NCBI RefSeq assembly: GCF_000337175.1 | Contig: NZ_AOIJ01000086.1 | Coordinates: 147,891 to 198,300, forward strand | From: Natrinema gari JCM 14663 | GTDB lineage: Archaea; Halobacteriota; Halobacteria; Halobacteriales; Natrialbaceae | Direction: 5' to 3' | DNA: 50,410 nt | Program-made: the position numbers and the translations under genes | The notes under the pieces: model-generated | What the model saw: only the letters and a program-made list of their open reading frames with translations | Databases searched by the model: none | Told to the model about the DNA's origin: nothing | Shown: positions 1 through 50,410 of the stretch, in pieces | How positions within the stretch are numbered: the stretch's first letter is position 1 | How the letters are laid out: each line of letters starts with the position of its first letter

Positions 1-36
1 CTTGCCAGCCCGCTCAGAGATGTGTATAAGAGACAG
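1..36 (+). other. Untrimmed Nextera adapter with Tn5 mosaic end
   Basis: The contig starts with an adapter-like stretch whose last 19 bases, AGATGTGTATAAGAGACAG, are the Tn5 mosaic end used in Nextera libraries. The reverse complement of the same 19 bases ends the contig. This is library sequence, so genomic DNA begins at 37. Confidence 0.95.
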
Positions 37-413
37 GAGAGGAAGTACAGCTCGTCGCGGTCCTCGAGTTGGATCTCGCGGGCGACGATGTCGCCGACGT
101 GGAGGAGTTCGCTCGCGGCGAGGTAGGTGTCGTCGAGGTCCCGGAGGGTGCCGGCGTTGACGAACCCGCGCCGGCGAACGTACTCGCGACAGCGGTCGCG
201 CGCCCGTTCGGCGAGCTCGTCGGGGTCGGTCTCGTCGATCGCGTTCCGAACGGGGGTGAGATCGAACGCGACCTGGAGGTCGGTGTGTTCGGTCCGGTCG
301 TCGACGCCGACGCTTCGGAGACTCCCGCAGGCCGGACAGCCGACGCTGCCGGTCTCGTAGTACGACCACCGAGTCCCACACGCCTTGCACTCGCGCTCGC
401 CCCGAATTTTCAT
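37..413 (-). CDS. Zinc-ribbon haloarchaeal protein, 3' end cut by contig edge
   Basis: Reading leftwards from the ATG at 413, the protein begins MKIRGERECKACGTRWSYYE and continues with a second CPAC knuckle, giving a CxxC...CxxC TFIIB-type zinc ribbon in the first 40 residues. A charged helical part follows (around residues 45-120) with many Arg and Asp. The reading frame is open to the adapter, so the C-terminus is missing for technical reasons. The N-terminus matches a conserved haloarchaeal family that I recall as DUF7117; function is unknown, and a nucleic-acid-binding or regulatory role is only suggested by the zinc ribbon. No neighbour clarifies its job. Confidence 0.75.
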
Positions 414-677
414 GTGCGGGGGTACGGTCGGAACGGCAAAAGGCCCACCGACCCGCCGCGACCGGGCAGCAACGGCGTGGGCCGGTTCGATGGGTCGATC
501 GAAACCATCGGTGACGTCCACGTTCGTCCCCGCTTCATCGTTTCTCGTGACACTTCGACCCCGTTGATGGTACCCATGCAATGAGGGTCATCGATCGTTG
601 GGCATCGTTCAATAGGTGATTAACGGGCAGCACCTGCAGGCCACATCGAAACCAAACGGAACATCCAACCCGAATAT

Positions 678-1307
678 ATGTCCCGGAGACTGAACCGGCG
701 AACGTTCGTGACCGCAGCAGGAACAGCAAGCGCACTCGCACTCGCCGGGTGTGCAGACAGCGGCCCCGGCGGCAACGAGACGGACGACGAGAACGACACG
801 ACCGGCGATGAGAACGAGAGCGAGGACGGCGAGACCGGCGGAGACGGGACGTATACGCTGACCGTCATGGTCGAAGACGCCGACGGAGCGGTCGACGGCG
901 CGACCGTCACTCTCGAGGAAGCGGGCATGGGCGGTTCGTCCGACGACGAGATGGACAACGAGTCAGACAACGTCTCGGACAACGAGTCGATGACCGACAA
1001 CGAGACGGACAACATGTCGGACGACGAGATGGGCAATGAATCGGACAACGAGACCACGACCGACGGCGGCGGGAGTTTCCCGATGGAAGACGAGACCGAC
1101 GGGAACGGCGAGGTCGAGTTCGCGGACCTTGAGAACGGGTCCTACACCGTCAGCGCCGAATACGAGGGCGACGAGACCGAATCGGACGTCGAAATCGACG
1201 GCGGCGACGAGGAGGTCGCGCTGATGTTCGGCGACGGCGACACCGGCGGTAACGAGACGGAGAGCGGAAACGAGAGCAACGAGAGCGACGCCGAAAACAG
1301 TTCGTAA
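678..1307 (+). CDS. Secreted acidic lipoprotein with Asn-sequon tract
   Basis: The 209-residue product opens with a Tat signal (RR in NRRTFV, residues 7-8) followed by a hydrophobic stretch and the lipobox LAGC, so it should be exported folded and lipid-anchored to the outer face of the membrane. After an acidic linker come two beta-type segments (around 55-80 and 135-170: TYTLTVMVEDADGAVDGATV and NGEVEFADLENGSYTVSA), which resemble a carboxypeptidase-regulatory-like/SpaA-like beta sandwich. Between them lies a low-complexity insert built from DNES/DNET/DNMS units. The start ATG at 678 lies within AATATATG, with no Shine-Dalgarno, as expected for a leaderless transcript. No specific function can be assigned. 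Confidence 0.8.
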   Translation: MSRRLNRRTFVTAAGTASALALAGCADSGPGGNETDDENDTTGDENESEDGETGGDGTYTLTVMVEDADGAVDGATVTLEEAGMGGSSDDEMDNESDNVSDNESMTDNETDNMSDDEMGNESDNETTTDGGGSFPMEDETDGNGEVEFADLENGSYTVSAEYEGDETESDVEIDGGDEEVALMFGDGDTGGNETESGNESNESDAENSS

Positions 1308-1696
1308 CCGGTTCCGTCGGGCCCCGACCGGGGCCGTGTCCCATCGGTTTCGATCGCAGCAACCCAGAAACAGACGGTGGGTCCCGTTTTCGACGCGAGC
1401 GCCAATCGGAGCGACGGCTGCACGCCGAGCGACTGCCATCCGAGAGCGGCCGCCCGTTTCGGATCGTTTCGTGACGGAAACTGCGTCCTTCCGAGCTGAA
1501 ACGACGCGGTGCACACAGAGCGGAACCGGACGACAGCGACGGTCCGAGGCCCGTTGTGTCGAGTCGCCGGCTCGTTTACGAGCGTGTGGCTGGCCAGCAG
1601 GTCGCCGTCCGCTCGAGTGTGACCCCGAACCGGGCAACGGCGCGATGTCGACTCGGCGTAGCGGCTTTTTTCCCCGTCCGCTCGGTAGTCACGCGT
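1308..1696. other. Intergenic region, nothing recognised
   Basis: About 390 bp between the lipoprotein and the small 48-residue gene. Both strands carry open frames, but all look like composition artefacts (Arg/Ser/Pro-rich translations). I saw no RNA gene, repeat or remnant. Confidence 0.5.
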
Positions 1697-1843
1697 ATGC
1701 GTGACGAAGAAGAAATCCGCGAACAGTACGAGTTCCTCAAAGACCACCTCGAGAGCGACGAGATGCGCCACGACGGCGTCGAGGAGATGTTTACCTACTA
1801 CAAACGCGCGATCGGCTGGGTGCTCGAGGAAGAACACATGTAA
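1697..1843 (+). CDS. Small conserved acidic protein, 48 aa
   Basis: The product starts MRDEEEIREQYEFLKDHLES and is a short, charged, probably helical protein ending in VLEEEHM. I chose the ATG at 1697 because the acidic, Arg-poor sequence begins exactly there, while the frame upstream reads as low-quality Arg/Val-rich translation. Small proteins of this type are widely conserved in haloarchaea as hypotheticals. There are no cysteines and no membrane segment. Function is unknown; it stands alone between two gene-poor gaps. Confidence 0.6.
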   Translation: MRDEEEIREQYEFLKDHLESDEMRHDGVEEMFTYYKRAIGWVLEEEHM

Positions 1844-2250
1844 CCGCGGTCACGCGCGACGGGATCACCCTGACCGGTGTCGTTACATTTAAGTACACTC
1901 GGCAGAACCTTTCTGGTGACGCTTCGCTTGGAGGGCCGAAGCGTCAGCGGGGACCAATTCAGGGCGGCAAGCGATCGCGTGACATTTTTCCGTCACGCGA
2001 TCTGCTTTCCTGTTTCGATATCGAATCGACATAGCGTCGGTGCTGTCTGTTACTCCCGAACGATATGAGTCGGTGATATCGCGGTCACCCAATATAATTG
2101 TACCGAAACGTAACTCCCGAACTGTAAACATGAACCGCACATTATGTGTGGTTCCACGGACGATTCGTCACGGGTGTTATGGATCGCCTGCGGTGAGAAC
2201 GCACCCTCTCGCTGGTAATAGCCCCCTTTCGATCGAAACGACCCGATAGC
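1844..2250. other. Intergenic region with AT-rich patches
   Basis: Roughly 400 bp upstream of the PadR gene. AT-rich stretches (for example around 1985-2000 and 2085-2130) stand out from the GC-rich background, but I see no convincing gene, RNA or repeat. Confidence 0.45.
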
Positions 2251-2286
2251 CTTATTAAAATTCGACAGTAAGTACGATTGGTACTT
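2251..2286 (+). promoter_or_regulatory. TATA-like box and perfect palindrome before padR-type gene
   Basis: A TATA-like TTATTAAA at about 2252-2259 is followed at 2270-2286 by a perfect inverted repeat, AAGTAC-GATTG-GTACTT (6-5-6), which ends five bases before the start codon at 2292. In a leaderless archaeal promoter this position covers the expected transcription start, so binding would block initiation. PadR proteins commonly autorepress from such sites; the assignment here is inferred. Confidence 0.55.
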
Positions 2287-2291
2287 TCCCA

Positions 2292-2567
2292 ATGTACGAC
2301 CTGACAGGATTCCAGCGCGACTTGCTCTACGTCATCGCCGGCGAGGACGAGCCCCATGGTCTGGCGATCAAGGAGGAACTCGAACAGTACTACGAGAAGG
2401 AAATCCACCACGGACGGCTCTATCCAAACCTCGACACGCTCGTCGACAAGGGCCTCGTCGAAAAGGGCCGTCGGGATCGTCGAACGAACTTTTATACGCT
2501 CACTCGCCGCGGTCGCCGCGAACTCGAGGCGCGCCGCGAGTGGGAGAGCCAGTACGTCGACCTGTAG
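2292..2567 (+). CDS. PadR-family transcriptional regulator
   Basis: The 91-residue protein is a single winged helix-turn-helix domain of the PadR type: LTGFQRDLLYVIAG at the start, HGRLYPNLDTLVDKGLVEKG as recognition helix and turn, then a basic wing RRDRRTNFYTLTRRGRREL. It lacks the C-terminal dimerisation extension of PadR subfamily 1, which fits the short PadR-s2/haloarchaeal forms. The palindrome directly upstream is a candidate autoregulatory site. Its effector is unknown. The membrane protein gene 108 bp downstream on the same strand may be a target, but it has its own spacer. Confidence 0.85.
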   Translation: MYDLTGFQRDLLYVIAGEDEPHGLAIKEELEQYYEKEIHHGRLYPNLDTLVDKGLVEKGRRDRRTNFYTLTRRGRRELEARREWESQYVDL

Positions 2568-2675
2568 CGGGCCCCGGATCCCGGTCGCTTCCGTCGCTGG
2601 ACGCCCAGGAGTCCCGACTGTCGGGCCGCCTTTCCCGGCGCGTCGCTTATCCGTGGTCGCAGCGAACGTTCGGCA

Positions 2676-3983
2676 GTGAACGAGGTTGCGCTACAGGTCG
2701 CGGATGCGCCCCTCGAGGAGACGGTCGTTCGGATGGCCCTCGCGGGCGCGCTGGGGATGTTCCTCGGACTCGAGCGCGAGTGGTCACAGAAGTCGGCCGG
2801 TATTCGGACGTTCTCGCTGATCAGTCTGCTCGGGGCGGTCTTTACCGTGCTCGTACGCGAGGGTGGGTTCGGCGAGAGTCTGCTCCTGTTGGGCGGTGTT
2901 TTAGTGATCGTTCAGGGAATCTTGCTCGCGGTCCAGGGACTCATGCAGGACGATCCCGCGGAGACGGGGCTGTCGCTGACGACCTCCGTGTCGATGCTCG
3001 TCACCTACGGTGTCGGCGTCCTCGTTGCCGCCGGGTTCATTCTCGAGGGCGTCACCGTCGCCGTCCTCTCCTCGCTCCTGTTGGTGTTAAAGCGGGAACT
3101 CCACGAGTTCGCCTGGGGACTCTCCCGCGAGGAGATGCGCTCGACCACGGAGTTCGCCATCCTCGCGTTCGTCATCTATCCGGTGCTCCCGGCCACCTAC
3201 GAGCCCGAAATCGCGGGGCTCACGATCCCACTCGAGCCGCAAGTCATTTGGCTGATGGTCGTCGCCGTCGCGGGGATCGGGATCGTCAACTACGCGATCG
3301 TCTCCACCTACGGCGGTCGTGGCATCGCGATCACCGGCTTCTTCGGTGGACTCGCCTCATCGACGGCCGTCGTCGGAACGATGCTCGACCACGTCAACCA
3401 GCGGCCCGACGCGTCCTCGTATGCCGTCGCGGCGATCCTGCTCGCGAACGCCGCGATGGCCGCTCGGAATCTGGCGATCGCGGTCGGCTTCACCGCGGGC
3501 GGCGGGACCGATATGCTCGTCGAGGCGATCATCCCGCTCGGTGCCGTCATCCTGCTCGCATTCGCCGTCGCCGCACTCACCGCCGACTGGAGCGAATCCG
3601 GCCCGATGGATCTCGAGAGCCCGTTTTCGCTGCAAAACGCCCTCGCGTTCGGGGCCGTCTTCCTCGTCGTCCTCGTGTTCGGGTCGCTGGCCGAGACGTG
3701 GTTCGGAACGCTGGGCTTCTACGCGACCGCCGTCGCCAGCGGCTTCGTCTCGAGTGCCGGTGCGACCACCTCGGCGGTCGTCCTCTACCGCGGCGGGCAA
3801 CTGGGGCCGGCGGAGGCGACGATCGCCATCCTGCTCGCGACGGTCTCGAGCATCGTGGTCAAGGCACTGCTGGCTGCGACCTCGACGAACGACAGCTTCC
3901 GAAACCGGGTCGCGGCCTACAGTACGCTTCTCCTGGTGGGCGGTGGGCTGGCCGCGGCGGCGCTCGTCGTCGTTTCGGCCTGA
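2676..3983 (+). CDS. MgtC/SapB-like and DUF4010 membrane protein
   Basis: The 435-residue product is an integral membrane protein. Its N-terminal part (about residues 15-140) has the MgtC/SapB signature LAGALGMFLGLEREW followed by GIRTFSLISLLGAV; the C-terminal part (about 175-430) is a multi-helix DUF4010 region with GGLASSTAVVGTM and SSAGATTSAVVLYRGG. Around twelve hydrophobic segments are visible. Such fusions are common in archaea and bacteria; a transport role is suspected but unproven, and MgtC itself affects phosphate/Mg homeostasis in bacteria. Translation most likely starts at a GTG (2676), because the conserved MgtC region begins soon after it and no ATG lies upstream in frame nearby. 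Confidence 0.85.
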   Translation: MNEVALQVADAPLEETVVRMALAGALGMFLGLEREWSQKSAGIRTFSLISLLGAVFTVLVREGGFGESLLLLGGVLVIVQGILLAVQGLMQDDPAETGLSLTTSVSMLVTYGVGVLVAAGFILEGVTVAVLSSLLLVLKRELHEFAWGLSREEMRSTTEFAILAFVIYPVLPATYEPEIAGLTIPLEPQVIWLMVVAVAGIGIVNYAIVSTYGGRGIAITGFFGGLASSTAVVGTMLDHVNQRPDASSYAVAAILLANAAMAARNLAIAVGFTAGGGTDMLVEAIIPLGAVILLAFAVAALTADWSESGPMDLESPFSLQNALAFGAVFLVVLVFGSLAETWFGTLGFYATAVASGFVSSAGATTSAVVLYRGGQLGPAEATIAILLATVSSIVVKALLAATSTNDSFRNRVAAYSTLLLVGGGLAAAALVVVSA

Positions 3984-4152
3984 CTACCCGTACTCGCTCC
4001 GTTCAGCGTGACGGTATGTGCCGTCGCAGTCCGTGGTCACGGACTGCTGCTCGCCGTCGGGACACGACGGCCCGTCGCGATGTCGTCCTCGAGACGGCGT
4101 TCCGAACGGCGCTGTTGTCGCTGGGGATGGATACAAGCGTTCTGGGAGCAGG

Positions 4153-5463
4153 TCAGTCCACCTCGTCCGTGACGACAGCTCGGTCAGGCAGTTCGGGATT
4201 CGGTTCCCGGCCCAGGGTGAGCAGTCGCTCGGTAAGAGTGAGTTCGTCCGCGACCGGACTCGGTTTCGCAATTTCCTCGTATTCGACCGCTACGCCCCCG
4301 TCATCGGCTGTGATTTTGACGACACACAGCTGATACGACGGGTAGAAGACTGGCGGCAGTCGACCGGCGATGACATCTCGCCGGTGGAGCCGCTTTAGCC
4401 ACGTCCCAGTGTTGACGAGCAGCCTGCCATCGAGTTCGATCTCGGTCGGTCGATGGGTATGTCCATAGCAAAAAACCGCCGTCTTCGGTCGGTCATCGAA
4501 GACGTGGCGGGCAGCGTTCTTGTACGGCGCTTCGGGATCGACCGTGAGATCCGTTTCGGCGACACCGAAGCGGTCGATCGTCTCCCTGAGATCGCGGAGG
4601 AAGAAAAACAGGGGTATTCCGACGAGCAACAACAGCCCGACGATCGCGACATTGATCACGAGAAGTAAGTGGACAGCCGCCCCGGCCAGACCGAACTGAG
4701 CGAGGAACGCGTCCGCCGTCTCGATCGGCAGCGTCCAGAGGCCGGCCAGATCGAGCCCCGCGAGAACCGCGAGGATGAGACTGAGGTTGAACAGAAACAG
4801 GAAGGGGACCGTGGCGTATCGCAGGAGCGGATTCATTTCACGGTAGAAGTACTTCGAGACGAGCCACTTCGGCAGTCGTTCGGTTGGCGTTACTGCCTGC
4901 ACGTCTTTCAACCAGTTGTACCGTCCCCGGTTGGATAGCTTCCCAGCCCGACTCGTCACGTGAGTATTGTAGAAGTACCCCAGCGGCGTCGCGTGGGGGT
5001 TTCCGAAGTCCTCGATTCGGTTGTTGGGATCCTGCTGGTGCCCGTGCTCGAACCAAATCGTTCGATCGCCGACCCGGCGGGTAATCGACTCGACCTGAAC
5101 GAGCTCGACGTTGTACTCGCCAAGCCGGTCGACGTACTCGTCGTACGCAGCGAGTTCGTGGTCGTGATTCCCCGGAAGCAGCGTGATCGGGACGGACTCG
5201 CCGGTCGCACGGAGCTGTTCGAACAGTTCCGAATACGTCTCGACGAGAACGTCGAACTTCTCGACCCCCTCGAGTTCGGTGAACTCCCAGAGACCGAACG
5301 CATCGCCGTTGATGATCAACTCCACGGCCTCGTCGGTCGTTTCCAACCGCTCGAGGAAGGCGAGCAACTCATCCAGGAAATCGACGTGGCCGAGTTGTTC
5401 GTCGCCGCCGATATGGAGGTCACTGATCACGTAATAGACCGGATCGTCGGCGTCGTCGGCCAT
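4153..5463 (-). CDS. Membrane-anchored calcineurin-like metallophosphoesterase
   Basis: The 436-residue protein carries the full dinuclear metal site of calcineurin-like phosphoesterases: D15/H17 (SDLHIGG), D54 (NGDAF), N99-H100-D101 (GNHDHE), H140 and H142 (EHGHQQD), and H335/H337 (YGHTHRP). Unusually, two strongly hydrophobic segments (about 214-236 and 261-290) are inserted between the fifth and last motifs, so the catalytic fold is interrupted by a membrane hairpin while both halves stay on the same, probably cytoplasmic, side. The motif style resembles UDP-diacylglucosamine hydrolase-like (LpxH-type) enzymes, but haloarchaea have no lipid A and the substrate is unknown. It is monocistronic and convergent with the gene to its left. 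Confidence 0.85.
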   Translation of the reverse strand: MADDADDPVYYVISDLHIGGDEQLGHVDFLDELLAFLERLETTDEAVELIINGDAFGLWEFTELEGVEKFDVLVETYSELFEQLRATGESVPITLLPGNHDHELAAYDEYVDRLGEYNVELVQVESITRRVGDRTIWFEHGHQQDPNNRIEDFGNPHATPLGYFYNTHVTSRAGKLSNRGRYNWLKDVQAVTPTERLPKWLVSKYFYREMNPLLRYATVPFLFLFNLSLILAVLAGLDLAGLWTLPIETADAFLAQFGLAGAAVHLLLVINVAIVGLLLLVGIPLFFFLRDLRETIDRFGVAETDLTVDPEAPYKNAARHVFDDRPKTAVFCYGHTHRPTEIELDGRLLVNTGTWLKRLHRRDVIAGRLPPVFYPSYQLCVVKITADDGGVAVEYEEIAKPSPVADELTLTERLLTLGREPNPELPDRAVVTDEVD

Positions 5464-5602
5464 CGTTTGAGATGTCTTCGCCTACTATTAAAATGGTTCC
5501 AGGCAAGTAGTGCGGAAGATCGACCCCAGTCATCACGGCTCATGGACAGCAGTCACCTCCGTGAACGTCACTCTCAGCCCAGCGGTTGCAGTCTTTTCGG
5601 AG

Positions 5603-6895
5603 TCACTCGCCGCGAATCTCGGTCATGTGATCGATTCGCTTCTGGACGAGGTCGGCTTTACCGATATCGTGACGGATCCGAAGTCCCTCCTCGCCGGCGA
5701 CTGCGAGGGCGTCTTCCGCGATCTCCTCGGCCTCGGCGATCGAGTCGGCGACACCGACCAGCGCGAACGACCGCGAGGTGGTCGTGTAGATGCCGTCGTC
5801 GCGCTCGTCCACACTAGCGTAGTACAGCAGGGCGTCGCCGGCACTCTCCTCGTCGACCTGGACCTTCGCCCCGGCTTTGGGGTCGGTCGGGTACCCCTCC
5901 GGCACGGCGTACTTGCAGACCGTCGCCTGGGAGGCGAAGTCGAGTTCCGGCAGGGACTCGCCGTCGCGAGCCGCGGTGAGGACATCGAGGAAGTCGGTTT
6001 CCAGCACCGGTAGCGTGTTCATCGCCTCGGGATCGCCGAAGCGGGCGTTGAATTCGACGACGCGCGGGCCGGTCTCGGTCAGCATGAACTGGCCATAGAG
6101 GATGCCGCGGTAGTCGTCGAGCGCGTCGACGGTCGCCTCAATGATCGAGACGGCGTCCTCGTAGTCCGACTCGGTCATGAACGGCAGTTCGTCGGTCGCG
6201 TCGGAGTAACTGCCCATGCCGCCCGTGTTCGGCCCCTCGTCGCCCTCGTAGGCGCGCTTGTGGTCCTGGACCGCCGGTGCGGTGCGGAACTCCCCGTTCG
6301 CGACGAACGCCTGGATCGTGAACTCCTCGCCGAGCAGCCGTTCCTCCAGTACGATCCGGTCGTAGTCCGACTCCCGAATGTACTCCTTGCCCTCCTCGGC
6401 GGTCACCTGATCGCCGATGACCTTGACGCCCTTGCCGCCGGTGAGGCCGACGGGCTTGATCGCGAGGTCGCCATCGTACTCGTCGACGAAGTCACACGCG
6501 GCCTCCATGTCGTCGAACGTCTCGAAGTCCGGACAGCCCGGAACGTCGTTCTCCCGCATGAACCGCCGCTGGAACGCCTTGTCGGTCTCGATGCGGGCGT
6601 CGTCCGCTTTCGGGCCGAAGGCGTAGACCCCCGCGGACTCGAGCGCGTCCGCGACGCCGGCCTCAAGCGGCGCTTCCGGGCCGATCACGGCGATCGTCGC
6701 GTCGACCTCTGCGGCGTAGTCGACGACGGCGTCGGGATCGGTCGTCTCGAGCGTCTCGAACCCGGCGGCGATGCGGGCGATGCCTGGATTCCGATTGCCG
6801 GCACAGGCGTACAGGTCGGCCTCGCTGTCCTCGAGCGCACGGGCGATGGCGTGCTCGCGGCCGCCGCCACCGATCAGCAGCACGTTCTCTCGCAT
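5603..6895 (-). CDS. purD: Phosphoribosylamine-glycine ligase
   Basis: The 430-residue enzyme performs the second step of de novo purine synthesis, ATP-dependent joining of glycine to phosphoribosylamine in the cytoplasm. The N-terminal domain shows the nucleotide loop LLIGGGGREHAIARAL (residues 6-21). The ATP-grasp part includes KPVGLTGGKGVKV and EFTIQAFVANGEF, and the typical GGMGSYSDA motif is present. Length matches the family. It starts at the ATG at 6895 with no nearby operon partner; the next gene upstream is divergent. Nothing suggests inactivation. Confidence 0.95.
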   Translation of the reverse strand: MRENVLLIGGGGREHAIARALEDSEADLYACAGNRNPGIARIAAGFETLETTDPDAVVDYAAEVDATIAVIGPEAPLEAGVADALESAGVYAFGPKADDARIETDKAFQRRFMRENDVPGCPDFETFDDMEAACDFVDEYDGDLAIKPVGLTGGKGVKVIGDQVTAEEGKEYIRESDYDRIVLEERLLGEEFTIQAFVANGEFRTAPAVQDHKRAYEGDEGPNTGGMGSYSDATDELPFMTESDYEDAVSIIEATVDALDDYRGILYGQFMLTETGPRVVEFNARFGDPEAMNTLPVLETDFLDVLTAARDGESLPELDFASQATVCKYAVPEGYPTDPKAGAKVQVDEESAGDALLYYASVDERDDGIYTTTSRSFALVGVADSIAEAEEIAEDALAVAGEEGLRIRHDIGKADLVQKRIDHMTEIRGE

Positions 6896-7091
6896 GGTCG
6901 AACGCGGAACGCACGAACCTGTAAGCGTTGCTCTTTCCTCGAGTCAAAAGTGTGCACGGCCGTGGGTATCCATCGGCGGGAGCGGGACTGCTCTCCACGA
7001 CGCTACGTGGCCGCGAGCCGGCGATCGCGTCCCAGATATACAACAGAACGGATAGATAATCTACTTGCCACTCGAGCGAATTTATCGCGGC

Positions 7092-7910
7092 ATGAATCGA
7101 CGCCGATTCCTCCAGGCCCTCGCGACCGGTGGGGGGGTCACCGCTGCCGGCTGCGTGGCACTGCCGTTTTCAAACGACGGACCGCCGACTGCCGACGTGT
7201 TCGAGGACTACTGGTACGATGGAACGGACCTCGTCGTTCGGTTTCGCGACGGTGCCGACGTCCGGCGGGCCGTCCTGCACAACCCCGCCGCCGACGAGGA
7301 GTACGAGACGGTCACCCGTCCGGGGAGTCGCGTCCGGTTTCCCGTTGTCTTCCCGGACCGACTCGAGACGTACGTTTCCCGGTCGCTTCGCGTGACAGCC
7401 GAGACACCGGACGGTTCGACCCAACAGCGGATCTGGGGGGCGGTTCACGCGTACGTGAGCACCGTGGACCCCCTCCCGGACGGCCGCGCGCGACTCGAGA
7501 TCGAGAACCAGGGCGACGGACCGCTGCTCGTCAGGTTCGTCGCGATCCACGGCGACGTACCGAACCCAACGGTCGATCCGCAGGCAGACTCGTTCGACCC
7601 GTCGACGTTCGATCTGGGGCCGGGCGTCATCGGTATCGAGGAGAATCGGCCGCTCTCACCGTCGAGAACCGATCTCGTCGTCCCGCCGGGCGAGACGAAA
7701 CCGTTCGAAACGACCTACGTACCGTTCGCGTTCCCCGACGGTGTCGACGCGGCCGACTGTGCCGGGGACGAGCGAACCGGCAGAATCGCCGTCGTTCCCG
7801 GTTCCGGCGGCAGCATGGCCTACGACTTCACGTATCGCCTCGAAGGCGAGCCAGCCAACCTCGAGGGACGAGCGGCGGCCTGTTCTGATCCGGTCGTCGA
7901 CGTGAACTGA
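7092..7910 (+). CDS. Tat-exported lipoprotein, unknown function
   Basis: The 272-residue product begins MNRRRFLQALATGGGVTAAG and continues with C, so it has a twin-arginine signal and a lipobox (AAGC) and should be anchored outside the membrane. I preferred the ATG at 7092 over an upstream TTG at 7065 because the Tat motif then sits at the normal distance from the N-terminus. The mature part is rich in beta strands, without metal-binding motifs; only two further cysteines are visible (ADCAG and AACSD near the end), perhaps a disulfide. The family appears restricted to haloarchaea; I do not recognise a function. Confidence 0.75.
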   Translation: MNRRRFLQALATGGGVTAAGCVALPFSNDGPPTADVFEDYWYDGTDLVVRFRDGADVRRAVLHNPAADEEYETVTRPGSRVRFPVVFPDRLETYVSRSLRVTAETPDGSTQQRIWGAVHAYVSTVDPLPDGRARLEIENQGDGPLLVRFVAIHGDVPNPTVDPQADSFDPSTFDLGPGVIGIEENRPLSPSRTDLVVPPGETKPFETTYVPFAFPDGVDAADCAGDERTGRIAVVPGSGGSMAYDFTYRLEGEPANLEGRAAACSDPVVDVN

Positions 7911-7919
7911 CGCACACGC

Positions 7920-7938
7920 GGCTTCAGATCCTGAAGCT
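7920..7938 (+). promoter_or_regulatory. Putative operator GGCTTC-N7-GAAGC, copy A
   Basis: An inverted repeat with half-sites GGCTTC (7920-7925) and GAAGCT (7933-7938) separated by seven bases. The same 6-7-6 design occurs at 8696-8714 before the CPBP protease gene, and both sites end 40-41 bp before the respective ATG. It is probably the binding site of the HTH protein encoded immediately downstream. A TATA-like TTTACCTTA follows at about 7944-7952. Confidence 0.55.
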
Positions 7939-7978
7939 GCGGGATTTACCTTACGGCATCCGGAACGGAGTGCCACGC

Positions 7979-8320
7979 ATGGGCGAGGACTGCGATGTCG
8001 AAACTGTCGGGAGCGTTCTGGAAGACGCCGTCGCCCGCTCGATCCTCGTTCACGCTCGCACGGAATCGCTGTCGGCGAGCGCGCTCGCCGAACGGTGCGA
8101 CGTCTCGACGGTGACGATCTACCGACGACTCGAGACGCTTCGCGAACACGACCTCGTCGTGGCATCGACGGTTCCTGAGCGTGATGGCAACCACTACAAG
8201 GCGTATCGGACGAACGTCCGTCGCTTGACGGTCTCCCTCACCGAGGAGGGGTTCGAGCTAGAGATCGAACGCAAGGACACACCCGCCGACCGATTCACCA
8301 CCCTCATAGAGGAGATGTGA
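7979..8320 (+). CDS. Winged helix-turn-helix (ArsR-like) regulator
   Basis: The 113-residue protein has a winged HTH: SVLEDAVARSILVHARTESL as first helices, then SASALAERCDVSTVTIYRRL as HTH with recognition helix, and a wing VVASTVPERDGNHYKAYRTN. It ends with a short region probably used for dimerisation. The ATG at 7979 is chosen over the GTG at 7970 because it places the upstream palindrome at the same distance as in the CPBP gene. The next gene begins three bases after its stop codon, and HTH proteins paired with DUF7521 membrane proteins are a recurring haloarchaeal arrangement, so the two probably act together. Ligand unknown. Confidence 0.8.
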   Translation: MGEDCDVETVGSVLEDAVARSILVHARTESLSASALAERCDVSTVTIYRRLETLREHDLVVASTVPERDGNHYKAYRTNVRRLTVSLTEEGFELEIERKDTPADRFTTLIEEM

Positions 8321-8322
8321 CA

Positions 8323-8655
8323 ATGATTCCGACCATCGACCCGTCGTTCGAAGCGATCGTACAGGGGAGCCTAATGCTCGTCTTGACCATCCTTGGCCTC
8401 GCCATCGTCGTCGTCGCGTTGCAGGGGTATCGACGGAACCAGAGCCGTCCCATGCTATTTCTCGCGGTTGGATTCGCCGCAATAATCGTCCCCGAACTCG
8501 CGATGACGGTCATCGCGAGGTTCGTCGAAGTCTCTCAGTTCAGGGCGATAACCGTGTATCAGGTGACGAACGTCTTCGCGTTCCTCTGTATCCTCCGCGC
8601 GATCACGATGGAGCCCGATCGATCACGAGCCGATGACGGTCGGCACGACTACTGA
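8323..8655 (+). CDS. DUF7521-like small membrane protein
   Basis: The 110-residue product has three hydrophobic helices (about residues 13-35, 44-64 and 73-92), with short charged loops such as GYRRNQSRP and an acidic/basic tail. This matches the haloarchaeal membrane family I know as DUF7521, usually encoded directly behind an HTH regulator as here (three-base gap). A GTG at 8317 overlapping the previous gene is an alternative start, but the ATG at 8323 needs no overlap. It may be a membrane sensor or partner of the upstream regulator; this is inference from gene order. Confidence 0.75.
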   Translation: MIPTIDPSFEAIVQGSLMLVLTILGLAIVVVALQGYRRNQSRPMLFLAVGFAAIIVPELAMTVIARFVEVSQFRAITVYQVTNVFAFLCILRAITMEPDRSRADDGRHDY

Positions 8656-8695
8656 CTGCCGAACACGCACAGCGACGCACTCGATCGGCGGGCGT

Positions 8696-8714
8696 GGCTT
8701 CTACTTCTGAAGCC
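8696..8714 (+). promoter_or_regulatory. Putative operator GGCTTC-N7-GAAGC, copy B
   Basis: Half-sites GGCTTC (8696-8701) and GAAGCC (8709-8714) with a seven-base spacer form a perfect inverted repeat upstream of the CPBP protease gene. It repeats the geometry of copy A at 7920-7938 and lies 41 bp before the ATG at 8756, versus 40 bp for copy A. Confidence 0.55.
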
Positions 8715-8755
8715 GCGATGGACGGTATTTGGAGCCCAATCCGGTAGTCGGATCC

Positions 8756-9760
8756 ATGGCCGAATCAACAGTCGACGGCAACCCCGACCGATCCGTCGGC
8801 GACAGACTCCTGTACGACTCGAGCGGAAGCCGATTGCGTGCGACGTGGCGGGTCCTCGTCCCGCTCGTCGTCGCCGTCACGCTCTACATCGTCGGTCAGT
8901 TGCTGCTCAGACGCGTCGGTGCCGGCGTGTTCGAGCCGATCGCAGACGGGACGTCGGCGGTGGCTGGCACGGCAATGCTACTCGTCGCACTGTCGGTGGT
9001 AATCAGCCTCTCGGGAGCAGCGGCGCTGCTCGTCGCGTCACGGCTCGATCGGCGCCCCCTCTCGAGATACGGATTCGACGGATCCCGACGGTGGATCGGG
9101 GACTTCGCTGCGGGTACCTTCATCGGCATCGCTGCCAGCGCGGGGGCGGTCGGCTACCAGGTCGCTCGAGGATACGCCACCCTTACTACGGCGGTGACGG
9201 GCGTCGGCACCGACTCCGCGTTCGTGGGCGGGATCGTCCTGTTGGTGATACTCGTGTTCTTCCTCGCTAACAACGCCTTCGAGGAGATCGTCTTCCGGGC
9301 GATCCTCATCGAGAACGCGGCCGACGGGCTCCGTTCCAGATCAATGGCCGAGCCGACGGCCGTCCTCGGTGCGGTCGCCGTCAGCCTCCCCGTATTCGGT
9401 GCACTCCACTTACTCGGCGGCAGTTTCGCGGCCGTCGTCACGAGCGCCATCGGCGGCATCCTGTTCGCGGCGGCCTACGTCCTCACGGGCCAGTTGGCCT
9501 TGGCGATCGGCGTCCACTTCGGCGGCGTCGCCGTCATCAGTGTTCACCAGCAACCCGTTTTCGCCAACACGGAGCTGACGCTGCCGTCGCTCGTCGTCGC
9601 CGAACCGACCGGCGACCCGTCGCTCCTTGCAGGTATCGAGTTCTGGATCGTCAGAGTACTCATCGGTGTCGCGCTGATCTCCCTCTGGATGTACGCGACG
9701 GACGGCGAGATTTCGATCGCCCAGCGAGTGTGTTCCGCCACCGCTGACTCGGAGCGGTGA
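8756..9760 (+). CDS. CPBP-family intramembrane metalloprotease
   Basis: The 334-residue membrane protein shows the hallmark motifs of CAAX-protease/bacteriocin-processing (CPBP, Abi) enzymes: E176-E177-x3-R181 in NAFEEIVFRAIL, H218 in FGALHLLGG and H254 in GVHFGGVAV, all in predicted transmembrane helices. About eight hydrophobic helices are visible. Family members cleave peptides inside the membrane, but the substrates in haloarchaea are unknown. The ATG at 8756 is chosen over a TTG at 8729. The palindrome upstream links it to the HTH/DUF7521 pair; release of a membrane-bound partner by this protease would be an attractive but untested idea. Confidence 0.85.
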   Translation: MAESTVDGNPDRSVGDRLLYDSSGSRLRATWRVLVPLVVAVTLYIVGQLLLRRVGAGVFEPIADGTSAVAGTAMLLVALSVVISLSGAAALLVASRLDRRPLSRYGFDGSRRWIGDFAAGTFIGIAASAGAVGYQVARGYATLTTAVTGVGTDSAFVGGIVLLVILVFFLANNAFEEIVFRAILIENAADGLRSRSMAEPTAVLGAVAVSLPVFGALHLLGGSFAAVVTSAIGGILFAAAYVLTGQLALAIGVHFGGVAVISVHQQPVFANTELTLPSLVVAEPTGDPSLLAGIEFWIVRVLIGVALISLWMYATDGEISIAQRVCSATADSER

Positions 9761-10052
9761 CGCTCGAGGATTTGGCACAACGCTGACACGATCGTACCCA
9801 GTCGTCATCGATTCTCGATCCGGATCGGCGGAATCTCGAACGCCGTCGGCCTCGCTGTCCCGCGATTCGGACTGGCTGTGCTCCTCCCCTTCCCCCTCCC
9901 GAAGATCGTCGGGACGAATCGTAGCTGGTAATGCGTCGTCGGAGTGGGTATCGCGGTGTCGTTGCCGATCGGCGTTAGCCGTTCGTGCGGGGACTGTTCG
10001 AGGGATGGAAACGGCGGGCGCATCCTCGCCGTACCACGGTCGGACGAACTCC
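9761..10052. other. Gene-free spacer next to helicase remnant
   Basis: Together with the remnant that follows, this forms a 700-bp stretch without an intact gene. Open frames on the minus strand read as Arg/Ser/Asp-rich low-quality translations. I see no RNA or repeat; the region may be further decayed helicase-locus DNA. Confidence 0.4.
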
Positions 10053-10259
10053 TCAGGCGTAGAACAGCGGCGGCCGTCGGTCCCCGCCGAACTCCTCGTC
10101 GGGGAGGTATGTCTCGAGTGCGCCCTCGTCCGCGTCGCCCGGCAACTGATCCAACGCGTCCACGTCCGCGTCGCGGTACAACGGCTAGTTATCGTTGCCA
10201 CACTGGTCGTCCATCACGCAGGCCGGACAGCCATCGACGGTCTCACAGTCAGCGATCAG
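10053..10259 (-). pseudogene. Remnant of DEAD/DEAH helicase C-terminus (DUF1998-like)
   Basis: In one minus-strand frame, LIADCETVDGCPACVMDDQC is followed by GNDN, then an in-frame TAG (10185-10187), then PLYRDADVDALDQL and a tail ending GGDGRPPLFYA plus stop at 10053-10055. The cysteine cluster C...GCPxCV...CGNDN is the zinc-binding signature at the end of Lhr/MrfA-type superfamily II helicases carrying DUF1998. The stop sits where a Gln or Glu codon is usual (a CAG to TAG change would suffice). Upstream of about 10260 homology fades and no ATPase motifs are present, so only the last 70 or so codons survive. Confidence 0.6.
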
Positions 10260-10440
10260 TGCTCGAGCGCGACCGCGACGGCGATCTCGATGGCGTCGGA
10301 ACCGCCGTCGCCCTCGATCCGTTCTCGATTCGGGGCCGGCCCGCTTCCGGTCTCGGGGGTCGCCTCAAGTGGCTCGAGACTCGAGAACAACGGGACAGCC
10401 ATCGATCCTGTTTCCGGACTGATGGCTTCCGGATCGTACG

Positions 10441-10448
10441 TTATTATG
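10441..10448 (+). promoter_or_regulatory. TATA-like box of thyA-folA
   Basis: TTATTATG sits 27 bp before the thyA ATG at 10475, the spacing expected of a leaderless haloarchaeal promoter. Confidence 0.45.
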
Positions 10449-10474
10449 GTCGTCCGGTCGCTACGGTACGGGCA

Positions 10475-11491
10475 ATGCGACAGTATCTCGAACTCGTCGA
10501 GACGGTCCTCTCGGAGGGTACCCACAAGCCCAACCGGACCGGCGTCGACACGATTTCGTCGTTCAGCGAGCACTACGAGGTCGATTTACAGGAGGGGTAT
10601 CCGCTCCTCACGACCAAGGAGATGGACGGCTACCGCTGGAACTCGATGCTGCATGAAGTCTGCTGGTATCTCTCCGGCACGGAACACATCCGCGACCTCC
10701 GGGAGGAGACCAAGATCTGGGACGCCTGGGCCGACGAGGAGGGCCGGCTCGATACCGCCTACGGCCGCTTCTGGCGGCGGTTTCCGGTCCCGGAAGACGA
10801 TGCCCGACTCGAGGGCGAATCCTGGCCCGACGAGACCCAGCAGTGGGTCACCGAGGAAACGGACGGCCGGCGGACCTTCGACCAGTTGCAGTACGTGATC
10901 GACACCCTTTCCGATTCGCCGAACTCGCGGCGGCTCGTCGTTAACGCCTGGCACCCCGCCAACGCGGCCGTCTCGACGCTCCCGCCCTGTCACTACTCCT
11001 TCGTCTTCAACGTCCAGGGCGACCGCCTGAACTGTCATCTCACGCAGCGCTCGGGCGACACCGCGCTCGGCATCCCGTTCAACATCGCGGCCTACGCGCT
11101 CCTGACGACGGTGATAGCCCAGCAGACCGGCTTCAAACCGGGCACCTTCGCTCACACCGTCGTCGACACGCACGTCTACTGCGGCCGCGGCGACCGCGGC
11201 GACTGGTACGCCGACAACCTCGCGGCGCTCCAGTCCAGGCTGGCCGACGCCGAGGAACGCGGGGACTATCTGGACATCAAAGCGTGGCTCGAGTCCGAAG
11301 CCCCGCCCGAAGCCGAGGGCGACGAGCGTCTCGATCACGTCCCCGGCCTGCTCGAGCAACTGTCTCGGGAGCCGCTCGCGCGGCCCACGCTCGAGGTTGC
11401 GGACGTCTCGATCGACGAACTAGCGCCCGAGGACGTCGAATTGCGGGATTACGAGTCCCACGACGGCCTTGCGTTTTCGGTGGCCGAATGA
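10475..11491 (+). CDS. thyA: Thymidylate synthase
   Basis: The 338-residue enzyme converts dUMP to dTMP with methylene-tetrahydrofolate as one-carbon donor and reductant. The catalytic cysteine is C172 in LPPCHYSFVF, followed by the dUMP-binding QRSGDTALGIPFNIAAY motif; the N-terminal RTGVDTISSF holds the phosphate-binding Arg. It is somewhat longer than the E. coli enzyme, with extra acidic segments around 105-130 and 270-290, as usual in halophiles. Translation starts at the ATG at 10475, preceded by a TATA-like box. Its stop codon overlaps the ATG of the dihydrofolate reductase gene, forming a functional pair: ThyA makes dihydrofolate and FolA regenerates tetrahydrofolate. Confidence 0.97.
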   Translation: MRQYLELVETVLSEGTHKPNRTGVDTISSFSEHYEVDLQEGYPLLTTKEMDGYRWNSMLHEVCWYLSGTEHIRDLREETKIWDAWADEEGRLDTAYGRFWRRFPVPEDDARLEGESWPDETQQWVTEETDGRRTFDQLQYVIDTLSDSPNSRRLVVNAWHPANAAVSTLPPCHYSFVFNVQGDRLNCHLTQRSGDTALGIPFNIAAYALLTTVIAQQTGFKPGTFAHTVVDTHVYCGRGDRGDWYADNLAALQSRLADAEERGDYLDIKAWLESEAPPEAEGDERLDHVPGLLEQLSREPLARPTLEVADVSIDELAPEDVELRDYESHDGLAFSVAE

Positions 11492-12045
11492 GCGACACGC
11501 GGGACGAGACGCCGGACGCGACCCTGGCGTTCGAGACCGACCGCGAACTCGTCGGTATCGCCGCCGTCGCGGACAACGGCGTCATCGGACGGGACGGCGA
11601 CATGCCCTGGCACATCCCGGCCGACCTCCAGCACTTCAAGGAGACGACGATGGACCACCCCGTCATCATGGGCCGGGTGACCTACGAGGGAATCCTCGAG
11701 ACGCTGGGGGAGCCACTGCCCGGGCGAACGACCGTCGTGTTGACGAGTCGGGAGCTCGAGACCCCCGATAACGCCGTGGTCGCGAACGGACTCGAGGAAG
11801 CCGTTGATCGGGCCGACACGGCCGCGCGGGAGCGCCACGGCGACGCCGATCGGCTCTTCATTGCCGGCGGGGCGACCGTCTATGAGGCGTTTCTCCCCGC
11901 GCTCGATCGGCTGATCGTAACCGAAGTCCATGACGAACCGGACGGCGACACGTTCTTCCCCGATTGGGAGCGGGGGTCGTGGACGGAGGCGTCTCGAGAC
12001 GACCGCGACGGGTTCGCGTTCGTGGAGTACGTCCGCGAGCGGTAA
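11488..12045 (+). CDS. folA: Dihydrofolate reductase
   Basis: The 185-residue protein reduces dihydrofolate to tetrahydrofolate with NADPH. It shows the DHFR motifs GIAAVADNGVIGRDGDMPWH (substrate and cofactor loop), the conserved PVIMGRVTYEGI segment and LFIAGGATVYEAFLP near the NADPH site. About 20 extra acidic N-terminal residues precede the first strand; the ATG at 11488 overlaps the thyA stop (ATGA), indicating translational coupling. The extension could mean that an internal start is used, but no other ATG lies between it and the core fold. Confidence 0.95.
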   Translation: MSDTRDETPDATLAFETDRELVGIAAVADNGVIGRDGDMPWHIPADLQHFKETTMDHPVIMGRVTYEGILETLGEPLPGRTTVVLTSRELETPDNAVVANGLEEAVDRADTAARERHGDADRLFIAGGATVYEAFLPALDRLIVTEVHDEPDGDTFFPDWERGSWTEASRDDRDGFAFVEYVRER

Positions 12046-12621
12046 CGACCTGCTGGCCGCGACGACGCCGCTTGCGACGCGTTTCGGCAGCGGTATGGAC
12101 ACACCGCCGACCCATGCGTACTCTTCCCGGGAACATAATGCGATGTTTCACGACCGGCCCCCTCGATCGCCGGCACATGCTTGCGCCTCGAGTGGCTCCT
12201 CGAAGGGGCCGTGTCTTCTCGGCGACGGCGTGGTCCGACGAAAGCACCGCTTGGTCCCCCGAAACGGTCCGACCGAATCGGGACGAAGGCGACAGTTGCT
12301 GACTCACCCCCGTTCGAGGGTGAGAGATCGGCACCCTCTTCGTCTCGACACCGACGAGCAGTCGGGGCGTCTTTGCCCGATTTCTCACACGCAGTATTCA
12401 ACATTGATGACAACTAGCCTGCGAGTCACGCTCCCGTCGGTACCGCCGTCTTTCAGCACAGTCCGACATCGATAGAGACCCCTTCAACATTCCGCTGTTT
12501 GAGCCTCGAAATAGGCTGTTTCCGGGGTATAGGCCACCATGGCTGGTGAAACGATCGGGCTCCCTTTTCCGACACTCCGGTCTACGGTCATGTGCCCCGA
12601 GCGAGGGGACAAGTGAGAGAC
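12046..12621. other. Intergenic region, nothing recognised
   Basis: About 575 bp after folA. Open frames on both strands translate to Arg/Pro-rich sequence without recognisable similarity. A slightly AT-richer patch occurs at 12480-12530. I found no RNA, repeat or remnant that I can support. Confidence 0.45.
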
Positions 12622-13152
12622 ATGACAGACGAAACTGATAGCGGACTATTCGACGACTCGCGACGATCGTTCATGAAAAAGGGTGCCCTCACTGCGGGCG
12701 CAGTAGCGCTTGGAACCGTAGGTGCAGGGACTGCAGCCGCTCAAGACGGTGGCAGTGTGGTCGTCTTCGGAGACGACTACGAGCCCGGCGTCGACTTCAC
12801 CGTTGTCTCAATGCTGAACGACGGAACGAAAGACGAACTGTTCAGCGAGGCCGGTCTGGAAGACGAGTTCGACACGCCGGACGACTGGGACGTCTACATC
12901 ATCAACTACGACGTTGGCGGCTCCGCCCCGTCGCTGGGATTCCTGATGTCGGAAGACATCGACCTCAGCGCCGGTGATAGCGAGACGATGGGTTCGGACG
13001 GACAGTTCCGCGACGCCGAACTGAGTCTGGTTGAGGCGACCCCCGGCGAGACCGGCGGTGGCGGCGGCGGCAGCGAAGCCGAATCGGATGAGCCGATGGG
13101 AGAGGACGAGCCGATGGGTGACGGCGGTAACGAGAGCGGCGGCGGCAACTAG
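12622..13152 (+). CDS. Tat-exported protein with Gly/Glu-rich tail
   Basis: The 176-residue product starts MTDETDSGLFDDSRRSFMKK, with a twin-arginine motif, hydrophobic core and an Ala-rich cleavage site (AGTAAAQD), so it is probably exported and released rather than lipid-anchored. The mature domain (about 45-140) is compact and acidic, with a sequence VVVFGDDYEPGVDFTVVSML; the C-terminus is a disordered run of Gly, Glu and repeated DEPMG units. An in-frame ATG at 12592 would add ten residues and bury the Tat signal, so the start at 12622 is preferred. Function unknown; no operon partner. Confidence 0.7.
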   Translation: MTDETDSGLFDDSRRSFMKKGALTAGAVALGTVGAGTAAAQDGGSVVVFGDDYEPGVDFTVVSMLNDGTKDELFSEAGLEDEFDTPDDWDVYIINYDVGGSAPSLGFLMSEDIDLSAGDSETMGSDGQFRDAELSLVEATPGETGGGGGGSEAESDEPMGEDEPMGDGGNESGGGN

Positions 13153-13158
13153 AGCGCG

Positions 13159-13179
13159 GTTTCCGTTTTCTCCGTTTTG
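13159..13179 (+). terminator. Oligo-T terminator-like tract
   Basis: Three T-runs (TTT, TTTT, TTTT) follow the stop codon of the exported protein within 30 bp. Archaeal termination commonly occurs at such T-rich tracts without a hairpin. Confidence 0.35.
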
Positions 13180-13261
13180 ATCGCTGTCGACGGCGAGCGG
13201 GCAGCGGTGCTCGGTTCCGGATCACCTGTTGCTTTTAGCCGCGTCGGCCGTAGGTCCGTCC

Positions 13262-15460
13262 ATGACCGATCCGACCCGGCGCAATCGGCTCGACGAGGAG
13301 GAGAGCCCGTATCTGCGCCAGCACGCTGACAACCCCGTCAACTGGCAGCCGTGGGACGACCGGGCCCTCGAGGCCGCACGGGAACGCGACGTGCCGGTTT
13401 TCCTCTCGATCGGCTACTCGGCGTGTCACTGGTGTCACGTCATGGAGGCGGAAAGCTTCCAAGACGAAGCGGTCGCCGAGGTGCTAAACGAGAACTTCGT
13501 CCCGATCAAGGTAGACCGTGAGGAGCGTCCCGACATCGACAGCATCTACATGACCGTCTGTCAACTCGTGCGCGGACAGGGCGGGTGGCCGCTCTCGGCG
13601 TGGCTCACGCCCGAGGGGGAACCCTTCTTCATCGGGACCTACTTCCCGCGCGAGGGCCAGCGCGGCCAGCCCGGCTTTCGCGAGCTCTGCAAGCGCATCA
13701 GCGACTCCTGGGAGAGCGACGCGGACCGCGAGGAAATGGAGAACCGCGCCCAGCAGTGGACCGACGCCGCGACGGACCGACTCGAGGAGACGCCGGACGC
13801 CGCGGGAGGCGGTACCGTCGAGGCCCCCGAACCGCCCTCGAGCGACGTGCTCGAGACGGCCGCGGACGCGGTGGTTCGGAGCGCCGACCGCGAGTACGGT
13901 GGGTTCGGCTCGAGCGGACCGAAGTTCCCCCAGCCGTCGCGGATACGCGTCCTCGCGCGGACGTACGACCGGACCGGCCGGGACGAGTACCGCGAGGTGC
14001 TTGAGGAGACCCTCGATGCGATGGCCGCGGGCGGGCTTTACGATCACGTCGGCGGCGGCTTCCACCGCTACTGCGTCGACCGGGACTGGACGGTGCCCCA
14101 CTTCGAGAAGATGCTGTACGACAACGCCGAGATTCCGCGCGCGTTCCTCTCGGGGTACCAACTGACCGGCGAGGACCGCTATGCGGAGCTCGTCGCGGAC
14201 ACGCTGTCGTTCGTGGAGCGCGAACTGACCCACGATGACGGGGGCTTTTTCAGCACCCTCGACGCCCAGAGCGCCTCCCCTGAGACCGGGGAGCGCGAGG
14301 AGGGGGCGTTCTACGTCTGGACGCCCGCGGAAGTCCACGACGTACTCGAGGACGAGACCGACGCCGCCCTCTTCTGTGCGCGCTTCGACATCACGGAGGC
14401 GGGCAACTTCGAGGGACGCAACCAACCGAACCGCGTGGCTAGGGTGTCGGAACTCGCTGCGCAGTTCGATCTCGCGGAACACGAGATCTTGAAGCGACTC
14501 GCGTCGGCCCGCCAGCGGCTGTTCGAGGCCCGCCAGGAGCGGCCGCGACCCAACCGCGACGAGAAGATCCTCGCGGGCTGGAACGGGCTGATGATCTCGA
14601 CCTACGCCGAGGCGGCGCTGGTACTCGGCGCGGACGACTACGCCGACACCGCCGTCGACGCACTCGAGTTCGTCCGTGACGAACTCTGGGACGACGACGA
14701 ACAGCGCCTCTCGCGACGGTACAAGGATGGGGACGTCAAAGTCGACGGCTACCTCGAGGATTACGCCTTCCTCGCGCGGGGTGCGCTGGACTGTTATCAG
14801 GCGACCGGCGAGGTCGACCACCTCGCGTTCGCCCTCGAGTTGGCTCGCGTCATCGAGGCCGAGTTCTGGGACGCCGACCGCGGGACGCTGTACTTCACCC
14901 CCGAGAGCGGCGAGGCGCTGGTCACCCGCCCGCAGGAACTCGGCGATCAGTCGACTCCCTCGGCGACCGGGGTCGCGGTCGAAACCCTCCTCGCCCTCGA
15001 CGAGTTCGCAGCCGAGGACTTCGAGCCGATCGCCGCCACCGTCCTCGAGACCCACGCGAACAAACTCGAGACGAACGCGCTCGAGCACGCGACGCTCTGT
15101 CTCGTCGCTGATCGACTTGAGGCCGGCGCGCTCGAAGTGACCGTCGCGGCCGACGACCTGCCGACCGCGTGGCGCGACCGCCTCACCTCGCAGTACTTCC
15201 CCGATCGGCTCTTCGCGCTGCGGCCGCCGACCGAGGACGGGCTCGACGCGTGGCTCGAGACGCTCGGACTCGCGGACGCGCCGCCGATTTGGGCGGGTCG
15301 GGAGGCCCGCGACGGCGAGCCGACGCTGTACGTCTGTCGGGATCGGACCTGCTCGCCGCCGTCCCACGACGTGGCCGACGCGCTCGAGTGGCTCGGTGCG
15401 AACGCCGACCCCGGTGGCTCGAGCGAGCCGACGGGCGACGAGTCGGGCAGCCCGTTCTAG
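13262..15460 (+). CDS. DUF255 thioredoxin-like and glycosidase-fold protein (YyaL type)
   Basis: The 732-residue protein belongs to the conserved YyaL/spermatogenesis-associated-20 family. The N-terminal DUF255 part is a thioredoxin-like fold with the motif SACHWCHVMEAESF (C55 and C58), followed by an (alpha/alpha)6 barrel with GGLYDHVGGGFHRYCVD and PHFEKMLYDNA, as in N-acylglucosamine epimerase-like folds. Its biochemical role is not established in any organism that I know; a redox or sugar-related function is proposed from the folds. The ATG at 13262 is preferred because conserved homologues begin with the same RLxxExSPYLxQHAxNPVxW block. Length is typical and the frame is intact. Confidence 0.9.
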   Translation: MTDPTRRNRLDEEESPYLRQHADNPVNWQPWDDRALEAARERDVPVFLSIGYSACHWCHVMEAESFQDEAVAEVLNENFVPIKVDREERPDIDSIYMTVCQLVRGQGGWPLSAWLTPEGEPFFIGTYFPREGQRGQPGFRELCKRISDSWESDADREEMENRAQQWTDAATDRLEETPDAAGGGTVEAPEPPSSDVLETAADAVVRSADREYGGFGSSGPKFPQPSRIRVLARTYDRTGRDEYREVLEETLDAMAAGGLYDHVGGGFHRYCVDRDWTVPHFEKMLYDNAEIPRAFLSGYQLTGEDRYAELVADTLSFVERELTHDDGGFFSTLDAQSASPETGEREEGAFYVWTPAEVHDVLEDETDAALFCARFDITEAGNFEGRNQPNRVARVSELAAQFDLAEHEILKRLASARQRLFEARQERPRPNRDEKILAGWNGLMISTYAEAALVLGADDYADTAVDALEFVRDELWDDDEQRLSRRYKDGDVKVDGYLEDYAFLARGALDCYQATGEVDHLAFALELARVIEAEFWDADRGTLYFTPESGEALVTRPQELGDQSTPSATGVAVETLLALDEFAAEDFEPIAATVLETHANKLETNALEHATLCLVADRLEAGALEVTVAADDLPTAWRDRLTSQYFPDRLFALRPPTEDGLDAWLETLGLADAPPIWAGREARDGEPTLYVCRDRTCSPPSHDVADALEWLGANADPGGSSEPTGDESGSPF

Positions 15461-15542
15461 GGCCGGTACTCGAGGACCGACGCGTATGGGGGTACACAGA
15501 TAGCGATTCAAAAGCGGTCCGGCGAGGCCGAAACCGGCGGCG

Positions 15543-15917
15543 TTACGCGAACTCGGCCTCGAGTTGCTCGGCCAGCCAGACAGCCGGTGGCACGTCTTCT
15601 TCCTCGACGAAACGGATGATCTCCTCGCCGTCGTCGGTTTCGACGACGATCGTCGGGATGTACTCGATACCGTATTCCTCGACGCCCGGCCCCTGTTTGT
15701 CCTGGTTGACGGGGATTTCCTCGAGACGGTCGTCGGGGACCGCCGCGGCCTCGAGCGCCGCGCCGAAGTCAGGCAAGAGCGCGCGACAGTCCGCACACCA
15801 GTCGCCGCCCCAGACCGTGTACACCAGTTCATCGCTGTGGGCCGCGAGCGTGTCGACCGCTTCCTCGTAGCTGGCCGCATCCCACGTGGGGTTCGGCCGC
15901 ATGGTCTCGAGACTCAT
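15543..15917 (-). CDS. Thioredoxin-family protein
   Basis: This 124-residue cytoplasmic protein has a thioredoxin fold with active site WGGDWCADCRALLP (C41 and C44) and the cis-proline motif GIEYIPTIVV. The CADC dipeptide differs from the CGPC of classical thioredoxin, so its redox potential and partners may differ. I start it at the ATG at 15917; further upstream the frame is antisense to the next gene's spacer. It converges with the DUF255 gene, which also has a thioredoxin-like CxxC, but whether they interact is unknown. Confidence 0.85.
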   Translation of the reverse strand: MSLETMRPNPTWDAASYEEAVDTLAAHSDELVYTVWGGDWCADCRALLPDFGAALEAAAVPDDRLEEIPVNQDKQGPGVEEYGIEYIPTIVVETDDGEEIIRFVEEEDVPPAVWLAEQLEAEFA

Positions 15918-16015
15918 ACGCACGGCTTGCGTCCGGGCGGGCTTAACGGCGCTGCTTCGACGGCAGTCCGGCTCGGCCCGCTCGCGGATCGCCGGGGACT
16001 CGAGGCGAGCAGCGA

Positions 16016-16345
16016 TCACTCGAACGTCTGGAACTCGACGGTTCGGCCCTCGGGATCGGACGCAAAGAACTGGTAAATGTCGTACGTATCGTTGAACGTC
16101 GGTTCGCCGTCCGCACGGGCTTCCAACTGCTCGTACAGTTCGTCGACGCCGTCGCGGTCGTCGAAGACGAACGTGATGATGCCCTCGGTCTCCGCCTCCG
16201 ATCCGGCACAGAAGCCAACGCGGAACGAGCCCGCTTCGAGGATGGTACACCCCGGCTGCTCGAGCCAGATTTCGGCACCGAGGTCGCGATAGAACTCGAT
16301 CACGTCGTCGTGGTGCTCCGTCCGAAAGAACACGATGCCGTCCAT
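16016..16345 (-). CDS. VOC (glyoxalase/bleomycin-resistance-like) protein
   Basis: The 109-residue product is one vicinal-oxygen-chelate module: it starts MDGIVFFRTEHHDDVIEFYR, continues with a central LEAGSFRVGFCAG strand and ends DIYQFFASDPEGRTVEFQTF, the typical beta-alpha-beta-beta-beta halves with a C-terminal metal-ligand Glu (VEFQ). Such proteins act as dimers on varied substrates (glyoxalase, dioxygenase, antibiotic binding), so the substrate cannot be named. Its ATG (16345) lies in a divergent promoter region with the cysteine synthase gene. Confidence 0.8.
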   Translation of the reverse strand: MDGIVFFRTEHHDDVIEFYRDLGAEIWLEQPGCTILEAGSFRVGFCAGSEAETEGIITFVFDDRDGVDELYEQLEARADGEPTFNDTYDIYQFFASDPEGRTVEFQTFE

Positions 16346-16535
16346 ATCGCCACATTGTGTCACAGTAGCACAAATGGGCACCGGTTGGCGAGCGGTCGTC
16401 GCCGGCCGTGTCGGGCCGGGAGGCGAGCACCGAACGCCGTCACTCGCCGGCGGGTTCGATCCGCCGAGCCGATACACCGGCACGGTCTGCCTCTGTCCAG
16501 CATGGGTTTACGTCTGGAAACCGTACTGCGGGCCA

Positions 16536-17519
16536 ATGAAAGGGAGCATCCTGGACACGATCGGCTCGCCGCTGGTCCAGGTCGACTCGCCAGCGGGTGT
16601 GACGGTCGCCGCGAAGATCGAATCGTTCAACCCCGGCGGCTCGGCGAAGGACCGGCCGGCCCGCGAGATGATTCGGGCCGCCGAACGTGACGGGCTGATC
16701 GAACCCGGCGACTGGCTCGTCGAGCCGACGAGCGGCAACACCGGCATCGGACTCGCGCTCGTCGCGGCCGCCCGCGACTACGACCTGACGATCGTCATGC
16801 CGGCGGACAAGTCCACGGAACGCCAGCAACTGCTAGCTGCGTACGGGGCCGACCTCGAACTCGTCGAGGGGGAGATGGCCGACGCCCGCGCTCGAGCGGC
16901 GGAACTCGAGGCCCAGGGCGCGATCCAACTCGGGCAGTTCGAGAATCCCGCAAACCCCGAGGCACACTATCAGACGACCGGCAAGGAGCTCGTCGAGCAG
17001 GTCGGCGACCGCGAGGTCGATGCCTTCGTCGCCGGGGTCGGAACCGGCGGCACGATCTCGGGCATCGGCCGCCGACTCCGCGAGGAGTTCCCCGACGTCG
17101 AGATCGTCGCCGTCGAACCCCAGCGCAACGCCGTTCTCTCGACCGGCGAATCCGGCAGCGACGAGTTCCAGGGGATGGGGCCCGGTTTCGTCAGCGACAA
17201 CCTCGACCTCGATCTGCTCGATCGCGTCGAGACCGTGTCACTCGAGGACGCCGAAGACGAGTGTCGTCGGCTCGCTCGCGAGGAGGGGGTCCTCGTCGGT
17301 CAGTCGAGCGGTGCGACGAGTCTCGTCTCCCAGCGCGTCGCCCGCGAGATCGCCGAGCCGGACCTCGAGTGTCCGGAAGTCCCGACCGCGTTCGACGAGA
17401 GCCAGCAGCCGGCCTCGCCGGAGACCGACGGCGGACGGGCGGCCGACGACTGCCCGCTCGTCGTCACCGTCTTCTGGGACAGCGGCGAACGCTATCTCTC
17501 GACCGGCCTCTTCGACTGA
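16536..17519 (+). CDS. cysK: Cysteine synthase family PLP enzyme
   Basis: The 327-residue enzyme is a fold-type II PLP protein: Lys38 in NPGGSAKDRPA is the expected Schiff-base lysine, EPTSGNTGIGLA (63-74) binds the substrate carboxylate and VAGVGTGGTISG binds the PLP phosphate. These are the marks of O-acetylserine sulfhydrylase, which makes cysteine from O-acetylserine and sulfide; CysM-type or cystathionine-beta-synthase-like activity on other substrates cannot be excluded. A linker of about 35 residues before the last strand (VVTVFWDSGERYLSTGLF) is longer than usual, rich in Glu, Ser and Pro. The ATG at 16536 begins directly at the conserved N-terminus. Confidence 0.88.
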   Translation: MKGSILDTIGSPLVQVDSPAGVTVAAKIESFNPGGSAKDRPAREMIRAAERDGLIEPGDWLVEPTSGNTGIGLALVAAARDYDLTIVMPADKSTERQQLLAAYGADLELVEGEMADARARAAELEAQGAIQLGQFENPANPEAHYQTTGKELVEQVGDREVDAFVAGVGTGGTISGIGRRLREEFPDVEIVAVEPQRNAVLSTGESGSDEFQGMGPGFVSDNLDLDLLDRVETVSLEDAEDECRRLAREEGVLVGQSSGATSLVSQRVAREIAEPDLECPEVPTAFDESQQPASPETDGGRAADDCPLVVTVFWDSGERYLSTGLFD

Positions 17520-17613
17520 CGCCGCGGCCGTCGCGGCTGTCAGTGACGCACGTACACGCCGACCGAAACCCGTACCCGCCGTAACCAAAGTCTTTCTTTC
17601 AGCTAGCCGAATA

Positions 17614-17624
17614 CCTTTTACTTA
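17614..17624 (+). promoter_or_regulatory. TATA-like element
   Basis: CCTTTTACTTA lies 23-33 bp before the ATG at 17647 in otherwise GC-rich DNA, suiting a leaderless promoter for the lipoprotein gene. Confidence 0.35.
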
Positions 17625-17646
17625 CGAGTGCGTATTGGGTAGTACT

Positions 17647-18333
17647 ATGCCAGCCCCTTCGAGACGCGCCCTGCTCTGTGGAACCGCATCCGTGATCGCG
17701 CTGTCCGCCGGTTGTCTCGGCGACGACGCCGAGGACTCGCCGACGGACGGGAACGAAACCGACGATAACGGCGATCCCGGAACGCCGTCGGGCGATGACG
17801 ACAACCCCGAAGACGGTGACGACGGCGACGAGCAAGCCACTGAGTTGGCCGGCTCCGACTCCCGGACGTACCGGTACCCGACGCGGTCGACATCGCCCGG
17901 ACTGCACCTGCTCGAGGACGACGACGAAGCCACAACCTGGCTCGCCGAACGGGATCGAACTGCCGATTCCCTCGAGACGTTCGTCGACGAGACCGATTTC
18001 GAGACATCGATCCTCGTGTCACTCGAGGCCGGCGCTCCCAACCCCTGCCACGAACTGGCGCTCGAGTCGACCGCCGTCGAGGACGAGCAGGTCGTCCTCG
18101 ATGGGGCAGTCAGCGAGACGGGCGACGACGACGAGGCCTGTATCGCCCAAGAGACGACCGTCGGACGCCTCGTTCGGGCGACGTTCGATGGGCAGCGTCT
18201 GACGAACGTCTCGGCGACAATCGTGGATCGGAACGGCGAGTCGCACCAGTTGTCAGTGTCCCACGACACCGCGTCCGAGAGCACGAGCGCCGAGCCGTCG
18301 AACAGTTCGAACGAGGCAGGCGACGACGAGTAG
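17647..18333 (+). CDS. Secreted lipoprotein, unknown function
   Basis: The 228-residue product begins MPAPSRRALLCGTASVIALS followed by AGC, giving a Tat-like RR pair and a lipobox (LSAGC). After an acidic Asp/Glu/Gly linker (about 28-68) a compact domain follows (about 70-205) with two spaced cysteines (NPCHELAL and EACIAQE) that could form a disulfide outside the cell. It ends in a Ser/Glu-rich tail. Similar single-domain haloarchaeal lipoproteins are annotated as hypothetical; I see no catalytic motif. Confidence 0.75.
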   Translation: MPAPSRRALLCGTASVIALSAGCLGDDAEDSPTDGNETDDNGDPGTPSGDDDNPEDGDDGDEQATELAGSDSRTYRYPTRSTSPGLHLLEDDDEATTWLAERDRTADSLETFVDETDFETSILVSLEAGAPNPCHELALESTAVEDEQVVLDGAVSETGDDDEACIAQETTVGRLVRATFDGQRLTNVSATIVDRNGESHQLSVSHDTASESTSAEPSNSSNEAGDDE

Positions 18334-18393
18334 GGCCACACGTCCGCGGGACAGTCATCAGGACGTCCGTCGAGACCGGCTTCGAACGTCGAC

Positions 18394-18999
18394 TTACGAG
18401 TATTCGGCTTCGGTCACCCGGACGACGAGGGTGTCCTCGACGTCCCGGAGATCGTACGCGGGGACATCGCCGTCGACCCGGCGTACGTACAGCGGTTCGA
18501 CGAGTCTGTGTGTCGGCTCGGCGACGCCCGCCCGCTCGGCCTCCTCCGAGTCGTTCATTCCGGCAGCCGGATCGCTCTCGGTCACCGTCTCGGGGCCGGC
18601 GGCGTCCGTTCTCGAGTCGCCGGTCCCGGTAGCGTCATCGGCTGCCGGCTCTGAACCCGCGCCCACTCGCTCGAGGCCGTACACCTTGCAGAATTCGGCG
18701 GTGGCCTCGGGCTCGAGGTCGCCGTTCCGAAGTTGCGTGGCCAGCGACCGCGAGAGCCAGTCTTCGTCGCTGATGCTGGGGTCCTGAACGAGCGCCTCGT
18801 CGACGAATCTGGTGAGATACCAGTTCAGGTCGTTCAGCAGCGAGACGGCAGCGCCGATACTGACCGTCCGGACGGCCAGCGAGTTCTCGACGGGCCGCTC
18901 GAGGTCGTAGGTCGACAGCGCCTCACGAGCCGTTTCGCGAGAGAGGAGTTCGTACTGGAGGTTGGTCCCGGCCTCGCCGATGAGACAGACGCGGGTCAC
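18394..18999 (-). CDS. Conserved haloarchaeal protein (DUF5804-like)
   Basis: The 201-residue product starts at a GTG (18999) with VTRVCLIGEAGTNLQYELLS (Met-initiated in vivo), matching the N-terminus of a conserved haloarchaeal family that I recall as DUF5804. A region with SIGAAVSLLNDLNWYLTRF forms a probable helical core (residues 45-75). Between about residues 118 and 155 a Ser/Thr/Glu-rich low-complexity insert separates it from a C-terminal beta domain (HRLVEPLYVRRVDGDVPAYD). It is probably cytoplasmic. Function unknown. Confidence 0.7.
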   Translation of the reverse strand: MTRVCLIGEAGTNLQYELLSRETAREALSTYDLERPVENSLAVRTVSIGAAVSLLNDLNWYLTRFVDEALVQDPSISDEDWLSRSLATQLRNGDLEPEATAEFCKVYGLERVGAGSEPAADDATGTGDSRTDAAGPETVTESDPAAGMNDSEEAERAGVAEPTHRLVEPLYVRRVDGDVPAYDLRDVEDTLVVRVTEAEYS

Positions 19000-19185
19000 T
19001 ATCAGGTGGTGGGAGCGACGGCGTAATGTCGGTTTCGGCTTCTCAACGCGCTCACCACGACCACCCACGCTGTGGAGCGACGGTCTCCCGGACCGCGACG
19101 GTCACGAAAGCCCTTTTCAGTCCCATCCTCGCGGTGACTCGTCGGGCTGTCTCCGAGCGGCGGACACGGCGTGTCGCGGACCGAT

Positions 19186-20364
19186 TCAGGGGTCGACCAG
19201 TTCCGCGTCCGCCGCCGCGTCTTCGGCGCGCTCGAGTAGGTCGTCGGGCTCGGCGTCCAGCAACGGTTTCAGTCGGGCGTTGGTCTCGACCTGGTCGGGG
19301 GTAACGCGGTTGCAGCCGGCGTCGATCGTCGAGTCGGTGAAGGTACCGATCTCGCGAGCCTGGGCGACGATGTACTGTTTGTCACGGGTCACCAACGGGC
19401 GGTGGATCGGCAGTCGGGTAGCGCGGCTAGTGACGCCGAGGTTCCGGATCGTCTGGCTCGATTTCTGGCCGGCGGCCTCGCCGGTGACGATGCCGTCCGC
19501 GTCGATGCGTTCGGCCAGCGTCTCGGCGGCGCGGTAGAAGAACCGCCGCAGCGAGAGCATCCGACCCTGTTCCATCTCCTCGACCAGTTGGGCCACCGTT
19601 TCGCCGCCCGGAACCCGATAAACCTGCATGTCGAAGTTCGGCGCGTACGCCGAGAGGAGGCGCACCGTTTCCATCGCGCGGGCCTCGTGATCGATCCCGC
19701 CGTAGTCCCCGAGGGCGACGTACGCCGGGACGACCGGACTCCCGCGTTTCATCATTTCGTAGGCCGCGACCGGCGAGTCGATCCCGCCGCTGACCAGCGC
19801 GATGACCGGCTCTTGGGACCCAAGCGGGAGCCCGCCCGGCCCGTCGACCTGCTCGAGGTAGACGAACGCAACGTCCGCGCGTACCTCGATGCCGAACGTG
19901 AGATCGGGATCGTCGAGGTCGACCGCGGGCTCGAACTCGTCGTCGACGGCCTCCCAGATCGCGTTCCCGGCGTCGCGAGCCAGGTCCTCGCTGTCGTAGG
20001 GCAGACTCTTGTCCGCCCGGCGGGCGTCGACCGCGAACGTCCCGCCGTCGTAGTGTTCGCGGGCCGTTTCCGCGACCGCCTCGAGAATGCGCGCCTGCTC
20101 CGTGCTGACCGTCAGAGCGGGACTGGCGGAGACGACGCCGAAGGCGTCCGTCGCGGCGTCGGTCGCCGCTTCGACGGCGTCCTCGCTCGTGTGGATCAGC
20201 GGCCGGTTCCACCGGCGCTCGACCGCGCCCGGAACCGACCGATCCGCCAACAAGGCCTCGATGTTCTCCGCGAGGAGGTCCTCCATGTACCGCTTGACCG
20301 TATTGCTCTTTGTGTTGAGGTCCCCGTGGCGGATGAGGACGGTGTCGGCTCCCGGTGGGTGCAT
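19186..20364 (-). CDS. thiI: tRNA 4-thiouridine synthase
   Basis: The 392-residue protein has the ThiI layout: an N-terminal ferredoxin-like region and THUMP domain (about 60-175, including VDARRADKSLPYDSEDLA) followed by a PP-loop ATP pyrophosphatase domain with SGGIDSPVAAYEMMKRG (SGGIDSP at 192-198). It lacks the C-terminal rhodanese domain seen in E. coli, as is normal for archaea; a Cys in DAGCNRVTP may take the sulfur-transfer role. It thiolates U8 of tRNA, and in some organisms also feeds thiamine thiazole synthesis. No operon partner is visible. Confidence 0.93.
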   Translation of the reverse strand: MHPPGADTVLIRHGDLNTKSNTVKRYMEDLLAENIEALLADRSVPGAVERRWNRPLIHTSEDAVEAATDAATDAFGVVSASPALTVSTEQARILEAVAETAREHYDGGTFAVDARRADKSLPYDSEDLARDAGNAIWEAVDDEFEPAVDLDDPDLTFGIEVRADVAFVYLEQVDGPGGLPLGSQEPVIALVSGGIDSPVAAYEMMKRGSPVVPAYVALGDYGGIDHEARAMETVRLLSAYAPNFDMQVYRVPGGETVAQLVEEMEQGRMLSLRRFFYRAAETLAERIDADGIVTGEAAGQKSSQTIRNLGVTSRATRLPIHRPLVTRDKQYIVAQAREIGTFTDSTIDAGCNRVTPDQVETNARLKPLLDAEPDDLLERAEDAAADAELVDP

Positions 20365-20435
20365 GGACTGTGATAGATGGTTGGGGCTATAAGGGCATTA
20401 CGAGGACGGGATGCGGCCGCGGAGCCGCCGGCGAC

Positions 20436-21719
20436 TCAGACGATGGACTCGTCGACCGTCGGGCTCAGATGGCCGGTGTAGGAGTAGATTCCGGCGACGA
20501 GAATGGCCCCAGCCAACAGCGGGATGAGCGCGCTGAGCGCGTACAGCACGTCGTACCCGACCACGTTAGCGACGGGGAGCGATACCAGCGGCCCGAGACC
20601 GCCACCGACATCGCCGAAGATATTGTTCGTTCCCATCGCCCTGCCCATTCGATCCTCGGGCGTGAGGTCGGCGAGGAGGGCCGTTAGCGGACCGCCGACG
20701 CCACCCTGTCCCGCCCCGATGAGGGCACACGCGAGGACGACGGCTCCGAACGAGGGAGCGACCGTGAGCACGGCGAATCCCGCACAACTGATCGCCAGAA
20801 ACCCGATCAGGACGGGCACACGGGCACCGACGGCATCGCTGAGCTTGCCGCCGGCGATGGTAAAGACCGCACCCGAGAGCGCGGAGACAGCCATCAGCAG
20901 CCCCGACGTCCCCTGTTCGCCGTAGTCGATGCCGTAGCCCGCGACCTCGAGCGACAGCGTCACCGATTCGGCCTCAAGGTAGAGGACAAGCGTCGAAAAG
21001 AGGACGCCGATGTACGCGAAGTAGAGCCCGAAGTTGACCAGGCCGACGGTGAGTGCGGGGAGCGTCCGCTCGAGGTCCAAGAGGCTGACCGACGAGCCGG
21101 CGGCCCCGACGTGGGTCTCCGGAACGATGAAGAAGGCGATGACGCTCGCGAGGGCGGCGAAGGCGGCCGCGAGAACGAACGCCGTCGCGTTGCTGTAGGC
21201 CTCGCTGACGAGTCCGCCGAGAACCATGCCGGCGGGGAAGCCGAACGTGATCCCGGCCCGAACGATGCCCATGCTCGTCCCGCGCGAACTGGCGTCGCTG
21301 ACATCGGCGGTGATCGTATACGCCGTCGCGAACACGAGCGCGCTGCCGATCCCCCACGTGACCCGTGCGAGGACGAACCAGCCCTCCGGAACCGCAGAGC
21401 GGATCGCGATCACGTAGCCGACCGTCGCGAGGCCTTCGATCGCCAGTCCGATCACGAACGGTTTCCGGGTGCCGATCCAGTCGACGAGAATGCCCGCCGG
21501 CCCATTTACCACCAGTCGCGTCCAGCGGTTCGCCGAGAGGATGACGCCGACCATGAACGCCGAAATCCCCAGTACCTCCCCGAGGTTCGGCAGGATCGGG
21601 AAGACGACGCCGCCGCCGAAGCCGACGAAGAAGGTACTCGCGACGACGGCGTAGACCACGCGATCCGAACTGGCCGATGGCGACGACACTGGCACTCGAG
21701 TTCCGTTTTCGACACCCAT
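20436..21719 (-). CDS. Major facilitator superfamily transporter
   Basis: The 427-residue membrane protein has twelve hydrophobic helices and the MFS layout. Motif A-like loop between helices 2 and 3 reads GPAGILVDWIGTRKPFVIG, and the second half repeats it as GGKLSDAVGARVPVLIG. An acidic/Ser-rich N-terminal tail precedes helix 1 (VVYAVVASTFFVGFGGG). The closest style is multidrug or small-metabolite efflux MFS proteins, but the substrate cannot be read from sequence. It is on the same strand as thiI with a 71-bp gap, yet no functional link is evident. Confidence 0.88.
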   Translation of the reverse strand: MGVENGTRVPVSSPSASSDRVVYAVVASTFFVGFGGGVVFPILPNLGEVLGISAFMVGVILSANRWTRLVVNGPAGILVDWIGTRKPFVIGLAIEGLATVGYVIAIRSAVPEGWFVLARVTWGIGSALVFATAYTITADVSDASSRGTSMGIVRAGITFGFPAGMVLGGLVSEAYSNATAFVLAAAFAALASVIAFFIVPETHVGAAGSSVSLLDLERTLPALTVGLVNFGLYFAYIGVLFSTLVLYLEAESVTLSLEVAGYGIDYGEQGTSGLLMAVSALSGAVFTIAGGKLSDAVGARVPVLIGFLAISCAGFAVLTVAPSFGAVVLACALIGAGQGGVGGPLTALLADLTPEDRMGRAMGTNNIFGDVGGGLGPLVSLPVANVVGYDVLYALSALIPLLAGAILVAGIYSYTGHLSPTVDESIV

Positions 21720-22199
21720 ACACAGGCCACGGCCCAGTTTGGCTATTGCGATAGACGCAGAGGATTACCGGTTTGAACAGTCGTCACACAGCGTGGATTG
21801 GCATTACTCTTCGTCGTCAGATGAATTGCCAACCGATGGCGGGCCCCAATTGATGTCGACACTGCCACAGAATTCGAATGATATCCCACCAGATGATTGA
21901 AATGTCCCTCCGCTGTCGTCGCTTTCTCGCAGACAGTGCTGGGATGTTGCCGGGCCGATAGACAGCGGACGCTCGTCCTCTACGAGGGTGGCGAGATCAT
22001 GGTGCTCTCGATCAGTGGAACGGGGTCGCGTACGTACCGACTTCACGACTTGACGACGTGACTGTCCAAGCCTGACGCGAAACATTCTGGAGCGTCCCCG
22101 TTCGCCGCTACTACGCTACCGTCGTCTGTACGCTCGCGGTGCTGGTGTGGATCTTCCAGTACTAGAACCTGCTTTGGCCGCAGCATGGCATGCGTTTTG
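21720..22199. other. Gene-poor region with a possible decayed gene
   Basis: Between the MFS gene and the AT-rich island no intact gene is visible. On the plus strand one frame around 21953-22029 reads RQRTLVLYEGGEIMVLSISG and continues to a stop, and another frame at 22082-22165 ends in a credible membrane helix, RRYYATVVCTLAVLVWIFQY plus stop. The frame change and stops suggest fragments of a lost gene, but I cannot name the family. Confidence 0.3.
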
Positions 22200-22740
22200 G
22201 AAAGCAAATAGATCATCTAAGAATACGTCACATGCCCCTCAATAATCCATTATTTCAAAATATTGATTATTAATCCGACCACGTCTATTCCATATTTAAT
22301 TTGTGTTGTATAGATGTGTCCATGCGTTATAGAATACGTAACTCGAAGTAACGAAAAGAGCAACCCCAAAAATAAGGAAAATTATATTAACGGTCCCACC
22401 GGGGCTCATACTCGCACCGACGCTGAAAACAAAGCCGACAAATAGCCCAAAGCTTGCAAGAGCCAACTGAAATAATAATTCTCCTCGGTTCAAATCATCT
22501 TCGCTAGTAGAGTTTGATGTCTTGTTCGGAGTCATACTGATTATTTACTTCTCCAAATACATGTCGTGCGAACCTTCACCATCAATCCCCCCCATACAAC
22601 TGTTAAATAATATCGCCACTCAATAGATTTCGTTTTGATGGTAGATAATAAAACTAATCTGCGACACCAGATATGTACTACCCTCTCCCACCACCAGCTT
22701 TGATCCTTATATCTCCCAAAATAAATGTGGGACTTGGCTA
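22200..22740. other. AT-rich island
   Basis: About 540 bp in which A+T clearly exceeds G+C (for example TATTGATTATTAATCCGACC at 22260), in sharp contrast to the flanks. It contains one small membrane-protein gene and long A/T runs. The composition suggests DNA acquired from a low-GC source such as a virus or plasmid. No flanking repeat or integrase is visible. Confidence 0.7.
22296..22535 (-). CDS. Small two-helix membrane protein in AT-rich island
   Basis: The 79-residue product starts MTPNKTSNSTSEDDLNRGEL and has two hydrophobic helices (about 20-41 and 49-70) joined by a short loop GASMSPGGT, with a polar N-terminus and a C-terminal AWTHLYNTN. Codon use follows the AT-rich surroundings (AAA, AAT, ATA), unlike the rest of the window. 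Both termini are predicted on the same side. I recognise no family; it could be a small proviral or plasmid-borne membrane protein. The ATG at 22535 is the only reasonable start. Confidence 0.55.
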   Translation of the reverse strand: MTPNKTSNSTSEDDLNRGELLFQLALASFGLFVGFVFSVGASMSPGGTVNIIFLIFGVALFVTSSYVFYNAWTHLYNTN

Positions 22741-22754
22741 CAACTCAGTGCGGC

Positions 22755-23960
22755 TTAGAACGTCGAGAGTTCGCCGTCGATCACGCTACGCGTGATTTCG
22801 GTCACGTTCGCGAGCTCCCGATCGACGATCGCGGCGGCGTCGTCCTCGACGTCCGACACCGCGATGCCCTCGTCGGTGACGACCTGGACGTCGGCGACGT
22901 GGGGCTGGTCGATCGGACGACCGATCTGTGACAGGAGACGCACGCGCAGGTCGCGGATACCGTCGACCTCGCTGACGACCTCTTCGGCGATCTCCGTCGA
23001 GAGCAAGTTGTAGATTTTTCCGATATGGTTGACCGGGTTCTTGCCGCTGGTCGCTTCCATCGACATCGAGCGGTTGGGCGTGATGAGCCCGTTTGCGCGG
23101 TTCCCGCGGCCGACGGAGCCGTCGTCGCCCTGTTCGGCGGACGTTCCGGTGACCGTGAGATAGATCGACCCCTCGTCGTAGTCGTCGGCCGTGTTGACAT
23201 GAACGTCGACATCGCGGTCGGTGTGCTCGCGCGCCACGTCGTCGACGAAGTCCCGGACGGACTCGACGGCCGCGGTGTAGTCATCGAGATCGGCGACGTA
23301 CTCGTCGACCATCGCCGCCGCGACGGTGACGTCGATCTCGTCGCCCTCGCGCTTGCCCATGATCTTTACGTCCGGCCCGAGCTCGGGGTTGTCATCCGCG
23401 TACTCCCCGTTTAGTCGCCGTTCGGCCTCGAGAACGATCCGCTCGGTCTCGGTTAGCGGCGCGTGGCCGACGCCGAAACTCGTGTCGTTGGCCATCGGGA
23501 CGCTCACTTCGTCCTCCCCGAAGACCTCCTGTAGATCGCCGCTCCCCTCGCCGAGTTTGACGTCGACCACGATGTCCTCGCCGACAGTCAGCTGTGGGAT
23601 GTTTTCCTCGAGGTATTCCCGTGCCGCCCGCAGGGCGATGGTCTCGGCGGGGATCGTCTGGCCTTCGTAGTGTTTGGTCGCGCGGCCGACGATCAGCAGA
23701 TAGATCGGGTCGACGACCTCGCCGCCGCCGAATGCGGGTACTGCCTCGCCGGCGACGAGTTGCGTCTCGTCGGTGTTGAAGTGTAGTACTTCACCAACGC
23801 GATCCAAGTACTCGCGTGCGAGTGCCCCCGCGACGCTCTCGGCGATGCCGTCACAGATAGAGTCGGGATGTCCGATCCCCTTTCGTTCGACGATTTCGAC
23901 CTCCTGGTCCTCGACCGCTTGCCGGGCGATAGACTCGATCCGGATATTCCGCTCGCTCAT
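22755..23960 (-). CDS. mat: Archaeal S-adenosylmethionine synthetase
   Basis: The 401-residue enzyme makes S-adenosylmethionine from methionine and ATP. It is the archaeal type, unlike bacterial MetK: N-terminal [20 protein letters not shown] (GHPD at 30-33), later [16 protein letters not shown] and [20 protein letters not shown]. Length matches the family. I chose the ATG at 23960 ([14 protein letters not shown]), which fits archaeal homologues and places a TATA-like GTTATAC 26 bp upstream; an upstream start would add a non-conserved stretch. It is housekeeping and supplies the methyl donor also needed by radical SAM chemistry encoded elsewhere in the window. Confidence 0.95.
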
Positions 23961-23985
23961 TGGCGGCTCTAAACGGAGCGCGGTG

Positions 23986-23992
23986 GTATAAC
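23986..23992 (-). promoter_or_regulatory. TATA-like box of S-adenosylmethionine synthetase gene
   Basis: GTTATAC on the minus strand, 26 bp before the ATG at 23960, fits a leaderless archaeal promoter. Confidence 0.45.
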
Positions 23993-24052
23993 TTGCGAAA
24001 ACAGACACGAAAGGGAAAATGCTTATCGGTTATGTATCTGTCGGCGAACGGC

Positions 24053-24598
24053 CTATTCGGACCCCAGCAGCAAGCCGAGATAGGACGTCCGAAGCTGGTC
24101 GTCCGGTTCCAGTTCGAGTCGCTCGAGGATGTCGTAGGCTCCGTCGCGAGCCGCCTCGAGATCGGATTCGTCCTCGACATCGGTTTCGACTTCGACGTAC
24201 TCGCCGACGTCGTCGACCGAATCGAGGGTGATGGTATACCCCTCGAGCGCGAACCGTTCGCGCTCCTTGCGGACCGTCGCGGCGGCCTCGAAGCCAAGGT
24301 TCGTTAGGATCGCGTCGGTCTTCTCGTGGTCGCCAACAGTGGTCTCGACTTCCTCGCGGGTCTTGGACTCGTCGTCAACGAGCGGGCCCTTGTAGGTGAG
24401 GTGGGTGTCAGTGGACCCGCGATCCGTCCATTCCGATCGAATCCGCAACGCCTCGTCGGTCTCGGTGAATTTGCGGTGGGGGGCATCGTAATAGGTGTCG
24501 ATCTGCACGACGCTTCCGCGAGACCGCGCCTCGACGGCCTCGAGGCGGTCGCGGACGGCCGCGAGATCGGCGGGGACCTTCACTTCGACCTCGTACAT
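24053..24598 (-). CDS. cyaB: CYTH-domain protein, CyaB-like (class IV adenylate cyclase family)
   Basis: The 181-residue protein is a CYTH (CyaB-thiamine triphosphatase) tunnel-fold domain. The diagnostic ExExK lies at residues 3-7 (YEVEVKVP), followed by alternating acidic/basic strands: QIDTYYDAPHR, DEALRIRSE, HLTYKGP, REEVETTV, RKERERF and YVEVETDVED. Archaeal members are annotated as class IV adenylate cyclases, but many CYTH proteins hydrolyse triphosphorylated compounds, so activity is uncertain. It is divergent from the FKBP gene and upstream of the S-adenosylmethionine synthetase gene on the same strand (92-bp gap). Confidence 0.88.
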   Translation of the reverse strand: MYEVEVKVPADLAAVRDRLEAVEARSRGSVVQIDTYYDAPHRKFTETDEALRIRSEWTDRGSTDTHLTYKGPLVDDESKTREEVETTVGDHEKTDAILTNLGFEAAATVRKERERFALEGYTITLDSVDDVGEYVEVETDVEDESDLEAARDGAYDILERLELEPDDQLRTSYLGLLLGSE

Positions 24599-24654
24599 GC
24601 CCGGGGGGACGGTCGGCGGTCGTAAGTATCGGTCGCTCTCGTTCGAAAACGTCG

Positions 24655-24664
24655 TACTTAAATG
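24655..24664 (+). promoter_or_regulatory. TATA-like box of FKBP gene
   Basis: TACTTAAATG sits about 25 bp before the ATG at 24687 in the divergent region shared with the CYTH gene. Confidence 0.45.
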
Positions 24665-24686
24665 TCGACGGCGGGACGTACAACGT

Positions 24687-25646
24687 ATGACTGAGGATCA
24701 AGAGGCCGAGCTCGACGAGCAGGCCGATGACGTCGACGAGGAAGTAGCCGAGGAAACCGCCGACGGACTGCAGGACGGCGACTTCGTCGAACTCGAGTAC
24801 ACCGCGTACACGACCGAGGACGAACAGCTGGTCGATACGACCGACCCCGAAGTCGCCGAGGAGGAAGGCGTCGACGAGCAGGGCCAGGAGTTCAAGCCGC
24901 GAACGATCGTCGTCGGCGAGGGCCACATCTTCGAGGCCGTCGAAAACGACATCGTCGGCTCCGAGCCCGGCGACTCCGGGACCGTGATCGTCCCCGCCGA
25001 GGACGCCTTCGGCGAGTACGACCCGGACGACGTCCAGACCGTCAGCGCCGAAAAGATCGACGAGGACGACCGCTATCCCGGTGCAAACGTCCAGATCGAC
25101 GGCCAGCAGGGCTACATCAGCACGATCATCGGCGGACGCGCCCGCGTCGACTTCAACCACCCGCTTGCGGGTGACGACGTCGAGTACGAGTACACGATCG
25201 CCGACGTAGTCGACGACCGCGAGCAGCAGGCTGCCGGCCTCTTCGAGATGTACCTCGGGATGGAGCCCGAGCTCTGGATCGAGACGGACGAAGTCGAGGA
25301 GGAGGTCCCCGTCGAACCCGACGACGACGAGGACGAAGACGCCGAGCCCGAATTCGAGACCGAAACCGTCGAGAAGGAGACGCTCTATCTGGAGGCCACG
25401 CCCCAGATGACGATGAACCAGCAGTGGATGATGGGCAAACAGCAGATCGGACAGGACATCATCGAGAAGGTCGGCGTCGACCGCGTCATCGTCCAGGAAG
25501 TCATCGACGGCATGGGTGGCATGGGCATGGGAGGTATGATGGGCGGCATGGGCGGTATGGGCGGCGGCGATATCGAGGAGGCCCTCGAGGACGCCGACGT
25601 CGATGCCGACGAGATCGTCGACGAACTCGAAGGCGCAGAGGAATAA
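24687..25646 (+). CDS. slyD: FKBP-type peptidyl-prolyl isomerase with Met/Gly-rich segment
   Basis: The 319-residue protein is a SlyD-like long-type archaeal FKBP. The FKBP core with its insert-in-flap domain spans about residues 28-185 (DGDFVELEYTAYTTEDEQLV, RTIVVGEGHIFEAVENDIVG, EDAFGEYDPDDV, AGDDVEYEYTIADV). A second acidic region follows, and near the C-terminus lies a run of GMGG/GGM units (about residues 272-292) before a final acidic helix. FKBPs speed proline isomerisation and act as chaperones; the glycine-methionine tract recalls the tails of group I and II chaperonins. The ATG at 24687 is preceded by a TATA-like box. Confidence 0.92.
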   Translation: MTEDQEAELDEQADDVDEEVAEETADGLQDGDFVELEYTAYTTEDEQLVDTTDPEVAEEEGVDEQGQEFKPRTIVVGEGHIFEAVENDIVGSEPGDSGTVIVPAEDAFGEYDPDDVQTVSAEKIDEDDRYPGANVQIDGQQGYISTIIGGRARVDFNHPLAGDDVEYEYTIADVVDDREQQAAGLFEMYLGMEPELWIETDEVEEEVPVEPDDDEDEDAEPEFETETVEKETLYLEATPQMTMNQQWMMGKQQIGQDIIEKVGVDRVIVQEVIDGMGGMGMGGMMGGMGGMGGGDIEEALEDADVDADEIVDELEGAEE

Positions 25647-25920
25647 GAACGCCGCAGTCGCCGGCCGGGTTCGGCTCGGTGACGACCACGAGCGTGCGCT
25701 CGCGACTTTTTCGCACCCCACTCGTAAGCCCAGCCGCCGATGGGCGGTTCGATAGGCATGCCCCGGGACCGGGATCACCCACTGAGACCGGCGAGTTCAA
25801 CCAGTGACGCCGCCGCGACGGTCACCGAACGGACCGCCGTGATCACGACGTTTTCCACGCCCGAACGGGATCCGACGGGAGCGACTGGGTCCGTCCGTCG
25901 GCGGCGGCGAGTCGGCCCAC

Positions 25921-26547
25921 TCACGCGATGTCGCGACTCGTGTCGATCGCGACCTCCTCCGTCAACTCGAGTTTGATCGCGTCGGTCGGTTGGCTGCCGC
26001 CGCGGAACTTGGGGATCGTCAGGTGGTTCTCGAGTTCGGTGCCGGCGATCTCGGTTCGGAGATCGAAGACGGCGTCAGCGGCGTGGTAAGTCCGCACACG
26101 GTTCTCGGGCTCGTCTCGGCCTTTCAGGCAGTGGAGAACAGCGATGCTCCCCGTCTCGAGCATGTGCGACTTGAGTTCGTTGAGGAAGGCGATGTACTCG
26201 TCGGTGTCACAGCGCTCGAGGACGTCCATCGTGTCGATGATGAGGTTGGCCCCGTCGGGGAGGGCTCCGATGAGTCGGGTCGCCTCCTCGAGCGGCGTGT
26301 CGCCGGTGACGTGTCTGACCGTCGGGCTGCCGACCGAGGAGGGCGAGGTCTCGATGGCGTGGCGGACGGCGTCGTCATCGCGCTCGGTCGTGAGATACAG
26401 CGTGCCGCGGGCGGCCGTGAGTTCGTAGAGGAGGAGTTCGGACTGGCTGGCCGGCTCGGCGGTGTACGCGACGATACACCCCGGGGGGAGCCCACCGTCG
26501 AGCTTCCGGTCGAGGACGTCGATCCCAGTGTCTAACCGTCCGACCAT
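25921..26547 (-). CDS. RAD55/KaiC-like protein with lost Walker A
   Basis: The 208-residue protein aligns in outline with RecA/KaiC-family RAD55-like ATPases: an opening TGIDVLDRKLDGGLPPGCIV, a Walker-B-like strand GANLIIDTMDVL and a later GSIAVLHCLKG strand. The expected P-loop GxxxxGKT is replaced by AEPASQSELLLYEL, so ATP binding is doubtful. Haloarchaea have several such degenerate paralogues (HTR-like or DUF7504-type), thought to be regulatory. Its ATG (26547) is followed by a frame that ends six bases inside the next spacer; no partner gene is adjacent. Confidence 0.75.
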   Translation of the reverse strand: MVGRLDTGIDVLDRKLDGGLPPGCIVAYTAEPASQSELLLYELTAARGTLYLTTERDDDAVRHAIETSPSSVGSPTVRHVTGDTPLEEATRLIGALPDGANLIIDTMDVLERCDTDEYIAFLNELKSHMLETGSIAVLHCLKGRDEPENRVRTYHAADAVFDLRTEIAGTELENHLTIPKFRGGSQPTDAIKLELTEEVAIDTSRDIA

Positions 26548-26749
26548 GCGGTATATGCTCTTGCTGTACTGCCCGCATAATTCTTTGCCTTCGTCGGAAT
26601 GGTATTGTTCAGATTAGCTTGTTCCAGCAGTATGCGTAGCTCTGCAACCATGTTTCGGCGTTTTTGGCCCGAAATATATGAAATGTTCCAAATTAGATGG
26701 TATATTTCTTTATCTCTTGAAAGAGGGGTTTGACAGCGTTCAGAACGGT
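26548..26749. other. AT-rich spacer next to transposase remnant
   Basis: An AT-rich stretch with no recognised gene. Part of it (26640-26720) may be old insertion-sequence end, since a transposase C-terminus follows directly. Confidence 0.35.
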
Positions 26750-26835
26750 CTAGTTCAGCACCTCCTCGGCTGGTGTTCGGCCATTCAGCGCTTGATTTAG
26801 TCGATCGTAATTGTAGTGGTGTTCAGCGGTTGCGT
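26750..26835 (-). pseudogene. C-terminal scrap of a DDE (integrase-core) transposase
   Basis: The minus strand encodes AEHHYNYDRLNQALNGRTPA followed by EEVLN and a stop (26750-26752). This is the recognisable C-terminal end of IS3/IS481-type rve transposases (HYNxxRPHxALxGxTPxE). An in-frame TAA precedes it at about 26837, so only some 28 codons remain. No inverted repeats are visible. It marks an old insertion in this accessory region. Confidence 0.65.
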
Positions 26836-27030
26836 GTTAGAGCCTAAGCCGAAGATGTCCGATCCGTGGTGTACCGCGGGACGGACAGTAGGGACAGTCG
26901 CGCTCGAGTGTCTACCCAAGTACTGAGGCGCCGTTGACCAGCGGGTCTCTACGGGAGGCTGGCCTCCTATTCCGAGGCGGACTGCTCCCGTCCGTGACGG
27001 GTAGTCACCTGCTTGCATCCGGCGCTGTCC
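26836..27030. other. Spacer with no recognised feature
   Basis: GC-rich spacer between the transposase scrap and the membrane-protein gene. Open frames have no recognisable similarity. Confidence 0.35.
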
Positions 27031-27453
27031 TCAGGCACCATCCCGCGAGTAGTACGCTACCACGAGTACCGTTGCGGTGAGCGACGCAGCGTTCCCCAAG
27101 ACGACCAAGACGAGTTCGTCAAGCGCTGTCCCGGACCGCAGCAGCGCCGCGCCGACGGCCGCGCTGGCGAAGAATGGACCCACGACTGCCGCCGAAATCA
27201 GGATTTGGTAGGTTCCGGTGGCGGTGACGATCGGTAGCCGGTGGGGGACGAGCAGGTCCATGGTGAGAAACGCGAGAAACGTTGCCCCGAACCCGCCCAC
27301 GAAAAGTACGGGGAGAGCGCAGTCCGGCGCTCGCTCCGCGCCGACCTGTATGAGGACCTCGCCGTTAATGAGTGAGAGCAATGCTCCAACGTCCCACAGC
27401 CAGGACCGGTTCCACGCGGAACGAGCGTACAGCCAGCGAGCCGAAAGACGCAT
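27031..27453 (-). CDS. Four-helix membrane protein, unknown
   Basis: The 140-residue product starts MRLSARWLYARSAWNRSWLW, a basic amphipathic N-terminus, followed by four hydrophobic segments (about 22-37, 46-69, 74-104 and 110-135). Positively charged N-terminus and loops predict the N-terminus inside. No catalytic or transport motif is visible and I do not recognise a family; the amino-acid composition is coding-like (Leu, Val, Ala helices, few shadow-type Arg runs after residue 20). It is divergent from the next small membrane protein, with an AT-rich shared promoter region. Confidence 0.55.
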   Translation of the reverse strand: MRLSARWLYARSAWNRSWLWDVGALLSLINGEVLIQVGAERAPDCALPVLFVGGFGATFLAFLTMDLLVPHRLPIVTATGTYQILISAAVVGPFFASAAVGAALLRSGTALDELVLVVLGNAASLTATVLVVAYYSRDGA

Positions 27454-27591
27454 ACTATCGTTACGGGCATCCGAACAAAAAATTGCGATGGATAATATTT
27501 ATATCCGATAGCAGACGGCGATCTGTCGATCCTGCTCCAGGGCCTCCGGCTGCACGTACGGATGATTCGGGATTATACAATATACTGACGT

Positions 27592-27602
27592 AAAAAATAT
27601 AC
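27592..27602 (+). promoter_or_regulatory. TATA-like element and purine-rich leader
   Basis: AAAAAATATAC occurs about 24-34 bp before the ATG at 27626, and a purine-rich GGAAGGAAAAGG precedes the start codon, possibly serving as a ribosome binding site. Confidence 0.4.
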
Positions 27603-27625
27603 ACCTGGAAGGAAAAGGAAAATCC

Positions 27626-27820
27626 ATGTTTAGTACCCTCCGAACGATCCTCGTCGCGTTCGTCGGTATGTTTGTTGGCACTGTGGCGGCAGCGGCGATC
27701 GTCGCAGACCCGACCAGTCTGTTGGGAATGACGATCACGCTCGTCCTGGTCGCAGTGTTCAGTTATGCCGCCTACCATCTTGACGAACGTTTCGCCGGGA
27801 ACTCGAGTACGAACGCCTAA
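27626..27820 (+). CDS. Small two-helix membrane protein, 64 aa
   Basis: The product starts MFSTLRTILVAFVGMFVGTV and has two hydrophobic helices (about 5-28 and 33-50) followed by a polar tail AAYHLDERFAGNSSTNA. Strong AT-rich promoter elements precede it and the start is a clear ATG. Small proteins of this kind are common in haloarchaea without assigned role; I cannot name the family. Confidence 0.6.
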   Translation: MFSTLRTILVAFVGMFVGTVAAAAIVADPTSLLGMTITLVLVAVFSYAAYHLDERFAGNSSTNA

Positions 27821-28120
27821 GCTTCCGACTTCTTCACTTTGCCAGATGTGACTGCTCGCGTTCGTGGGATGCCCACGACTCATAGCGGGCCGGAGTTTCC
27901 TGTGACATCGATTCCATGCCAGGTTCCGAGGACGTCAACTGCTCGGTCCGACGCACCAGTTCCTGTCTCGCCGTTCGGAACCTCTCCAGTGGCGTCTGAC
28001 GTTCACTCGCCTACGTGTTCGGCGATCGTCCACAGTGGTTAATCGCGATTGACCGCTCGCGTGGCGGCCGACAAAAGGAACCGCAGTGGGGTCCCGATAC
28101 GGACTGGATAAACTCGCTTT
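27821..28120. other. Spacer, possibly decayed insertion sequence
   Basis: No intact gene. The minus strand has open frames that in places recall the ends of haloarchaeal TnpB-type transposases, but no conserved motif can be pointed to, so I do not call one. Confidence 0.3.
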
Positions 28121-28121
28121 T

Positions 28122-28209
28122 ACTATAGTAGCAATTGAAACGATTTACACACTGATCGCAATGCCCTCGTGCGATCAGGTGTGCAATGACGTTCAGTTGC
28201 TACTATAGT
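28122..28209. repeat. MITE-like imperfect palindrome
   Basis: Two arms of 39 and 40 bp (28122-28160 and 28170-28209) are inverted copies of each other, separated by nine bases. Both outer ends read ACTATAGTAGCAA inward and both inner ends TGATCGCA, with several mismatches between (roughly 80 percent identical). The element is too short to encode anything, so it is a MITE, an IS-end hairpin or a strong structural repeat. It supplies the last codons of the exported-protein gene next to it. Confidence 0.7.
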
Positions 28210-29377
28210 CCGCTCCGATGACGTTGTACGACATGCCGAAGCCCTTGTCGAGGGGGTTGCTTGTATCGGTGAAGTTTATCGTGATCGCCCCAGGAAGCGA
28301 CAGGTTGGCCAAGTCAACCGCCATTCGGATACCGAACGCGTATGTGTCACCCTCGATCAGTTCCGTGGTGAATTCGTAATCAGTATACGGGGCGTCGTCA
28401 CCTGGCCCCGCACCGTCCCCTGGTCCCCACTGCTCGTCGATGATGTCGACGGCGTCATACCAATCCGAGCTTAGCGTCCCGAGATGGATCGAATCCTGTG
28501 TGTCCTTGTCGACGTTCCTGACGAACCCGAGGAAGTCCGTCCCGGCGGCCATCCCGAGGCTGGAAACCGTCCCTGCAGTATACCCATCAAACGTGATGTC
28601 GAAATCACCTGTCTTCATGTCATTGTCGACCAACGTGTAGACTTCTGCGTAGGCATCCGCCTCGATAGAGACGGCAGCGTCAGTCACCGTAACACCACAC
28701 CGATTGTCGTCTTCGTCGACATCAGTTGCCCAGTTGATCCCCTGCACCCAACAGGGTCCGGGACAGTTCCGGTCACTGTCGCCGTCATCCGCCTCGGTGG
28801 CAGAGTAATCGTAGTGGGAAGACGTGGCGCTCAGGGTGGACTTCTTCGATAGGTCCGCAACTTGGTTTTTGCTGGGATTGGCGGAGGCAGCGAAGTCGGC
28901 GTCTCTCTCCGAGTGAGCGACGACCTTTTCCCGTTGGTTCTGCTTGAGGGATCCCACGTCGTCAGACGAGAGGATGGTCTTGAACCGCTGGTCATTAATC
29001 TTCTTGAGGAACGTGCTGCCGTCGCGGTCCATCGCTGTCGTGACCTCGGCCGTATATCCGTCCTCGAACTCCAATCGCTGGATCATCATCGACCGACCGT
29101 CGTCTCGGTTCGCCTTTGCCACCGACGCTAAGCGCTTGCTTGAGTGCGCTACGTTAGTCGGTCCAATCGCGGCATACTCAGTGTCGACGACCTCGCCATG
29201 TCGACGCACGGTCGACTGCCACGCCTTCTGGACCTCTTCGTTGATGTCATCAATCTCTAGCCGCTGTTCGCCCTCTGCCGTATCACCGGCAACCAGACCA
29301 AAACCCAACTGCGCAGTTGCTCCGAGACCGATCGTTCGTAATGCGGTACGGCGTTTCAAACGAGGGGTATCAGACAT
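28193..29377 (-). CDS. Tat-exported protein, 3' end inside inverted repeat
   Basis: The 394-residue product begins MSDTPRLKRRTALRTIGLGA with a twin-arginine signal. The mature protein has a helical, lysine-containing half (about 35-185) and a beta-rich half (about 200-390) with a cysteine pair NCPGPC and a later NRCGV, suggesting a disulfide-stabilised secreted domain. No catalytic motif is recognised; I would call it a haloarchaeal exported hypothetical. The final residues YSSN and the stop codon are encoded by the right arm of the inverted repeat at 28122-28209, so the original C-terminus may have been longer. An AT-rich promoter lies at 29385-29435. Confidence 0.7.
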   Translation of the reverse strand: MSDTPRLKRRTALRTIGLGATAQLGFGLVAGDTAEGEQRLEIDDINEEVQKAWQSTVRRHGEVVDTEYAAIGPTNVAHSSKRLASVAKANRDDGRSMMIQRLEFEDGYTAEVTTAMDRDGSTFLKKINDQRFKTILSSDDVGSLKQNQREKVVAHSERDADFAASANPSKNQVADLSKKSTLSATSSHYDYSATEADDGDSDRNCPGPCWVQGINWATDVDEDDNRCGVTVTDAAVSIEADAYAEVYTLVDNDMKTGDFDITFDGYTAGTVSSLGMAAGTDFLGFVRNVDKDTQDSIHLGTLSSDWYDAVDIIDEQWGPGDGAGPGDDAPYTDYEFTTELIEGDTYAFGIRMAVDLANLSLPGAITINFTDTSNPLDKGFGMSYNVIGADYSSN

Positions 29378-29789
29378 CCCGCCTTAATATCAATGAGCCA
29401 TACACATATATTTTACTGAATTAATATATTTAAGTGAACCACTCCCATTCGGTCACTCAATTGAGGTGGGGTACTGCGATCGAATACCCTACCACTGTTC
29501 CTATACGATCGTGGATAGCTGTTCGGACGTTTCGTCAACCGGCCGTGGCAGGGTCAGGACCGGCGTCCGGTGCAACTGCTCGTCGCCGTCCGACTGCGGA
29601 TGGGTGCGACGGTGTGAGACGAACACGCAACGCGTTCGATCGAACGGGTCAGCTGCGGGTCAGGCTCGACTGGCGAGCCACCCGTGTTCAGAATCGAGCG
29701 GCTACCGCCTGCGGCCGAGTCGTCGATCGCTATCGACGACAAATGGCGGGATTCAAGGTGGTCCCGAGAGCGTACGCAAACGACAACGA
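29378..29789. other. Intergenic region upstream of pyrB
   Basis: The first 60 bp (TTAATATATTTAAGT and similar) are the AT-rich promoter of the divergent exported-protein gene. The remaining 350 bp are GC-rich, with open but unrecognised frames. A pyrB promoter probably lies shortly before 29790, but I see no clear TATA box. Confidence 0.4.
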
Positions 29790-30734
29790 ATGCGCCACGA
29801 TCACCTCATCACGAGCAAACAACTCTCTCGGGGGGACATCGAGACCGTCCTCGACTACGCGGCCGAGATCGACGCCGATCCGTCGGCCGTCGCCGACCGC
29901 CACACTGACACCCTGCTCGGCCTGCTCTTCTTCGAACCGAGTACGCGGACGAAGATGAGCTTCGAGACCGCGATGAAACGACTCGGCGGCGACGTCGTCG
30001 ACATGGGCTCGGTCGACTCCTCGAGCGTGAAGAAAGGGGAAACGCTCGCCGATACCGTCCGGGTCATCGAGGGGTACGCCGACGGACTCGTCTTGCGCCA
30101 CCCCAAACAGGGCGCGGCGACGATGGCTAGCGAGTTCGTCGACGTTCCGCTGGTGAACGCGGGGGACGGCGCGGGCCACCACCCCACCCAGACGATGCTC
30201 GATCTCTACACGATCCGGGAGAACGCCGGCCTCGACGACCTGACCATCGGGATCATGGGCGACTTGAAGTACGGCCGGACCGTCCACTCGCTGGCCTACG
30301 CGCTGACGAATTTCGACGCCCAACAGCACTTCATCAGCCCGGAGAGCCTCCAGTTGCCCCGTGAAGTCGTCTACGACCTCCACCAGCAACAGGACGGCAC
30401 GGGGATCAAGGAACACGACTCGCTCGAGGAGGTGCTCCCCTCGTTGGACGTGCTCTACGTTACGCGAATTCAGCGCGAGCGGTTCCCGGACGAAAACGAG
30501 TACCAGAAGGTCGCCGGCGAGTACCAGATCGACGCCGAGACCCTCGAAGCCGCGAGCGACGACTTGACGGTGATGCATCCGCTGCCCCGCGTCGACGAGA
30601 TCGCGCCCGAGATCGACGAGACTCACCACGCGGCGTACTTCGAACAGGCGCACAACGGCGTCCCGGTCCGGATGGCGCTGTTGGACCTGCTGTTGAGCGA
30701 CGACCGGGGCATTCGAGGTGAGACCGATGAGTGA
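29790..30734 (+). CDS. pyrB: Aspartate carbamoyltransferase catalytic subunit
   Basis: The 314-residue enzyme condenses carbamoyl phosphate and aspartate, the committed step of pyrimidine synthesis. The carbamoyl-phosphate loop [15 protein letters not shown] (S51-T52-R53-T54-K55) is intact, as are [16 protein letters not shown] (mobile Lys loop), [14 protein letters not shown] and [10 protein letters not shown]. Length fits the family. I start it at the ATG at 29790 ([17 protein letters not shown]), the typical archaeal N-terminus. Its last 8 bases overlap the pyrI gene, indicating translational coupling of catalytic and regulatory chains. Confidence 0.97.
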
Positions 30735-31215
30735 CGATCACGACCACCACGACGGCAACGACGACCACGAACTGCGGGTCAGCAAGATCCGCGACGGAAC
30801 CGTCATCGATCACGTCCGCGGCGGACAGGCGCTGAACGTCCTCGCGATACTGGGTATCGACGGAACCAACGGCGAGGAGGTCTCGGTCGGGATGAACGTT
30901 CCCTCCAACCGGTTTGCACGCAAGGACATTGTCAAGGTCGAGGGTCGCGAACTCAGCCAGGACGAGGTCGACGTCCTCTCGCTGATCGCACCCGATGCGA
31001 CGATCAACATCGTCCGCGACTACGACGTCGTCGAGAAACACCGCGTCGAACGCCCCGATGTCGTCGAGGGCGTCCTCTCGTGTCCCAACGCCGGCTGTAT
31101 CACGACCGGCGACGAGCCCGTCACCTCGCGGTTCTCAGTGCTCGAGGACGGTGTCCGATGTTCGTACTGCGAGACGATCGTTCGCGACGAGATCGCGTCG
31201 TTGATCGATACCTGA
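30727..31215 (+). CDS. pyrI: Aspartate carbamoyltransferase regulatory subunit
   Basis: The 162-residue chain forms the dodecameric complex with PyrB and confers allosteric control by nucleotides. The N-terminal effector domain ([20 protein letters not shown]) is followed by a zinc domain with C119, C124, C145 and C148 (LSCPNAGC ... RCSYC), which contacts PyrB. A His/Asp-rich N-terminal tail of about 14 residues precedes the usual start of the fold. The ATG at 30727 lies inside the end of pyrB. Confidence 0.96.
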
Positions 31216-31268
31216 TCCGGGCGTCGTGGCCGACGGGTCCGATTCTCTCGTCGAGACGAGTATCCAGA

Positions 31269-31279
31269 ATACATAAGTA
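31269..31279 (+). promoter_or_regulatory. TATA-like element before 37-aa gene
   Basis: ATACATAAGTA, 27-37 bp before the ATG at 31306, matches the expected spacing of a haloarchaeal promoter and supports expression of the small gene. Confidence 0.5.
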
Positions 31280-31305
31280 TTTCCCGGCCGTTTTCTCCGA
31301 CGTAC

Positions 31306-31419
31306 ATGTCACGTACCGCCAAGATTGCGCTCGCCCTGTTCGTCATCGCCGTCCTCTACAAGGTCGTGTTTAGCGGCTCGTCGGACGTCGAAGTCGACTA
31401 CGAACCGACCGAAGAATAG
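31306..31419 (+). CDS. Conserved tiny single-helix membrane protein, 37 aa
   Basis: The 37-residue product starts MSRTAKIALALFVIAVLYKV and ends with a strongly acidic tail (SDVEVDYEPTEE). One hydrophobic helix (about residues 6-22) with a basic N-terminus and acidic C-terminus predicts a small single-pass membrane protein with the N-terminus in the cytoplasm. A good TATA-like element precedes it, and I recall near-identical small proteins in other haloarchaea. Function unknown. It is easily missed because of its size. Confidence 0.65.
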   Translation: MSRTAKIALALFVIAVLYKVVFSGSSDVEVDYEPTEE

Positions 31420-31464
31420 CGCCGATTCCGAACGGCTTACGGGGACGGCGGCGTACACTGAGCT

Positions 31465-32310
31465 ATGTACGGCGTCGTCACCCGGAACGCCGAAGAAGTA
31501 CGGTGGCCGGAGTTCGACCGCGGCTTCTACGAAGTCAAAGACGTGACCGGCCGGTCCGCCGAACCGATCGCCGACGGGGTAAACATGGTTTCGTGTTTCG
31601 GCGACAACGCCGCCGCCGACGCCGATCCGTCGCTGGTGCCCGTCGACGACATGGGTCGGCCGGCCGACCGCGAACGGTCCTATTTCGACTGGGCGTATAT
31701 CTGTCCCTCCCGCGAGGACTACCGGCAGGGCCTGTTCGAGGTCATCGACGACTGCGTCGCGGCAAACGAAGACGTCCGTCTCGACGACATCGGCTTTCCC
31801 CGCGCGGAGTACTGCCGGTGTGGCGTCTGCGAGCAGGCCTTCGACGCCAGCGAGTACGACGATCGCATGGCGTGGCGGGCGAGCGTCATCACCGACTTCG
31901 TCGCCGAAGCCGCCGACCGGATTCCCGGGACGGTCTACATGACGCTCTATCCCGACCCGTACCCCGGCCACCTCTACGAGCGCGCCGGCATCGACCTCGA
32001 GGCGATCGCCGACCACGTCGACGAGTTCGTCGTCCCGCTGTACGACACGGCATACGGCACGACCTACTGGCTCGAGACGATCGCGAAGGGGTTCGAGAGC
32101 GCGCTCGACACGCCGTTTAATATCGAATTGTACGCCGTAAACGTCGACATCGATAACCTGATCCACGCGCTCGAGGTCGCCGAGGAGTACGCCGATGGCG
32201 TCTGCTTCGGCTACGAGGCGAGCAACGGACGCGCGGCACTGCGCCGAATGCAGGCCGACCAGCGCGACGGCGTGACACACGGCGACCCGGGGACGGAATC
32301 GGACCCCTGA
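31465..32310 (+). CDS. Conserved haloarchaeal protein, possible TIM-barrel fold
   Basis: The 281-residue product has alternating strand/helix segments (MYGVVTRNAEEVRW, VNMVSCFGDNAA, LDDIGFPRAEYCRCGVCEQA, VYMTLYPDPYPGHLYE, DEFVVPLYDTAYGTTYWLET, NIELYAVNVDIDNL, ADGVCFGYEASNGRAA) that look like a beta/alpha barrel similar to glycosidase-like hypotheticals. The CRCGVC knuckle at about residues 117-122 could bind zinc or form disulfides. It is cytoplasmic by sequence. The family is conserved in haloarchaea, but I cannot assign a reaction. Confidence 0.7.
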   Translation: MYGVVTRNAEEVRWPEFDRGFYEVKDVTGRSAEPIADGVNMVSCFGDNAAADADPSLVPVDDMGRPADRERSYFDWAYICPSREDYRQGLFEVIDDCVAANEDVRLDDIGFPRAEYCRCGVCEQAFDASEYDDRMAWRASVITDFVAEAADRIPGTVYMTLYPDPYPGHLYERAGIDLEAIADHVDEFVVPLYDTAYGTTYWLETIAKGFESALDTPFNIELYAVNVDIDNLIHALEVAEEYADGVCFGYEASNGRAALRRMQADQRDGVTHGDPGTESDP

Positions 32311-32569
32311 CGTGGGCGCGCCACTCCGCGAACGGTCCGCCGCCCGCTCGAACCGATCGTAAGCGGCTCTTACGCACCCGTGGCCGGTCTTGTCACGGAT
32401 TACTCGGGCACAACGCGATGGGATCGCCGGCCCGGCTTTTCGATCCGGCGTCGGTCGGTTACGAGCGATTGGGCCGCCCGATCGACTGCAACCGACGACG
32501 CCCTTTATTTGCGTCTCGGTCGCCTGCAGTCGTGACCGAGGATCGGCGACCGTCGTGGATCCTCAGGTG

Positions 32570-33781
32570 ATGACTATGAGAGAGCAACAGAGCCAGCAGT
32601 CGACGGACACGAACGCCGAACGGATGGCGGAGTCGACGATGAACCAGAGCCAACAGGCCATGGAACAGCTCTTGGATCTCCAGCGGAACGCGGCCCGGAT
32701 GACGCTGAGCGCGCTCGAGTGGCAGGAGACCGCCCAGCAACAGGGCCTCGAGATGACGAAATCGATGCTCGAGAGCGTGCCGGGGCCACAGTTTACCGAG
32801 TCGATGATGCAGAGCTATCTGCAGGGCATGGAGGCCGTCATGCCGGAGATGGAGCAGGTGATGGAACAGGGGATGCAGGCCGCCGCCCAGCCGCAGATGG
32901 AACAGATGGAGCAGATGGGGACCCGGATGCAGGGCATGGGGGCACCGAGCGGGATGGCAGAGCAGAGGGGGCATCAACAGGGACCGCAATCACAGCCGCA
33001 GCCCCGAATGCAGCCACAACCGCAGGCGAGCGGCCAACGGTACGCACAGCCGCAACCGGAACAGATGCCGAGCGGCCGTCCGCAGCCCCAACAGTCACAG
33101 CAGCGGCCACAGCCCCAACAGTCACAGCAGTTCCCACAGACGGGTGAGTGGGTGACGCCACAGGAATACGGCGGCGAGTCGACCGGCGCGGCCAGCCCCC
33201 AGCAACAGCCGATGGCGGCTGCACCCACACGCTCGAGCGATGTCGGGACCGGACAGTTCGGCGGCCAGTCACAGAGTGGCGAACCCGACCGGCCCCAGCG
33301 GGGAGCCGAAGAACGGCGGGGCTCCGGACAGGAGCAGTTCGAGGGGCAACAACAGCCCCGCCCACAGGGAGCACAGCCGCGACCGGGAACACAACAGGGC
33401 ACTGAACAGCCCGGGGGGCAGCCCCGCGGCGGTGCCCGGCCACAGCGCCGGAGAGAGCACGAGCAGCCAACCCAACGCCAGCAGTCACCCCCGGGACGAA
33501 CCGACCAGGGACGGTTACGGGACCAGTACTCACAGCGAATCGACACCGACCGACGCGAGGGAGGGGAGCAAGGCCGACACCGGCGCGGCGGGCAATCGGC
33601 CGCGCGCGATCGACCCAGGCAGGAGTCGGCAGCGGACGCCGGCCGCGACCGGGACCGTGATGAAACGACCCGGTCCCGCGAGCGGCGGACGAGAGAGGAG
33701 ACGGATGTGACGTCGGAGCAACCCCAGCGGCGGACCGAAGAGAACAGCGGTAACGAAAAGCGGGGCTCGAACCAGCAGTGA
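32570..33781 (+). CDS. Helical N-terminus with long Gln/Arg/Gly-rich disordered tail
   Basis: The product is 403 residues from the ATG at 32570; an alternative ATG lies six bases later. Residues 1-130 are helical and Met/Gln/Glu-rich (ARMTLSALEWQETAQQQGLE, MMQSYLQGMEAVMPEMEQVM), reminiscent of phasin-like or other granule-associated helical proteins. From about 135 to the end the sequence is low-complexity, dominated by Gln, Pro, Arg, Gly and Ser, with PQPQQSQQ repeats and, late, mixed-charge RDR/RER runs. Such tails are intrinsically disordered and may drive condensation or bind nucleic acid or polymer surfaces. No PHA-synthase gene is adjacent, so a granule role is speculative. Confidence 0.6.
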   Translation: MTMREQQSQQSTDTNAERMAESTMNQSQQAMEQLLDLQRNAARMTLSALEWQETAQQQGLEMTKSMLESVPGPQFTESMMQSYLQGMEAVMPEMEQVMEQGMQAAAQPQMEQMEQMGTRMQGMGAPSGMAEQRGHQQGPQSQPQPRMQPQPQASGQRYAQPQPEQMPSGRPQPQQSQQRPQPQQSQQFPQTGEWVTPQEYGGESTGAASPQQQPMAAAPTRSSDVGTGQFGGQSQSGEPDRPQRGAEERRGSGQEQFEGQQQPRPQGAQPRPGTQQGTEQPGGQPRGGARPQRRREHEQPTQRQQSPPGRTDQGRLRDQYSQRIDTDRREGGEQGRHRRGGQSAARDRPRQESAADAGRDRDRDETTRSRERRTREETDVTSEQPQRRTEENSGNEKRGSNQQ

Positions 33782-33933
33782 ACCACGGGGGCAGCGCTTC
33801 CCGATACCCAGCTGCCACTCGAGGAGCGTGACATCGGCGACGCCGGCGGAGTCACTCGGATCGATGGTGTCGAACCGCAAACGGAATCGGATCGTGGTCG
33901 CGACCGCCGGCTCGAGGGGGCGGCAGAAACGGG

Positions 33934-34329
33934 TTACCGGGTATCGTCGCCCATCGGACCGTCGTCATCGTCGCGGATCACGCCTTCGTCGTCCCGACCG
34001 CTGATATCGTCTTCGTCCCGATCGATGCCGCGGTCCTCGGTTCCGGTCTCGTGATCCAACCCACCGGTGGCTCCCGTATTGTGGCCGGAGAGTTCGGTCT
34101 CGAGATGGACTTCGTCGTCCGTTACGCGACTGACTGCCGCTGCCTGGAGCGGATAGGTACTCTCGCCGCTAGCGCTCCAGCCGAGTGTCGCCTTGATCGA
34201 GTCCGTGATTCCGGGGTCCGGTTCGACGTGGGCCGTGCCGTGGTCGACGTCGGCGACCATCCCGACTTCGTCACCGTTGGCGTTGACGACGCGTTTGCCG
34301 ATGTCGTCGTCGGTAAACTGTGAGAACAT
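33934..34329 (-). CDS. PRC-barrel-like protein with acidic tail
   Basis: The 131-residue product starts MFSQFTDDDIGKRVVNANGD and contains a small beta-barrel pattern (EVGMVADVDHGTAHVEPDPG, TYPLQAAAVSRVTDDEVHLE) typical of PRC-barrel domains, found in the photosynthetic reaction-centre H subunit and RimM. The C-terminal 45 residues are Asp/Gly/Arg-rich and probably disordered. PRC-barrels mediate protein or RNA contacts; the partner is unknown. A second, shorter PRC-barrel gene lies at 49790-50083. Confidence 0.75.
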   Translation of the reverse strand: MFSQFTDDDIGKRVVNANGDEVGMVADVDHGTAHVEPDPGITDSIKATLGWSASGESTYPLQAAAVSRVTDDEVHLETELSGHNTGATGGLDHETGTEDRGIDRDEDDISGRDDEGVIRDDDDGPMGDDTR

Positions 34330-34418
34330 TGCACGTCGGTTGACGCTCCATTCGCGCAAGGTCGTGGTGCTTGCGGGTGCTTGCGGTCGTCCAAGCGTGT
34401 GAGGACCACCGCGCGGAG

Positions 34419-35183
34419 TCACTCGAACGCCGGGTCTCGATCTTCTAAGAAGGCGGCTACGCCCTCCTCGTGGGCGTCGGAGGTCCGGGCCTGTGCCTGG
34501 AGCAGGTTCTCGTAATCCAGTGCCTCGTCCCAGGAGCGGCCCAGGTTCTCGTGCATGGCCTGTTTCATCAGCCCGATCGTAGCCGTGGGACCGTCGGCGA
34601 GTCGCTCGACGGTCTCGGCGACGCGGTCGTCGAGCTCCGCCGCGGGGACCGCCTCGTTGACCAGCTCAAGGTCGGCCGCACGCTCGGCGTCGAAGAACTC
34701 GCCGGTGAACGCGAGTTGTTTCGCGGCTCGCAGCCCGACGATGTGGGGAAGCATGACGGTCCCGCCGGTGTCGGGCACCAGTCCGACTCTGACGAACGCG
34801 CAGGAAAACGTCGCGTCAGCGGCGGCATAGGCGATGTCGGCGAGCGCGACGACCGAGAGCCCCGCACCGATGGCGTCGCCGTTTACCTTCGCGACGATCG
34901 GCACTCGACACTCGAGCATCGCCTCGACGACGCGACCGAAGGTCTCGGTGACACTCTCGTAGGCGTCCTGCGAGCTGTCGGGGGTCTCCGCCAGCATCTC
35001 GAGGTCGCCGCCGGCGCTGAAGGCCTCGCCCGCGCCCGTGAGGACGATCGCGTCGTACGCCTCGGGGGTCGCGTCCTCGATCGTATCGGCCAGTTCGGCG
35101 GCGGTCTCCCCGGTGAGCGCGTTGAGCGCGTCCGGTCGGTCGAAGGTGAGTCGCAACACGCCGTCGTCGTCAGTGATTCGCAT
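34419..35183 (-). CDS. Enoyl-CoA hydratase/isomerase family protein
   Basis: The 254-residue protein is a crotonase-fold enzyme acting on CoA thioesters. The oxyanion-hole segments are GEAFSAGGDLEML and NGDAIGAGLSVVALADIAYA. The region FVRVGLVPDTGGTVMLPHIV is like PaaG-type isomerases (GLTPDGGxT) and lacks the paired glutamates of classical crotonase, so a ring-isomerase or double-bond isomerase activity is as likely as simple hydration. The ATG at 35183 begins directly before LRLTFDRPDALNAL, as in homologues. It stands alone; no beta-oxidation partners are adjacent. Confidence 0.85.
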   Translation of the reverse strand: MRITDDDGVLRLTFDRPDALNALTGETAAELADTIEDATPEAYDAIVLTGAGEAFSAGGDLEMLAETPDSSQDAYESVTETFGRVVEAMLECRVPIVAKVNGDAIGAGLSVVALADIAYAAADATFSCAFVRVGLVPDTGGTVMLPHIVGLRAAKQLAFTGEFFDAERAADLELVNEAVPAAELDDRVAETVERLADGPTATIGLMKQAMHENLGRSWDEALDYENLLQAQARTSDAHEEGVAAFLEDRDPAFE

Positions 35184-35371
35184 GCCACACACATCGGTCC
35201 CCCGGATAGTAACTGTGGGCGGTTCGCTGACGGGTTGCCGTGCAGCATCGCTCGCGGGGCCAGAAGGGCACGACGCTCGAGCGACGACCCACGCGGGGCC
35301 GTTCGCGCTCGCTCGAGCGGGACACAAGCATCGAGTCGGCCGTTGGGCTGGATGACGGGGTCGGCGCAGAG

Positions 35372-36040
35372 TCAGTTCGAGGGGACCGGCGGGGCGGCGG
35401 TGTCCTCCTCGGTCACGTTGAGTTCGGAGGTAACCAGCGCGCGGTAGGCGCGGCGCAGCCGCTCGGAGAGCGCCTGATGGGAGATATCCAATTCCTCGGA
35501 GAGTTCCTGCATCGAGACTTCACGAGGGATTTCGAAGTAGCCGTGATCGATCGCCGCGACCAGCGTCTCGTACTGGCGGGCCGTCAGGCCACACTGGGAG
35601 TGGCTCTCTTCGGCGAGGTCGAACAGGCGGACGATCGTCGGCGTGACGCCGTTGTCGTCGAGCCGATCGTACAGCGAACTGACGCTCTCGCGGTCGACGA
35701 CGCGGACGCTGAGCAGCCACGTGCCGTTCGACGCCGAGGCGCTCAGTACCGTGCCGTTCTCCTCGAGCGTGAACTCGAAGGGGTCGACGGTGTCGGGTTC
35801 GAACTCGATGTCGTAGAGCCAGCGGTCCTCGTCGCTACTGATCAGGGAGTAGGTGCCGATCGCCGAGGCCTCGTCGAGGGCCGATTCGATCTCCGGCTGG
35901 GAGGGACCCGACAGCCAGAGTCCGTGGCCGCTCGAGGCGATGACCCGCTCCATTTCACACGTCAACGAGGGGACGGCCTCGAACAGTTCGCCGGTACCGG
36001 TTCCGTCGGCCGGGATCTCGATGTCTGCGATGGATGTCAT
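35372..36040 (-). CDS. HTH_10 (bacterio-opsin activator-type) regulator
   Basis: The 222-residue protein has the haloarchaeal Bat-type layout: an N-terminal ligand/sensor-like region (residues 1-155, with MTSIADIEIPADGTGTGELF and TWLLSVRVVDRESV) and a C-terminal HTH_10 domain (about 160-210: LTARQYETLVAAIDHGYFEI then SMQELSEELDISHQALSERL). The ATG at 36040 is preceded by a TATA-like GGTTATGG about 32 bp upstream. In Haloferax, HTH_10-family regulators (NarO, DmsR) control denitrification and DMSO respiration genes; here it lies next to the molybdate-transport/heme d1 block on the same strand, so a regulatory role in that block is plausible but only inferred. It has no N-terminal cysteine cluster like NarO's. 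Confidence 0.82.
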   Translation of the reverse strand: MTSIADIEIPADGTGTGELFEAVPSLTCEMERVIASSGHGLWLSGPSQPEIESALDEASAIGTYSLISSDEDRWLYDIEFEPDTVDPFEFTLEENGTVLSASASNGTWLLSVRVVDRESVSSLYDRLDDNGVTPTIVRLFDLAEESHSQCGLTARQYETLVAAIDHGYFEIPREVSMQELSEELDISHQALSERLRRAYRALVTSELNVTEEDTAAPPVPSN

Positions 36041-36171
36041 GAGTCTCACCCGCTGCTTGAACGACGATGTCCATAACCCCACTTCCAAACCACTTAGAGA
36101 CGGTTAGAGCGAATTACACGCGTTCTGATCGGTTCGAACCCGATCATCGACACCGTCGTGAACGCGGCAGT

Positions 36172-37044
36172 TCAGCGGCGACGGGGGGTCCCGACCAGCA
36201 ACTGGACGGCGACGACGACGATTACGGCGACGGCGAGCAGGGCGAGCGCGATCGGTACGATCGCGTCGATCCCGCGGGCGATAAACGAGACGCGAATCTG
36301 GGTCGGGATGGTTCGGGGGGTGTATGCGACCATCGTCGTCGCGCCGAACTCGCCGAGCGCCCGGACGAACGTCAGCACGATTCCGGCGGCGATGGCGTTG
36401 CGCGCCAGCGGTAGCGAGACCAGCCACACCGTCCGGAGGCGGCCGTATCCCAGCGTCCGCGCGGCCTCCTCGAGGCGGGGATCGACGCCGTCGAAGCCCG
36501 CGCGGGCGGTAACGACGAGAAACGGCGCGGCGACGAACGTCTGGGCGAGGACGACGCCGGCGCGGCTCCCGGTCAACGGCAGTCCGACGGCCGCGGCGGC
36601 CGCACCGATCGGCGTGTATCGACCGACGACAGTCAGGAGCATCACGCCGCCGACGATCGGGGGGATGACCAGCGGGAGCAAGACGAGCGCTTCCACCAGC
36701 CGCTTGCCCCGAAAGGACGCCCGCGAGAGGACGTACGCCAGCGGGACGCCGAGGACGGTCGCGATGGCCGTCGAGATCGGTGCCGTCAGCAGCGATGTCC
36801 CGATCGCGTCCCGAACCGCCGGGTCCGAAAGCCCGGCAACGACAGCGACGTCTCGCATGCGGAGCAGAAAGACCGCGAACGGGACGACGAAGTAGGCGAG
36901 CAACAGCGCACCGAGCAGCGCCGGGACGGCGAGCGCGCTCGGAAGCCACTCGCGGCCCGCGCGATACCGGGGGTCCGCATCGGCACCTGTCGCGTCTCCG
37001 TTTCGCTCCGGTGCATCGGTCCGGGTGCGGTCCGTGTGACTCAC
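36172..37044 (-). CDS. wtpB: Molybdate/tungstate ABC transporter permease
   Basis: The 290-residue membrane protein is a BPD-type permease with about six helices. The cytoplasmic EAA loop reads LEEAARTLGYGRLRTVWLVS, and the end LGEFGATTMVAYTPRTIPTQ is typical of ModB/WtpB. Translation begins at a GTG (37044) that overlaps the stop of the binding-protein gene (GTGA), so they are coupled. About 35 polar residues precede the first helix. It would form the channel with an ATPase (WtpC/ModC) that is not encoded next to it; the next gene downstream is the HTH_10 regulator. A sulfate- or tungstate-type substrate cannot be separated by sequence alone. Confidence 0.88.
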   Translation of the reverse strand: MSHTDRTRTDAPERNGDATGADADPRYRAGREWLPSALAVPALLGALLLAYFVVPFAVFLLRMRDVAVVAGLSDPAVRDAIGTSLLTAPISTAIATVLGVPLAYVLSRASFRGKRLVEALVLLPLVIPPIVGGVMLLTVVGRYTPIGAAAAAVGLPLTGSRAGVVLAQTFVAAPFLVVTARAGFDGVDPRLEEAARTLGYGRLRTVWLVSLPLARNAIAAGIVLTFVRALGEFGATTMVAYTPRTIPTQIRVSFIARGIDAIVPIALALLAVAVIVVVAVQLLVGTPRRR

Positions 37045-37994
37045 GGCCCGATCGCCTCCGGGGGGTCCCCGTGAAACCGGGGCAGCGAATCGTCGACGCG
37101 TAGACCGTGCTCGGCCAGTAGCGCACTGTTCTCGAGCAGGAAGGAGACGAACTCCCGGCCCGCAGCCGGGGCGTCGGCGTCGGAACACACCGTCGCGTTG
37201 TAGACGACCGGCGACCCCTCGACCGTGTGGCCGCTGTCGGTAGTGTAGCTCGCCTGCGCGTATCGGTCAGCGAACGCGGCATCGCCGAAGTTGTAGGCGT
37301 CGTCCAGCCGCCGGACGGCGACATCGCGCTCGGCCGCCATGTTGCTGTAGGCGACCGCACACGCCCGATCGCCGTTCTCGAGGCCGGCGAGCAGTCGAGG
37401 CTCGTCGGCGACGCGGGCGACTTTCTCGGCCATCGCGTCGCGAAAGCCCTCGAGTCCGTGTTCGCGTTCGGCGAGTTCGAACAGGAGGAGCGCCCGGTAG
37501 CCAAGCGGATCGAGGTCCGGGTCGCTGATCGCGATCGCGCCCTCGTCGGCGGCCGCGAAGACCTCGTACCACGGCTCGCCGGCCTCGAGTCGCGAACCGA
37601 TGTCGGTCTCGGGTACGTAGGCGATCACGACTTCGTTCGCCGCGAACTCGACGTCCCAGTCGGCGTGGTCGGAATAGAGACGCTCCCGCAGGAGTTCGGC
37701 GTCGGCACCGATCACCACGTCCGGATGCTTCGTCCCGTCTTCGACCAGCCGCATCACGGCGTTGGTCCCGTAGTACTCGCCCTCGTACCGCAGTTCGGAC
37801 GCGGACTCGAACGCCGGGCCGACGCCGTTCTCGAAGGCGGCGGCCAGACTGCCGGCGGCGAGCACCCGAACGCCGTCAGCGCTGCCGAGACAACCCGCGA
37901 CCCCGAGCAGTCCCGCCGCGAGTCCGCTCGTCGCGGCGAGAACGCGCCGGCGGCTCCGCGGGCCGGGCTCGACGCAGCCGTTGCGACTGTCCAT
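37041..37994 (-). CDS. wtpA: Molybdate/tungstate-binding lipoprotein
   Basis: The 317-residue protein captures the oxyanion outside the cell for the permease WtpB. It starts MDSRNGCVEPGPRSRRRVLA with a Tat motif and the lipobox VAGC, then shows the ModA/WtpA pattern VLAAGSLAAAFENGVGPAFE, EYYGTNAVMRLVEDGTKHPD and DVVIGADAELLRERL. The ATG at 37994 is preceded by a TATA-like TTGTATTTG about 27 bp upstream and by a perfect palindrome at 38024-38037, so it probably has its own promoter even though it lies behind mobB. Confidence 0.88.
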   Translation of the reverse strand: MDSRNGCVEPGPRSRRRVLAATSGLAAGLLGVAGCLGSADGVRVLAAGSLAAAFENGVGPAFESASELRYEGEYYGTNAVMRLVEDGTKHPDVVIGADAELLRERLYSDHADWDVEFAANEVVIAYVPETDIGSRLEAGEPWYEVFAAADEGAIAISDPDLDPLGYRALLLFELAEREHGLEGFRDAMAEKVARVADEPRLLAGLENGDRACAVAYSNMAAERDVAVRRLDDAYNFGDAAFADRYAQASYTTDSGHTVEGSPVVYNATVCSDADAPAAGREFVSFLLENSALLAEHGLRVDDSLPRFHGDPPEAIGP

Positions 37995-38017
37995 ACGTCC
38001 CGTTGGAGTAAGCGCAC

Positions 38018-38037
38018 AAATACAACTGGTTTCAGTT
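38018..38037 (-). promoter_or_regulatory. Promoter of wtpAB with palindrome AACTG-N4-CAGTT
   Basis: On the minus strand a perfect inverted repeat AACTG-AAAC-CAGTT (38024-38037) directly abuts the TATA-like TTGTATTTG (38018-38026), in the position where a repressor or activator of an archaeal promoter would bind. Binding factor unknown. Confidence 0.45.
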
Positions 38038-38132
38038 CCTATCTCGTGAGAAAGCAACCGGTAGTGGTCACACTCGATGGACATCACCGTCTTCGACTGT
38101 CGCTCCGCCAGGGTCCCCACCGGCCGGTCGGT

Positions 38133-38681
38133 TCAGTCGTCCGGATCGTCACTCGACCGGGCATCGGTCACTCCCTCGAGTCCGTCGAGCGAGCGGATCG
38201 TTTCGACGAGGTCCTCGATCGGATCGTCGCCGTACCCGACGATCGGGCCGCCGACGGCGGCCGGCTCGCGAGTCCCGACGAGGATCGTCGGCAGCGGCGA
38301 CTCGGCGAACCCTTCGACCAGGACGGTGTCGTACCCGCGTCGGGCGAGTCGCTCGAGCGTGCTCGCGAGCGCCCGTCCCTCCGGATCGTCGGACTCGAGG
38401 AGCGCGTCCCCGTCGGGCTCGGGCGGGTCCCGCTTCCCCCGTGTCGTAATATCGAAGGTCAACGTTGGCGTGATACCGACGACGGTTTCGGCACCCGCGG
38501 TCCGGTGGCGGTGGGTGTCAGTGCCCGGCGTATCGATCTCGATGTCGTGATGGATCGACTTGACGGTCGCGATGCGGCCATCGGTGGCCAGCCGTTCCAC
38601 CAGTTCCTCGACGAGCGACGTTTTGCCGGCGTCGCTCGGCCCCGCCAGACAGACGGCTCGCAGCCTCGCATCCTGACTCAT
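38133..38681 (-). CDS. mobB: Molybdopterin-guanine dinucleotide biosynthesis protein B
   Basis: The 182-residue GTPase-like protein has the P-loop GPSDAGKTSLVEEL (14-27) and the MobB signatures TVKSIHHDIEIDTPGTDTHR and DTVLVEGFAESPLPTILV. MobB assists attachment of GMP to molybdopterin, giving the bis-MGD cofactor of DMSO-reductase-type enzymes such as respiratory nitrate reductase. Its position upstream of the molybdate transporter genes and downstream of the heme d1 cluster links molybdenum and nitrogen-oxide metabolism. The gap of 239 bp to the hemA-like gene argues for a separate promoter. Length and motifs are normal. Confidence 0.9.
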   Translation of the reverse strand: MSQDARLRAVCLAGPSDAGKTSLVEELVERLATDGRIATVKSIHHDIEIDTPGTDTHRHRTAGAETVVGITPTLTFDITTRGKRDPPEPDGDALLESDDPEGRALASTLERLARRGYDTVLVEGFAESPLPTILVGTREPAAVGGPIVGYGDDPIEDLVETIRSLDGLEGVTDARSSDDPDD

Positions 38682-38920
38682 ACGTGTCCATCGTCGGTTC
38701 GCGGGGAAGACCTGTTCGGATAGCGCGCCGCGAGAGACTCTCCGGCTGATGGCGGTTTTTCAAATGAGTGGCGGTGCATGCGGATCGACGGGACACGCGC
38801 AGCCGCTCCCCCGCTCGAGGGCGGAACGAAACGGAGGCGGCGGACGGCGAAACCGACGGCCGCCGGGACGTGCGACACGCGATCGGGCACCGACGCTTGG
38901 CCGGGTGCCAACGACCGCGG

Positions 38921-40222
38921 TCACTCCGACCGCTCGCGATCGCCGTCGAGGTCGAACAGCCGGTGGGTGGCGTCGATGACCGCATCGTCGCCCTCGCGGG
39001 CGGCCGTTCGGAGGTGTTCGGTCGGCGTGCCGAGGAGCGAGCCGGTCAGCGCGCTGGCGAAGTCCGCCAGCACGGTCTCGGGATCGGCCCCGTTCTCGAG
39101 TCGGGTTCGGGCCTGCTCGAGTTCGCGCTCGCGGATCGCGGCCGCCGCCCGGTGGAGTTCGCGGAGCGTGTCCTCGGCATGGTTCTCGCGTTCCCGGTCG
39201 ACGAAGGCCGCGACCGCGTCGGTGACTGCATCCTCGACCGCCGGGACCGCCGCCCGCCGATCCGTCACGGCCGCCTCGATCCGACGCTGGATCGCGTCGA
39301 GAGCTACGACCGGTATGGTCGATCGCCGAACGGCCTCGGGAACGTCGGGCGGGCTTGCAAGGTCCACGACGGGCGTTTCCGACCCGACTCGCCGCATCGC
39401 CTCGGGGGTCACCACCGGGTCCGGCGCGCCCGTCGCCGTCACGATCGCGTCGGCGTCGGCGAGCGCCCGTTCGAGGGCCTCGAGCGGCCAGTCCCGACCG
39501 TCGTCGGTCGGAAGCTCCGGAGCGGCCGAGCGGTTGACGGCGTCGACGCGGCAGTCCCAGCGGTGGTCGGCGGCCTTCGCCACCTCGGTCGCCATGTCGC
39601 CGGCACCGACGACGACGAGGCGGTCGGGCACGCCGCCCGCGTCGGCGATGGCCTCGCAGGTCGCGCTCCCGTAGCCGACCGTTCCCTCGGCGATCCCGGT
39701 TTCGTCGCGACAGCGTCGGCCCACCGAGACGGCCGCGTCGGCGACTCGGGTCACCACCCCGCCGGCGAGGTCCGCCTCGAGCGCCGTCTCGAAGGTCCGA
39801 CGGAGCTGTCCGAGGACGTGTGCCTCGCCGATGACCGCGCTCTCGAGGCCGCAGGCGACGCGAAACAGGTGGTCGACGACTGCGAGTCCGGTCTCAGTCA
39901 GCGCGCCGTCGGGATCGCCCAGCGACTCGCGTGCGGCCTCGAGTCCCGCGTCCCGATCAGCGGGTGTACGCGTGCTGAGATACGCCTCGACGCGGTTACA
40001 CGTCGAGAGGACGACCGCTTCGGTAACGCGGTCATGGGCCGCGATCCGCCGGGCGGCGGCGACGGGGTCGTCCGGGCCGATCGCACCCAGTTCCCCGGTC
40101 GAGCGGGTCTCGTGGTCGAGCCGATAGCACGCGAGTCGGCGGACGCTCTTTGGCACCGCCGCGATCGGCGACGGGTCGGACTCGAGCCTCGCGTCCGATG
40201 ATGCTGAGTCGGGTACGTGCAT
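38921..40222 (-). CDS. hemA: Divergent glutamyl-tRNA reductase (HemA-like)
   Basis: The 433-residue enzyme would reduce glutamyl-tRNA to glutamate-1-semialdehyde, the entry into tetrapyrrole synthesis. Motifs: nucleophile C75 in VVLSTCNRVEAYLS, the conserved stretch GLESAVIGEAHVLGQL (125-140), a Rossmann loop VVVGAGDMATEV (203-214) and the C-terminal dimer helices. The N-terminus (RRLACYRLDHETRSTGELGA) differs strongly from the standard haloarchaeal HemA, which starts with a VSGVxVSHxxAS motif, so this looks like a paralogue. It starts four bases after the NirJ-like gene and presumably feeds extra precursor into heme d1. Confidence 0.88.
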   Translation of the reverse strand: MHVPDSASSDARLESDPSPIAAVPKSVRRLACYRLDHETRSTGELGAIGPDDPVAAARRIAAHDRVTEAVVLSTCNRVEAYLSTRTPADRDAGLEAARESLGDPDGALTETGLAVVDHLFRVACGLESAVIGEAHVLGQLRRTFETALEADLAGGVVTRVADAAVSVGRRCRDETGIAEGTVGYGSATCEAIADAGGVPDRLVVVGAGDMATEVAKAADHRWDCRVDAVNRSAAPELPTDDGRDWPLEALERALADADAIVTATGAPDPVVTPEAMRRVGSETPVVDLASPPDVPEAVRRSTIPVVALDAIQRRIEAAVTDRRAAVPAVEDAVTDAVAAFVDRERENHAEDTLRELHRAAAAIRERELEQARTRLENGADPETVLADFASALTGSLLGTPTEHLRTAAREGDDAVIDATHRLFDLDGDRERSE

Positions 40223-40226
40223 CGGC

Positions 40227-41447
40227 CTACTCGAGTGCCGCGGTCGTGTCGACCGGTGGCGCGTGATCGGTCGGCAGTTCGTCGGTGCTGTACTCGGCCT
40301 CGGTGAGATAACACCGGGGGTCTTCAGCCCAGAGGTCGTCGTGGACTGCTGCGGCGCGGGCCCGGGAATTCCCGCCACAGACCTCCTTCCAGGGACAGCG
40401 GCCGCATTTCCCCGTCAGGTGGTCGGTCGGCTCGGCCAGTTCGTCCCAGAGGTCGCTGTCGGCGAGGATCTCGTCGAGGCGGCGCTCGCGGACGTTCCCG
40501 AGCGTGTACTGCGAGAGGAACATGCTCGGGTGGACGTCGCCGCGGTGATCGACGTTGACGACCTTGGGGCCGGCGTCGCCGTTCTTGACCACTCGACCCG
40601 GGCCGTCGTCGAACAGGAGTTTTCGCGCCCGGTCCGCGTGGCCCGGCATGTCCTCCCGAATCCGGTGGTAGAGATAGACCGCGTCGGCGTAGTTGCCGGC
40701 GGTCAGGATCTGCATCTCCGGGTGGGTTTCGGCGAGGGCTTTGGTGCGCTCGTAGAGGGCATCGACGACCTCTCGCGTGCGCTCGACGGAGAGGTCGGCA
40801 TCGGTGATGTCCCCGCCGCGCCCGGAGTAGATCAGGTGGAAGACGTTCACCCGGTCGATCCCCTCCGCGACGGCGAGGTCGATCACGTCGGGCACGTCGT
40901 CGACGGTTCCCTCGGTCATCGTACATCGGATGCCGGTCCCCATTCCAGCGTCGCGGGCGTTGCGGAGCCCGTTGCGGGCCCGTTCGAAAGCCCCGTCGAC
41001 GCCGCGGAACTCGTCGTTGGTCGCCCCGACGCCGTCCAGCGAGACGCCGACGTACTGCATCCCCGCGTCGGCGACCGCTTGCGCGCGCTCCTCGGTGAGG
41101 AAGGTGCCGTTGCTCGAGGCGATCGGCCGGATTCCCCGCGCGGACGCGTATCGAGTCAGTTCGGCGATATCGTCGCGGAAGAACGGCTCGCCGCCACTGA
41201 ACACGAGTACCGGGACGTTCACCGCGGCCAGCGAGTCGATGAACGACTTGGCCTCGGCCGTCGACAGCTCTTCGCTGTCGCGCTCGTCGCAGGCCCCGAA
41301 GTAGCAGTGTTTGCACTGCAGGTTACAGGCGGGGGTCGTGTTCCAGACGACAAGCGGGACGAGCGCGTCGCTCGCACGGTGCTTCTCGTATCGGATCTGT
41401 TCCGGTCGGTTGTCGAGCCCTCTGATGAGTCGCGTGAGATCGATCAT
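40227..41447 (-). CDS. nirJ: NirJ-like radical SAM/SPASM enzyme of heme d1 synthesis
   Basis: The 406-residue protein has a radical SAM cluster C41-x3-C45-x2-C48 (TTPACNLQCKHCYFGAC), the usual VFSGGEPFFR motif, and a C-terminal SPASM-type auxiliary cluster C348, C351, C357, C379 (GKCGRCPWKEVCGGNSRAR ... RCYL). This arrangement is shared by NirJ (heme d1) and AhbC/AhbD (alternative heme pathway). The surrounding d1 genes favour NirJ, which removes propionate side chains from a didecarboxysiroheme precursor; AhbC-like function cannot be ruled out from sequence. A strong Shine-Dalgarno GGAGGTG precedes the ATG at 41447, which overlaps the stop of the upstream propeller gene. Confidence 0.85.
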   Translation of the reverse strand: MIDLTRLIRGLDNRPEQIRYEKHRASDALVPLVVWNTTPACNLQCKHCYFGACDERDSEELSTAEAKSFIDSLAAVNVPVLVFSGGEPFFRDDIAELTRYASARGIRPIASSNGTFLTEERAQAVADAGMQYVGVSLDGVGATNDEFRGVDGAFERARNGLRNARDAGMGTGIRCTMTEGTVDDVPDVIDLAVAEGIDRVNVFHLIYSGRGGDITDADLSVERTREVVDALYERTKALAETHPEMQILTAGNYADAVYLYHRIREDMPGHADRARKLLFDDGPGRVVKNGDAGPKVVNVDHRGDVHPSMFLSQYTLGNVRERRLDEILADSDLWDELAEPTDHLTGKCGRCPWKEVCGGNSRARAAAVHDDLWAEDPRCYLTEAEYSTDELPTDHAPPVDTTAALE

Positions 41448-42574
41448 TGGTCCACCTCCGGGTGGAAGATACCGCTCGGCTTCGCGCCGAGTCCGTCGAT
41501 TCGGCGGCCGACGGCAACGTCCGCCGGACGATCGTCGGCCAGCGGCCGCGTGTCCAGTACCGCGAGATCGGTCCGTTCCATGTTCCCAACGTAACACTCC
41601 TGCCCGTCGGGGCCGAAGACGACGTGAAGCGGTTCCCCGCCGACATCGACGCGGCCGGCGACCGTGAGGTCGGTCAGGTCCAGGATCGTCACGAACGGCT
41701 CCTCGTAGGAGTCGACGATCGCGTAGCGGCCGTCCGGCGTCGTCGCGGCGAAGCCGGTCGTCGTCCCGACATCGAGCAGCCGTTCGGTCGGCGAGTCGTC
41801 ACCGGCCGCGACCGCCTCGAGATCGACGACGGCGACGCGGTCGTCCTCGCGGGCCGGGAACAGCCCGTACCGGTAGTCCAGCCCGTCGGCGACGGCGAAC
41901 CCGTGGGGGTTCGTTCCCGTCTCGGCGGTACAGCGTACCCGTTCCGTGGCCGGGTCGACGAACGCTGCCGACGACCCGCCGGCGTGGTTGACGACTACCA
42001 GCCCCGTCTCGAGGACGTACAGGTCGTGTGGCCCCGCGCCGACCGGGATCTCGGCCGCGAGGTCGAGGCCGGGATCGGAACCGAGGACGGCGATCTCGTT
42101 CTCGGTCTTCTGGCCCACGTAGAGCCGCTCATCCGGTCCGATTCGCATGCCGGCACTCCGCGAGAGCGGCCGCGTTCCCGCGGGTTCGAGCCGGCCGTCC
42201 TCACCGATCGCGAACGCGAGGACGCCTGGCTCCGACGCCTCGGGTAGGTCGACCGCGGTCCCGACAAACAGCGCGTCGCCGTCCGGACCGAGTGCGCTCC
42301 CGACGGGCATCGTCCCGAGCCGATCGAGACGCTGGACGGTCTCGAGCCGGTCGAGATCGACCACCTCGAGATGGGCGCTGGCGATGTACAACAGGTACGC
42401 GACCGGCTCGCTCGGGTGAAACAGCGCCGTGTGTGGGTATCGGCCCTCGCCGAGATCCGCGACGACCTCGCCCGCAGCGAGATCGACCGCGCTGAAGTGG
42501 CTGCTCGCGGCGTTTTTCACGATCGTCGGCGTGCCGGACGAGCGGTCGCTCGCGGTGTCGGTGTCTGGTGTCAT
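41444..42574 (-). CDS. NirF-like heme d1 biosynthesis beta-propeller protein 2
   Basis: The 376-residue protein consists of repeated beta-propeller blades with the YVTN/NirF-type pattern GxxPHxLxxxxxG: GRYPHTALFHPSEPVAYLL, GAGPHDLYVLETG, GTNPHGFAVADG and GEPLHVVFGPDGQECYVGN. It is related in fold to the d1-binding domain of NirS and to NirF/NirN, which act late in heme d1 synthesis. No export signal is visible, unlike many bacterial NirF proteins, so it may work in the cytoplasm. Its ATG overlaps the stop of the preceding propeller gene and its own stop overlaps nirJ (ATGA both times), indicating tight coupling. Confidence 0.75.
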   Translation of the reverse strand: MTPDTDTASDRSSGTPTIVKNAASSHFSAVDLAAGEVVADLGEGRYPHTALFHPSEPVAYLLYIASAHLEVVDLDRLETVQRLDRLGTMPVGSALGPDGDALFVGTAVDLPEASEPGVLAFAIGEDGRLEPAGTRPLSRSAGMRIGPDERLYVGQKTENEIAVLGSDPGLDLAAEIPVGAGPHDLYVLETGLVVVNHAGGSSAAFVDPATERVRCTAETGTNPHGFAVADGLDYRYGLFPAREDDRVAVVDLEAVAAGDDSPTERLLDVGTTTGFAATTPDGRYAIVDSYEEPFVTILDLTDLTVAGRVDVGGEPLHVVFGPDGQECYVGNMERTDLAVLDTRPLADDRPADVAVGRRIDGLGAKPSGIFHPEVDQ

Positions 42575-43713
42575 TGGTATCGTCCTCTATCGGTACGAAA
42601 ACAGCCCGCAGGGGCCGCCCCATCGGGCACGTCGATTGTTGCCACGATCGGATCGGGGTCGCCAACTCGAACACCGTCGACGTCGACGACGGTTACGGTG
42701 TCGGCGTCGACGCTGGGGACGTAACAGACCCGGCCGTCCGCACTGAACCGCGGGTGGCGCGGCGTCGACCCGGTCTCGACGCGCGCGACGACGTCCAGAC
42801 TCGCGGGGTCGAGGAACGCGACGCGGTCGTCGTCGTACGCGTCGACGGCGAGCAAGGAGCCGTCGGCGGTGACGTCGGGAAAGGCCGTGGGCGTCCCCAG
42901 CGAGATGCGGTCCGTGGCTGTCGCATCGGTCTCGCCGCGTCGGACCGCCTCGAGGTCGATGACCGTGAGGCCGTCGTCCGCCGTGTCCCCGACGACCCAC
43001 CGGTCACTGCCCGGCACGGCGGTCCCGCCTCTCGGGTTCGGGGCGTGGACCGTCCCGAGGACCGCCGCCGCACGCGTATCGACGACGGTCACGCTGTCCC
43101 CGTCGGCGTTGTTCACGCCCAGCAATCCCCGGGTCGGTTCGTGGGTCAGGTCCTGCGGCCCGGCACCGACCGCGAACCGATCCAGAACGTCGAACGGGGG
43201 CGTCCCGCCGAGCCGGAGCAATTCGTCATCGTCTCGCAGCGCGACCCACACGTCGTTGCCGGCGTCGACGGCGAGGCCGGCGGCCTTCCCGACGGGGAGT
43301 CCGGCGACCGGTTCGACCCGCTCGCCGGCCGTCCGAAAGACGGCCAGTCCCGGGCGGTCGTCGCCCGGGAGACCGCCGTAGGTACTGACGAACAGGTACC
43401 GTCCCGTCCGACTCAGCACCGCTCCCACGGGCGCAGTCCCGACCTCGTCGACGCGGTCCGCGACGGACAGCGTCCAGCAGTCGAGAATCTCGAGCGTGTT
43501 CGACCCCATGTAGGGGACGTACGCCCAGCGGCCACCGGGACGGACGGCCAGCGCGTGTGGCTGGCGGCCGTCGCCGATCCGGCCGAGCGGCTCGTGGGTG
43601 GCCGCGTCGATCACCGTCAGCCCCTCTCCGCGGAGGTGCTTGACGAGTGCGAGCGGTCCCGGTCCTCGTCGCGCCGGTGTCGTCGTCATCGCGTCGGAAT
43701 GTCTCTCGGGCAT
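42571..43713 (-). CDS. nirF: NirF-like heme d1 biosynthesis beta-propeller protein 1
   Basis: The 380-residue protein is a seven- or eight-bladed propeller with blades such as LVKHLRGEGLTVIDAATHEP, RQPHALAVRPGGRWAYVPYM, GAGPQDLTHEPTRGLLGVNN, DRWVVGDTADDGLTVIDLEA and STPRHPRFSADGRVCYVP. It resembles NirF and the second propeller that follows, and sits 26 bp behind the NirS-like gene. The N-terminus may be the ATG at 43713 or the one at 43689 (MTTTPARR); no Shine-Dalgarno decides. No signal peptide is seen with either. Roles inferred from family: late side-chain chemistry or delivery of heme d1. Confidence 0.75.
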   Translation of the reverse strand: MPERHSDAMTTTPARRGPGPLALVKHLRGEGLTVIDAATHEPLGRIGDGRQPHALAVRPGGRWAYVPYMGSNTLEILDCWTLSVADRVDEVGTAPVGAVLSRTGRYLFVSTYGGLPGDDRPGLAVFRTAGERVEPVAGLPVGKAAGLAVDAGNDVWVALRDDDELLRLGGTPPFDVLDRFAVGAGPQDLTHEPTRGLLGVNNADGDSVTVVDTRAAAVLGTVHAPNPRGGTAVPGSDRWVVGDTADDGLTVIDLEAVRRGETDATATDRISLGTPTAFPDVTADGSLLAVDAYDDDRVAFLDPASLDVVARVETGSTPRHPRFSADGRVCYVPSVDADTVTVVDVDGVRVGDPDPIVATIDVPDGAAPAGCFRTDRGRYQ

Positions 43714-43739
43714 GGGCCTGTGGGAACGGTCGATCGCGG

Positions 43740-45572
43740 TCAGTGCCCCTCCGCGCGGACACCGAGGAACTTGCCGGTCGGTGCCAGCAGGTCCTCGATC
43801 TGAGTCAGCAACTCGCCCGTGTTCGGATCGAACACGAGGATCGATTCGTTCTCTCCTTTCCAGACGCTGATGTAGACCTTCTCGCCATCGCGGCTGAACT
43901 CCGGATGGATCGCGGCCGCGGCTCCCCACTGGCTACAGTCGATCTCCTGATCCACCTCGAGAGTGTCGGGATCGATGGTGTAGACGTAGGCGTCGTCCTC
44001 GCTGTCGGTGAGGATGACGTCAGCCCAGACGTAGTCGCTGTGCTCGTGTTTCCGGATGAACAGCCCGGAGCCCCTGACATCGATCATCTTCTCCGCCTCC
44101 CAGGTCTCCGTGTTCCAGACGCCAACGCTCGGCGAACCGGCGTGGGTGGTAAAGGCGAGATCCTCGTCGGGGTACAGCGCGCCCGGACCGGGGTGGGGCA
44201 CCCCGTTCATCGGGATCGCGGCGACGTGGCTGCGTGCCTGCGTGTCGATGATGTCCATCTGGTTGTCCGTCTGGGAGGCGATCATGAAGTAGCGGCCGTC
44301 CTCGGTAAAGAACCCGTCGTGGAGGGTGCGACCGCATTCGATGGTCGCCACGACCGGGAAGTCCTCTTGGGTGTAATCGATGAGCCACACCTCCCCACCT
44401 TCTTTCAGGCCCGCGAGGAACAGCCCCTCCTCGGGGACGTCGTACAGCGAACAGACGCGGCTCCCCAGACTCTTGCCGTCCGGGTTGACGGTATGAGTCG
44501 GGATCCGTTTGATCGGCTCCATCGTCTCGGCGTCGCAGATGACCAGATGGTTCGGGTTGTAGAACCCGCCGATCACGTAGTTCCCGTCCCGGGAGACGGC
44601 GATGTCCCGGGCGTCCGTCCCGGCATCGGCGACGGCGACCCGCTCGAAGTCGAACAGGTCTATCTTGTACATCTCGCCCTGCCGAGATTGTGTGTACACG
44701 TACGCGCCTTCCCGGGTCTGCTCGGGCAGTTCCGGATGGAAGTCGTGGACGTGAATCGCCTTCCCCACGTTCTCGACGCGCTCCATGAGTCGGTCGTTGA
44801 CCGTATCGATCATCGCGACCGAGGCGTTGTTGCGCTCGGTGACGACCATGATGTCCCGCAGGTCGAGGTCGTGTTGGGGCTCTTGGGCCAGTTCGCGTTC
44901 CTCTTTGAGGATCTCGTGGCGCTCCTTCAGCGTCCCCATGTCGGTGAAGTCCACCTCGTTGACGGACTCCCCCTCCGGGACGACGTACAGTTGACCGTTC
45001 ATCTGGGCGTGGCCGTCCCCGCAGTAGGCGCTACACTCGAAATCGAACGTGCCCTCCTCGTCGGTGACGAACGTGACCGAATCGATGAGTTCGTCGTCCG
45101 TATTCTCGGGAAGTTCGATGGGACCGATGTCGTACGGATCCTCGAGGTAGAACGTATGCATCGTGAAGTCGTCGTTCTCCTCGAAGGTCGCCTTCGTGAA
45201 CTCGATCGTGAGTTCCGTGTTCGGCGCGACCCGGATCTCCTGTGGCTGGAACTCGTATTGCTTGGCGGCCAACTGCACGGTTTCGCTTCGTTCGGCGTCC
45301 GCCGTTTCCTCGTCGGACGACTCCTCGTCGGCCGTCGACTCCGGCCCGTCGTCGTCATCGTCACCGGCACAGCCCGCCAGTGCCGCCGACGCCGCCACGA
45401 CGCCGCTGGTCTTGATGAAGGTCCGACGGCCCGGACTGGGCAACCCCATCTCGAAGCTGAGTTCGTCGTCGAACTCGAGACGCTCCGCGATCTCCCTCGA
45501 AGCGCTCAAGTGGCGCTTGATTCGGTCCTCCTGCTCCGCAATCGACTCGGCCGGTGACTCGGATCGTGACAT
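43740..45572 (-). CDS. CuA cupredoxin-heme d1 fusion, NirS-like nitrite reductase
   Basis: The 610-residue secreted protein joins a CuA-type cupredoxin to a cytochrome-d1 propeller. A Tat signal and lipobox (PGRRTFIK; LAGC, C68) follow a long charged N-terminal extension (1-48). The cupredoxin domain (about 97-200) keeps all CuA ligands: H139 (FTMHTFYL), C180-x3-C184-x3-H188-x2-M191 (FECSAYCGDGHAQM), with the same spacing as cytochrome oxidase subunit II. The propeller (about 235-610) keeps NirS-like heme d1 residues: a proximal-type His in GKAIHVHDFHP (H274), H418 in RTLHDGFF and H460 in GVPHPGPGAL; the 42-residue distance equals that of H327/H369 in Pseudomonas NirS. I infer nitrite reduction to NO with a copper electron-entry domain instead of cytochrome c. 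The ATG at 45572 is preferred over a GTG at 45581. Confidence 0.88.
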   Translation of the reverse strand: MSRSESPAESIAEQEDRIKRHLSASREIAERLEFDDELSFEMGLPSPGRRTFIKTSGVVAASAALAGCAGDDDDDGPESTADEESSDEETADAERSETVQLAAKQYEFQPQEIRVAPNTELTIEFTKATFEENDDFTMHTFYLEDPYDIGPIELPENTDDELIDSVTFVTDEEGTFDFECSAYCGDGHAQMNGQLYVVPEGESVNEVDFTDMGTLKERHEILKEERELAQEPQHDLDLRDIMVVTERNNASVAMIDTVNDRLMERVENVGKAIHVHDFHPELPEQTREGAYVYTQSRQGEMYKIDLFDFERVAVADAGTDARDIAVSRDGNYVIGGFYNPNHLVICDAETMEPIKRIPTHTVNPDGKSLGSRVCSLYDVPEEGLFLAGLKEGGEVWLIDYTQEDFPVVATIECGRTLHDGFFTEDGRYFMIASQTDNQMDIIDTQARSHVAAIPMNGVPHPGPGALYPDEDLAFTTHAGSPSVGVWNTETWEAEKMIDVRGSGLFIRKHEHSDYVWADVILTDSEDDAYVYTIDPDTLEVDQEIDCSQWGAAAAIHPEFSRDGEKVYISVWKGENESILVFDPNTGELLTQIEDLLAPTGKFLGVRAEGH

Positions 45573-45610
45573 TGTGGGCACTTCTCCAATCGACCCTCTG
45601 GAGCACGCAC

Positions 45611-45652
45611 CTATAACCGGGGCACAACGTTTCGAGTTCGTGAGAGATCACG
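45611..45652 (-). promoter_or_regulatory. Promoter of the nirS-like operon with palindrome
   Basis: A TATA-like GTTATAG (45611-45617) lies 39 bp before the ATG at 45572. Upstream of it, 45639-45652 is a perfect palindrome CGTGA-GAGA-TCACG, a plausible site for an oxygen- or nitrogen-oxide-responsive regulator. It also lies in the divergent region of the 45824 gene. The factor is not known. Confidence 0.4.
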
Positions 45653-45823
45653 GGAAGATGTTCGTCGCGGAGTTTTTCCGTTCCGCGAAGATGCATCCCG
45701 TCGGCAAAATTCGCTCCTCTCACCCCTCACAAATAGGTCTGAGGTCGGCCACGATCAGCTGCGGTTCCCAGCGTATAGGAGTCGCCGGTACAGCCTTCTA
45801 TAACTCACCCGATAGTTGCACCC

Positions 45824-46252
45824 ATGACGACGGATCACTCGGACTCGAAACTGCGAGGCGATCGGATGACGACCGACTTCTTCGAGGACGTACTGACGGA
45901 GTATCTCGAGGACGGCCGCATCGAGTCGGGCGTCGTCAGACTCCAGCTTGACGACGGGCGAACCCGCCGGTTCGTCGTCGGCGACGACACCGAGTCGATG
46001 CATGCCTACGAGTACGTCCGCCGGGAACTCGCGGAGGCACAGCGCCTGATCGACGGACACGACGACCGGTTCGACCAACCCGTCGAGTTCTCGGTTCCCG
46101 TCCGCGACGAGGACCGACTCCTCGCCGAACTCGAGGCGGACGGCGCTGTCACTACTTGGATCAAACCGGACGGGTTCGGCCTCCTGCTCGAGCATCTCCG
46201 CGCGATGGTCGACGAGCCCGAGCCGTCCGATGCGACGGACGCGACCGAGTGA
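45824..46252 (+). CDS. Conserved haloarchaeal protein, unknown
   Basis: The 142-residue acidic product starts MTTDHSDSKLRGDRMTTDFF and contains a helix (FFEDVLTEYLEDGRIESG), a beta pair VVRLQLDDGRTRRFVVGDD, a helix with YEYVRRELAEAQRLIDGH and a C-terminal strand/helix (VTTWIKPDGFGLLLEHLRAM). No metal-binding or catalytic motif is visible. An ATG at 45866 (second Met) is an alternative start. It is divergent from the nirS-like operon, with a TATA-like TTCTATAAC about 25 bp upstream of the first ATG, so a relation to that operon is possible but unsupported. Confidence 0.65.
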   Translation: MTTDHSDSKLRGDRMTTDFFEDVLTEYLEDGRIESGVVRLQLDDGRTRRFVVGDDTESMHAYEYVRRELAEAQRLIDGHDDRFDQPVEFSVPVRDEDRLLAELEADGAVTTWIKPDGFGLLLEHLRAMVDEPEPSDATDATE

Positions 46253-46264
46253 GACGACGGTCGG

Positions 46265-46546
46265 TCAGAACAGTTCGACGCGAATCCCGTCGGCCTCGAG
46301 GTCGTCGGTGTCGATCGCCTCGTAGGCCGCGACAGTCACGTCCGTCCCCGCGACCGCCTCGATCGCAGCCGCGTCGTAGTGGTCCATGTCGTCGTACGTG
46401 ACGACGACCACGTCACCGTCCGCGGGGTCGCCCTCGAGTATCTCGCCCCACGGATCGACGTAGACCACGGTCCTGTCGTCGGTTTCGATACGGACGCTCG
46501 CGTGGCCAAGCCGCTCGAATTCGAGTCCGTCATAGATGACGGGCAT
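46265..46546 (-). pseudogene. Truncated MBL-fold (UlaG-like) protein, 93 aa
   Basis: The product starts MPVIYDGLEFERLGHASVRI and continues with VVYVDPWGEIL and VVVVTYDDMDHYDAAAIEAV, which matches the first 90 or so residues of UlaG-like metallo-beta-lactamase-fold hydrolases (usual length about 210-220). The metal motif HxHxDH is reduced to YDDMDH, and the protein ends at DGIRVELF before the remaining strands and histidines. It is therefore probably a degenerate or 3'-truncated gene; alternatively a short domain with a new role. It converges with the gene to its left (13-bp gap), which may have replaced the lost end. Confidence 0.55.
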
Positions 46547-46739
46547 CGTGGCTCGAGGTACGTCGTGTGTCGTCTTAGAGGGCGGTCCGACCGAGCCCGT
46601 CTGCAAAGCGGACCATCGGCTTCGATGATGGGGTCTCCGGGGAGATCGTGCGATAGGAAACGCGGGCCGGGTCCAATACGCTCAGTCACAGTCGTCTGTG
46701 GCCCAGGGGTATTCAGTGTCATGGCACGAAGTAACATAT

Positions 46740-47624
46740 ATGGGGCACACATCCAAACCTCGACCGATACTGGTCGCAGTCGGTAACCCTGACCACGCAG
46801 AGCAATTGGTCCGGACGGCTGGCGACCTCGCCCGGGTGACCGATGGCCTCGTCCGAATCGTTTCCGTGATCGCCAAACCCCACGACTCACCGTTTTCACT
46901 CTATACTGATGACACGATTATCGAACAGTATTCGGGAACCAGCCAGAAGATACTCAACGATGCAACCACCGTTGCCCCTGACGATGTCACGGTAACGAGT
47001 GAACTCATCGTCGGCCGATCGATTGCCGATGGCGTCCTCACAGCAGTTGAGCAGACCACTGCGCGCGCGCTCGTTGTCGGTTGGCAAGAGCGGAAACGCC
47101 GAACGGATGCCGTCCTCGGGACTACTATCGATCGGCTTCTCGAGCGGGCACCGTGTGACCTCTACGTCGAACGAATCGGCCAAGAGGCGAACAGTGTCGA
47201 TTCCATTCTCTTGCCAGTGGCTGGCGGTCCACACGTCCGTCCGGCAGCATCCGTCGCGAAGGCGATTGCCGCTCGCAACGACGCAGCCGTCCATGTGTTT
47301 TCAGTTGCCGCTTCCGAGACGGCGTCCGAGACAGCACGCGAACACATTGCAAGTGCAGAAACGAGTCTCAAAGAAGCGCCTGGGCCTCGGATTCAGATGG
47401 AGTCGGAGATTCACGATGGTAACGAGATCACCGAAGGCATTGTTGAGGCGGCTAGTGACCATGACGTGATCGTTTTCGGCGCGACACGTCAGGGAGCCTT
47501 GCACCGCCGTCTCGTTGGTTCGGTTCCTCGAACAGTAGTACATCGGACTGACCGAACAGTACTTCTTGCCCGTTCCGGTGATAGTATCGAGACCGTTGCG
47601 GACCGACTCTTGCCCTGGGTCTGA
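46740..47624 (+). CDS. Tandem universal stress protein (UspA family)
   Basis: The 294-residue protein has two UspA domains (about 7-150 and 156-290). The first begins RPILVAVGNPDHAEQLVRTA and ends DAVLGTTIDRLLERAPCDLY; the second begins SILLPVAGGPHVRPAASVA and ends RRLVGSVPRTVVHRTDRTVL. The ATP-binding signature G-2x-G-9x-G(S/T) is partly visible in the first half (VVGWQERKRRTDAVLGTTID) and second (VFGATRQGALHRRLVGSVPR). Base composition is lower in GC than the neighbours and codon use less biased, hinting at transfer. The ATG at 46740 is preferred over an upstream start because homologues begin at that point. Confidence 0.87.
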   Translation: MGHTSKPRPILVAVGNPDHAEQLVRTAGDLARVTDGLVRIVSVIAKPHDSPFSLYTDDTIIEQYSGTSQKILNDATTVAPDDVTVTSELIVGRSIADGVLTAVEQTTARALVVGWQERKRRTDAVLGTTIDRLLERAPCDLYVERIGQEANSVDSILLPVAGGPHVRPAASVAKAIAARNDAAVHVFSVAASETASETAREHIASAETSLKEAPGPRIQMESEIHDGNEITEGIVEAASDHDVIVFGATRQGALHRRLVGSVPRTVVHRTDRTVLLARSGDSIETVADRLLPWV

Positions 47625-48070
47625 TTTCCGTGACTGACTCCCAATCGTGAAAAACGTCTCGACAGAATTGCTCTGTACAGCGGATTTACTTATCAGTGTC
47701 GGCGGCATATTGCCCGACGAAGTCCTGTTCAAATCGGAGCGCGACCAGACTCGAGAAGTCATCGCATCGTCTCGTCACAGTGTCGCTGATACGCTCGAAC
47801 ATTAGTGTGACAGTCCTCCATTCTACCCGTCGCCGACACACCACACTGGCACGGCGTGCGCGCTCAAAGCAGCTTCGACCTATATTCGAGTTGATATCTC
47901 CATTTGGACGGCACTTCACCCATGATATTAGTAACGCTACCGGACAGCGGCGATTCTCATTTGGAACCTACGCACCCCATCCTCGATCGCTTCGCTCTCG
48001 AGACTTCGCTTTCCCTATGGTTCGAATCGCTCTGGCCGCGGCGCTCGTCGTGAACTGTTCCTTGGAGAAG
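47625..48070. other. Gene-poor region, lower GC
   Basis: Apart from one possible small gene on the minus strand (47686-47802), no feature is recognised. The lower GC continues from the UspA gene, suggesting the same foreign origin. Confidence 0.35.
47686..47802 (-). CDS. Possible 38-aa protein
   Basis: An ATG at 47802 starts MFERISDTVTRRCDDFSSLV and the frame ends GQYAADTDK. The sequence has an amphipathic look with natural codon use for a lower-GC region, but there is no known family and no clear promoter. It could be a shadow frame. Confidence 0.25.
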   Translation of the reverse strand: MFERISDTVTRRCDDFSSLVALRFEQDFVGQYAADTDK

Positions 48071-48144
48071 CGGGCCGGGCGCGATTTGAACACGCGACCG
48101 TCTGATTAAGAGTCAGACGCTCTGCCGGACTGAGCTACCGGCCC
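48071..48144 (-). tRNA. tRNA-Lys (anticodon CTT)
   Basis: Read on the minus strand, 74 nt fold into a standard cloverleaf: acceptor GGGCCGG (48144-48138) pairs with CCGGCCC (48078-48072), the discriminator base is G, the D arm contains GTAGCTCAGTCC, the anticodon loop is CTCTTAA with anticodon CTT between a five-base stem TCTGA/TCAGA, and the T arm has GTTCAAATC. No intron or encoded CCA is visible. Confidence 0.95.
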
Positions 48145-48308
48145 TGTACCTCCGACTTTCCGTCGGTCGTTCAAATACGTTTCCCTTGGCAGCCGCCGTG
48201 GCAGTGATCCACGCGGGATGACCCTCGCCCTCGAGTCGTCGGGCCGACACTCTCATCCCATCGGAGCCTTCGGGAGCGTTAAGTGCAACCGGTCCGACCA
48301 CTCGGGCA

Positions 48309-49769
48309 ATGAGCACGGGGGTTACGATTTCGTCAATTTCTGACTACGCTATCTTAGGCTGTGGGAGCGTGGGATACGCGGTCGCGGAGGAACTCGTCGA
48401 ACAGGGCAAAGACGTCTCCATCATCGACCGCGACGACAACCGCGTCGAATCGCTGCGGGACCAGGACATGGACGCCAAGACGGCCGACATTCGCGACGCC
48501 GAGATCGCCGATCTGGTGGCCGACCGCGATGTCGTCCTCATTCTCGCCTCGAACGTCGAATCGAACAAACGCGCCGTCGAGCACATCCGCGAGAGCGGTG
48601 CTGACCAGTTCATCGTCGCCCGCGCGAGCGACCCCGTCTCCGGCGACGAACTCTCGGAGCTCGGGGCCGACATCGTCATCAATCCGTCCTCCGTCATCGC
48701 CGAATCCGCGCTGCGAGCCCTCGAGTCGGGCGAACTCGAGTACAACGCCGGCAAACTCGCCGATCTGGTCGAGGAGACGGCGACGCGACTGGCGATCATC
48801 ACCCAGGACAGTCCCGATCCGGACTCGATCGCCAGCGCGGCGGCACTGCAGGCGATCGCGACACACCTCGGCATCGAATCCGACATCATCTATCTCGGCG
48901 ATGTCGGCCACCAGGAGAACCGGGCGTTCGTCAACCTGCTCGGCATCGATCTCGTCCAGTGGGACGAGATCGAGGATCACTCCGTCTACGACACCGTCGC
49001 CCTGGTCGATCACGCGACTTCGGGCGAGATGGAACTCCCGGTCGACATCGTGATCGATCATCACGAAACGGAGACCGAGGAGGGGGTCGAACCCGAGTTC
49101 GTCGACATCCGGCCGAACATGTCCTCGACGTCGACGATCATGACGAAGTATATTCAGGAGTTCGACATGAACGTCTCCGAGGAGGTCGCGACCGCCTTGC
49201 TCTACGGCATCCGCGCGGAGACCCTGGATTTCAAACGCGACACGACGCCCGCCGACCTGACCGCCGCCGCCTATCTCTACCCCTTCGCCAACCACGATAC
49301 CCTCGAGCAGGTCGAATCCCCGTCGATGTCCCCCGAAACCCTCGACGTGCTCGCGGAGGCGATTACGAACCGGGACGTCCAGGGGAGTCATCTCGTCTCC
49401 AACGCCGGCTTCGTCCGTGACCGCGAGGCGCTGACCCAGGCCGCCAGCCACCTCCTGAACCTCGAGGGCGTCACCACGACCGCGGTGTTCGGCATCGCCG
49501 ACGAGACGATCTTCCTCGCCGGCCGGTCGAAGGACATTCGAATCAATATCGGGAAGGTGCTGGCCGACGCCTACGGCGAGATCGGCGAGACGGCCGGCCA
49601 CTCGACCCAGGCCAGCGCGGAGATCCCGCTGGGTATTTTCACCGGGATCGAGATTTCGGAGGATACGCGGGACACGTTGCTCGAACTGACCGAAGAAGCG
49701 GTCAAGCGGACGTTGTTCGACGCGATGGGCGTCGAGGGAAGCAGCAGCGAAAGCTCGAACGGGAGCTGA
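48309..49769 (+). CDS. RCK/TrkA-N plus DHH phosphoesterase fusion
   Basis: The 486-residue protein combines an N-terminal RCK/TrkA-N nucleotide-binding domain (YAILGCGSVGYAVAEEL, 13-29; GxGxxG at 17-22) with a DHH/DHHA1 phosphoesterase (about 155-470). DHH motifs: D170 and D172 in TQDSPDPDSIAS, D234-H235 in LVDHATSG, and the name-giving D250-H251-H252. The His usually found before the first aspartates (HxxPDxD) is Gln here. Archaeal RCK-DHH fusions are thought to act on nucleotide messengers such as cyclic di-AMP or on oligonucleotides, possibly under nucleotide control of the RCK domain; this is inferred. Ser/Glu-rich tail. The ATG at 48309 is clear. Confidence 0.88.
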   Translation: MSTGVTISSISDYAILGCGSVGYAVAEELVEQGKDVSIIDRDDNRVESLRDQDMDAKTADIRDAEIADLVADRDVVLILASNVESNKRAVEHIRESGADQFIVARASDPVSGDELSELGADIVINPSSVIAESALRALESGELEYNAGKLADLVEETATRLAIITQDSPDPDSIASAAALQAIATHLGIESDIIYLGDVGHQENRAFVNLLGIDLVQWDEIEDHSVYDTVALVDHATSGEMELPVDIVIDHHETETEEGVEPEFVDIRPNMSSTSTIMTKYIQEFDMNVSEEVATALLYGIRAETLDFKRDTTPADLTAAAYLYPFANHDTLEQVESPSMSPETLDVLAEAITNRDVQGSHLVSNAGFVRDREALTQAASHLLNLEGVTTTAVFGIADETIFLAGRSKDIRINIGKVLADAYGEIGETAGHSTQASAEIPLGIFTGIEISEDTRDTLLELTEEAVKRTLFDAMGVEGSSSESSNGS

Positions 49770-49789
49770 ATCCCGAATTCGGGCCCCAA

Positions 49790-50083
49790 TCAGGCCAGCA
49801 GTTCGTCCTCTTCCTCGTCGGGATCGCGGACGCGCTCGACCACGTCGTTGATGAGGATGACGTCGCCGACGGCGCGGACCCAGCGGTAGGGCACGATGAT
49901 CCCCTGTCCGCTGCGGGCTTCCTCCGCGAACAGTTCGCCGTTTAATTTCGCCAGCGCTAGGCCAGTGACGGCTTCGCCGTCGACGTTCAGTCGAAGGTCC
50001 TCGACTTCGCCGACGAAGACGCCGTTGTTCGAGTACACCTCGCGGCCGACGAGAGACGTGATCTCTTGGGGAATGTCGTCCAT
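49790..50083 (-). CDS. PRC-barrel domain protein
   Basis: The 97-residue product starts MDDIPQEITSLVGREVYSNN and has the PRC-barrel pattern GVFVGEVEDLRLNVDGEAVT, GIIVPYRWVRAVGDVILIND. An ATG at 50095 would add four residues (MRPL); I prefer 50083, which matches conserved homologues. Near-identical proteins are widespread in haloarchaea. The small barrel probably mediates RNA or protein binding; no function is proven. It converges with the RCK-DHH gene. Confidence 0.85.
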   Translation of the reverse strand: MDDIPQEITSLVGREVYSNNGVFVGEVEDLRLNVDGEAVTGLALAKLNGELFAEEARSGQGIIVPYRWVRAVGDVILINDVVERVRDPDEEEDELLA

Positions 50084-50212
50084 AAGTGGCCTCATGCGTG
50101 GCGGACTCTTAACTTTTGGTCAGACACGACAGTCAGCGGCGCGAAAACGACGCCGCCGACTCGCTCGAGGGACGGCCGGGCCGGGTCCCATTCCGGCTCG
50201 GGACGGGACCCC

Positions 50213-50391
50213 CTATCCGAGAATCGAGTCGACGGCTGCGTGATCGGCCAACAGCCGTTCCATCCGGTCGACGGTCTCGGCGTCCCGCGTGCGCCCGCTG
50301 CGAACGACATCCTCGGCGCGCTCGACGGTGGTGAGCGTGTCCGTTTGGACCGACAGGATCGGCACGTCCTTCTCGCTGGCCTGGCCGACGA
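50213..50391 (-). CDS. Phosphotransacetylase-family (DRTGG) protein, C-terminal fragment
   Basis: The minus strand encodes VGQASEKDVPILSVQTDTLT, then TVERAEDVVRSGRTRD and a helix ending DSILG plus stop (50213-50215). This is the C-terminus of the haloarchaeal phosphotransacetylase-family protein (BioD-like ATPase plus DRTGG domain, about 350 residues in full). The 5' part is missing because the contig ends at the adapter. The full protein's reaction is not established; the family joins a dethiobiotin-synthetase-like ATPase with a regulatory DRTGG domain. Confidence 0.75.
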
Positions 50392-50410
50392 CTGTCTCTT
50401 ATACACATCT
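50392..50410 (-). other. Untrimmed Nextera transposon mosaic end
   Basis: The last 19 bases are the reverse complement of AGATGTGTATAAGAGACAG, the Tn5 mosaic end used in Nextera libraries. This is sequencing adapter. Confidence 0.95.

Follow-up and report, generated by a model that had tools for sequence, protein, structure and literature searches.

Paired dyads before a winged-helix regulator operon and a CPBP protease gene of Natrinema gari as probable operators of a local self-regulating circuit

The regulator, membrane protein and protease genes

The window, a 50,410-nt stretch of a Natrinema gari JCM 14663 contig, carries genes for a winged-helix (HTH) regulator, a DUF7521 membrane protein and a CPBP protease, with one inverted repeat ahead of the regulator gene and another ahead of the protease gene (Table 1). 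The first-pass annotation had placed these repeats 40 and 41 bp before the ATGs at 7979 and 8756 and given them equal 7-base spacers; gaps re-measured from the repeat ends (7938 and 8714) agree, and both spacers are indeed 7 long, their sequences not being alike. The first repeat is a perfect dyad over GCTTC/GAAGC (7921-7937), and the second has perfect 6-bp arms. Counted from the first T of TTC, they stand at -56 from the HTH ATG and -57 from the CPBP ATG.

Table 1. Features of the locus in window coordinates
Feature	Position	Strand	Basis
Candidate operator 1, GGCTTC-AGATCCT-GAAGCT	7920..7938	.	direct sequence; upstream of HTH-DUF7521 operon
HTH promoter TATA region TTTACCTTAC, weak TATA	7945..7954	+	site-aligned logo
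Winged-helix HTH regulator, 113 aa, ArsR/Phr-like	7979..8320	+	Pfam HTH_11, HTH_20, HTH_IclR above cut-off
DUF7521 small membrane protein, 110 aa	8323..8655	+	PF24365, 40.2 bits, cut-off 27
Candidate operator 2, GGCTTC-TACTTCT-GAAGCC	8696..8714	.	direct sequence; upstream of CPBP gene
CPBP promoter TATA-like TATTT	8726..8730	+	sequence, alignment, logo; dyad offset as in family logo
CPBP (Rce1-like) putative intramembrane protease, 334 aa	8756..9760	+	PF02517, 43.6 bits, cut-off 22.4

The regulator belongs to the ArsR-like winged-helix superfamily, having a winged-helix fold and nearest structures of the ArsR type. A profile search against the PDB returned 1uly (E=1e-7) and 2p4w (6e-5), with PH1932 and Phr among the best matches, and Foldseek on the predicted model (pLDDT 62) placed NolR, SrnR and BigR on top, with a probability of 1.00 but E>=0.004. 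Against the ArsR/SmtB metalloregulator family NF033788 the protein scores 19.6 bits, under the cut-off of 55. Its residue C40 (8096-8098) is nearly invariant in 17 diverse homologues and is a possible thiol sensor.

The DUF7521 gene starts 2 nt past the HTH stop, and a DUF7521 gene directly follows the regulator gene in 99 of 105 homologues. The protein passes the PF24365 gathering score, and its AF2 model (pLDDT 76) predicts three long helices; a fold search gave no meaningful match, and DUF7521 is absent by name from the literature searched. In the CPBP translation, a PF02517 family member, the EExxxR motif is intact as EEIVFR. Scans of viral contigs found no relative of either the CPBP or the DUF7521 protein, and a viral origin of the locus is rejected on that basis.

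Rarity, placement and conservation of the dyads

Pattern searches of the 4.02-Mb window genome found the exact dyad GCTTC-N7-GAAGC at six places, three of which stand 56-57 bp before an HTH- or CPBP-family gene, namely the two candidate operators and a site at a paralogous HTH gene on contig 63. The shorter form CTTC-N7-GAAG, required to lie 33-48 bp before an ATG, has 8 matches in the genome, these three included; it is not over-represented there, as the reversed pattern has 23 under the same placement rule. Among the promoter-distance matches, those with a plausible TATA all fall, by inspection, in the two CTTC-type cassettes of this genome. The regulon appears to be local, consisting of the regulator's own operon and one neighbour. 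The composite CTTCA-N5-TGAAG-N9..13-TTTWA matches at 10 places across 195 genomes, 9 of them before a gene of the window HTH family; it is not commoner than its reversed control (10 vs 13), so the information lies in placement only. The remaining match (L214) has no relative of the HTH, DUF7521 or CPBP genes nearby. The signal is dyad placement and conservation, not motif frequency, and conservation is decisive. A chance repeat is ruled out by rarity in the genome together with conservation in relatives: of the two outcomes that the first-pass annotation had named as counting against it, the motif is not abundant at random positions, and relatives retain the genes together with the repeats.

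The first site stands at exactly -56 in every close orthologue, including seven loci of other haloarchaeal species (Natrinema ejinorense, N. pallidum, two Natronorubrum, two Natrialba and one Natronococcus) and three further genomes of the same family (G122, G128 and G036), and in these orthologues the dyad is kept while the DNA farther upstream has diverged. More distant HTH homologues (46-57% identity) retain TTCA-N5-TGAA at about the same place. Of the 105 HTH homologues drawn from the whole order, 49 have an exact TTC-N7-GAA at -62..-50, where its frequency at other positions would predict about 1.2; for the 63 non-redundant homologues the counts are 25 observed and 0.8 expected. About half of the HTH homologues have no dyad in this interval, notably those followed by two DUF7521 genes.

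The second site is kept as TTC-N7-GAA in seven loci (L008-L012, L016 and L017), 56-57 bp before the CPBP start, and has a mutated left half (TTC to CTC) in N. ejinorense (L007). The gene order differs in G128, where CPBP precedes HTH yet has its own dyad 57 bp before its ATG. The N. pallidum locus (L013, about 4000-4100) has a gap running from about HTH codon 27 to past the CPBP gene, so that DUF7521 is gone too; the remnant, flanked by conserved neighbours, comprises operator 1, the promoter and 26 codons, which is consistent with the whole unit having been lost together.

A second cassette of the window genome, on contig 63 (L118, about 92870-93900), has an HTH protein 41% identical to that of the window, two DUF7521-like genes and a CPBP protein 27% identical; here CPBP and HTH are divergent and share a single intergenic GGCTTC-N7-GAAGC, 57 bp from the CPBP start and 56 bp from the HTH start. 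The layout is the same in G125, with its one dyad 57 bp from both starts. G167 and G044 have other CPBP genes close to an HTH-DUF7521 pair, each preceded by a dyad 60 nt ahead of the ATG. The 195 genomes contain 23 CPBP homologues, and for at least 8 of these an HTH homologue is found no more than 5 kb away (under a generous null, P about 2e-6). Most CPBP genes unlinked to the regulator lack TTC-N7-GAA, which rules out the dyad as an attribute of every CPBP homologue and indicates that the operator tracks linkage to the HTH gene, not CPBP itself. As an exception, one CPBP gene (L105 in G024, about 5133) is preceded by AGTTTC-N7-GAAACT, with no HTH-DUF7521 pair detected nearby; it may be an orphan target.

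Most HTH-DUF7521 pairs have no CPBP gene alongside, and elsewhere the second gene is a different one. In the related cassette of most Natrinema relatives the HTH gene is preceded by a variant dyad, TTTTCT-N5-AGAAAA, and this type is seen again ahead of a universal stress protein gene close by (L039, L153, L163 and L172). In the copy on contig 33 of the window genome (L117, about 132000-133200) the site before the stress protein gene is intact, and that before the HTH gene has one mismatch in its left half. In G169 (L182) a PAP2-family phosphatase gene lies near the HTH-DUF7521 pair, on the opposite strand and about 1640 bases past the HTH start, with TTTTCTCACCCAGAAAA, again of the TTTTCT variant, about 64 bp ahead of its ATG. 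That the HTH and second-gene sites of one locus have a common variant points to a single regulator for both, and the exchange of second genes suggests that CPBP is one of several effectors and no fixed partner. The suggestion in the first-pass annotation that the three genes could form a unit, with the protease acting on the membrane protein, is not supported by this comparison, and protease-substrate pairing is ruled out as a general reason for the linkage. That the CPBP protein cuts DUF7521 in the window locus, where the two genes are adjacent, is speculation.

Promoter geometry and a proposed circuit

A logo of 32 non-redundant promoters aligned on the dyad reads RCTTC(A/T)NNNNC(T/A)GAAGY and shows TTTTAT further on, at +26..+31 with the first T of TTC as reference. 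The TATA box thus lies 13 bp after the GAA, placing the dyad directly against the BRE on its upstream side. For the window HTH promoter the logo offset falls on 7949-7954. Transcription starts are here deduced from sequence. The fixed distance between dyad and TATA, which the first-pass annotation had overlooked, bears on whether the regulator, whose binding is predicted, activates or represses. The site lies immediately upstream of BRE/TATA, and archaeal sites in this position usually mediate activation, as for the TrmB family (PMC4158304), GvpE (PMC4390858) and OxsR (PMC9426492); a poor TATA box, as in the HTH promoter, may be expected where a promoter needs help. However, CsmR, which binds TATCA-N4-TGATA beside the TATA box, behaves as a repressor, its deletion raising expression of its direct targets (PMC13286277), so position alone leaves the sign unsettled. 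By dyad position and analogy, we lean modestly towards the bound regulator being an activator.

We interpret the dyads, whose presence, spacing, conservation, linkage and variant matching are observed directly, as probably the operators of a local self-regulating circuit, in which the HTH regulator would act on the HTH-DUF7521 operon and on a neighbouring CPBP effector. That the HTH protein controls its own gene, DUF7521 and CPBP through these sites, as first annotated, is very probable given the conserved sites, their spacing, the linkage and the matched variants. An HTH dimer would bind the TTC-N7-GAA that immediately precedes BRE/TATA in the promoter of the HTH-DUF7521 operon and in the CPBP promoter, placing regulator, membrane partner and protease under joint control, and the bound regulator would, somewhat more likely than not, help TBP/TFB at the promoter. 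DUF7521, made from the same transcript as the regulator, would most likely relay a membrane or envelope signal to it, and the CPBP protease would be the effector output, occupying a slot whose content is swappable. A membrane-stress role of the circuit is speculation.

The same arrangement could be read with the opposite sign, the HTH protein being an autorepressor and DUF7521 responding to a signal by inactivating it at the membrane, in the manner of SdpI and SdpR, and CPBP and DUF7521 being the induced protection. SdpI sequesters SdpR at the membrane (PMC1626106), bacteriocin loci recurrently hold CAAX/Abi proteases, the membrane protein gene is almost always co-operonic with the regulator gene, and CsmR represses from a TATA-adjacent dyad. 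The SdpR autorepressor family (NF033789) is also the best NCBIfam match of the HTH protein, weakly so at 25.9 bits, far under the cut-off of 100; DUF7521 has no match to an SdpI family in the Pfam search, the locus has no identified toxin or bacteriocin gene as a neighbour, and the fixed dyad position upstream of BRE/TATA is the one usual for archaeal activators. We consider the autorepressor rather unlikely. More doubtful still is a regulator that is itself the sensor of redox state or of a ligand, C40 in the DNA-binding helix region being one candidate residue, with DUF7521 and CPBP as mere outputs. The near-invariance of C40 fits this, as does OxsR, a single-domain haloarchaeal regulator able to act as a thiol switch (PMC9426492), but a partner role accounts better for the strict co-occurrence of DUF7521, and the L111/L154 subgroup has lost C40 while its loci still carry dyads.

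Alternatively, the dyads could be sites of another, global factor, their presence before both genes being incidental to the HTH protein. The sites are short and, as noted, missing from about half of the HTH homologues. At promoter distance, however, the dyad is rare outside the HTH family, the HTH and second-gene promoters within each locus have a common variant, and through rearrangements the site stays with the HTH-CPBP linkage; a global factor is thus very improbable.

Known systems and a wider family

A local autoregulator with its operators is a known kind of system. Among the closest is GvpE at the gas-vesicle promoters of Halobacterium salinarum, whose UAS is a two-part 20-nt element adjoining the BRE, with tight UAS-BRE spacing that matters, and which acts on its own operon and a neighbouring divergent one (PMC4390858); GvpE, however, is leucine-zipper-like and its partner GvpD AAA+-like, whereas the window regulator is a winged helix and its partner a small membrane protein. 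SdpR/SdpI of Bacillus subtilis resembles the window operon in joining, under autoregulation, a small regulator and a polytopic membrane protein, but SdpR represses, whereas the position of the window dyad suggests activation. CsmR (HVO_1209) of Haloferax volcanii is likewise a 13-kDa haloarchaeal winged helix with a semi-palindrome beside the TATA box; it differs in having about 65 target genes, which are up in the deletion, and another motif, and its authors class it as Lrp/AsnC. The ArsR-like Phr and PH1932 of Thermococcales match in the winged-helix region, but are about 190-200 residues long, with extra C-terminal parts.

No description of an HTH-DUF7521 module whose dyad variants match and whose effectors are exchangeable was found in the literature searched. 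It is possible, at somewhat less than even chances, that these pairs form a large undescribed haloarchaeal class of split membrane signalling, in which one winged-helix regulator is combined with a single or paired three-helix membrane sensor, several such systems existing in parallel per genome and being insulated from each other by dyad variants (CTTCA, CTTCT, TTTTCT and perhaps CTGCA) and serving swappable envelope or stress effectors (CPBP protease, universal stress protein, PAP2). Archaeal regulators with known operator, partner and target are few, and comparative genomics here offers candidates for all three in an HTH family of which haloarchaeal genomes have several copies each. A concrete operator code, testable in model haloarchaea, follows as a prediction, and intramembrane CPBP proteases are tied to a dedicated regulator; the module could be a simple system for kinase-free membrane-to-promoter signalling in archaea. 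Loci with an HTH gene and two DUF7521 genes (L023, L028, L033, L143, L149 and similar) are mostly without the dyad, and several two-DUF7521 loci have a GGAGG-like motif ahead of the start, where control may differ.
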